From NCBI GenBank assembly GCA_025451785.1, contig JANWJV010000123.1, positions 1 to 34,762 of the forward strand: a DNA stretch of 34,762 bases, in the 5' to 3' direction. Below are positions 1 through 34,762 of this stretch, in pieces; the stretch's first letter is position 1, and each line of letters starts with the position of its first letter. The notes below the pieces were generated by a model. That model made no database searches. It saw nothing but the letters and a program-made list of their open reading frames with translations, and had not been told where the DNA came from. Position numbers and translations under genes: made by a program. The stretch comes from Bacteroidia bacterium. GTDB taxonomy: Bacteria; Bacteroidota; Bacteroidia; JANWJV01.

Positions 1-689
1 TCTTTCGGGTCTTCCGTAACGATCTTGTTCTTTATCTCCACCGAACGCGTGATGAGCGGAACAAGGTCTTTTAACTGGCTTAGGTCAGCGCCCTTGATCT
101 TTTTCCAGTATTTGCTGTCGGCCACCAACGCATGTTTTATCACCTCCGCAAAGCCTGAAAGCACCTGGCGCTTCGAAAGGGTCTCCAAAAAGGGAGGATA
201 AATGAAAACACCTTTGGGATCACAAAATACACCCACTTCGTTCTTCAGGTTGTTGAGATCGATGCCGGTCTTACCCCCCACCGAGGCATCCACTTGCGAA
301 AGCAAAGTAGTGGGTACATTCACAAAGCCAATACCCCGCTTGAACACCGAAGCGGCAAAACCGCCCAGGTCGCCAATAACACCGCCGCCCAGGTTAATGA
401 GCAGGGAGCCGCGGTCGGCATCCTGGTCGCCAAGCGTCCTCCATACCTTCATACATACAGCTACGTTCTTGCTCTCTTCACCGCTTTCCACCTCTATTAC
501 ATGAGCGCCTGCCAATAGCTTCACCTTGCTGAAAAGCTCAGGCAAACAATAGCGCCGGGTATTTTCGTCGGCCAGCACAAAAAGCTTTGTATTCTTAGGA
601 AGTGCCCCAAGGAATTGGTTCAGTTCCCTGAATACATCGTTACCGATGTATACCCTGTACGTTCCGGCGTTTATGAAGGGTGATGGCAT
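1..689 (-). CDS. aroB: 3-dehydroquinate synthase, partial (C-terminus beyond window edge)
   Basis: Reading the minus strand from the ATG at 689 gives 229 codons, still open at base 1, so the C-terminal third is missing. Residues 101-107 read GGGVIGD and about 126-144 hold PTTLLSQVDASVGGKTGID, the NAD- and substrate-binding core of dehydroquinate synthases; GFAEVIKHA follows. AroB converts DAHP to 3-dehydroquinate, the second step of the shikimate pathway, in the cytoplasm, using NAD and a divalent metal. The gene is divergent from proline dehydrogenase, with about 70 bp between the start codons. The plus-strand reading frames at 202-518 are shadows of this gene. Identification rests on sequence motifs and is firm; the exact start is the first ATG of the frame and leaves a normal-length N-terminus. 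Confidence 0.95.
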   Translation of the reverse strand, partial: MPSPFINAGTYRVYIGNDVFRELNQFLGALPKNTKLFVLADENTRRYCLPELFSKVKLLAGAHVIEVESGEESKNVAVCMKVWRTLGDQDADRGSLLINLGGGVIGDLGGFAASVFKRGIGFVNVPTTLLSQVDASVGGKTGIDLNNLKNEVGVFCDPKGVFIYPPFLETLSKRQVLSGFAEVIKHALVADSKYWKKIKGADLSQLKDLVPLITRSVEIKNKIVTEDPK

Positions 690-725
690 GGGCCTGCAAA
701 GAAAGCAAAAATCTCACGTAAATTC

Positions 726-733
726 TATCTTTG
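726..733 (+). promoter_or_regulatory. Promoter -7 element of proline dehydrogenase gene
   Basis: TATCTTTG matches the Bacteroidota -7 consensus TAnnTTTG exactly and lies 26 bases before the ATG at 760. No clear TTTG -33 box is present 19-20 bases upstream. The same octamer precedes several other genes in this window (5743, 8510, 22485). If it is used, transcription starts near 740, which rules out the upstream ATG at 646 as the start of the protein. Confidence 0.5.
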
Positions 734-741
734 CCCCGGTG

Positions 742-758
742 TCCTTCGACAGGCTCAG
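742..758. repeat. Short dispersed intergenic repeat unit
   Basis: The 17 bases TCCTTCGACAGGCTCAGG-type (TTCGACAGGCTCAGG core) lie between the promoter box and the ATG at 760. From memory this core recurs between genes in many bacterial genomes; only one copy is seen here. If the promoter at 726 is right, this unit forms nearly the whole 5' leader of the proline dehydrogenase mRNA. Confidence 0.35.
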
Positions 759-759
759 G

Positions 760-1941
760 ATGGAACTTTCATTTGACAATACCGAGATCGCTTTTTCCTC
801 CAAGGACGCGAAGGACCTTCGCCGCTCGTACTGGCTTTTCAGGATGATCGGTTACCCGGTATTTGTGAAGATCGGCAATGTGATGAGCAGCTTCGCCATC
901 AAGATCCATTTCCCTATCAAATGGATCATTAAACCTACCATCTTCAAACAGTTTTGCGGTGGTGAGAACATCACCGAATGTAACCGCACCATCGAGCAGC
1001 TCGGCAAGTTCGGCATCGGCACCATCCTCGACTACTCAGTAGAGGGCAAGGAAACAGAGAAAGACTTTGATGCCTGCATGGAGGAAACCATCTCCACCGT
1101 GGAGAAGGCAAAGGGCAATAAGAACATTCCTTTTTGTGTTTTCAAGATCACCGGACTGGCACGCTTTGGCCTGCTGGAAAAGATCAGCGCCGGAAAAGCC
1201 CTTGATGAAAAAGAAAAACAGGAAAGCGCGAGGGTACAGGCACGCGTAGACGCCATCTGCAAAAAGGCACATGAGAATGGTGTTCCCATTTTCATCGACG
1301 CGGAAGAAAGCTGGATACAGCTGGCCATGGACGACCTGGCCAACGAGATGATGAGCCTTTACAATAAAGAGAAGGCCATTGTTTACAATACCTTCCAGCT
1401 ATACCGCAAGGACAGGCTTGCCTACCTGAAGCACTCTTTCGAACTTGCCCAAAAAGGAAATTATTTCCTCGGTGCTAAACTGGTACGCGGCGCCTATATG
1501 GAAAAGGAACGGAAACGGGCCGCCGAAATGAACTACCCCTCCCCTATTCAAACTACTAAGGCCGACAGCGATAAAGACTACGATGCGGCCCTGGAGTTTT
1601 GTGCCGCGAACATTAACAGGATCGCTGTTTGCGCGGGCACGCACAACGAAAAAAGTTCTATGTACCTGGTGGAGCTGATGAAGAACAAAGGCATTGCCCC
1701 CGGCCATCCTCACATTTGTTTCTCACAATTGCTCGGCATGAGCGACCATATCAGTTACAACCTTGCCAGCGCGGGCTACCGTGTTGCCAAATATGTTCCT
1801 TACGGGCCTGTAAGGGAAGTGCTGCCTTACCTGATAAGAAGGGCGCAAGAGAACACTTCGGTGAAGGGACAGACAGGAAGGGAGCTGAGTTTGATAATTA
1901 AGGAGAAGAAGAGAAGAAAGACAGTAGGCAGTAGGCAGTAG
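760..1941 (+). CDS. Proline dehydrogenase (monofunctional ProDH)
   Basis: About 393 residues. The frame contains KLVRGAYMEKER and YGPVREVLPYLIRRAQEN, typical of the FAD-binding TIM barrel of ProDH/PutA, and LGKFGIGTILDYSVEGKE near residue 95. It oxidises L-proline to pyrroline-5-carboxylate and passes electrons to the quinone pool; no P5C dehydrogenase domain is fused. The frame is open from 646, but I chose the ATG at 760 (MELSFDN) because a TATCTTTG promoter box at 726-733 lies inside the longer version and the extra residues look like leader and repeat sequence. The last codons (GSRQ stop) are read from an AGTAGGC heptamer repeat, so the extreme C-terminus appears to be a by-product of that repeat. 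The gene is divergent from aroB and convergent with the DUF4258 gene. Confidence 0.92.
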   Translation: MELSFDNTEIAFSSKDAKDLRRSYWLFRMIGYPVFVKIGNVMSSFAIKIHFPIKWIIKPTIFKQFCGGENITECNRTIEQLGKFGIGTILDYSVEGKETEKDFDACMEETISTVEKAKGNKNIPFCVFKITGLARFGLLEKISAGKALDEKEKQESARVQARVDAICKKAHENGVPIFIDAEESWIQLAMDDLANEMMSLYNKEKAIVYNTFQLYRKDRLAYLKHSFELAQKGNYFLGAKLVRGAYMEKERKRAAEMNYPSPIQTTKADSDKDYDAALEFCAANINRIAVCAGTHNEKSSMYLVELMKNKGIAPGHPHICFSQLLGMSDHISYNLASAGYRVAKYVPYGPVREVLPYLIRRAQENTSVKGQTGRELSLIIKEKKRRKTVGSRQ

Positions 1942-1945
1942 GCAG
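1922..1945. repeat. AGTAGGC heptamer tandem repeat (3 copies) spanning a stop codon
   Basis: Three perfect copies of AGTAGGC (1923-1929, 1930-1936, 1937-1943) followed by AG. The stop codon TAG of proline dehydrogenase (1939-1941) lies inside the third copy. Related arrays occur at 24158-24173 and 30773-30802, each also at a gene end. Confidence 0.85.
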
Positions 1946-1956
1946 AATATTATTGG

Positions 1957-2364
1957 CTACTTGCAAATGCAAGTATCCTTGCCCTCCACGATCAGCACTT
2001 TCATGACCATCGAAAGGGTATCGCGGTCTTCGATAATGAAGCGCAGCTCCTTTCCTTTGGCTTCCACGTCAACGGCGTACCTGCCGAAAGGTTTTTCGTG
2101 CACATTGCTTTCGCTGTAGTTCACACTTCCTTTTTCCAATATCCCTCTTACTTCCTTTTCGCTGATGCCGCGGCAGTTCATCTGGCAGCGAGCCGTTTCA
2201 TCATATCGCATCCATTGTGAATAAAGCTCTTCCAGTTTTACCGTTGAAGGCATCTGGCAGGCCTTGCCTTTCGTAATTACATTCACCAGGAGAACGCCAA
2301 TGAGCAGTCCGAAGATGTAGAACTTAAGCCGGCGTATAAAATCTGCTTTCTTGCTGCGCTGCAT
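1957..2364 (-). CDS. DUF4258-type small membrane-anchored protein
   Basis: 135 residues. A basic N-terminus (MQRSKKADFIRRLK) is followed by one hydrophobic segment at about residues 14-29 (FYIFGLLIGVLLVNVI), then a soluble domain with cysteines near 36, 60 and 64 and at the C-terminal CICK. The length, single anchor and the GISEKEVRGILEKGSVNY block resemble Bacteroidota proteins annotated as DUF4258, whose function is unknown. I make that assignment from memory, not from a profile. It starts one base after the alanine dehydrogenase stop codon, so it is almost surely co-transcribed with ald, tsaE or both. It ends 15 bases from the convergent proline dehydrogenase. Confidence 0.75.
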   Translation of the reverse strand: MQRSKKADFIRRLKFYIFGLLIGVLLVNVITKGKACQMPSTVKLEELYSQWMRYDETARCQMNCRGISEKEVRGILEKGSVNYSESNVHEKPFGRYAVDVEAKGKELRFIIEDRDTLSMVMKVLIVEGKDTCICK

Positions 2365-2365
2365 A

Positions 2366-3583
2366 TTAAATGGCGGCCATTAGCAGGTCGATGTCCTTGT
2401 AAGGAAGCTTGAACAGCTCCGCGAGGTATTGGTTGGTAAGAATACCGTTGTAGATATAAACGCCGTTCCTAACGCCCGCCGAGTTCTTGAGCATGCGCTC
2501 CACGCCGCCCTCTTCACCAATATTGATAAGGATCTGCGCGAAAATGGTGCTGAAAGCATAAGAAGCGGTGCGCGATACACGCGAAGCGATGTTGGGCACA
2601 CAATAATGGATAACACCGTGCTTACGGAAAACAGGATTGGTATGATTGGTCACCTTAGAGGTTTCGAAACAACCGCCCTGGTCGATGCTCACGTCAACGA
2701 TCACCGAACCAGCTTTCATCTCGCTCACCATGGCCTCTGAAACCACAAGGGGAGTACGACCGTGTGTGGACCGGATAGCTCCAATAACCACATCCGCTGT
2801 CTTCAGATTCCTTGCCAGCACTTTAGGCTGGATGATGGAAGTAGAGATACGCATGCCCAGGTCGCTCTGGAGCCTGCGCAGTTTATATACTGAGTTATCG
2901 AATACTTTTACGGAAGCTCCCAGTCCGAGTGCTGCCCTTGCGGCGAACTCACCAACGGTACCGGCGCCCAGGATCACCACCTCGGTGGGGGAAATACCCG
3001 AGATACCACCCATGATGGCACCCTGGCCATTGTTTACGTTGCTAAGGTATTCGGCAGCGATAAGGATGGAAGTGCCTCCCGCGATCTCGCTCATCGAACG
3101 GATAACGGTATAAATACCTTCCTCATCCTTTATCCAGTCGAACGCAACAGCGGTGACCTTTTTCGCGATGAGCTGCTTCACAAAGTTCTCGGGCTGCACG
3201 GTGAGCTGCAAAGCCGAGATCAGCGTTTGCTTGGGCTGCATCATTTCGATCTCCTGAAGCGATGGAGGTGCTACTTTAAGTATGATATCGGCCTTGTAAA
3301 CATCGGCGGGTGAATAAACGATCTCCGCTCCTGCTTCGCTATAGTCATTGTCCTGGAAATTGGACATCTTACCAGCGTTGGTCTCCACCACTACTTTGTG
3401 GCCATTGTTCACCAGCAGGTTAACAGCATCGGGCACCAGGGCCACTCGGTTCTCCTGGAACGAGGTTTCGCGGGGGATGCCGATGAAGAGCTTTCCCTTC
3501 TTCCTTGCCACTTCCAACATTTCTTCCTGGGGCAAAAGGGCACCTTTCGCCAGGGAGGCCAACACTTCTCTCGATGTCTTCAT
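2366..3583 (-). CDS. ald: Alanine dehydrogenase family protein
   Basis: 405 residues of the AlaDh/PNT fold. IGIPRE and ENRVAL (substrate Arg about 46) open the N-terminal domain, LKV supplies Lys103, ILGAGTVGEFAARAA at about 204-218 is the NAD-binding glycine motif, and IDQGGCF gives the catalytic Asp. It would deaminate L-alanine to pyruvate with NAD. Two oddities stand out. There are about 32 extra N-terminal residues compared with the classic 370-residue enzyme. The position of the catalytic His (FLHLAA in classical Ald) reads ALQLTV, giving Gln126. The activity is therefore less certain than the family. It is followed one base later by the DUF4258 gene and preceded by tsaE. Confidence 0.88.
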   Translation of the reverse strand: MKTSREVLASLAKGALLPQEEMLEVARKKGKLFIGIPRETSFQENRVALVPDAVNLLVNNGHKVVVETNAGKMSNFQDNDYSEAGAEIVYSPADVYKADIILKVAPPSLQEIEMMQPKQTLISALQLTVQPENFVKQLIAKKVTAVAFDWIKDEEGIYTVIRSMSEIAGGTSILIAAEYLSNVNNGQGAIMGGISGISPTEVVILGAGTVGEFAARAALGLGASVKVFDNSVYKLRRLQSDLGMRISTSIIQPKVLARNLKTADVVIGAIRSTHGRTPLVVSEAMVSEMKAGSVIVDVSIDQGGCFETSKVTNHTNPVFRKHGVIHYCVPNIASRVSRTASYAFSTIFAQILINIGEEGGVERMLKNSAGVRNGVYIYNGILTNQYLAELFKLPYKDIDLLMAAI

Positions 3584-3643
3584 AACGTCTTACCGGGATA
3601 AAAGAAAAGGATACGGGGGTCCAGCTTTCTCATAAAGGAGAGC

Positions 3644-3675
3644 AAATTTACGAAACGTGAAGCTAAGGAACAAGC
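3644..3675 (-). promoter_or_regulatory. Promoter of ald-DUF4258 transcript
   Basis: On the minus strand CTTG (3675-3672) is followed after 20 bases by TAAATTTG (3651-3644), a full match to TAnnTTTG with near-ideal spacing. The leader to the ald ATG at 3583 would be about 55 bases. This gives ald its own promoter although it lies 96 bases downstream of tsaE. Confidence 0.55.
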
Positions 3676-3679
3676 TATT

Positions 3680-4099
3680 TTACAAAAAGCTCAGCAAGCG
3701 GCGCTCTCCCTGCACTTCCAGCCTCACTTTAAGCGTGCCGGGAGGCAGCAAAGCTTCTATCTTTTCGGGCCATTCGATGAGGCAAAGCCTGCCTGAATAG
3801 AAATAGTCCTCGTAGCCCATGTCGAAGGCCTCGGCGGTATCTTTTATCCTGTAAAAATCGAAATGATATAGGGCTTCCCCCGAGGAGCTCCGGTATTCGT
3901 TGATGATCGAAAAGGTAGGGCTTGAAGTAGCATCCTTCACCCCCAGCGCCGCACAAAGGGCCTTGATAAAGGTGGTCTTTCCGGCACCCATCTCGCCGTA
4001 AAAGGCGATGACCTTGCGATCGGCGATGGCAGAAAGAAATTCACCTGCCGTTTCAGGCAGGACCGCAGTGGAATCGATGACAATACTGCCTCTGATCAC
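3680..4099 (-). CDS. tsaE: tRNA threonylcarbamoyladenosine biosynthesis ATPase TsaE
   Basis: 139 residues, usual length. Walker A GEMGAGKT at 35-42, SPTF at 60-63, HFDFYR at 79-84 and IEWPE at 108-112 are all hallmark TsaE motifs. TsaE is the P-loop ATPase that works with TsaB and TsaD to place threonylcarbamoyl on adenosine 37 of ANN-decoding tRNAs. The start is a GTG at 4099-4097 overlapping the porX stop codon (GTGA, 4-base overlap), so translation is probably coupled to porX. No ATG lies near enough upstream to compete. Confidence 0.95.
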   Translation of the reverse strand: MIRGSIVIDSTAVLPETAGEFLSAIADRKVIAFYGEMGAGKTTFIKALCAALGVKDATSSPTFSIINEYRSSSGEALYHFDFYRIKDTAEAFDMGYEDYFYSGRLCLIEWPEKIEALLPPGTLKVRLEVQGERRLLSFL

Positions 4100-5649
4100 T
4101 TGGGCGAAAGCGCTACATAGGGGATCAGCATCTCCTCCAGCGAAACACCGCCATGCTGGAAGGTATTGCGGTAATAGGTAACGTAATAATTGTAGTTATT
4201 GGGGTAAGCGAAAAACTGGTCCTCCTTAGCAAAAATGAAGGCCTGGCTTACGTGTTGCTTAGGCAAAAAGGCATCCGAAGGATTGCGAACCTCGTACACA
4301 TCCTTTTTCTCATAACTGAGGCTCTTGCCCTGCTTGTACCTAAGGTTGGTATTGGTGTTCTTATCCCCTACCACCTTACTGGGCTCGGTCACCTTAATAG
4401 TGCCGTGATCGGTAGTGATGATTAGCCTTGCCTTTTTGGAAGCTAGCTGCTTAATGATATCATGCAAAGGCGAATGCTCGAACCAGGAAAGGGTAATGGA
4501 ACGGTAAGCGCTTTCATCATCGGCCAGTTCGCGGATCACCTCCATCTCTGTACGGGCATGGCTCAGCATGTCAACGAAGTTATAAACGATCACGTTCAGC
4601 TTATTGAGAAGAAGGTTGTTGACACTTTCGGCCAGCTTCTTACCCGCGGCGTGGTTGGTGATCTTATTATAGGAGCATTTAATGTCCTTACCCCAGCGTT
4701 TGAGCTGCGCCTGCAGTAACTCTTCCTCGTGCATGTTCTTGCCGCCTTCATCTTCATCATTAAGCCAAAGGTTAGGATACTTTTTCTCTATCTCCGATGG
4801 CATGAGCCCTGCAAAAAGGGCATTACGCGCATATTGGGTGGCGGTAGGAAGTATGCTGCAATAAAGTTCTTCGGAGTCCACCCTGAAATACTCGCCGATA
4901 ATAGGTTGTATCATCTTCCACTGGTCGAAGCGCAGGTTATCGATCACCACCAGGAATATGGGACCCTCTTTAGCAAGCTCAGGCGCCAGCCTGCTCTTTA
5001 ATAGCGTATGCGAAAGCAGGGGCACCTCGGGCATAAGTCCATGCAACCATTTAAGGTAATTGGCCTCGATGAACTTTCCGAACAGCTTATTGGCTTCTGT
5101 CTTCTGCATTTGCAGGATCTCTGCCATGCTGTCGTCTTTGCTCTTTTCCAGCTCCAGTTCCCAGTACACCAGCTTCCGGTACACCTCTATCCATTCCTTA
5201 TAGCTAAGCTTATCGCTCAGCGTCATGCCTATGTTACGGAAGTCCTGCTGGTAGCCCGAAGTGGTCTTTTCGCTGATAAGCCGCTTGTTGTCGAGGGTCT
5301 TTTTGAGCGAAAGCAATATCTGATTAGGATTTACAGGCTTGATAAGGTAGTCAGATATCTTGGAACCGATCGCGTTCTCCATAATGCCTTCGTCTTCGCT
5401 CTTGGTGATCATCACCACAGGCAGCTCGGGATTATGCACCTTGATGCGGTTGAGGGTCTCTAGCCCGCTGAGGCCGGGCATGTTCTCATCGAGAAAAACA
5501 ATATCGAAGTTCTGCTGCTTCACCAGGTCGAGTGCCCCGTCGCCGCTGTTGGCGGTTTGCACCTCGTAGCCTTTTTCACGCAGGAAAAGTATGTGTGGTT
5601 TAAGCAGATCGATCTCGTCGTCGGCCCAAAGGATATTTATCTTGCTCAT
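4096..5649 (-). CDS. porX: PorX, type IX secretion response regulator with PglZ/alkaline-phosphatase-like domain
   Basis: 517 residues. Residues 1-125 form a receiver domain (acidic pair D10/D11, phospho-acceptor Asp54 in FLDENMPG, Thr82, Lys104 in IKP). A linker leads to a C-terminal alkaline phosphatase-superfamily (PglZ) domain, with likely metal ligands D237 (VVIDNLRFD), T271 region, D360 and H364 (FVDMLSHA), D414/H415 (TTDHG) and H499 (QHGG). This is the PorX architecture: with the kinase PorY it controls T9SS genes in Porphyromonas and Flavobacterium, and its effector domain has reported phosphodiesterase activity. It overlaps tsaE downstream and is divergent from a T9SS cargo gene, which fits its role. 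Confidence 0.96.
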   Translation of the reverse strand: MSKINILWADDEIDLLKPHILFLREKGYEVQTANSGDGALDLVKQQNFDIVFLDENMPGLSGLETLNRIKVHNPELPVVMITKSEDEGIMENAIGSKISDYLIKPVNPNQILLSLKKTLDNKRLISEKTTSGYQQDFRNIGMTLSDKLSYKEWIEVYRKLVYWELELEKSKDDSMAEILQMQKTEANKLFGKFIEANYLKWLHGLMPEVPLLSHTLLKSRLAPELAKEGPIFLVVIDNLRFDQWKMIQPIIGEYFRVDSEELYCSILPTATQYARNALFAGLMPSEIEKKYPNLWLNDEDEGGKNMHEEELLQAQLKRWGKDIKCSYNKITNHAAGKKLAESVNNLLLNKLNVIVYNFVDMLSHARTEMEVIRELADDESAYRSITLSWFEHSPLHDIIKQLASKKARLIITTDHGTIKVTEPSKVVGDKNTNTNLRYKQGKSLSYEKKDVYEVRNPSDAFLPKQHVSQAFIFAKEDQFFAYPNNYNYYVTYYRNTFQHGGVSLEEMLIPYVALSPK

Positions 5650-5671
5650 TGGCTGTTATTGATTAAAAACA

Positions 5672-5679
5672 CAAAGTTA
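5672..5679 (-). promoter_or_regulatory. Promoter -7 element of porX
   Basis: Minus-strand TAACTTTG matches TAnnTTTG and lies 22 bases before the porX ATG at 5649. There is no clear TTTG at the -33 position, so the call rests on the -7 box and its position. Confidence 0.4.
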
Positions 5680-5719
5680 GCAGAATAAACGGCCAATTAA
5701 GTTCGCCAGGTATACCTGT

Positions 5720-5750
5720 TTTGCTTTTGCGATGTTTTATTATATCTTTG
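5720..5750 (+). promoter_or_regulatory. Complete Bacteroidota promoter of T9SS cargo gene
   Basis: TTTG at 5720-5723, a 19-base spacer, and TATCTTTG at 5743-5750 match the family consensus in both boxes and in spacing. Transcription should begin near 5756, giving a leader of about 30 bases to the ATG at 5787. A five-codon frame (MNQPS) occupies 5759-5776 of that leader. Confidence 0.75.
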
Positions 5751-5786
5751 TTCATTCCATGAACCAACCATCTTAAAAACCACCAC

Positions 5787-7757
5787 ATGAAAACAAAACT
5801 TACCCTCATCGCGCTCGTAGTGGCGGGCGCAGCACAGGCTCAAACCCTGTACAAGGAAACCTTCGGGAACCTTACGCTTTCCACTATCAACAGCGTGAGC
5901 TGCGCAACTGTGCCGGCAAACATGCAGCTTATCAACGTAGGCAATAAAGTAGCCGACGCAAGCACTAACAACAGGCCTTTTAACGCGTCTCCTTTCACTA
6001 CCACAGCCTGGGTAGCGGCTTCAGTAACCACTTCGGTTACCGACACCGCCGGTGAATCAACCTCATGGCTTAACCCTTTTGGTGTAGCCGACAAGTGGCT
6101 GATCACCCCTCCTATCAGCGGCATCAACGCCAGCACTGTGCTGAGCTGGGAAGCTTTTGCTCCTGACGCGCAGTATGCTGATGGTTACGAGGTTTGGGTA
6201 TCTGCAGCGGCAGGCGCCAGCAGCACTCCCACCACTACCGACTTCACCGCGTTGGGAACCAACAAAGTGTTCACGATCGCTGCTGAAGCCTCCACCGGTT
6301 TCGTACCGCACGGTATTTCTCTTACTGCTTTCGCAGGACAAACCGTACGCGTTGCTTTCCGTAACAACAGCAACGACAAATTCCACCTGTATGTTGATGA
6401 CATTATGGTGGTTGCCAACGTATCGGCGAAAGAAGGCGCGGTAACTTCTGCAGCTTCAAGCGCCACTATCCTTGGCCCTTCAGGCGGCAACGTAAATCTT
6501 ACCGCTGTACTTAAGAACAACGGTTCTTCAACCATCACCAGCGCGGTGATCAAGTACAAGATCGACAATGGCGCCGCTGTTCCCCAAACCTTTAATCCCA
6601 ACATCGGCTTTACCGGTACTTTCAACGCTGTGTTCAACGCAGTTTCTGTGACCGGTGTAGGCGCTCACAAGATCAAGATGTGGGTTGACGATATCAATAC
6701 CACCGGCCCCGACGGCAATGCTTCTAACGACACTTCTTCTGTTTGGGTGTACGTTGCCAGCCAAACCGTTCAGCGCAAAGTGCTTTACGAAGGTTTCAGC
6801 AGCTCTACTTGCGGACCCTGCGCTTCAGCAAACCCCGCGCTTCACGCGTTCCTTGTTGCCAACGGTGTAAACACCACCAATGGTAAAGTGGCCGCTGTAA
6901 AATACCAGATGAACTACCCCGGTGCCGGCAATGATCCTGCTTACACCACTGAGGCTACCACCCGTCACAACCTTTACCAGGTGGCAGGTATTCCCCACGG
7001 TGTAGTAGACGGCAATACATGGAGCGATCACCCTGCTAACATCACACAAGGTGTTATCGACGGTGATTACAACATACCTTCACCCTGGGAATTCCAGAGC
7101 CTGGCATTCAACCCTGCCGGCACTACCCTTACAGGTACCCTTAAGTCGTATGTTGACTACGACAACACCAACGGCAAACTGAAACTGTTCTGCGCTTTTA
7201 CTGAGGATATGTTTACCTCTGGCGACAACGGACACGGTGTTCAGTCGAACGGCGAAACCACCTGGTATGAAGTAATGCGTAAGATGGTTCCCAACGACCA
7301 GGGCACCACGCTTCCCAACCAGACCAATAACGGCAACACGCCTATCAACCTGAGCTTCACCTTCAGCGGTACTCCCAAAGTATTCACCTCTACCAGCAAA
7401 ATGACCGCTGTAGTGTGGGTACAGGACATGACCGACCTTCACGTTTACCAGGCAGGTGTTGCAGGCAACGCTACCGCTATTATTGATGCCGACAGCAAGC
7501 TCAGCACGCTCGATATTTACCCGAACCCCACCAACGAGAACGCTACCATCCGTTTCACACTCAAGAATACTGAGAACGTGGAGATCAGCGTTTACAACAT
7601 GATGGGCGAAATGGTTCAGAGCAACAAGCTTGGCAGCCTGATGAGCGGCTCGCACTCAACCGCGATCGACGCTTCCGGCCTTGCTAATGGAATGTATCAT
7701 GTGAACGTAACTGTTGGCGGCCAGACCACCAGCAAGAAGTTCGCTGTTCAGAAGTAA
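5787..7757 (+). CDS. T9SS-secreted adhesin-like protein with Omp28/thioredoxin-like domain
   Basis: 656 residues. Signal peptide at 1-19 (MKTKLTLIALVVAGAAQAQ). Residues about 20-210 resemble a choice-of-anchor J/cleaved-adhesin beta-sandwich (KETFGN start, DKWLITPP, LYVDDIMV end). Residues about 220-325 look like a CARDB/Ig-like module. Residues about 330-560 match Omp28-related proteins, with a thioredoxin-like CGPC at 342-345 and GIPHGVVDG near 401. Residues about 575-656 are a type A sorting domain (IYPNPTNENATIRF ... GMYHVNV). It should be exported by Sec, cross the outer membrane through T9SS and be anchored or released at the surface. It has its own strong promoter and ends in a strong terminator. 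The domain order is clear; the substrate or ligand is unknown. Confidence 0.88.
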   Translation: MKTKLTLIALVVAGAAQAQTLYKETFGNLTLSTINSVSCATVPANMQLINVGNKVADASTNNRPFNASPFTTTAWVAASVTTSVTDTAGESTSWLNPFGVADKWLITPPISGINASTVLSWEAFAPDAQYADGYEVWVSAAAGASSTPTTTDFTALGTNKVFTIAAEASTGFVPHGISLTAFAGQTVRVAFRNNSNDKFHLYVDDIMVVANVSAKEGAVTSAASSATILGPSGGNVNLTAVLKNNGSSTITSAVIKYKIDNGAAVPQTFNPNIGFTGTFNAVFNAVSVTGVGAHKIKMWVDDINTTGPDGNASNDTSSVWVYVASQTVQRKVLYEGFSSSTCGPCASANPALHAFLVANGVNTTNGKVAAVKYQMNYPGAGNDPAYTTEATTRHNLYQVAGIPHGVVDGNTWSDHPANITQGVIDGDYNIPSPWEFQSLAFNPAGTTLTGTLKSYVDYDNTNGKLKLFCAFTEDMFTSGDNGHGVQSNGETTWYEVMRKMVPNDQGTTLPNQTNNGNTPINLSFTFSGTPKVFTSTSKMTAVVWVQDMTDLHVYQAGVAGNATAIIDADSKLSTLDIYPNPTNENATIRFTLKNTENVEISVYNMMGEMVQSNKLGSLMSGSHSTAIDASGLANGMYHVNVTVGGQTTSKKFAVQK

Positions 7758-7769
7758 TTAATTTATCCT

Positions 7770-7804
7770 GAGGGTCTCCGGCATTGCCGGGGATCCTCTT
7801 TTTT
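7770..7804 (+). terminator. Strong rho-independent terminator
   Basis: GAGGGTCTCCGGC (7770-7782), loop ATT, then GCCGGGGATCCTC (7786-7798) pair over 13 positions with two G-T wobbles, and six T follow (7799-7804). It starts 12 bases after the stop codon of the upstream T9SS gene. It ends only three bases before the ATG of the next gene at 7808. Confidence 0.85.
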
Positions 7805-7807
7805 AAA

Positions 7808-8482
7808 ATGAAGAAGATACTCGCTCTATTTGTGACGGTACTGGCCGCTGGGAATATTTCCTTCTCCCAGAACTATACTTTCGACCCCTCTTCGAAGCAA
7901 TTGGTCATTAACCTGCCGCTAAATGACAGCGACTTTAAGGGCATTTACTTCAAGAATGTGTCTTCTTCGCCTCTCACCCTGAACTGGACCCTTTTATCGA
8001 CGAATACCCTTAGCGACTGCATGTTTGGTATGTGTGCTTCCGGAAACTGTTTGAATGGTATTCCGGCTACTGGTACCTTTCCAATATTGCAAGCTTCGGA
8101 TACGGGCTGGGTAAAGTTGCATTGCTTTACCGGCAATACTCCCGGCACCAACGTGATAAAGATCCTTGTAGGTGAGAGCCAGAAAACGATGGACACACTT
8201 ACCTTTATTATTACTGTTTCGCCTACAGGAATAAAGGAACAAAAGCATAAATTGTCTTTCGACGTTTTTCCGAACCCCGCTTCCGATAAGATCAGCCTGA
8301 AGTTGCAGGATCAGCAAGTTCGCTCTGGCGAACTCCAGGTGTATAACCTTAGCGGCGAAACGGTGATGCAACAGACTCTAACCAATGGGTCCATTGATAT
8401 CCGCTCACTGGCTCCGGGCCTTTATTTCTTACGCCTTCGCTCGGGCGAAAAGCTCTATTCAACCCGGTTCCTGAAGAACTAG
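7808..8482 (+). CDS. Small T9SS-secreted protein of unknown function
   Basis: 224 residues from the ATG at 7808. The frame is open from 7784, but the earlier start lies inside the terminator hairpin and would spoil the signal peptide. Residues 1-20 (MKKILALFVTVLAAGNISFS) are a signal peptide. Residues 22-140 form one small domain with four cysteines (71, 76, 81, 106), three of them in the motif C-x4-C-x4-C, which suggests disulfides or a metal site. I do not recognise the fold. Residues about 150-224 are a type A sorting domain (VFPNPASDKISL ... GLYFLRL ... TRFLKN). The gene lies directly behind a strong terminator with no clear promoter, so expression probably depends on read-through or an unseen start site. 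Confidence 0.85.
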   Translation: MKKILALFVTVLAAGNISFSQNYTFDPSSKQLVINLPLNDSDFKGIYFKNVSSSPLTLNWTLLSTNTLSDCMFGMCASGNCLNGIPATGTFPILQASDTGWVKLHCFTGNTPGTNVIKILVGESQKTMDTLTFIITVSPTGIKEQKHKLSFDVFPNPASDKISLKLQDQQVRSGELQVYNLSGETVMQQTLTNGSIDIRSLAPGLYFLRLRSGEKLYSTRFLKN

Positions 8483-8509
8483 GACCATTATCCTTTAACC
8501 ATTTTCCTG

Positions 8510-8517
8510 TATCTTTG
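8510..8517 (+). promoter_or_regulatory. Promoter -7 element of mtaB operon
   Basis: TATCTTTG, exact TAnnTTTG match, six bases before the proposed TTG start at 8524. A -33 TTTG is not evident. Transcription would start at about 8522-8525, making the mRNA leaderless or nearly so. Confidence 0.5.
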
Positions 8518-8523
8518 GGGCCC

Positions 8524-9837
8524 TTGAACAGTCCTAAAAAAATAGCTTTTCACACCCTTGGCTGCAAGCTGAACTATTCAGAGACCTCCTCTATTGCAAG
8601 GCAATTCGAGAAAGAAGGTTTTCTGAAGGTAGAGTTCAGCGAACAGGCCGACGTTTACGTGGTGAACACCTGTTCGGTGACCGAGAATGCCGACAGGGAG
8701 TGCCGCCAGGTGGTGCGCAACGCTTTGGCACTTTCACCCGAAGCTTTCATCGCCGTTATAGGCTGTTATGCGCAGCTGAAACCCGAAGAGATCGCCTCCA
8801 TTGATGGCGTTGACCTGGTGCTGGGCGCCAATGAGAAGTTCAAGCTGCCTCACTATGTGGGTGAAGCCGTAAAAAAACAAAAGGCCGCTGTTTATTCCTG
8901 CGATATTGATACCGCTGAAACATTTACCAGCGCCTATTCTTTTGGCGACCGCACCCGTGCCTTCCTGAAAGTGCAGGACGGCTGCGATTATAACTGTTCT
9001 TTTTGCACTATACCGCTTGCCCGAGGCAAAAGCCGAAGCGGCAGCATTGAAAGCGTGTTGAAAGATGCCCGTGAGATCGCCGCATTGGGTGTGAAGGAGA
9101 TCGTACTCACCGGCGTTAACATCGGCGATTTCGGCAACAACAAAGAAAGTTTCCTTGAACTTGTAAAAGCATTGGATGAAATAGAAGGCATAGAACGTTT
9201 CCGCATCTCCTCCATTGAGCCCAACCTGTTGAAGGATGAGATCATAGAATTCGTTGCCAGGTCGAAACGCTTTGTGCCTCATTTCCATATCCCGCTCCAG
9301 TCGGGCTCCAACAAAACACTGCGCGCCATGCGCCGCAGGTATGTGCGCGAGCTGTATACCGAACGGGTGGCAAAGATCAAGTCGCTGATGCCGCATTGCT
9401 GTATCGGTGTGGATGTGATCGTAGGATTTCCCGGCGAGACGGAAGCTGATTTCCTCGAGACCTATAATTTCATTAACGACCTCAACATTTCCTACCTGCA
9501 TGTGTTCACTTATTCAGAGCGTGAGAACACGGAAGCCGCGGAAATGAGTGAAGTTGTTCCTGTTGCCGAGCGCAAGAAGCGCAACAAAATGCTGCGTATC
9601 CTCTCCGAGAAAAAGCGCAGGGCCTTTTATGAGAACCACCTTGGCGAAACACGCAAGGTATTGTTCGAGGCCGAGAACAACGAGGGCTTTATCTCAGGCT
9701 TTACCGATAATTATATACGTATTAAAACAACCTATCAGGCTTCACTAGCCAACCAAACCATTTTGGTACAATTGCAGCAAATGGCCGACGACGGCGCTGT
9801 GCTGGTACCGGAACCCGAACCCGCCTATGTATCCTAA
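8524..9837 (+). CDS. mtaB: tRNA t6A37 methylthiotransferase MtaB
   Basis: 437 residues from TTG at 8524. The N-terminal HTLGCKLNYSE is typical of MtaB rather than MiaB. Cysteines 14, 50 and 81 bind the auxiliary cluster, and DGCDYNCSFCTIPLARG (Cys154, 158, 161) is the radical-SAM CxxxCxxC site. A TRAM-like C-terminus follows. MtaB adds a methylthio group to C2 of t6A at position 37 of tRNA-Lys(UUU), so it acts on the product of the TsaE pathway. No ATG exists in a sensible position. The TTG at 8515 (MGPLNSPKK) would overlap the promoter box, so I prefer the one at 8524 (MNSPKK). The stop overlaps the lgt start by 11 bases. Confidence 0.92.
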   Translation: MNSPKKIAFHTLGCKLNYSETSSIARQFEKEGFLKVEFSEQADVYVVNTCSVTENADRECRQVVRNALALSPEAFIAVIGCYAQLKPEEIASIDGVDLVLGANEKFKLPHYVGEAVKKQKAAVYSCDIDTAETFTSAYSFGDRTRAFLKVQDGCDYNCSFCTIPLARGKSRSGSIESVLKDAREIAALGVKEIVLTGVNIGDFGNNKESFLELVKALDEIEGIERFRISSIEPNLLKDEIIEFVARSKRFVPHFHIPLQSGSNKTLRAMRRRYVRELYTERVAKIKSLMPHCCIGVDVIVGFPGETEADFLETYNFINDLNISYLHVFTYSERENTEAAEMSEVVPVAERKKRNKMLRILSEKKRRAFYENHLGETRKVLFEAENNEGFISGFTDNYIRIKTTYQASLANQTILVQLQQMADDGAVLVPEPEPAYVS

Positions 9838-10987
9838 CCTCTATTACGCATTCCAGGACCTCTTTGGCATTGAGCTTAACTTCCTGAAGATGTTCCAGAG
9901 CTTCGGCTTCTTCGTGGCGGTATCGTTCCTGCTGGCCAGCTATTTTTTCGCCAAGGAATTGAAACGTAAGGAAGGGCTCGGCTTGTTGAAAGCTACCAGC
10001 AGCAAGGTATTGAAAGGCGCGCCTGCCACTGCCGCTGAACTAGTCACCTCGGCGATCATTGGTTTCCTGTTAGGCTATAAACTGATCTATATCGCTTTTA
10101 ACTTCAGCTCCTTTTTAGAAGATACCCAAGGACATCTTCTTTCGCTCGACGGCAGTATTTTCGGGGGCGTTGTTTGCGCCGCTGTGTTCGCTTTTTATAA
10201 GCGCCAGGAAAAGGAGAGAGAGAAGCTGAGCGAACCTGCCATGGTGGAAGTGACACTGCGCCCTCATGAACACGTGGGTAATATGACCTTGCTTGCCGCG
10301 GTTGGAGGATTGCTTGGGGCCAAGATATTTCACAACCTGGAGAACTGGAATGACTTTATGGAAGACCCTATAGAGCAACTCCTTTCCTTCAGCGGACTCA
10401 CTATGTATGGCGGCCTGATCGTTGGCGCAGTTTGCGTATTGTGGTATGCACGTAAGAACGATCTTACTCTGACCCACGTGGTGGATGCTTGCGCGCCGGG
10501 GCTTATGCTCGCTTATGGCACTGGCCGCATCGGCTGCCACATTGCCGGCGACGGCGACTGGGGCATCAATAACCTGGCACCTAAACCGGGCTGGATGAGC
10601 TTTCTTCCTGACTGGACCTGGGCGTATAGCTACCCGCATAATGTGAACAGTTCTGGAGTGTTGATCCCAGGCTGCGAAGGGCCCTATTGCAAAGTCCTGC
10701 CTCACCCTGTATTTCCAACTCCTTTCTATGAAGCGGTGCTTTGCATAGCACTCTTTTTCGTTCTGTGGTCCCTTAGAAAGAAAATAACAACCCCCGGAGT
10801 TCTTTTCTCGCTTTATCTTCTTCTGAACGGCATTGAACGTTTCCTGATAGAAAAGATACGCGTGAACAATCCTGTTTTCGGAACGAGCTTTACACAGGCC
10901 GAGATCATTTCCTTCTTCCTTATCCTTACCGGCATCTTTGGCATCTGGTGGTTCCGTAAGAACAAAGCAACTCCGCTTTCCACATGA
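9827..10987 (+). CDS. lgt: Prolipoprotein diacylglyceryl transferase, extended Bacteroidota form
   Basis: 386 residues against about 270-290 for classic Lgt. There are around eight hydrophobic segments, the first near 20-43 (FQSFGFFVAVSFLLASYFFA). The signature region reads YGTGRIGCHIAGDGDWG, aligning with GRxGNFINGExxG of other Lgt enzymes but with different residues in the Asn and Glu positions. Lgt transfers diacylglycerol from phosphatidylglycerol to the lipobox cysteine of prolipoproteins in the inner membrane. The extra length is mainly in the N-terminal half, including a charged cytoplasmic stretch near 125-150. It overlaps mtaB by 11 bases and the phosphatase gene by 4, so it is translationally coupled to both. 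Confidence 0.9.
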   Translation: MYPNLYYAFQDLFGIELNFLKMFQSFGFFVAVSFLLASYFFAKELKRKEGLGLLKATSSKVLKGAPATAAELVTSAIIGFLLGYKLIYIAFNFSSFLEDTQGHLLSLDGSIFGGVVCAAVFAFYKRQEKEREKLSEPAMVEVTLRPHEHVGNMTLLAAVGGLLGAKIFHNLENWNDFMEDPIEQLLSFSGLTMYGGLIVGAVCVLWYARKNDLTLTHVVDACAPGLMLAYGTGRIGCHIAGDGDWGINNLAPKPGWMSFLPDWTWAYSYPHNVNSSGVLIPGCEGPYCKVLPHPVFPTPFYEAVLCIALFFVLWSLRKKITTPGVLFSLYLLLNGIERFLIEKIRVNNPVFGTSFTQAEIISFFLILTGIFGIWWFRKNKATPLST

Positions 10988-11778
10988 ACCTGGAGGAGAT
11001 CTGCAAAGAAGTATGTAAGCTGAGCGCGGAGACCGGTAAGTTCATTCGCACTGAGGCAGGCAAGATAAAAGCCAGCCAGGTGGAAGTAAAGGACCGCAAC
11101 AGCCTGGTCACTTATGTTGACAAGACCTCGGAAGAGAAATTGGTAAAAAGGCTTGCAGAACTTATTCCCGGCGCGGGCTTCATTACCGAGGAGAACACCA
11201 TCAGCAAAAAAGGCGATAACTATAAATGGGTGATCGATCCGCTTGACGGCACCACCAATTTCATTCATGGTATTCCCTGCTATTGTATCAGTATTGGCCT
11301 GCTCCGCGACTATACTCCTATCATGGGTGTGGTGCATGAGCTGAACATGGACGAGTGTTTTTATTCCTGGGAAGGAGGAGCGGCTTATATGAACGGCAAA
11401 GAGATCCGTGTATCAGGTGCCGAATCGCTCGGTGATTCGCTGGTGGCCACCGGCTTTCCTTATTATGACTACGAGCGGCAGGAAGAATACATGGCTCTTT
11501 TCAAACACTTCATGCGCGAAACGCGCGGCTTACGGCGCCTGGGCTCGGCCGCTGCCGACCTGGCCTATGTTGCCGCGGGAAGGTTCGATGCGTTTTATGA
11601 ATACAGCCTGCACCCCTGGGATGTGGCCGCGGGCGCATTCCTTGTTCAGCAGGCAGGGGGAAAAGTGAGCGACTTCCGCGGGGGCAATGATTACATTTTC
11701 GGACAGGAGATCGTTGCGACCAATGAAAAGGTTTACGAGGAATTTCTTACGGCTGTAAAAATGTATTTTAGGGATTGA
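10984..11778 (+). CDS. Inositol-monophosphatase family protein
   Basis: 264 residues. Metal-binding motifs of the FIG superfamily are present: TEENT (Glu69/70), DPLDGTTN at 85-92 and HPWDVAAG in the C-terminal half. Members dephosphorylate inositol-1-phosphate or related sugar phosphates with Mg2+; the best-known bacterial one is SuhB. Which substrate this one uses cannot be told from sequence. Its ATG overlaps the lgt stop (ATGA). Its own stop overlaps the start of a 39-residue membrane peptide (TGATG), so four genes form one coupled operon. Confidence 0.9.
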   Translation: MNLEEICKEVCKLSAETGKFIRTEAGKIKASQVEVKDRNSLVTYVDKTSEEKLVKRLAELIPGAGFITEENTISKKGDNYKWVIDPLDGTTNFIHGIPCYCISIGLLRDYTPIMGVVHELNMDECFYSWEGGAAYMNGKEIRVSGAESLGDSLVATGFPYYDYERQEEYMALFKHFMRETRGLRRLGSAAADLAYVAAGRFDAFYEYSLHPWDVAAGAFLVQQAGGKVSDFRGGNDYIFGQEIVATNEKVYEEFLTAVKMYFRD

Positions 11779-11897
11779 TGTTTAAGAAGCTTCTCAAAAG
11801 CTGGAACACCAGGTACAAGAACTATATCCCGGCCGACCTTTGGGCCTTCCTTATCTTTATACTCGTTTTTATTATTGGGGTGTTGGTGATCTGGTGA
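11778..11897 (+). CDS. Small single-span membrane protein (39 residues)
   Basis: The ATG at 11778 shares its A with the TGA of the preceding gene. The frame runs 39 codons to TGA at 11895-11897. The peptide has a basic, aromatic N-terminus (MFKKLLKSWNTRYKNY), then a hydrophobic helix at about 22-39 (WAFLIFILVFIIGVLVIW). The stop/start overlap, positive-inside charge pattern and clean hydrophobic segment argue for a real gene. I do not know a family. It could anchor or tune a neighbour in the membrane, with Lgt the obvious candidate, but that is only inferred from position. Confidence 0.6.
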   Translation: MFKKLLKSWNTRYKNYIPADLWAFLIFILVFIIGVLVIW

Positions 11898-11909
11898 CGC
11901 GCCTATGGT

Positions 11910-11956
11910 TCGACTCCGCTCACCATGACGGCGCTTGTCACCCCGAGCGGAGTCGA
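11910..11956. repeat. REP-like palindromic intergenic repeat, likely bidirectional terminator
   Basis: TCGACTCCGCTC (11910-11921) and GAGCGGAGTCGA (11945-11956) are perfect 12-base inverted arms around a 23-base centre containing CATGACGG and TGTCACC. This type of element is familiar from intergenic DNA of several phyla. It separates convergent genes: the 39-residue peptide ends 12 bases to the left and the GlcD-type gene ends five bases to the right. It could stop transcription from both sides, although no T-tract follows. Confidence 0.7.
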
Positions 11957-11960
11957 GGGG

Positions 11961-13364
11961 TCAGGGAAACATCTTCCCGGGATTGAGTATCCCTTTCGGA
12001 TCGAACAGTTTTTTGATACCCTTCTGAAGCTCCAGTGTTACTTTCGGAAAAGCAATATCCATATAGGGCTTCTGCACCAAACCAATGCCGTGCTCACCTG
12101 AAATGGTTCCACCCAGCTTCACACATAGCTCAAATATCTCGCGGATGCCTGAACTGAGCTTACCATTCCAGTCGGCATCGCTCATCTCCCCTTTTACAAT
12201 GTTCACGTGCAGGTTACCATCGCCGGCATGGCCGTAGCATACCGACCTGAAGCCGTATTTCTTTCCAATGTCCTTTACTCCTTTCAGCAGCTTAGGTAAT
12301 TCAGCGCGGGGAACAACAGTGTCTTCTTCCTTATATACCGAATTCGACTTCACCGCTTCCGCAACGCTCCTTCTCATCTTCCAGAGCTGAGCCTTTTGCT
12401 GTTCGCTGTCGGCGAAAAGTATCTCATCGCAATCGTGCTGCATCATCACTTCACTTACCCTTTCGGCTTCACGGTTGATCACGTCCATATCATTGCCATC
12501 CACCTCCACCAGCAAATGTGCCTGCACTTCGTCCTTTATCTGTAACGATATCCCATCCACATATTTCAACACCCAATCAATGGCATCGCGTTCCATAAAC
12601 TCCATGGCGCTGGGAACAATGCCCGCGCGGAATACCGCTGATACCGCTTCACAGGCCTTTTCGGCCGAGAAGAAGGGAACAAGCATCACCACATTGTTCT
12701 TGGGATAAGGGATCAATTTAAACACCACTTTGGTGATTACACCCAGCATGCCTTCACTGCCCACCATTAGTTGGGTAAGATTAAATCCTGTAGAGTTCTT
12801 CAACACGTTCGCTCCGGTCCAAATGATCTCACCCGTGGGTAGCACCACTTCGAGATTAAGAACATATTCCTTTGTAACGCCGTACTTCACCGCTTTGGGT
12901 CCGCCGGCACTCATGGCCAGGTTACCGCCAATAAAACAGCTGCCTTTGCTGGCCGGATCGGGAGGGTAGAAAAGTCCTTTCTCTTTCACCGCGTCCTGGA
13001 ACACCTCGTTGATAACACCGGGCTCCACAGTAGCTTGCAGGTTACGCTCATCGATCTCGAGTATCTTATTAAAGCGGTCCATGGAAAGGATCACACCGCC
13101 GAATACAGGCAAGGCCGCCCCGCTGAGGCCTGTACCGGCACCGCGGGGAGTAAGCGGAATACGTTCTTCGTTACATAGCTTCAATACCTCCGATATTTCC
13201 TGCGCGGTTCGCGGCCTTATCACCACCTCCGGCATATAGCGCAGGTCTTCGGTCTCATCGTGGCTGTGGTTCTCTAAGCTCTCTTTATCAAGCAATACAT
13301 ACTCCTCTCCTACCGCTTTTCGGAAACGTACAAGTGTGGCCTGTGTGATTTTGTTGAACTGCAA
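11961..13364 (-). CDS. FAD-linked oxidase, GlcD / D-lactate dehydrogenase type
   Basis: 467 residues from TTG at 13364 (MQFNKITQATL). Residues about 40-220 carry the PCMH-type FAD-binding motifs PRGAGTGLSGAALP and GGNLAMSAGGPKAVKYGVT. The C-terminal FAD-oxidase domain ends with CYGHAGDGNLHVNI and SGEHGIGLVQKPYM, typical of glycolate oxidase subunit GlcD and D-lactate dehydrogenases. It oxidises a 2-hydroxy acid and feeds electrons to the respiratory chain; glycolate and D-lactate cannot be told apart here. No GlcE or GlcF partner is nearby, which favours D-lactate or another single-subunit use. The frame is open from 13418, but that start lies upstream of the promoter box at 13389-13382, so the TTG is preferred. 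Confidence 0.88.
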   Translation of the reverse strand: MQFNKITQATLVRFRKAVGEEYVLLDKESLENHSHDETEDLRYMPEVVIRPRTAQEISEVLKLCNEERIPLTPRGAGTGLSGAALPVFGGVILSMDRFNKILEIDERNLQATVEPGVINEVFQDAVKEKGLFYPPDPASKGSCFIGGNLAMSAGGPKAVKYGVTKEYVLNLEVVLPTGEIIWTGANVLKNSTGFNLTQLMVGSEGMLGVITKVVFKLIPYPKNNVVMLVPFFSAEKACEAVSAVFRAGIVPSAMEFMERDAIDWVLKYVDGISLQIKDEVQAHLLVEVDGNDMDVINREAERVSEVMMQHDCDEILFADSEQQKAQLWKMRRSVAEAVKSNSVYKEEDTVVPRAELPKLLKGVKDIGKKYGFRSVCYGHAGDGNLHVNIVKGEMSDADWNGKLSSGIREIFELCVKLGGTISGEHGIGLVQKPYMDIAFPKVTLELQKGIKKLFDPKGILNPGKMFP

Positions 13365-13380
13365 GGAATGAGTAATTTCG
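13350..13380 (+). promoter_or_regulatory. Promoter of DPP IV gene
   Basis: TTTG (13350-13353), exactly 19 bases, then TAATTTCG (13373-13380), one mismatch to TAnnTTTG. Transcription would start near 13387. The box pair overlaps the start of the leftward GlcD-type gene and abuts that gene's own -7 box. Confidence 0.6.
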
Positions 13381-13381
13381 A

Positions 13382-13389
13382 CAAAATTA
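13382..13389 (-). promoter_or_regulatory. Promoter -7 element of GlcD-type gene
   Basis: Minus-strand TAATTTTG, exact TAnnTTTG match, 17 bases before the TTG start at 13364. The -33 position reads TGTC instead of TTTG. It lies one base from the rightward -7 box at 13373-13380, so the two promoters face and overlap each other. Confidence 0.45.
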
Positions 13390-13395
13390 AAAAAT

Positions 13396-15642
13396 ATGGT
13401 GTTTGTTCGACAGTCCATGCCTACTTGCCCGCCGAAGCTTCAGCAAAGGCGGGTGCTGAAAAAAATATTGATGGTGGCATTTGTTGCTACCGCCTTTACC
13501 TGTGTTGCACAGAAGAAAGACATCCGTCTCGAAGACATCTGGGCCCAGCCCACTTTCCGTTTCGATTATGTGTACGGCCTCAACTCCATGAAGGATGGAG
13601 AGCATTACAGCAGCATTGATGAAACCACAGGCAACGTAGATGAATACGATTATGCTTCCGGGAAAAAAGCCGCTACTATCCTGAAGGTGGCCGACCTCGT
13701 ACCCGAAGGCAAGAAAGACCCCATTCAAATGGAGGACTACCAGTTCAGTGATGATGAAGGCAAATTATTGCTTCCCACTGAATCGGACGCCATCTATCGC
13801 CATTCAGAAAAATCGAACTACTACGTTTACGACCGCAAGAGCAAAAAACTAATGAAGCTCTCAGAGGGTGGCAAGCAGATGTACGCCACTTTTTCACCCG
13901 ATGCCAGTATGGTGGCCTTTGTGCGCGACAATAACATCTTTATTAAAGAACTGGCCACCAATAAGGAGGTACAAGTAACTTCCGATGGCCTCTTTAACAG
14001 CATCATCAATGGCGCTGCCGACTGGGTATATGAAGAAGAGTTCAGCTTCGCCCAGGCCTTTTCATGGTCGCCCGACGGCAAGAAGATCGCCTTTTACAAG
14101 TTCGATGAGAGCAAGGTGAAGGAGTTCCAGATGGCCGAGTTCGGCACATTGTATCCCGGCAATTACAAATACAAATACCCCAAGGCGGGTGAAACCAACT
14201 CGGTGGTAAGCATTCATATTTACGATGTGGCCGGCAAGAGCACCAAAACTGTCAACATCGGCCCAGAGAAAGACCAATACATTGCCCGACTCCAATGGAG
14301 CAAGGACCCTAACACCCTTTCGCTGCTTCGCCTCAACAGGTTGCAGAACAAGGCAGAACTGCTTTTCGCCAACGCGCAAACGGGTGAGACCAAGATCGTG
14401 TATGTGGAAGAAAGCAAGACCTATGTTGACATCCACGAGAGCCAGGGCGACTTCTGCCATTTTTTGGAGAACAAACAGCAGTTCATAATTATGAGCGAGC
14501 GCGACGGCTTCAACCACCTGTACCTGCTCGACATGAACGGTAACCTGCTCAACCAGATCACTAAGGGTACCTGGGATGTGATGAGCATTGAAGGTATTGA
14601 CGAGAAGAACAAAACCATCTTTTACATTTCCACGGAGGTGGCCGCCATTGACCGCGACCTTTACTCTGTTGGGTTCGACAGCAGCAATAAAAAGAAACTG
14701 TCGACAGGCGCCGGCAACAACAAGCCCGATTTCAGCAGGACCTGCAAATACTACATCAATGTGTTCTCCGACGCTAACACTCCTTACATGATCACCCTTC
14801 ATAACGCATCGGGCAAACAATTAAGGGTACTGAAGGACAATGTGGAGCTCAAGAAAAAACTGCGCGAGTACAAGATCAGCCCAAAGGAGTTCTTCACCTT
14901 TAAAGCAGCCTCGGGCGACATCCTTAATGGCTGGATGATGAAGCCTGCCGATTTTAACCCTAACCGCAAATACCCGGTGTTCATGACAGTGTATGGCGGA
15001 CCCGGAGTGAATACGGTGAACAACGCCTGGGGCGGCGCCGATTTTTTCTGGCACCAGCTGATGGCACAAAAAGGTTATATCGTTATTTCGGTAGACAACA
15101 GGGGCACCGGCGGCAGAGGCGCTGAGTTCAAGAACTGCACCTATAAGCAACTGGGCAAACTGGAAACAGAAGACCAGATAGACGCGGCGAAATACATGGG
15201 TTCCCTGCCTTACGTTGATAAAGACCGAATTGGGATCATGGGTTGGAGCTACGGCGGTTATATGTCATCGCTTTGTATTACCAAAGGCGCAGATTATTTC
15301 AAGGCAGCTATCGCGGTAGCACCTGTTACTAACTGGAGATATTACGATACGATCTATACCGAACGCTATCTTCAAACACCACAGGAGAACGCGTCCGGCT
15401 ATGACGAAAACTCACCCATCAATTTCGTGAGCCGCATGAAAGGCAAATACCTGCTGGTGCACGGAACTTCTGATGACAACGTGCATTTCCAGAATACAGT
15501 GGAAATGGTAACGGCGCTTACGAAGGCCAACAAGCAGTTCGACCTGGCGATCTATCCCAACAAGAACCACGGTATCTATGGCGGCAATACCCGTTTGCAA
15601 TTGTATAACAAGATGACCGATTTCCTGGTACAGAACCTGTAA
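13396..15642 (+). CDS. Dipeptidyl-peptidase IV family serine protease (S9B)
   Basis: 748 residues from ATG at 13396. An N-terminal beta-propeller (DPPIV_N; FAQAFSWSPDGKKIAFYKFDE) carries the double-Glu motif VYEEEFSF that binds the substrate amino end. The C-terminal alpha/beta hydrolase has Ser618 in GWSYGGYM, Asp693/694 in HGTSDDNVHF and His725 in NKNHGIYG. It cuts dipeptides, preferably X-Pro or X-Ala, from peptides in the periplasm. A hydrophobic signal core (ILMVAFVATAFTCVAQ) follows a long n-region. The ATG at 13396 has the A-rich upstream sequence usual here. ATG 13417 and GTG 13453 (VLKKILMV, a compact signal peptide) are alternatives, and a palindromic repeat lies between them. The POT transporter follows at once. 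Confidence 0.92.
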   Translation: MVFVRQSMPTCPPKLQQRRVLKKILMVAFVATAFTCVAQKKDIRLEDIWAQPTFRFDYVYGLNSMKDGEHYSSIDETTGNVDEYDYASGKKAATILKVADLVPEGKKDPIQMEDYQFSDDEGKLLLPTESDAIYRHSEKSNYYVYDRKSKKLMKLSEGGKQMYATFSPDASMVAFVRDNNIFIKELATNKEVQVTSDGLFNSIINGAADWVYEEEFSFAQAFSWSPDGKKIAFYKFDESKVKEFQMAEFGTLYPGNYKYKYPKAGETNSVVSIHIYDVAGKSTKTVNIGPEKDQYIARLQWSKDPNTLSLLRLNRLQNKAELLFANAQTGETKIVYVEESKTYVDIHESQGDFCHFLENKQQFIIMSERDGFNHLYLLDMNGNLLNQITKGTWDVMSIEGIDEKNKTIFYISTEVAAIDRDLYSVGFDSSNKKKLSTGAGNNKPDFSRTCKYYINVFSDANTPYMITLHNASGKQLRVLKDNVELKKKLREYKISPKEFFTFKAASGDILNGWMMKPADFNPNRKYPVFMTVYGGPGVNTVNNAWGGADFFWHQLMAQKGYIVISVDNRGTGGRGAEFKNCTYKQLGKLETEDQIDAAKYMGSLPYVDKDRIGIMGWSYGGYMSSLCITKGADYFKAAIAVAPVTNWRYYDTIYTERYLQTPQENASGYDENSPINFVSRMKGKYLLVHGTSDDNVHFQNTVEMVTALTKANKQFDLAIYPNKNHGIYGGNTRLQLYNKMTDFLVQNL
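13420..13453. repeat. GC-rich palindromic repeat at the DPP IV start
   Basis: CCCGCC (13428-13433) and GGCGGG (13448-13453) flank GAAGCTTCAGCAAA, preceded by CCTACTTG. This looks like a dispersed Bacteroidota intergenic unit known to me from many genomes. It lies either in the 5' leader or inside the signal-peptide n-region (coding for PTCPPKLQQRR), depending on which start is used. Confidence 0.55.
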
Positions 15643-15655
15643 GAGTAAAAAATCC

Positions 15656-15663
15656 TATATTCG
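15656..15663 (+). promoter_or_regulatory. Possible -7 element before POT transporter
   Basis: TATATTCG, one mismatch to TAnnTTTG, 20 bases before the ATG at 15684. No -33 box is visible, so the transporter may instead be read only from the DPP IV promoter. Confidence 0.3.
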
Positions 15664-15683
15664 CACAAATCAAAACCCCACAC

Positions 15684-17294
15684 ATGGCGGAAGAAATTAA
15701 AAAGTCAGGCTTTCCGAAAAGTATTCCTTACATCATCGGCAACGAGGCCGCGGAGCGTTTCAACTTCTATGGCATGAAGGCGATCCTCACCACTTTTTTG
15801 GTGAGCCAGTTCTTCAATCCCGGCGCTGACCCGGCACTTACCGAAACAGCGCAGGCACAGGCCAACGAAAAGACCCACTTGTTCATTTCTCTTGCATACG
15901 TAATGCCCTTGCTTGGCGGCATGATGGCCGACTGGTTCTGGGGCAAGTACCGCACCATCCTTTGGCTTTCTCTTGTTTACTGTATAGGTAACGCCTGCCT
16001 TGCCATCTTCGATGCCGACCTTAACATGTTCATGTTCGGGCTCCTGCTCATTGCCATGGGATCGGGGGGCATCAAGCCTTGTGTTTCCGCTAACGTGGGC
16101 GACCAGTTCGACAAATCGAATGAACACCTGATCTCGAAGGCATTCGATATGTTCTACTTCAGCATCAACTTCGGCTCTTTCTTCTCTACTCTTCTTATCC
16201 CGATCATGTGGAAGCATTACGGTGCTTCTGTTGCTTTCGCGATCCCCGGGGTGCTTATGCTCCTTGCCACTTTCGTGTTCTGGCTGGGACGTAAAAAATA
16301 TGTGAGGGTGCCTCCTTCAGGATTTAAGAACGAGGAGTTTTATAATATCAATTTCTACTCCCTGTTCAACTCAAGCAAATCGGCCAAGGAAGTGAATACC
16401 ATGAGGCCTTTGCTGCTGATGTCACCCATCGCCGCGGGTTTTGTGGCCTTTATCATCGCACTCGCCATTGACGTGGAATTGATCAACAACCCCTATGTTA
16501 TCCTCCTTCCTTTCTCGGGTATTTTCCTTTTCTTCCTTATCGTCGGCATCGGATCTATCATGAAGCGCATGAGGAGGGGCGAAGGCCTTTACGATGTAGC
16601 GCTCCGAAAATATTCGGCCAAACAGGTGGCCGGTGTGAAGTCGGTTTGGAAAGTTCTGGCGGTATTCGCCTTCATCCCTTTCTTCTGGGCATTGTATGAC
16701 CAGAACGGTTCGGAGTGGGTGCTACAGGCCAAGTCGCTCGACCTCGATTGCTTCGGCATCACCTGGCTGCCCGAGCAGATCCAGGCGATCAACCCCATCC
16801 TTATCCTTGCCTTCATCCCCTTATTCTCCCTGGGCCTTTATCCCATGCTCGAACGGATGGGCCTGAAGGTGACACCGCTCCGCAAGATCGGCGCGGGCCT
16901 TGTGTTCACAGCCCTTTCCTTCGTGATCATCGCCTGGCTTCAAGGGCAGATCGACGCTGGCGAAAAACCCAATGTTATCTGGCAAATACTCGCCTATACC
17001 ATCCTTACCGCTGGTGAGATCCTGATCTCCATCACAGGTCTTGAGTATGCTTATACACAAGCTCCCAAAACGATGAAGTCGGTGATCATGTCCTTCTGGC
17101 TGCTCACAGTATCGCTTGGCAATATCCTGGTTACCCTCATCAATAACAACAAGGCCAACCAGGGTTTCTTCGCGCAGTTCGAAGGCGCCAGCTATTACTG
17201 GCTGTTCCTTGGCATTGTTACCGGAGTATTCGTTATTTACCTGGTGGTTTCCAGCCTTATTAAGGAAGGAGAGAAGATCACACAGGATGCCTGA
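15684..17294 (+). CDS. Proton-dependent oligopeptide transporter (POT/PTR2 family)
   Basis: 536 residues with about 12-14 hydrophobic segments. The family signature is at the N-terminus: EAAERFNFYGM (Glu21, Glu24, Arg25 of the ExxER proton-coupling motif), and GGIKPCVSANVGDQF in the fourth/fifth helix region is the second PTR2 signature. It imports di- and tripeptides with protons across the inner membrane. It lies 41 bases behind the DPP IV gene, whose product releases dipeptides in the periplasm, so the pair makes functional sense. The MaoC-type gene follows after 17 bases. Confidence 0.93.
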   Translation: MAEEIKKSGFPKSIPYIIGNEAAERFNFYGMKAILTTFLVSQFFNPGADPALTETAQAQANEKTHLFISLAYVMPLLGGMMADWFWGKYRTILWLSLVYCIGNACLAIFDADLNMFMFGLLLIAMGSGGIKPCVSANVGDQFDKSNEHLISKAFDMFYFSINFGSFFSTLLIPIMWKHYGASVAFAIPGVLMLLATFVFWLGRKKYVRVPPSGFKNEEFYNINFYSLFNSSKSAKEVNTMRPLLLMSPIAAGFVAFIIALAIDVELINNPYVILLPFSGIFLFFLIVGIGSIMKRMRRGEGLYDVALRKYSAKQVAGVKSVWKVLAVFAFIPFFWALYDQNGSEWVLQAKSLDLDCFGITWLPEQIQAINPILILAFIPLFSLGLYPMLERMGLKVTPLRKIGAGLVFTALSFVIIAWLQGQIDAGEKPNVIWQILAYTILTAGEILISITGLEYAYTQAPKTMKSVIMSFWLLTVSLGNILVTLINNNKANQGFFAQFEGASYYWLFLGIVTGVFVIYLVVSSLIKEGEKITQDA

Positions 17295-17311
17295 TAGCAT
17301 CTGAGCGAGCA

Positions 17312-17737
17312 ATGGCATCCGCCTTCATTCCCGGCCAGCGTTTCGACCTTGGTTTAACTGTTCTTTCCGAAGAGGATATTATCTCCTTCGCGAAAGCTTT
17401 CGACCCCCTGGATTTTCATACCGATAAAGGCGCCGCTGAAAAAAGTTTCTTCAAAGGCCTCGTGGCCAGCGGTCCGCATATTTTTACCCTGGTACACCGC
17501 ACTCAATGGATCCCTCTGTTCGGAAAAACGGTACTGGCCGGCCTGGGCGTGGATAAATGGAGGTTCTTCCTCCCTGTTTACCCAGGCAAAAAGATCCTTT
17601 CAGCAGTGACCGTACAGAATGTAAAGGCCAATCCTGAAAAAAAACACGCTGCCGTTACCTGGTTTTACGAGTTCAAAAACGAGGAGGGGGCCCTGGTACA
17701 AAGTTTGGAGATGACGGTATTGCATAAAATTGACTAA
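17312..17737 (+). CDS. MaoC-like hot-dog dehydratase
   Basis: 141 residues, a single hot-dog domain. AFDPLDFHTD supplies Asp31 and His36, the positions of the catalytic pair in (R)-specific enoyl-CoA hydratases such as PhaJ; GLVASGPHIFTLVHR follows as the usual Ser/Gly-rich helix. It would hydrate trans-2-enoyl-CoA to 3-hydroxyacyl-CoA, but the acyl substrate is unknown. It starts 17 bases after the POT gene and is probably read from the same transcript. There is no PHA or beta-oxidation gene nearby to narrow the role. Confidence 0.85.
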   Translation: MASAFIPGQRFDLGLTVLSEEDIISFAKAFDPLDFHTDKGAAEKSFFKGLVASGPHIFTLVHRTQWIPLFGKTVLAGLGVDKWRFFLPVYPGKKILSAVTVQNVKANPEKKHAAVTWFYEFKNEEGALVQSLEMTVLHKID

Positions 17738-17757
17738 TTTTATTTAAAATCATTTCC

Positions 17758-18369
17758 ATGAAAAGGGCTTTTCTCAATACTCTCCTTGTCCTGTTCCTTT
17801 TCTCCGTTGCCGGCTTTACCGGGCAGGGTCCTAAAAAGGGTACGCCCGAAAAGATCAAATGGTATAGCTTCCAGGAAGCGGTGGAACTTGGCAAGAAAAA
17901 ACCCAAGAAAGTATTCATCGACGTTTATACCGAATGGTGCGGATGGTGCAAGCGTATGGACGCCACCACCTTCAGCGACCCGGTGATCAGCAAGCTTATG
18001 AACAAATATTTCTACCCGGTGAAGCTTGACGCCGAGATGAAGGATAGCGTAAGGTTCAACAACGTTACATTCGTGAACCCCAATCCTGAAAATGCCCGCT
18101 CGCCCCATCAGCTTGCCTATGCCTTACTAAAAGGCCAAATGGGTTATCCTACCAGCGTTTTGCTAAACGAAAAGTTCGAAATGATACAGCCCCTTTCCGG
18201 TTACCTTACTACTGAGGCGCTTGAACCTATCCTTGAGTATATTGGCGGGGGTTACCCGGAGAAGAAGATCACTTTCGAGGATTTCAAAAAGACCTTTAAG
18301 AGCGAACTGAAAAAGGAGCCCGAAAAAAAGGAAACGGAAAAGAAAGAGCCCGCGAAGAAACAGTTATGA
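17758..18369 (+). CDS. Periplasmic thioredoxin-like protein with charged tail
   Basis: 203 residues. Signal peptide at about 1-22 (MKRAFLNTLLVLFLFSVAGFTG). A thioredoxin_7/DUF255-like domain follows: KKVFIDVYTEWCGWCKRMD with Cys61 and Cys64, and MGYPTSVLL, whose Pro is the cis-proline. The last 30 residues are a Lys/Glu-rich tail (repeats of EKKE and KKEP), probably unstructured. WCGWCK is typical of periplasmic reductants rather than cytoplasmic thioredoxin. The stop overlaps the ATG of the HTH gene by 4 bases, so the two are coupled. This makes it the first gene of a cassette with DUF2339 and DUF3999 proteins. Confidence 0.88.
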   Translation: MKRAFLNTLLVLFLFSVAGFTGQGPKKGTPEKIKWYSFQEAVELGKKKPKKVFIDVYTEWCGWCKRMDATTFSDPVISKLMNKYFYPVKLDAEMKDSVRFNNVTFVNPNPENARSPHQLAYALLKGQMGYPTSVLLNEKFEMIQPLSGYLTTEALEPILEYIGGGYPEKKITFEDFKKTFKSELKKEPEKKETEKKEPAKKQL

Positions 18370-18740
18370 AGCTAAAGGAAAAGATACAGGAGATCCTCCA
18401 GCAGCAGAAGTATACCTACCTCGACCTGGCCAACCACCTGGGCGTAACGGAAAACGACCTTGATTTCGCGCTGGAGAACAATACCCTTGAGATACGCGTA
18501 CTGGAGCTCATAAGTAAAGAATTAAGAATACCCCTCTACAGTTTTTTCCGCGACATCGATCATGGTTACGATTATACACAGGAACCGTATTACAATGTTA
18601 ACATCTGGTCGAAGGAAGAGACAGCGCTGCGCATGAACATTGCCGCACTGCAAAAAGAGGTGGAACTGCTCAAGAGTGAGCTGCGCCAGAGAGACCTGCT
18701 CATTGAAGCGCTGGAAAGCCAGCTGAAGAAAAAAGCCTGA
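18366..18740 (+). CDS. Small HTH regulator with C-terminal coiled coil
   Basis: 124 residues. Residues 1-55 look like an XRE-type helix-turn-helix (KYTYLDLANHLGVTENDLDFALENNTLEIRVLELISKELRIPL). Residues about 85-124 form a clear heptad coiled coil (ALRMNIAALQKEVELLKSELRQRDLLIEALESQLKK), which should dimerise it. The middle part is Tyr-rich (HGYDYTQEPYYN). It is coupled to the thioredoxin-like gene by a 4-base overlap, and the DUF2339 gene starts 18 bases later. It is either a local regulator of the cassette or, since it lies inside the operon, a structural partner. Its targets are unknown. Confidence 0.8.
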   Translation: MKLKEKIQEILQQQKYTYLDLANHLGVTENDLDFALENNTLEIRVLELISKELRIPLYSFFRDIDHGYDYTQEPYYNVNIWSKEETALRMNIAALQKEVELLKSELRQRDLLIEALESQLKKKA

Positions 18741-18758
18741 TCCAAGCGGCACCCGAGT

Positions 18759-21188
18759 ATGACCAACGAAGAAAAGATCAACCTCATAGGGCAAAAGATC
18801 CTTCTTCTTTCCAGCAACCTGGATAAATACAAAGCCGAGCTTGAGACCCTCAAGAAACAACTCGAGCTATTACAGGGCACACCGAACATAAAACCGGTAG
18901 AGCCGGTGGTGATCATTCCACCTGTTGTACAAACACCGCCAGTTGTTGATATCCCGAATGTTCTTCCTCCACAAGAACAAAAACCTGTGGAGCAAAAGAT
19001 CACCTATACCATTCCCCCTGCCCCGCAGCAGCAGTACCAGCAGCCGAAGCCAAAGAAAGACGTCAATATCGAAGCCTATATCGGTGGAAGCCTTATCAGC
19101 ATTATCGGCATCGGGATATTGGTGATCGGCATTGCCATTGGGGTGAAGTATGCCATCGACGAAGGATGGATAAATCCGCTGACACGCATTGTGCTGGGAT
19201 ACCTGGCCGGAGCGCTCATCCTCTTCTTTGCTTTCCGCTTAAAAGCGAAATACAAAGCATTCAGTGCCGTACTGCTTAGCGGCGGCATGGCCTCGCTGTA
19301 CTTCACCACCTTTGCCGCCTACGCTTTTTACGCGCTGCTGCCGCAGGTGGGTGCCTTTGCCCTCATGGTAGCCTTTACGGCTTTCACCGTGTTTGCCGCT
19401 ACGATGTACAACCTCCAGGTGATCAGCGTTGTTGGTCTCGTAGGCGCTTATGCCGTGCCTTTCCTTTTGAGCGATGGCTCAGGCCGCGTGGAAGTATTAC
19501 TGGGATATATGTCGGTGATCAATGTTGGTGTTTTGATCTTGTCGTTCAAAAAGGACTGGAATGTTTTGAACCACCTCGCCTACGCGCTCAGCTGGCTCAT
19601 CTTCTCTACCTGGTTCCTTAGCTCTTACAACGCTGAGAAGCACCAGGGCATCGCCATTGCTTTCAGCCTCGTATTCTTTCTCACCTTTTATGTAAGCCTC
19701 ATGGCCTATAAAACCGTGAAGAAGGAACCCTTCAGCGCCTGGGATGTGGTAAGGCTGTTGCTTAACAGCTTTATCTATTTCAGCATCGGCTACTCCATCT
19801 TCAGCGATATAAGCGAAGGGCAATGGCTGGGACTCTTCACACTGGGAAATGCCGTGGTACATTTTGTCTTCGGCTATTCCGTATACATCAACAAGCAAGT
19901 GGACCGCAAGCTTTTTTACCTGCTTATGGCCATGGTACTTTGCTTCATGACCATAGCGGTGCCTGTACAGCTGGAGGGCAACTGGGTGACCTTGTTCTGG
20001 GCCGCTGAAGTGTTCCTGCTGTTCTGGATAGGAAGGGTAAAAGACGTTCGTTTTTATGAATGGCTGTCGTTTTCAATGATACCGCTCGCCTTGTGCAGCC
20101 TCATGAACGACTGGGGCCATCTCTTCGACCTCCAGAGATACGACGGGATCAAGTACTGGACCCCTTTCCTGAACATCACTTTTTTCACCGCGCTGTTTTG
20201 CGCAGCCTCTTTTGCCGGCGTATTGTCTCTTGAGCACAAGAAACCCTTATTGCCCGAGCAAAAAAGCACGCCTGGCTTGTATACGGCATTACGCGTGATA
20301 TTACCTGTACTGCTGCTGGCGATCGTTTACGTTTCTGTTCAGGGTGAGATCTCTTCTTTCTGGAGAAAGCAATATTATTTATCAGAGGTAATGGAGAAGA
20401 GCTCTTCCTATGCGCCTTCTGATGACTACACCTACCCTGTTTATGATACCATGCTGATCAAGCTAAATGACGTATGGAGCATGAACTATACTCTTCTGTT
20501 TGCGATCGCGGGCCTCTTTCTTGCCCTGCGCAAATGGAAGCAGGAAGCAGTGGCCTGGACGGCCTATGGCATTGGAATGTTCACTGTGCTCCTCTTCCTT
20601 TCAGGCGGCACCTTCGAATTGGGCAACCTGCGCGATGAGTATCTCTCAGGCTACCAGGCCAACTATTACGAGCATACTCCTTTCCTGGTATACATACGTT
20701 ACATCGGCATCTTTTTGTTCTCGCTGCTACTGTTCCTCAGCTACCGGCTTTGCAAGAGCGAGCCGCTGAACAAATATGCCTTCAGCCGGATCTATGCGGG
20801 ATCGCTGGTGCATGTGCTTATCCTTGGCATACTTACCGTAGAGCTCACCCACCTGGTTCATACTGCCAACTTTGGCAGCGACGAGAGCTACCGTGCGATG
20901 CGCTCAACTGAAAAGATCGGGTACACCGTTCTTTGGAGCCTGTATTCCTTCGGGCTTGTGATCTATGGCATCTTACGAAAGCAGCAGATCAAACGGATCA
21001 CCGGCATTATCTTCTTCGGCATCTCCCTTATTAAGCTTTTACTTATCGACACCTATGACCTCAGCACCGGTTACCGTGTGGTGGCGTATATTATGCTTGG
21101 GGTGTTGCTCCTTTTGGTCTCTTTCCTTTACCAGCGGTTCAAGACGCTGCTTTTCGGCGATGATAATGAAAACAAGAATGAAACATAA
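18759..21188 (+). CDS. DUF2339 polytopic membrane protein
   Basis: 809 residues. Residues 1-45 form a short coiled coil (KILLLSSNLDKYKAELETLKKQLELL). A Pro/Val/Gln-rich linker at about 50-95 follows, then about 20 or more transmembrane segments from residue 105 (IEAYIGGSLISIIGIGILVIGIAIGVKYAID) to the C-terminus (VAYIMLGVLLLLVSFLYQRFKTLLF). The first helix pair, with GG..L..IG.l...iG..f..kya, is diagnostic of DUF2339 proteins. The function of this family is unknown. The stop overlaps the start of the DUF3999 gene. The shared operon suggests one membrane complex with the periplasmic thioredoxin-like and DUF3999 proteins. Confidence 0.9.
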   Translation: MTNEEKINLIGQKILLLSSNLDKYKAELETLKKQLELLQGTPNIKPVEPVVIIPPVVQTPPVVDIPNVLPPQEQKPVEQKITYTIPPAPQQQYQQPKPKKDVNIEAYIGGSLISIIGIGILVIGIAIGVKYAIDEGWINPLTRIVLGYLAGALILFFAFRLKAKYKAFSAVLLSGGMASLYFTTFAAYAFYALLPQVGAFALMVAFTAFTVFAATMYNLQVISVVGLVGAYAVPFLLSDGSGRVEVLLGYMSVINVGVLILSFKKDWNVLNHLAYALSWLIFSTWFLSSYNAEKHQGIAIAFSLVFFLTFYVSLMAYKTVKKEPFSAWDVVRLLLNSFIYFSIGYSIFSDISEGQWLGLFTLGNAVVHFVFGYSVYINKQVDRKLFYLLMAMVLCFMTIAVPVQLEGNWVTLFWAAEVFLLFWIGRVKDVRFYEWLSFSMIPLALCSLMNDWGHLFDLQRYDGIKYWTPFLNITFFTALFCAASFAGVLSLEHKKPLLPEQKSTPGLYTALRVILPVLLLAIVYVSVQGEISSFWRKQYYLSEVMEKSSSYAPSDDYTYPVYDTMLIKLNDVWSMNYTLLFAIAGLFLALRKWKQEAVAWTAYGIGMFTVLLFLSGGTFELGNLRDEYLSGYQANYYEHTPFLVYIRYIGIFLFSLLLFLSYRLCKSEPLNKYAFSRIYAGSLVHVLILGILTVELTHLVHTANFGSDESYRAMRSTEKIGYTVLWSLYSFGLVIYGILRKQQIKRITGIIFFGISLIKLLLIDTYDLSTGYRVVAYIMLGVLLLLVSFLYQRFKTLLFGDDNENKNET

Positions 21189-22425
21189 AGCGTTTGCATT
21201 GGCCGGGGTGCTGCTGCCTTGCGCGCTCATGGCACAACTGAGCACCTATTCCTTTAAACGAAAACTGGAGAATACCAACAGCGAGGATTATTATTCCATT
21301 CCTCTTTCGCCTGATATCACCGCCAAAAGTCTTTCGGACCTTGCCGACCTGCGAATTTATCATGTGAGGGAGAAAGACAGTGTAGAGGTCCCCTATATCT
21401 ATGAATGGCAGGGCCGCAGCTATGAAGAGAAACGCGAAGTGCCCTTCCAGCTCATCAATGTTTCGCAGGACGCAACCCATTCCTATGCTACGCTTAAGTT
21501 CGACGGGAAAAAGATCATAGAGCTTATCCAGCTTGACATCGCGGAGCTGAACTTCGATAAATACATCGAGCTCCAGGGAAGTAACGACAACCGCAGCTGG
21601 GAAACAATTCGTATGCGGGCGCGCATTCTCCGTATTTACAATGACCACGTTAACTACGGGTATTCCACCCTCCGTTTCCAGCCGGCAGAATACAGCTATT
21701 TCAGACTAGTGATGGACGACAGCGACGGGAAGCGTATAACGATAAATAAAGCCAATGCCTACGAGCCGGTATCCGTTAAGGGGGAGTTCACAGAGCTGAA
21801 GAGCGGCGGCTTCAAACGCACCGAGAACAAAGAGAACAAAACCACCGAGCTTCTTTTTGAGCTAGACAAGAACTACCGGGTTGCTTCGATCGAACTGCTT
21901 CCTGGAAAGGAAAAAGACTTTTACCGTAACGTGAACGTGTACTATGTCACCAGCGTTACCAAAGCGCCCAAAGGCGATATTGAAAATTGGTCGCTGCTCA
22001 CCGCCTCGGTACTATCGGTTGATGAGAGCTGCAGCATTGAATGCTTCGACAGGCCGGTGAACAAGCTGAAGATAGAGATCGTTAACAACGATGACCAACC
22101 GGTACAGGTTGAAAAGATAAGGGCCTATGCAGGTAACTCGAGACTGGTGACGAAGCTGCCCGCTTCAGAGAACATCTACCTGGTTTATGGCAAAGCCGGC
22201 GACAATGGACCGCGCTACGACATGGAACATTTTGCGGACAAGATCCCTGATAAGCTTACCACATTGCTGCCCGGCGATGAGATGATGGTGAAGCAGCCGC
22301 AGGCCGAGAAGGCCATTGAACCGCTCATCAGCAACAAGGTTTGGCTATGGGTGGCCATGGGCGGGATTCTGCTCTTGCTCGGTATTTTCTCGCTCCGAAT
22401 GCTTAAAAACGAGGGCAAAGGCTAA
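21178..22425 (+). CDS. DUF3999-like envelope protein
   Basis: 415 residues from ATG 21178 (MKHKAFALAGVLLPCALMAQ, a signal peptide); ATG 21166 adds four residues and is equally possible. A large periplasmic region at about 20-380 contains beta-rich, discoidin-like stretches (YIELQGSNDNRSWETI, FQPAEYSYFRLVMDDSDG). One C-terminal transmembrane helix at about 385-405 (VWLWVAMGGILLLLGIFSL) ends in a short basic tail. This agrees with DUF3999 proteins, which I recall next to DUF2339 in other genomes. The start lies inside the end of the DUF2339 gene (11-base overlap), so the pair is translationally coupled. Function unknown; a ligand- or glycan-sensing partner is a guess from the fold. Confidence 0.78.
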   Translation: MKHKAFALAGVLLPCALMAQLSTYSFKRKLENTNSEDYYSIPLSPDITAKSLSDLADLRIYHVREKDSVEVPYIYEWQGRSYEEKREVPFQLINVSQDATHSYATLKFDGKKIIELIQLDIAELNFDKYIELQGSNDNRSWETIRMRARILRIYNDHVNYGYSTLRFQPAEYSYFRLVMDDSDGKRITINKANAYEPVSVKGEFTELKSGGFKRTENKENKTTELLFELDKNYRVASIELLPGKEKDFYRNVNVYYVTSVTKAPKGDIENWSLLTASVLSVDESCSIECFDRPVNKLKIEIVNNDDQPVQVEKIRAYAGNSRLVTKLPASENIYLVYGKAGDNGPRYDMEHFADKIPDKLTTLLPGDEMMVKQPQAEKAIEPLISNKVWLWVAMGGILLLLGIFSLRMLKNEGKG

Positions 22426-22484
22426 TGACTTATCGGGCAGGCAGCCCTTTTGGTCGAAAACTGGGAATTTCATCGTTTTTTTCC

Positions 22485-22492
22485 TATCTTTG
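22485..22492 (+). promoter_or_regulatory. Promoter -7 element of PHM-like T9SS gene
   Basis: TATCTTTG, exact TAnnTTTG match, 17 bases before the ATG at 22510. The -33 position reads TGGG. The predicted leader is only about 10-15 bases. Confidence 0.5.
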
Positions 22493-22509
22493 AAAAAACA
22501 TAGTTCTTA

Positions 22510-24162
22510 ATGAAGAAAAACTACTCCCTTTTAGTTTCTGCTTTCATCGCGCTTTCTTCCGCAACTCATTCGCAGAATACCTACGACTACGTTTATACCA
22601 TGTTCCAGGCCAGTTGTAATGCTGGCGGCTGCCATAACTCTACCAATAAGGCGGGCGGCCTCGACCTTGGTGCTTCTTCAAACACTGTTTATAACAACTT
22701 GTTCAACGTTGCGCCTGTTAATACTACCGCGGCTGCAAAAGGAGATAAACTGGTATTGCCGGGTTACCCGCACCGCAGCTTCCTGATGCGCAAATGCAAT
22801 AACAACCTTGATCCTGATAACAATATTACCAGCGGCGAAGGAACTGACATGAGCTCAGGCCTTAAGTCGAGAGAACGTGAAGTGATCCGCCAGTGGATCA
22901 TTGCAGGCGCTCCTCAAACGGGCATGGTGGCCGACACTGCTGTGATCAACAAATATTATGGTGGCAAAGGCATCAACAGTTTCCCTGTTGCTCCTCCCTT
23001 GCCCACGGCAACCGGCTCCTTCCAGATCCACCTTGGCAAGATATTTATCGCTCCCAACGACGAGGTAGAATATTTCATCAAGCACCAGTTAACACTTCCC
23101 GATACTGTTAAGGTAAAACGCCTCGACCTGAAGATGGCCAAGCAGGCGCATCACTTTATTGTTTACAAGTTCTTTCCCGGACAGGAGGCCGGTTTCTCCG
23201 ATGGCCTAAGGCTGCTTAATACCACCAACGGACAAGGTTCCTCCACGGGTAAAGTAAGCCTCGTTGCCGCATGGCAATATTCCTACGATGACTCATTGCC
23301 TGCCAACACTGCTTACTTATGGGAAAAGAATTCTGTTTTGGATCTTAACTACCATTGCCATAACTCGAATATCGATTCAGTATTGGCTATCGACGTTTAC
23401 ATCGACGTATATACAGAGCCCAAAACCTCCTCTTCTGCCATCATGTATTCAGACATCATCCAGAACGTGTTCTTCAACATTCCCAAGAACCAGAACTACG
23501 TTTATTCCTCGCCCTATTCCAACAACGGCGCTACCAAGATGTGGAGGCTTTGGCAGTTATCGTCGCATACGCACAAGTACGGCAAGGACTTCGACATTTA
23601 CCTGCGCAACTCCAACGGAACGCAGGGCACACAGATATTTGAAGGCTATTACAATGCCGACTATACTTTTAACCAGGGTTATTATGACTGGGCCCATCCG
23701 CCCATTGAGGATTTCATTAAGCTTACCGGCACATATCTCGACATGAACCCTAAGGACGGCTTTATCTTTAAAACCACCTGGTTCAATTACGGCAACCAAA
23801 ACGTAGGCTTCGGTTATACTACCGACGATGAGATGATGCTCTTCTATGTTTCTTATATCCTCGGCAACAACATTGTTGGCGTAAACGAAAAAGAAGCTAA
23901 AGAAAGTTTTCTGAAGATCTACCCCAATCCTTCAGCAGGCAATACCGACCTGCATTATTCCCTTAAAGGAGAAGCCCGCGTTCAGCTTGAGCTTTATGAC
24001 CTGCTCGGCAACAAAGTGGCTTCGCTGCTCGACAAACAGATGGGACAAGGAAATTACACCTATGTACTGCAGCCCGCGGAGCACCACATGGCGCCGGGAG
24101 TTTACTTCGTTAAGGGTACGGTTGATGGAGTGTGTACTGTGGAGAGGTTTGTTTTACAGTAG
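22510..24162 (+). CDS. T9SS protein with PHM-like copper monooxygenase fold and cytochrome-c-like N-terminus
   Basis: 550 residues. Signal peptide at 1-21. At about 25-135 lies a small domain resembling cytochrome-c-like PSCyt modules, with C36-x4-C41-H42 (SCNAGGCH), LPGYPHRSFLMRK and VIRQWIIAGAP. Residues about 165-450 show the copper-ligand order of peptidylglycine hydroxylating monooxygenase: His214-His215 (AHHFIVYK), His282/His284 (NYHCHN), His353-x-His355 (SSHTHKYG) and Met442/443 (DDEMMLFY). Residues about 460-550 are a type A sorting domain (YPNPSAGNTDLHY ... GVYFVKG). The heme spacing is C-x4-CH, not CxxCH, so heme binding is doubtful. A redox enzyme on the cell surface is the best reading; the substrate is unknown. 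The stop codon lies within an AGTAGGC repeat. Confidence 0.82.
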   Translation: MKKNYSLLVSAFIALSSATHSQNTYDYVYTMFQASCNAGGCHNSTNKAGGLDLGASSNTVYNNLFNVAPVNTTAAAKGDKLVLPGYPHRSFLMRKCNNNLDPDNNITSGEGTDMSSGLKSREREVIRQWIIAGAPQTGMVADTAVINKYYGGKGINSFPVAPPLPTATGSFQIHLGKIFIAPNDEVEYFIKHQLTLPDTVKVKRLDLKMAKQAHHFIVYKFFPGQEAGFSDGLRLLNTTNGQGSSTGKVSLVAAWQYSYDDSLPANTAYLWEKNSVLDLNYHCHNSNIDSVLAIDVYIDVYTEPKTSSSAIMYSDIIQNVFFNIPKNQNYVYSSPYSNNGATKMWRLWQLSSHTHKYGKDFDIYLRNSNGTQGTQIFEGYYNADYTFNQGYYDWAHPPIEDFIKLTGTYLDMNPKDGFIFKTTWFNYGNQNVGFGYTTDDEMMLFYVSYILGNNIVGVNEKEAKESFLKIYPNPSAGNTDLHYSLKGEARVQLELYDLLGNKVASLLDKQMGQGNYTYVLQPAEHHMAPGVYFVKGTVDGVCTVERFVLQ

Positions 24163-24173
24163 GCAATAAGCAA
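24158..24173. repeat. AGTAGGC-type heptamer repeat at a stop codon
   Basis: AGTAGGC (24158-24164) followed by AATAAGC (24165-24171) and AA. The TAG stop of the PHM-like gene (24160-24162) is part of the first unit. It fills the gap to the convergent DUF58 gene, which ends at 24182. Confidence 0.7.
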
Positions 24174-24181
24174 GTATTCCC

Positions 24182-25111
24182 TTACAACATTCTGGTTCTT
24201 TTCAACAAGTAGGGCATCAGCACCTGCTGAAATCCTTCGCTGATATCAGCTTCCACGAAATCGATGCGGTACTGGCCGCATTTAAGCAACAGGTTTTTCT
24301 TGTATTCAGCTAGAGCCGTAACGTAACTGTTCTTTACCTCCGCCGGATTTACTTTTACCTGCTCCCCGGTTTCCATATCTATAAAGCGGTAAGGCCTGTT
24401 CTCAAAATCAAAGTCCAGCTCGTGACGCTTATCCACTACATGGAACAGGATCACTTCATGCTTATTATGACGCAGGTGCTGAAGCGCCGAGAAGAGCTCT
24501 TCCGAGTCAGGCCGTGAATCCATCATATCGCTGAAAATAATGACGAGCGAACGCTTGTGAATAGCCTCCGCCACCTGGTGCAAGGCTTCTACCGCAAATG
24601 TGTTCTTATGTTCATCGGGAGAGTGGGGCTCCACAAGCTTTTCGAGCTCGCTGAACAGCATTTTATGGTGTACCGCGTTCGACTTGGCTCGTGTGTGCAG
24701 TTCGATGGCTTCGGAAAAAACGCTCAGCCCAACAGCATCCCTCTGCCTTTTCAGGAGCTCAACGAGCGCGGCGGCGCAGTAGACCGAAAACGCGATCTTG
24801 TTCTGTTTATCCTCCCCCTTCTCGGGTAAAGGGAAATACATGGAGGAAGAATTATCGATGATGATCTGGCAGCGGAGATTGGTCTCTTCTTCGTACCGCT
24901 TTACAAAAAGCTTATCGGTACGACCGTATAGCTTCCAGTCGATGTGCTTGGTGCTTTCGCCCTGATTATAGAGACGGTGTTCCGCAAACTCAACAGAAAA
25001 GCCATGGAAGGGACTCTTGTGCAGGCCGGTAATAAAGCCTTCCACCACCTGGCCCGCGAGGAGCTCGAGATGTGAAAGCTGCTGGAACTGCTGTTTGTTT
25101 ATTACGGCCAT
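24182..25111 (-). CDS. DUF58 / vWA-like protein
   Basis: 309 residues. The DUF58 core includes DWKLYGRTDKLFVKRYEEE. The vWA-like part starts with IIDNSSSMYF, where Asp86, Ser88 and Ser90 form a DxSxS MIDAS motif. Such proteins usually lie beside a MoxR AAA+ ATPase and vWA membrane proteins in an operon. None of those is found here: the gene stands between thioredoxin (separated by a strong terminator) and a convergent T9SS gene. No signal peptide or membrane helix is seen, so it is probably cytoplasmic or membrane-associated through partners encoded elsewhere. The precise role is unknown. Confidence 0.9.
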   Translation of the reverse strand: MAVINKQQFQQLSHLELLAGQVVEGFITGLHKSPFHGFSVEFAEHRLYNQGESTKHIDWKLYGRTDKLFVKRYEEETNLRCQIIIDNSSSMYFPLPEKGEDKQNKIAFSVYCAAALVELLKRQRDAVGLSVFSEAIELHTRAKSNAVHHKMLFSELEKLVEPHSPDEHKNTFAVEALHQVAEAIHKRSLVIIFSDMMDSRPDSEELFSALQHLRHNKHEVILFHVVDKRHELDFDFENRPYRFIDMETGEQVKVNPAEVKNSYVTALAEYKKNLLLKCGQYRIDFVEADISEGFQQVLMPYLLKRTRML

Positions 25112-25115
25112 CGCT

Positions 25116-25158
25116 AAAAAAAATCACTCACCCTCTCAATAACGAGTGGATGAGTGAT
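25116..25158 (-). terminator. Rho-independent terminator of trxA
   Basis: On the minus strand two 15-base arms (25158-25144 and 25137-25123) pair with one mismatch and one wobble around a 6-base loop, followed by a run of T (A-tract 25116-25123 on the plus strand). It lies 15 bases after the trxA stop and ends just before the DUF58 start codon, so DUF58 must have a separate start or depend on read-through. Confidence 0.85.
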
Positions 25159-25173
25159 GATAGTATTTTTGAA

Positions 25174-25491
25174 TTACAGTTGGGCTTTTAGTTTGCCGTC
25201 GAGCACCGCTTTGGGTACAGCACCTATCTGCTTATCTACCACTTGGCCGTTCTTGAAGAAGAGCAGCGCGGGGATATTACGGATACCGAACTGCATAGAG
25301 ATATTGGGGTTATTATCGACGTTTACTTTACCTATGATGGCTTTGCCTTCATAGTCTTTTGCGAGTTCTTCAACCACCGGGCCTACCATGCGGCAGGGGC
25401 CACACCATTCAGCCCAGAAGTCAACCAGTACAGGTTTGTCAGATTTGATAACGAGCTCGTCGAAATTGGAATCGGTTAATTCTAATGCCAT
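25174..25491 (-). CDS. trxA: Thioredoxin
   Basis: 105 residues, standard size. [11 protein letters not shown] holds the redox pair Cys30 and Cys33, Asp24 is the buried acid (VLVDFWAEW), and RNIPAL gives the cis-Pro. There is no signal peptide, so it is the cytoplasmic electron donor for ribonucleotide reductase, peroxiredoxins and similar enzymes. It lies between dnaE (upstream on the same strand, itself followed by a hairpin) and its own strong terminator, and appears to be a single-gene transcript. Confidence 0.97.
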
Positions 25492-25513
25492 GTCTTTAAG
25501 TTTTTAAGAGTTA

Positions 25514-25521
25514 CAAATTTA
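25514..25521 (-). promoter_or_regulatory. Promoter -7 element of trxA
   Basis: Minus-strand TAAATTTG matches TAnnTTTG and lies 22 bases before the trxA ATG at 25491. No TTTG is seen at the expected -33 position. Confidence 0.45.
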
Positions 25522-25571
25522 ATAAAAATGCTTCAATAATATTGCCAGGCCTAAATGCCTGTCATCTTGTC

Positions 25572-25594
25572 AAAACCCCGACCTAAAGGGCGGG
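25572..25594 (-). terminator. Hairpin directly after dnaE, possible terminator
   Basis: On the minus strand CCCGCCC, loop TTTA, GGTCGGG (25594-25577) forms a 7-base stem with one mismatch, followed by TTTT at 25575-25572. It begins at the base after the dnaE stop codon. The T-run is short, so it may be a weak terminator or an intergenic repeat unit. Confidence 0.5.
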
Positions 25595-28500
25595 TTAATT
25601 CAGCTTAGGCTTCAATTCCATGTCTTTTTCAAGGGTTTCGAGGAACTCATTGCTGGGGTTTACCCTTATCCCTTTCGACTGAAGCTCAACCGTAAGGTTA
25701 TCCTCCTCATCCACGATCAGGAACTTAAGCCCGCATTTGCCCTTCTCTTCCCTGGCATTGTCCTTAACAATGCCCATTAGCTTACCGATGAACTCATCCG
25801 AAAGGCCTTTGAGGGGTACTGTTAGGGTTATGTTACGCAGCATTTTATCACGCAGCTCGGCCAGCAGTTGCATGGAGCCTATCTTGAACTCCTTAAGATC
25901 ACTGTTACGGAAACGCTCCTGTACACGGCCCCTGACAAACACAAAATAGCCCTGCACCAGGTACTGCCTGAACTTCACATAATCGTCGCCAAAAAGCACG
26001 AACTCAAATGTATCGTTGTAATCTTCCAGTACAAAGTTCCCGAAAGGTTTGCCCGTCTTCGACATACGGTGGTTGGCAGAAGCGATAATACCTCCGAAGG
26101 AAAACTCGCGGCCCAATTGCTTGTCAAGGTCACGAAGCTCGCTTAGCCTGTTCCTGCAGAAATTATCCAACTCCACCTTATAGGAATCAAGGGGATGGCC
26201 GGAAATATACATGCCTATCACATCCTTCTCATGCTTCAGCGTTTCCAGGCTGCCCCAGGCCTCGCAAGGAGGAACGGTAGGTTCAGGGATCTCAGCACCG
26301 CTGCTTTCGCCAAAGAGCGAGGTTTGAGAAGAGTTCTCGTTATCCTGGAAAGTAGTACCATAACGCAGTGCCTTTTCCAAAAAGGTAATGCCATCGGTAT
26401 TATCGGAATGGAAATACTGGGCGCGGTGCACACCGGCAAAGGAATCGAAGGCACCTGAGTAGGCCAGGCTTTCAAATGTTTTCTTGTTGGCGGAACGCAA
26501 GTTGATGCGGCGGGTAAGATCAAAGATGCTCTTGTAGTGCCCGTTCTCCCTTTCTTCAACGATTGCCGCAACCGCTCCCTCACCCACTCCTTTTATAGCA
26601 CCCAGCCCAACACGGATCTCCCCTTTTTTGTTCACCGCGAACTTATAAAAGCTCTCGTTAATGTCAGGCCCCAGTACTTTCACCTGCTGCCGTTTGCACT
26701 CATCCATGAAGAAGGAAACACTGTCGATATTGCTCATGTTATGCGTGAGCACGGCCGCCATATACTCGGCGGTATAATTTGACTTGAGGTAGGCCGTTTG
26801 ATAGGCCACCACTGAGTAAGCGGCGGAGTGAGACCTGTTGAAACCGTATTCGGCGAACTTCTCCATGATCTCGAACACCTTCTTAGCGCCTGCCTCGGGA
26901 ACATTATGAAGTTTGGCAGCACCTTCGGTAAAGATGGCGCTGTGGCGCTCCATCTCTTTCTTGTCCTTCTTACCCATGGCACGCCTCAAAAGGTCGGCTT
27001 GTCCGAGCGAATAGCCCGCCATGATCTGTGCCGCCTGCATGATCTGTTCCTGGTACACCATAATGCCGTAGGTGTTTTTCAGGATAGGCTCCAAAAGCGC
27101 GTGAGGATATTCCACCTTTTCCCTTCCGTGTTTCCGGTTGATGAAATTAGGAATGAACTGCAGCGGTCCCGGACGGTACAGCGCGTTCATGGCGATAAGG
27201 TCTTCGATATTGTTCGGCTTGAGGTCAACCAGGTACTTGGTCATACCATCACTTTCAAACTGGAAGATGCCTACTGTATCGCCTCGCTGGAAAAGCTTAA
27301 AGGTCTTCTCGTCGTTAAGCGGGATATTGTCAATATCGATCTCCACCCCATGGTTATCCCTGATCAGCGCTATGCTGTCGCGGATGATGCTTAAGTTCTT
27401 CAGCCCAAGGAAGTCCATCTTGAGCATGCCCGCGCTCTCAATGTATTTACCATCGAACTGCGCTACCAGCAGGTCGGTATCTTTTGAAGTGGAAACAGGA
27501 ATGTAATTGGTAAGATCGTCGGGCGCAATGATGATGCCGGCGGCGTGGATGCCGGTATTGCGCACCGAGCCTTCCAGCTTTTCGGCCAGCGCCAGCGTAA
27601 TGGCTTTCAGGTCATGACCCTTTTTGAGGTCGCTTAGCTCTTTTACATCCGCGAATGCTTTCTCCAGCGTGGTGCCGGGCGTATCGGGCACCAGTTTCGC
27701 CAGGGCATTGGCATCAGACAATGGCATGTCGAGCACACGGGCAACATCACGTATCGACGATTTGGCGGCCATGGTGCCGAAGGTGACGATCTGCGCCACC
27801 TGGTTGCGGCCGTATTTCTCTACCACATAATCGATAACCTTGCCGCGGCCTTCGTCGTCGAAGTCGGTATCGATATCAGGCATGCTTACCCGCTCAGGAT
27901 TCAGGAAGCGTTCAAAGAGCAGGTTGTATTTTATAGGATCTATATTGGTGATGCCGACACAATAGGCAACCGCGGAGCCTGCCGCGGAGCCCCTTCCCGG
28001 ACCTACTGCCACGTTCATATGACGGGCAGCGTTGATAAAGTCCTGCACGATCAGGAAGTAACCGGCAAAGCCCATGGTCTTCACCACAAAAAGCTCGTGC
28101 TTCAGTCGCTCCTCCACTTCGGAAGTGATCTCACCATATCGTTTTTTGGCTCCCTCAAAAGTGAGGTGCTTCAAATACTCGTCGGGATCGGTAAAGCCTT
28201 CGGGAAGCGGATAGTTGGGCAGCAATACATCCCGTTTCAGCTTCAGGTTTTCAACCTTGTCAACGATCTCGCCGGTATTATCAATGGCCTGGGGAAGATC
28301 GCTGAACAACTTGTTCATCTCTTCCTGGTTTTTGAAATAGAACTCGTCATTGGGAAAACCAAAGCGCATACCCTTGGCATCGCCTACAGGCGTTGACTTC
28401 AGTTCACCGGTATTAACACACAAAAGAATGTCATGGGCTTCTGAATCTTCTTTATCGATGTAATGGGAATCGTTGGAAGCGATGATCTTCACATTGTATT

Positions 28501-29089
28501 TGGCGGCAAACTTCAGCAACACAGCATTTACTTTCTCCTGCTCCTCCATTTTGTGGCGCTGCAGCTCCACATAATAGTCCTCACCAAAAAGATCGAGCCA
28601 CCATTTGAAAAGTTTCTCGGCCTCCTCTTCCGTTTTATAAAGAATGGCCTGCGGTACTTCAGCGCCAATGCAGCAAGTGGTAGCGATAAGGCCTTTGTGA
28701 TATTTCAGAACGAGCTCCTTGTCGATACGCGGCCATTTGCTGTACATGCCTTCCATGTAACCCAGCGAACAAAGCTGGCTGAGGTTCTTATAGCCTTCGG
28801 CATTCTTAGCCAGCAGTAATTGATGGCAGCGGCTGTCGCCGTGCTCCTTGGTGAAGGTCTTTTTATGACGATCTTCCACCAGGTAAAATTCGCAGCCAAC
28901 AATGGGTTTGATGTTGTACTTGTTGGCTTCCGCCACAAACTTAAAGGCCCCGAACATATTGCCATGGTCAGTAATGGCCACGGCCTTCATGTTATCTGCC
29001 TGCGCCTTCTTGAAAAGCCCCGAAATATCAGCGGCCCCGTCGAGCAGAGAATACTGGGTATGAACGTGCAGGTGTGAAAATTCGGGCAT
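25595..29089 (-). CDS. dnaE: DNA polymerase III subunit alpha
   Basis: 1164 residues, usual for DnaE. The PHP domain opens with FSHLHVHTQYS (His6, His8, His10) and ITDHGNMFG. The C-family polymerase active site is MPDIDTDFDDEGRGKV with Asp405 and Asp407, and KMDFLGL with Asp559, aligning with the three catalytic aspartates of the E. coli enzyme. The finger and beta-binding parts (GYSLGQADLLRRAMGKK, YGFNRSHSAAYSVVAYQ) and an OB-fold (FSFGGIIASANHRMSKTGKPFG) follow. It is the replicative polymerase. The UspA-type gene lies upstream on the same strand, 79 bases away. Confidence 0.98.
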   Translation of the reverse strand: MPEFSHLHVHTQYSLLDGAADISGLFKKAQADNMKAVAITDHGNMFGAFKFVAEANKYNIKPIVGCEFYLVEDRHKKTFTKEHGDSRCHQLLLAKNAEGYKNLSQLCSLGYMEGMYSKWPRIDKELVLKYHKGLIATTCCIGAEVPQAILYKTEEEAEKLFKWWLDLFGEDYYVELQRHKMEEQEKVNAVLLKFAAKYNVKIIASNDSHYIDKEDSEAHDILLCVNTGELKSTPVGDAKGMRFGFPNDEFYFKNQEEMNKLFSDLPQAIDNTGEIVDKVENLKLKRDVLLPNYPLPEGFTDPDEYLKHLTFEGAKKRYGEITSEVEERLKHELFVVKTMGFAGYFLIVQDFINAARHMNVAVGPGRGSAAGSAVAYCVGITNIDPIKYNLLFERFLNPERVSMPDIDTDFDDEGRGKVIDYVVEKYGRNQVAQIVTFGTMAAKSSIRDVARVLDMPLSDANALAKLVPDTPGTTLEKAFADVKELSDLKKGHDLKAITLALAEKLEGSVRNTGIHAAGIIIAPDDLTNYIPVSTSKDTDLLVAQFDGKYIESAGMLKMDFLGLKNLSIIRDSIALIRDNHGVEIDIDNIPLNDEKTFKLFQRGDTVGIFQFESDGMTKYLVDLKPNNIEDLIAMNALYRPGPLQFIPNFINRKHGREKVEYPHALLEPILKNTYGIMVYQEQIMQAAQIMAGYSLGQADLLRRAMGKKDKKEMERHSAIFTEGAAKLHNVPEAGAKKVFEIMEKFAEYGFNRSHSAAYSVVAYQTAYLKSNYTAEYMAAVLTHNMSNIDSVSFFMDECKRQQVKVLGPDINESFYKFAVNKKGEIRVGLGAIKGVGEGAVAAIVEERENGHYKSIFDLTRRINLRSANKKTFESLAYSGAFDSFAGVHRAQYFHSDNTDGITFLEKALRYGTTFQDNENSSQTSLFGESSGAEIPEPTVPPCEAWGSLETLKHEKDVIGMYISGHPLDSYKVELDNFCRNRLSELRDLDKQLGREFSFGGIIASANHRMSKTGKPFGNFVLEDYNDTFEFVLFGDDYVKFRQYLVQGYFVFVRGRVQERFRNSDLKEFKIGSMQLLAELRDKMLRNITLTVPLKGLSDEFIGKLMGIVKDNAREEKGKCGLKFLIVDEEDNLTVELQSKGIRVNPSNEFLETLEKDMELKPKLN

Positions 29090-29168
29090 CTGAAATTAAA
29101 TGGGAGCGTAAATTTAGCTCCGGAGCCCGAGAAATAAAAAGGATGTTGTCAGCAGTTATTAACAGCCC

Positions 29169-29993
29169 TTACTGCGCCATGAACGAGCCTGTCATGTCCT
29201 TCCTCTTCATAGGGCGGATGCTCAGTACAGGAACGTTAGAGATGTTAATGATGCGCTGGGCGGTGGTGCCGATGAAAACCTCGCGCATGCTCAACTCGGC
29301 CTTGCTCATGATCATGATAAGGTCGGCATCGATAGCGCTGGCATAATTCACCACCAGGTTGGCGATGTCTTTGCCACGAAGGGTCTTAATGGAGCATTTG
29401 ATCTTTTCGTCCTTGATGTACTGGCGCACCTGGGCTGAATAAGCCATGAGCTTGTTCTCGTTCACCTCTTTTTTGCTTGTCAATACAGACACTACACGAA
29501 TGGCAGCGCCAAAGTATTTAGCGAACTCAACAGCCTTTGCTACCTTCTCACGGGTCTCTTTGGTAAGGTCGAGGGGAAGCACAATGTTATCGCAGCCTTT
29601 GCGGTGTTTTTTGCCGCGGATGGTAAGCACGGGGCCTTTGGCTTCGCGTACCAGTTTGAAGGCGTTGTGGCCGACTATTTTATCAATGGTGATCTTTGAC
29701 TCGAGGCCAAGTACGATCATCTTCACGTTCCTTTCTTTGGCTACCTTTTCAATTTCTTTGTAGGGATTGCCTTTACGGATCATGGTCTCCACTTTAAGGC
29801 CCGATTCTTTCCTGGCCTTTTGTGCCATCCTTTCGAGCTTTATTTCGGCTACGGAGTCGGCATCTTTGGCCACAAGCATAAGCAGAATGCTCGCGTCGTT
29901 GAAGCGTGCGAGGTTATAGCTTTGTTCGAGGGCAATAACGGTTTGTTCGGAGAAGTCGGTAGGGACTAAAAAGATGTTTTCGCTGTTTTCCAT
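29169..29993 (-). CDS. Tandem universal stress protein (UspA family)
   Basis: 274 residues made of two Usp domains: about 1-128 (NIFLVPTDFSEQTVIALEQSYNLAR ... GPVLTIRG) and about 135-262 (NIVLPLDLTKETREKVAKAVEFAKYFGA ... VPVLSIRP). The classic ATP-binding G-2x-G-9x-G(S/T) loop is degenerate in both, so nucleotide binding is uncertain. It is cytoplasmic and probably induced by stress or starvation. The neighbours dnaE and rpsP are unrelated in function. Confidence 0.92.
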   Translation of the reverse strand: MENSENIFLVPTDFSEQTVIALEQSYNLARFNDASILLMLVAKDADSVAEIKLERMAQKARKESGLKVETMIRKGNPYKEIEKVAKERNVKMIVLGLESKITIDKIVGHNAFKLVREAKGPVLTIRGKKHRKGCDNIVLPLDLTKETREKVAKAVEFAKYFGAAIRVVSVLTSKKEVNENKLMAYSAQVRQYIKDEKIKCSIKTLRGKDIANLVVNYASAIDADLIMIMSKAELSMREVFIGTTAQRIINISNVPVLSIRPMKRKDMTGSFMAQ

Positions 29994-30054
29994 GACGATA
30001 ATTAAGAATCAGGCAGCGAAAATAGGAATTTTATTCAAATTAATGAGCCCTTAA

Positions 30055-30088
30055 CCCCCTCCTGGCCTCCCCCTTATAGGGGGAGGGG
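30055..30088. repeat. GC-rich palindromic intergenic repeat
   Basis: Within the 198-base gap between the UspA and rpsP genes, CCTCCCCCT (30066-30074) and AGGGGGAGG (30078-30086) are perfect 9-base arms around a TAT loop, preceded by CCCCCTCCTGG. This kind of element is common between genes in Bacteroidota. It lies 31 bases before the rpsP -33 box. Confidence 0.65.
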
Positions 30089-30118
30089 AACCTCTCTCAA
30101 CTTAAATTGCCAGAAAAG

Positions 30119-30149
30119 TTTGCTGTTTTCAGGAAATTTACGATATTCG
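30119..30149 (+). promoter_or_regulatory. Promoter of rpsP-rimM
   Basis: TTTG (30119-30122), a 19-base spacer, then GATATTCG (30142-30149). Spacing is ideal and the -33 box perfect; the -7 box differs from TAnnTTTG at two positions. The leader to the ATG at 30192 would be about 35 bases and contains a hairpin. Confidence 0.5.
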
Positions 30150-30151
30150 CT

Positions 30152-30169
30152 GTCCCAAAAAATGGGGAC
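30152..30169 (+). promoter_or_regulatory. Hairpin in rpsP leader, candidate bS16 leader
   Basis: GTCCC (30152-30156) pairs with GGGAC (30165-30169) across an A-rich loop. It is followed by an A-rich single-stranded stretch up to the ATG at 30192. It sits right at the predicted transcription start. Ribosomal-protein leaders have been proposed for bS16 in Flavobacteria; I cannot test whether this is one. Confidence 0.35.
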
Positions 30170-30191
30170 TAATAACCAATATTAAAAAACA

Positions 30192-30770
30192 ATGCCTGTA
30201 AAGATAAGATTACAAAGACATGGAAAGAAGGCTCATGCCTATTTCCATATTGTAATTGCGGATGGTCGTGCACCACGTGATGGAAAATTCATCGAGAAAA
30301 TAGGTACGTACAACCCAACTACAAACCCCGCCAGTATCGAGATCGATACCGACAAGGCGGTTGACTGGCTGCAGAAAGGTGCTCAACCCACCGATACCTG
30401 CCGCGCCATTTTATCCTACAAGGGAGTGATGTACAAGAACCACCTTTCAAAGGGTGTGAAGAAAGGCGCACTTACCCAGGAGCAAGCCGACGCTAAATTG
30501 GCCAAGTGGATGGAAGAGAAAGAAGGCAAGATCAGTGGCAAGAAGAGCAGCGTAGCTTCCGCGAAGAACGACGCTCACAAAAAGCGCATGGAAGCTGAAG
30601 CAGCAGCCAAAGCCGCTAAGGAAGCCAAGATCGCAGCCAAGAACACTCCTCCTCCCGCTGAAGAGCCAAAAGTTGAAGAAGCCAAGGCCGAAGAAACAGC
30701 ACCTGCTGCTGAAATAAAGACAGAGGAAACACCGGCAGCTGATACTACCGCTCCGGCACCGGAAGCGTAG
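30192..30770 (+). CDS. rpsP: Ribosomal protein bS16 with long C-terminal extension
   Basis: 192 residues. The first 80 or so are canonical bS16 (MPVKIRLQRHGKKAHAYFHIVIADGRAPRDGKFIEKIGTYNP..). Residues about 81-115 continue as a helical extension (VKKGALTQEQADAKLAKWMEEKEGKI). From about 116 a low-complexity Lys/Ala/Glu/Pro tail runs to the end (AAAKAAKEAKIAAKN, PAEEPKVEEAKAEE), about twice the E. coli length. Long tails are usual for bS16 in Bacteroidota and are probably flexible at the ribosome surface. It heads the rpsP-rimM pair involved in 30S assembly. Confidence 0.97.
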   Translation: MPVKIRLQRHGKKAHAYFHIVIADGRAPRDGKFIEKIGTYNPTTNPASIEIDTDKAVDWLQKGAQPTDTCRAILSYKGVMYKNHLSKGVKKGALTQEQADAKLAKWMEEKEGKISGKKSSVASAKNDAHKKRMEAEAAAKAAKEAKIAAKNTPPPAEEPKVEEAKAEETAPAAEIKTEETPAADTTAPAPEA

Positions 30771-30772
30771 TT

Positions 30773-30802
30773 CAGTAGGCAGTAAGCAGTAGGCAATAGG
30801 CA
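30773..30802. repeat. AGTAGGC heptamer array between rpsP and rimM
   Basis: Four consecutive units AGTAGGC, AGTAAGC, AGTAGGC, AATAGGC (30774-30801). The array starts three bases after the rpsP stop and ends at the base before the rimM ATG at 30803, so it makes up the whole intercistronic spacer. Confidence 0.85.
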
Positions 30803-31318
30803 ATGGATATCTCTAATTGCTTTTACCTAGGCTACGTTGCCAAGACGCACGGCATCAAAGGCGAAATAAGCGCTGTTATTGATGCCGACTCCACCGAGAA
30901 GTACAAGAACTTAAGCTCGCTTTTTCTGAAAAGAGAAAGCGAGCTTTTGCATTATAAGGTGGAATCGTTACGGCCCGCTAAAGATTCAGGCATCATCAAG
31001 CTCGAAGGTATCGACACTCCGGAAAAAGCAAAGGAGCTTCGCGGCATGGAGATCTACGTGGAGCTGAGCTTCCTGCCACCAGCCGAAAAGAACATGTTCT
31101 ACCTGCATGATGTTATAGGTTTTATAGTTACCGACAAGGCGCATGGCGAAATAGGGCAAGTGCAGGCAGTGCTTGAGTATCCGTCCCAATATCTATTGCA
31201 GGTAATGCAGGGTAAAAAGGAGGTCCTTATCCCTGTGAATGCTGTGATCATCCAGAAGGTGGACCACGAAAGAAGGGTCATAGAAGTGGAGGTTCCTGAA
31301 GGGCTTTTGGAGATTTAG
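30803..31318 (+). CDS. rimM: 16S rRNA processing protein RimM
   Basis: 171 residues, usual length. The N-terminal RimM barrel starts with YLGYVAKTHGIKGEISAVID. The C-terminal PRC-like barrel has FYLHDVIGFIVTDKAHGEIGQVQAVLEYPSQYLLQV and IPVNAVIIQKVDHERRVIEVEVPEGLLEI. RimM binds uS19 and helps mature the 30S head domain. It follows rpsP as in most bacteria. TrmD and rplS, its usual next neighbours, are not here. The stop codon TAG is part of an ATTTAGGATT-type repeat. Confidence 0.96.
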   Translation: MDISNCFYLGYVAKTHGIKGEISAVIDADSTEKYKNLSSLFLKRESELLHYKVESLRPAKDSGIIKLEGIDTPEKAKELRGMEIYVELSFLPPAEKNMFYLHDVIGFIVTDKAHGEIGQVQAVLEYPSQYLLQVMQGKKEVLIPVNAVIIQKVDHERRVIEVEVPEGLLEI

Positions 31319-31388
31319 GATTCAGGAATAAGGATTTAGGATTGGAAGCCGCCCATCAATTCCTAAATCCCAAATCCCAAATCCTTCT
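31313..31388. repeat. ATTTAGGATT-type repeats forming an inverted pair after rimM
   Basis: Units of ATTTAGGATT-like sequence begin inside the rimM stop codon and recur at 31332-31343. The opposite orientation follows at 31361-31388 (TCCTAAATCCCAAATCCCAAATCC). GGATTTAGGA (31332-31341) and TCCTAAATCC (31361-31370) are perfect 10-base arms. The structure may end the rpsP-rimM transcript, though there is no T-run directly behind it. Confidence 0.6.
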
Positions 31389-31393
31389 TCCGA

Positions 31394-31425
31394 TTTGCTT
31401 TTGCCTCCTTTTTGACTTATCTTTA
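31394..31425 (+). promoter_or_regulatory. Promoter of TrmN6-like gene
   Basis: TTTG (31394-31397), 20 bases, TATCTTTA (31418-31425), which matches TAnnTTTG except for the last base. The ATG follows at 31448. Confidence 0.5.
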
Positions 31426-31447
31426 GTGCAAGCATTCCCTCAAGTGT

Positions 31448-32164
31448 ATGGCGAACGAAGTTTTTGCGTTCAAGCAGTTTACTGTAAAGCAGGATAAATG
31501 CGCCATGAAAGTAGGCACCGACGCGGTATTGTTGGGCGCCTGGACCGAGCCCGGCAAAGCACAAAGTATTCTTGACATAGGCACCGGCACTGGCATCATT
31601 GCTTTGATGCTGGCCCAGCGAAGTGAAGCGCGAATCGACGCTATCGACATTGACGCTGACGCATGCCTGCAGGCGGAAGAGAACGTTCGTAACTGTAAAT
31701 GGAAGGAGCGCATCGTTGTTCATCACGTACCCCTCCAAAGCCATTCGCAGCGGCAAACAAACAAGTACGATCTCATCGTAAGCAATCCCCCTTATTTTGT
31801 TGATTCCTCCAAAGCGCTTTACATCGAACGAACCACAGCACGTCATACCGACCTGTTACCCTACTGCGAATTACTGGAGAGTGTGCTGTTGCTCTTAGGA
31901 AAGAACGGGCGCTTTTGTGTGATCCTTCCGAAGGAAGAAGGCGAATTGTTCCGCGATATGGCCGAGAAAAAGAAGCTCTACCTCTGTAAGATGACCCGTG
32001 TAAAGTCAAAGGCCGACAAGGTTACGGAGAAGCGATTGCTGATGCAGTTCGAGTTCCAGCGCAAGAGCTTTTCGGAGAGCTCCATTACAATAGAGGAAGA
32101 CGCGAGACATTCCTATACTCCCGAGTACATGGAGCTTACCAAGGAGTATTATCTGAATTTTTAG
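31448..32164 (+). CDS. tRNA1(Val) A37 N6-methyltransferase, TrmN6/YfiC type
   Basis: 238 residues. FKQFTVKQDKCAMKVGTDAVLLGAWT at 8-33 is the typical start of TrmN6-family enzymes. DIGTGTGIIALMLAQR at 43-58 is the SAM-binding motif I, and SNPPYFVDS with Asn113-Pro-Pro-Tyr116 is the N6-adenine methyltransferase catalytic motif. It would methylate N6 of adenosine 37 in tRNA1(Val) in the cytoplasm; related family members have other RNA targets, so the substrate is inferred. It has its own promoter and is convergent with the DUF5916 gene. Confidence 0.88.
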   Translation: MANEVFAFKQFTVKQDKCAMKVGTDAVLLGAWTEPGKAQSILDIGTGTGIIALMLAQRSEARIDAIDIDADACLQAEENVRNCKWKERIVVHHVPLQSHSQRQTNKYDLIVSNPPYFVDSSKALYIERTTARHTDLLPYCELLESVLLLLGKNGRFCVILPKEEGELFRDMAEKKKLYLCKMTRVKSKADKVTEKRLLMQFEFQRKSFSESSITIEEDARHSYTPEYMELTKEYYLNF

Positions 32165-32277
32165 TTAGTGGTTGGTTGGTTATTAGTTTGAGTTATTCGG
32201 TTACCAGTAATCGTTAATTAGTTAACCAACAAAACGTCAACCAATACCTAAACACCCATAACCTATAACCAACCAAC
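32165..32277. repeat. Long inverted repeat between convergent genes
   Basis: GTTGGTTGGTTAT (32171-32183) and ATAACCAACCAAC (32265-32277) are perfect 13-base arms 81 bases apart. The interior holds further partial GGTTA/TAACC matches, so a long imperfect hairpin is likely. The right arm ends at the last base of the DUF5916 gene (its stop is 32277-32279). A bidirectional terminator is the simplest role. Confidence 0.6.
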
Positions 32278-34700
32278 TAGGAACCGCGCTTAAGCTTCTG
32301 GTAATCGAGATAATACAATAGCTTGATGGAAAAGCTATTTGTTTGGGGCGACGCAAGAGTTCCCTGGAGACTTTCACTGTATTTCTTTGCCAATTCCTGG
32401 CTGATGGTGTAGATGCTGTTCTTCCAGGCGATGCTCATCTCGCTGCCCGGTAAAAACTGCCATGTATAGATAAGGTCGATGTTAAAGGCGCTGAAATCAA
32501 TATCGTTATTGAAGTTATACGCACAGGCTTCGGGTTTCCCATCCTCCGAAAGCGCGAAGAAACTGCTGTACTCCGCCTTCGACCAATAATGCCTCAACCT
32601 CGCCTTAAGGCTCATGTCGCAATTAAAGATAAAACTGCCATCAAGGCCATTTTCGATCGTGTGTACGTCGCGGATGCCGAAAATGATGTCTGTGCCTGAA
32701 TCCTCCACCCAGCCAGGCTCGTTACTGTTATAACTATCCATAAAAGAATAGACGAGGGTAAAGCGGTTACTGAACCTGTAACGCGGAGAGAGGTTATAGA
32801 AACTGCTGCGCCGGCCCATTTCACTGTACCACCTGTAGCTGAAATTACCATCGAGCGCGAACTTCTTGCGGTAATCGGAAGAGAAGAAACCACCAACATT
32901 GTTATTGGGTCCATAGGTATAATAGCGCCCTTCCTGCCTCGGCTCAAAGTAATCGTAATTGTCGAGCGGCATGGTAAAGGCATTTACGCCCACCGAAAAA
33001 TAGTTCTTGAAATTTACATCAGTAGCAAAACCAGCGGTAAGCAGCGAAAATACCCTGGGAGAATACAGCATGTCATGAATGATATTGAACTCGGTGCTTG
33101 TGCTGTTAATGACCCAGAAAGGCTCGTAGGTCTCGTAGGCCTGCAACAGGTAATGAGAATACCTGTTGTTGCGATCGAGATAGCCCAGGTCGTTTTGATC
33201 AAAGGTCTCGCTCTCCACCCGCTCCACCAGTTCGAAGGTATAATTGCCGCTAACTTTGCCGATACCCGCACGGTAACGATAACCGGTTGACGGCGCCGCG
33301 GAATCAGCAAAGAACTTCTGGCTGTAGGCGCCCGTTCCCTGCAGGGCCCATTTGCGTTTCTTCTCCAGCAACCTGAACTGTGTACCTGTTACGTTGGCAT
33401 CGTAGGCACTGCCATCACGAAGTACATTGGTATTCACCAGGGAGATGAATGAATTGTTCTTCAGGTTCTGGTCGAGCACGATAACGCTATAGTTGGTGAG
33501 CGGCTGCGTGAGCAGTTTTCTCGTATCACCCGTAAGGGTATCCCTGAACGTGGCATTCATAGAAGTAGTGGTGGCATTGAAGATGCCGATGCCAAGACCT
33601 CCTTTCGTTCGCCCTGAGATCTTAGTGGCATTGATCAATTGGCTGTTCGCCGGATTATCATCCAGCACTTCATTAGAGTCAAGTTGTCCTTCCGCGCTGT
33701 AGTATCCCATCGGCTCCTCTCCTACCCTGCGTGAATAGAACAAGCCTGCCTTGTTGAATAGTTCGGTGCCCTCGGTAAAGAACTGGCGCCTTTCATCGTA
33801 ACGCACTTCATAAGGCGTGAGGTTCAGCACCTTGTTATCGCTTTGCACCTGGCCGAAATCAGGTACGAGGGTGAGATCAAGCGTAAAGCTTTCGCTGATG
33901 CCATACTTGAGGTCCATGCCCCCGTTAAACGAGTAAGAGGTATTGCTCTTTCCGGGAATATCGTAGGGATAGTTTTCCACGTAAGCCGAAACATAGGGTG
34001 AAAAGGAAAGCCTCAGAGGCGACTCAATGCCTTTCACGCCGGTAAGGTCACCGCTTTGGGTAAGGAAGCCATCTACTTTGGGATCGATGGGGTTCCACAA
34101 TGAGAACTCGCGGCTGCGCCGGATGGTACGGGCGAAATTGACCATCCATTTTTGCTCGTCCTTCTTCGGAAAACGGATCGCCGAATAAGGAATCCGGATC
34201 TCCACATTCCAGCCTTTGTCATGGATCAGCACTTTACTTTCCCAAACGGCGTTCCAGCTGCCATCATCGTTATCGGGCGAGAACTTCACATCCTGCTGTA
34301 CGCCCGAAGCATACACAAAGAAACCGAAAGCATTCTGGCCGTCGTAATAGGTATCGAACGTGAGCCCGAACCAGTCGGCGTTGATGCCGCCGGCATCCCT
34401 CGCTCCCAATTCCCTGCAAATACTGTCGGGAGATGTATCGAACATACAGGCGCTCACATACACGGCGCTGTTATCGTAAATGAGCTTTACTTCTGTTCTG
34501 TGGGAGGCAGGCAGGCCGGGTTTGGGTTCCAGGGCAATGAAGCCATCGGCGACCGGCACATTTACCCAGGCGCTGTCGCTAAGGTCGCCGTCGATCTTCG
34601 GTGCCGCGCTTGTGCGGCTTGCCGCATACGACCTCTTTACCTGCTGTGATACAGACAGGAAAGGCAACGAACATAGAACAACAAAAAGGAAACATCTCAT
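32277..34700 (-). CDS. DUF5916 outer-membrane beta-barrel with CBM9-like N-terminus
   Basis: 807 residues. Signal peptide at 1-19 (MRCFLFVVLCSLPFLSVSQ). Residues about 30-210 are a CBM9-like carbohydrate-binding domain (APKIDGDLSDSAW, VYVSACMFD, DWFGLTFDTYYDGQNAFGF, WNVEIRIPYSAIRFP). Residues from about 225 to the end are rich in alternating aromatic beta-strands (LRLSFSPYVSAYVENYPYD, LTPYEVRYDERRQFFTEG), consistent with a large outer-membrane barrel as in DUF5916 proteins. These are frequent in marine and soil Bacteroidota; the role is unknown, but surface glycan binding or uptake is suggested by the CBM. No SusC/SusD pair or glycosidase is nearby. An ECF-like promoter lies upstream. Confidence 0.88.
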   Translation of the reverse strand: MRCFLFVVLCSLPFLSVSQQVKRSYAASRTSAAPKIDGDLSDSAWVNVPVADGFIALEPKPGLPASHRTEVKLIYDNSAVYVSACMFDTSPDSICRELGARDAGGINADWFGLTFDTYYDGQNAFGFFVYASGVQQDVKFSPDNDDGSWNAVWESKVLIHDKGWNVEIRIPYSAIRFPKKDEQKWMVNFARTIRRSREFSLWNPIDPKVDGFLTQSGDLTGVKGIESPLRLSFSPYVSAYVENYPYDIPGKSNTSYSFNGGMDLKYGISESFTLDLTLVPDFGQVQSDNKVLNLTPYEVRYDERRQFFTEGTELFNKAGLFYSRRVGEEPMGYYSAEGQLDSNEVLDDNPANSQLINATKISGRTKGGLGIGIFNATTTSMNATFRDTLTGDTRKLLTQPLTNYSVIVLDQNLKNNSFISLVNTNVLRDGSAYDANVTGTQFRLLEKKRKWALQGTGAYSQKFFADSAAPSTGYRYRAGIGKVSGNYTFELVERVESETFDQNDLGYLDRNNRYSHYLLQAYETYEPFWVINSTSTEFNIIHDMLYSPRVFSLLTAGFATDVNFKNYFSVGVNAFTMPLDNYDYFEPRQEGRYYTYGPNNNVGGFFSSDYRKKFALDGNFSYRWYSEMGRRSSFYNLSPRYRFSNRFTLVYSFMDSYNSNEPGWVEDSGTDIIFGIRDVHTIENGLDGSFIFNCDMSLKARLRHYWSKAEYSSFFALSEDGKPEACAYNFNNDIDFSAFNIDLIYTWQFLPGSEMSIAWKNSIYTISQELAKKYSESLQGTLASPQTNSFSIKLLYYLDYQKLKRGS

Positions 34701-34725
34701 ACCGGGACGGCCGGGGAGCCGCTAC

Positions 34726-34757
34726 TATAATAACGAAAGAAGGTAACGAAGGTTGCC
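34726..34757 (-). promoter_or_regulatory. Possible ECF-sigma promoter of DUF5916 gene
   Basis: On the minus strand GGCAACC (34757-34751), a 15-base spacer and CGTTAT (34735-34730) resemble the -35 GGAAC/GCAAC and -10 CGTC/CGTT pattern of extracytoplasmic-function sigma factors. No TAnnTTTG box is found before this gene. The leader would be about 22 bases and GC-rich. Confidence 0.35.
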
Positions 34758-34762
34758 TTGCA

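Follow-up and report, generated by a model that had tools for sequence, protein, structure and literature searches.

What does a bacterial gene at this locus do with a predicted cytochrome c joined to the ligand set of an animal copper monooxygenase? The window, as we call the whole 34,762-nucleotide stretch of a Bacteroidia bacterium contig analyzed here, contains an open reading frame of 550 amino acids that runs from an ATG at 22510 to 24162 on the forward strand, as given by the ORF listing and its translation; all parts of this gene described below lie on that strand. Stops interrupt the frame read antisense to it. The translation divides into a cytochrome c, a dicopper core like that of peptidylglycine alpha-hydroxylating monooxygenase (PHM) and a sorting domain for type IX secretion (T9SS). 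A first-pass annotation had proposed a surface-exported copper monooxygenase, and the elements it pointed to are real: C36-x4-C41-H42, HH214-215, H282/H284, H353-x-H355, M442/M443 and the T9SS tail all stand where it placed them. The gene begins 84 bp downstream of an unrelated membrane-protein gene and is convergent with its next neighbor in the window. A candidate Bacteroidetes -7 box (consensus TAnnTTTG), read directly from the sequence (TATCTTTG, 22485-22492), suggests that the gene may have its own promoter, although so short a match is possibly due to chance.

The two ends of the protein indicate how it would leave the cell. Residues 1-22 (MKKNYSLLVSAFIALSSATHSQ, 22510-22575) form a probable signal peptide, judged by eye, and residues 468-550 (23911-24159) form a T9SS type A C-terminal sorting domain. 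The tail matches TIGR04183 (E = 1.5e-9; 37.7 bits against a cut-off of 23) and PF18962 (28.1 bits against 27). With both curated cut-offs passed and SprA encoded in the same genome, the T9SS export claimed earlier holds up, and the protein's predicted role as a T9SS substrate is supported. The window also encodes a further large secreted protein (5787-7757) whose T9SS tail was matched by search.

Apart from its tail, the 550-residue protein alone has nothing above a Pfam cut-off. Cu2_monoox_C reaches 12.2 bits against a cut-off of 23, and phmmer with the single protein as query did not find PHM among PDB sequences. By single-sequence tests alone the PHM idea would look unsupported, and the sub-threshold Pfam match favors the view that the His and Met residues are a chance arrangement in an unrelated beta-rich surface protein. 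The protein's relatives speak to the contrary. Searching 396 Bacteroidota genomes gave protein matches in 47, many of them to the tail alone, while about 20 matches covered the core at 27-32% identity. The first-pass annotation had named two Pfam families as a check, and here the outcome was divided: Cu2_monoox_C was matched by 21 of 22 family members at E <= 1 (best 1.2e-7), this protein itself falling below the cut-off, whereas Cu2_monooxygen, the N-terminal copper domain, was matched by none of the 22 at that threshold. That N-terminal domain is nonetheless covered by both the fold match and the profile alignment to PHM.

A profile built on the family brought out the relationship. Against PDB sequences its top match was DBH (E = 0.0068), with many PHM entries besides, and against rat PHM it aligned over 248 columns spanning both copper domains (E = 3.5e-4); the rat PHM reference sequence is identical to 1opm across 310 residues. 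Structure prediction, also put forward in the annotation as a check, agrees. AF2 modeled the full chain with moderate confidence (pLDDT 73.6), and when this model was compared with the PDB using Foldseek the best 31 matches were all PHM or DBH, with E down to 1.4e-12 and TM, normalized to the target length, as high as 0.64. From profile alignment to rat PHM and Foldseek, a CuH-type domain is placed at approximately residues 165-320 (23002-23469), and from Cu2_monoox_C in relatives and DBH/PHM profile matches a CuM-type domain at approximately residues 321-452 (23470-23865).

Joint alignments with PHM point to the residues that would hold the metals. The copper ligands of PHM are H107, H108 and H172 for CuH and H242, H244 and M314 for CuM, and these align with H214, H215, H282, H353, H355 and M442, respectively. 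The predicted CuH ligands are encoded at 23149-23154 (H214-H215) and 23353-23355 (H282), and the predicted CuM ligands at 23566-23574 (H353-x-H355) and 23833-23835 (M442, in a DEM motif). In DBH the ligands are H262, H263, H333, H412, H414 and M487 (PMC4846438). Each of the five histidines is His in 75 of 75 aligned homologues, and M442 is Met in all 74 that cover the position. The pairs HH214-215 and H353-x-H355 thereby stand as annotated. Two other assignments needed trimming: the HxH proposed at 282-284 retains H282 but loses H284, which is His in this protein alone among the 75 and is ruled out as a ligand by the alignment, and the choice left between M442 and M443 falls to M442, there being no support for M443 in the homologue alignment. 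Because H284 is not conserved, the CuH site would consist of the HH pair and H282 as in PHM, rather than of an HxH.

The fusion had been thought unusual for a bacterium, which our survey contradicts. Family A, to which the protein belongs (profile E <= 1e-40), occurs in 56 of 395 Bacteroidia genomes, and Cu2_monoox_C is above cut-off in 165 of the 395 when families A and B are taken together; the cytochrome c-PHM-like architecture is common in Bacteroidia. Bacterial Cu2_monoox_C proteins are already visible to databases through Pfam. We found no characterized bacterial cytochrome c-PHM protein in the open-access literature, which is weak evidence of absence, and a 2020 review tabulates PHM and DBM under eukaryotes only (PMC7435645). 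Family A members are mostly 540-600 aa, and some occur as adjacent copies; divergent family A genes paired side by side are kept in four genomes of one family (L125, L127, L129 and L130). A plasmid search returned T9SS-tail matches only.

In a tree of the core, family A splits into a T9SS branch of 27 rows that includes our protein and a largely lipoprotein branch of 21 rows without the sorting tail, three of which are tailed. Family B is a separate clade (support 100/99), and the long branch leading to rat PHM joins the tree between the two families. Family B proteins resemble the 550-aa protein in joining a cytochrome c (CxxCH ... MPPW) to a PHM-like core with conserved copper ligands, and in usually carrying a T9SS-type tail. 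They differ in motif (IVHHV / QIHYP / PHMH in family B, SHHF / NxHxxN / SHTH in family A) and in heme motif spacing, which is CX2CH wherever the motif is covered in family B and CX2-4CH in family A. One family B protein is encoded in the same genome as ours (G000:C46, L059:1-1077); the contig start cuts its head, and all six copper ligands are kept. Elsewhere, a single genome carries four family B cytochrome c-PHM-T9SS genes in tandem (L137:7212-13816). Head and core are found together in nearly all homologues of both families, while one short member (L030) lacks the head. Shared by the aligned core-covering relatives from the 396-genome search are C36/C41/H42, K95, M114, W129, HH214-215, H282, H353, H355 and D440-E441-M442. 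Strict ligand conservation in two deep clades, together with the profile and fold matches, places the likeness to PHM beyond chance; a fortuitous arrangement is refuted and keeps practically no probability. The PHM-like dicopper core that had been proposed is thus backed by fold, profile and ligand conservation, and sequence and model together support assigning the protein to the PHM/DBM copper type II monooxygenase superfamily, with a putative activity to match.

Residues 24-156, approximately (22579-22977), make up a c-type cytochrome head, as judged by AF2, fold match and profile matches. The model of this region is compact and all-helical (pLDDT 91.8). Its predicted heme-binding motif, C36-x4-C41-H42 (22615-22635), is invariant or almost so in a 22-sequence family alignment and a 47-sequence head alignment, and W129 is invariant in the family alignments. 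Within family A the motif is spaced CX2CH in 13 sequences, CX3CH in 19 and CX4CH in 15; since the spacing varies in this way, the x4 seen here is no peculiarity of the 550-aa protein. Such free heme-motif spacing within one orthologous domain is unusual for c-type cytochromes. Of the 48 family A rows, 45 have Met at the position of Met114 (22849-22851), two have Cys and one has a gap; by this alignment Met114 is likely the distal heme ligand.

The head gave two fold matches only: a modest one to the cytochrome domain of hydrazine synthase alpha (TM 0.51, E = 0.25) and a very weak one to FoxE. A head profile search returned mostly c-type cytochromes, with hydrazine synthase alpha and FoxE first, followed mainly by cytochromes c6. 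By profile and fold, the C-terminal cytochrome domain of hydrazine synthase alpha (5c2v) and FoxE (5mab) are therefore the nearest solved relatives of the head, although the similarity is weak and the enzymes differ. Pfam matches in the heads of family members were to CTI, Cytochrome_CBB3, PSCyt1 and Cytochrom_C. The earlier description of a PSCyt-like head is right in that this is a c-type cytochrome head with C-x4-CH, but the head is nearer to the hydrazine synthase alpha, FoxE and CTI type than to PSCyt1, whose match was sub-threshold and was rejected as a specific assignment. Cytochrome c assembly proteins are encoded in the same genome.

In animal PHM and DBM, which produce peptide hormones and noradrenaline, both coppers are reduced by ascorbate. 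Rat PHM (1phm, 1sdw, 1opm) is alike in its two-domain core, its six ligands in register and the DEM motif at the CuM Met, at about 15% identity to the 550-aa protein. The core of the latter has a single Cys, C283, so the PHM/DBH-type disulfides are missing. It further differs from PHM in having a heme c head, as opposed to ascorbate-only reduction, and a T9SS tail with no PAL domain. Dopamine beta-hydroxylase (DBH, 4zel) shares the core, the ligands and the placing of an N-terminal accessory domain before the catalytic core; in DBH that domain is a DOMON beta-sandwich, whereas our protein has no DOMON there but a helical head with C-xn-CH. No heme is seen in the DOMON domain of structure 4zel, and DBH depends on ascorbate (PMC4846438).

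With PHM as its closest fold, the protein might be a bacterial peptide-amidating enzyme with true PHM activity on glycine-extended peptides. Close to one family A gene, 17 bp 3' of it, lies a gene for an NHL-type beta-propeller with a T9SS tail (L120:6501-7919), an order that recalls PHM-PAL. Yet compared with the PDB this propeller matched designed Pizza proteins and PknD, with PAL not among its matches, and the window has no such neighbor; by inspection, no PAL domain or gene was seen in the ORF or in the listed ORFs of the window. R240 and N316, the peptide-binding residues of PHM, correspond to S351 and L444, and the joint alignment has S/T/W/F and I/L/F at these positions throughout family A. 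Their absence makes peptide amidation unlikely; lacking a PAL as well, we rejected it, and regard it as highly improbable.

We reasoned that the protein is probably a copper monooxygenase with the PHM/DBM fold that is exported to the cell surface and brings its own electron donor. Its fold, ligand set, c-type head and export tail are well supported by computation; metal and heme occupancy, catalysis, the direction of electron flow and a substrate are inferred. Sec would export the chain to the periplasm, where heme c would be attached at C36/C41/H42, and two coppers would be bound, CuH at H214/H215/H282 and CuM at H353/H355/M442. T9SS would then move the folded protein out via SprA for anchoring or release. 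Electrons may pass from an outer-membrane or extracellular donor to the heme, then to CuH and CuM, where O2 would be activated and a C-H bond of some extracellular substrate hydroxylated, the heme taking the role that ascorbate has for the animal enzymes. A heme-copper oxidase is also encoded in the genome, as would fit an organism that lives with oxygen.

That heme c serves as a built-in donor is the simplest reading of a fused head that almost all members of both clades have kept. The same fold and metals could also exist with a heme that does not donate, acting instead as an acceptor (in an outward copper-site oxidase), as an O2 or redox sensor or as a structural relic, while the core draws on peroxide or a different reductant. 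Cys replaces the conserved Met114 in two family A members and the headless L030 exists, both of which lean that way; that the head and its invariant heme motif persist in both deep clades and under either mode of export suggests coupled function instead, and we consider a non-donating heme rather unlikely.

Gene neighborhoods offered few pointers to a partner. Beyond close relatives, no recurrent partner gene was found in 39 neighborhoods (19 + 20). Only two kinds of neighbor were seen repeatedly: AhpC/TSA redoxins, at two loci of the lipoprotein form, and PCMD-T9SS proteins, in the vicinity of four further loci. At the former (L049:10160-10723 and L057:5464-6081), an AhpC/TSA-type lipoprotein with a CPMC motif adjoins the lipoprotein form of the family, and is a possible redox or copper-loading partner. 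At the latter (L131, L132, L136 and L138), a PCMD-domain T9SS protein lies beside or close to family A genes. The 39 neighborhoods gave no clue to a substrate or partner, and some genomes hold tandem copies, as might be expected of a non-enzymatic surface binder that captures, for example, copper or heme. Such a binder would have no need of both PHM-type sites, and every covering member has them, CuM Met and DEM included; we hold this reading to be more doubtful still than that of a non-donating heme.

An enzyme with a built-in heme donor remains our preferred reading, and we give an even chance to its extension to the families as a whole: a large bacterial branch of PHM/DBM in which a fused heme c with CX2-4CH spacing replaces ascorbate as the electron source of a surface-exported dicopper monooxygenase of the uncoupled type that acts on an extracellular substrate. 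It has long been asked how PHM and DBM, textbook copper enzymes of animals, move electrons from CuH to CuM, and a covalent heme donor, if present, would let electron entry and turnover be followed by visible spectroscopy. If this reading is true, PHM/DBM copper chemistry would be widespread in bacteria, and many Bacteroidota would carry an unrecognized oxidative activity at their surface.
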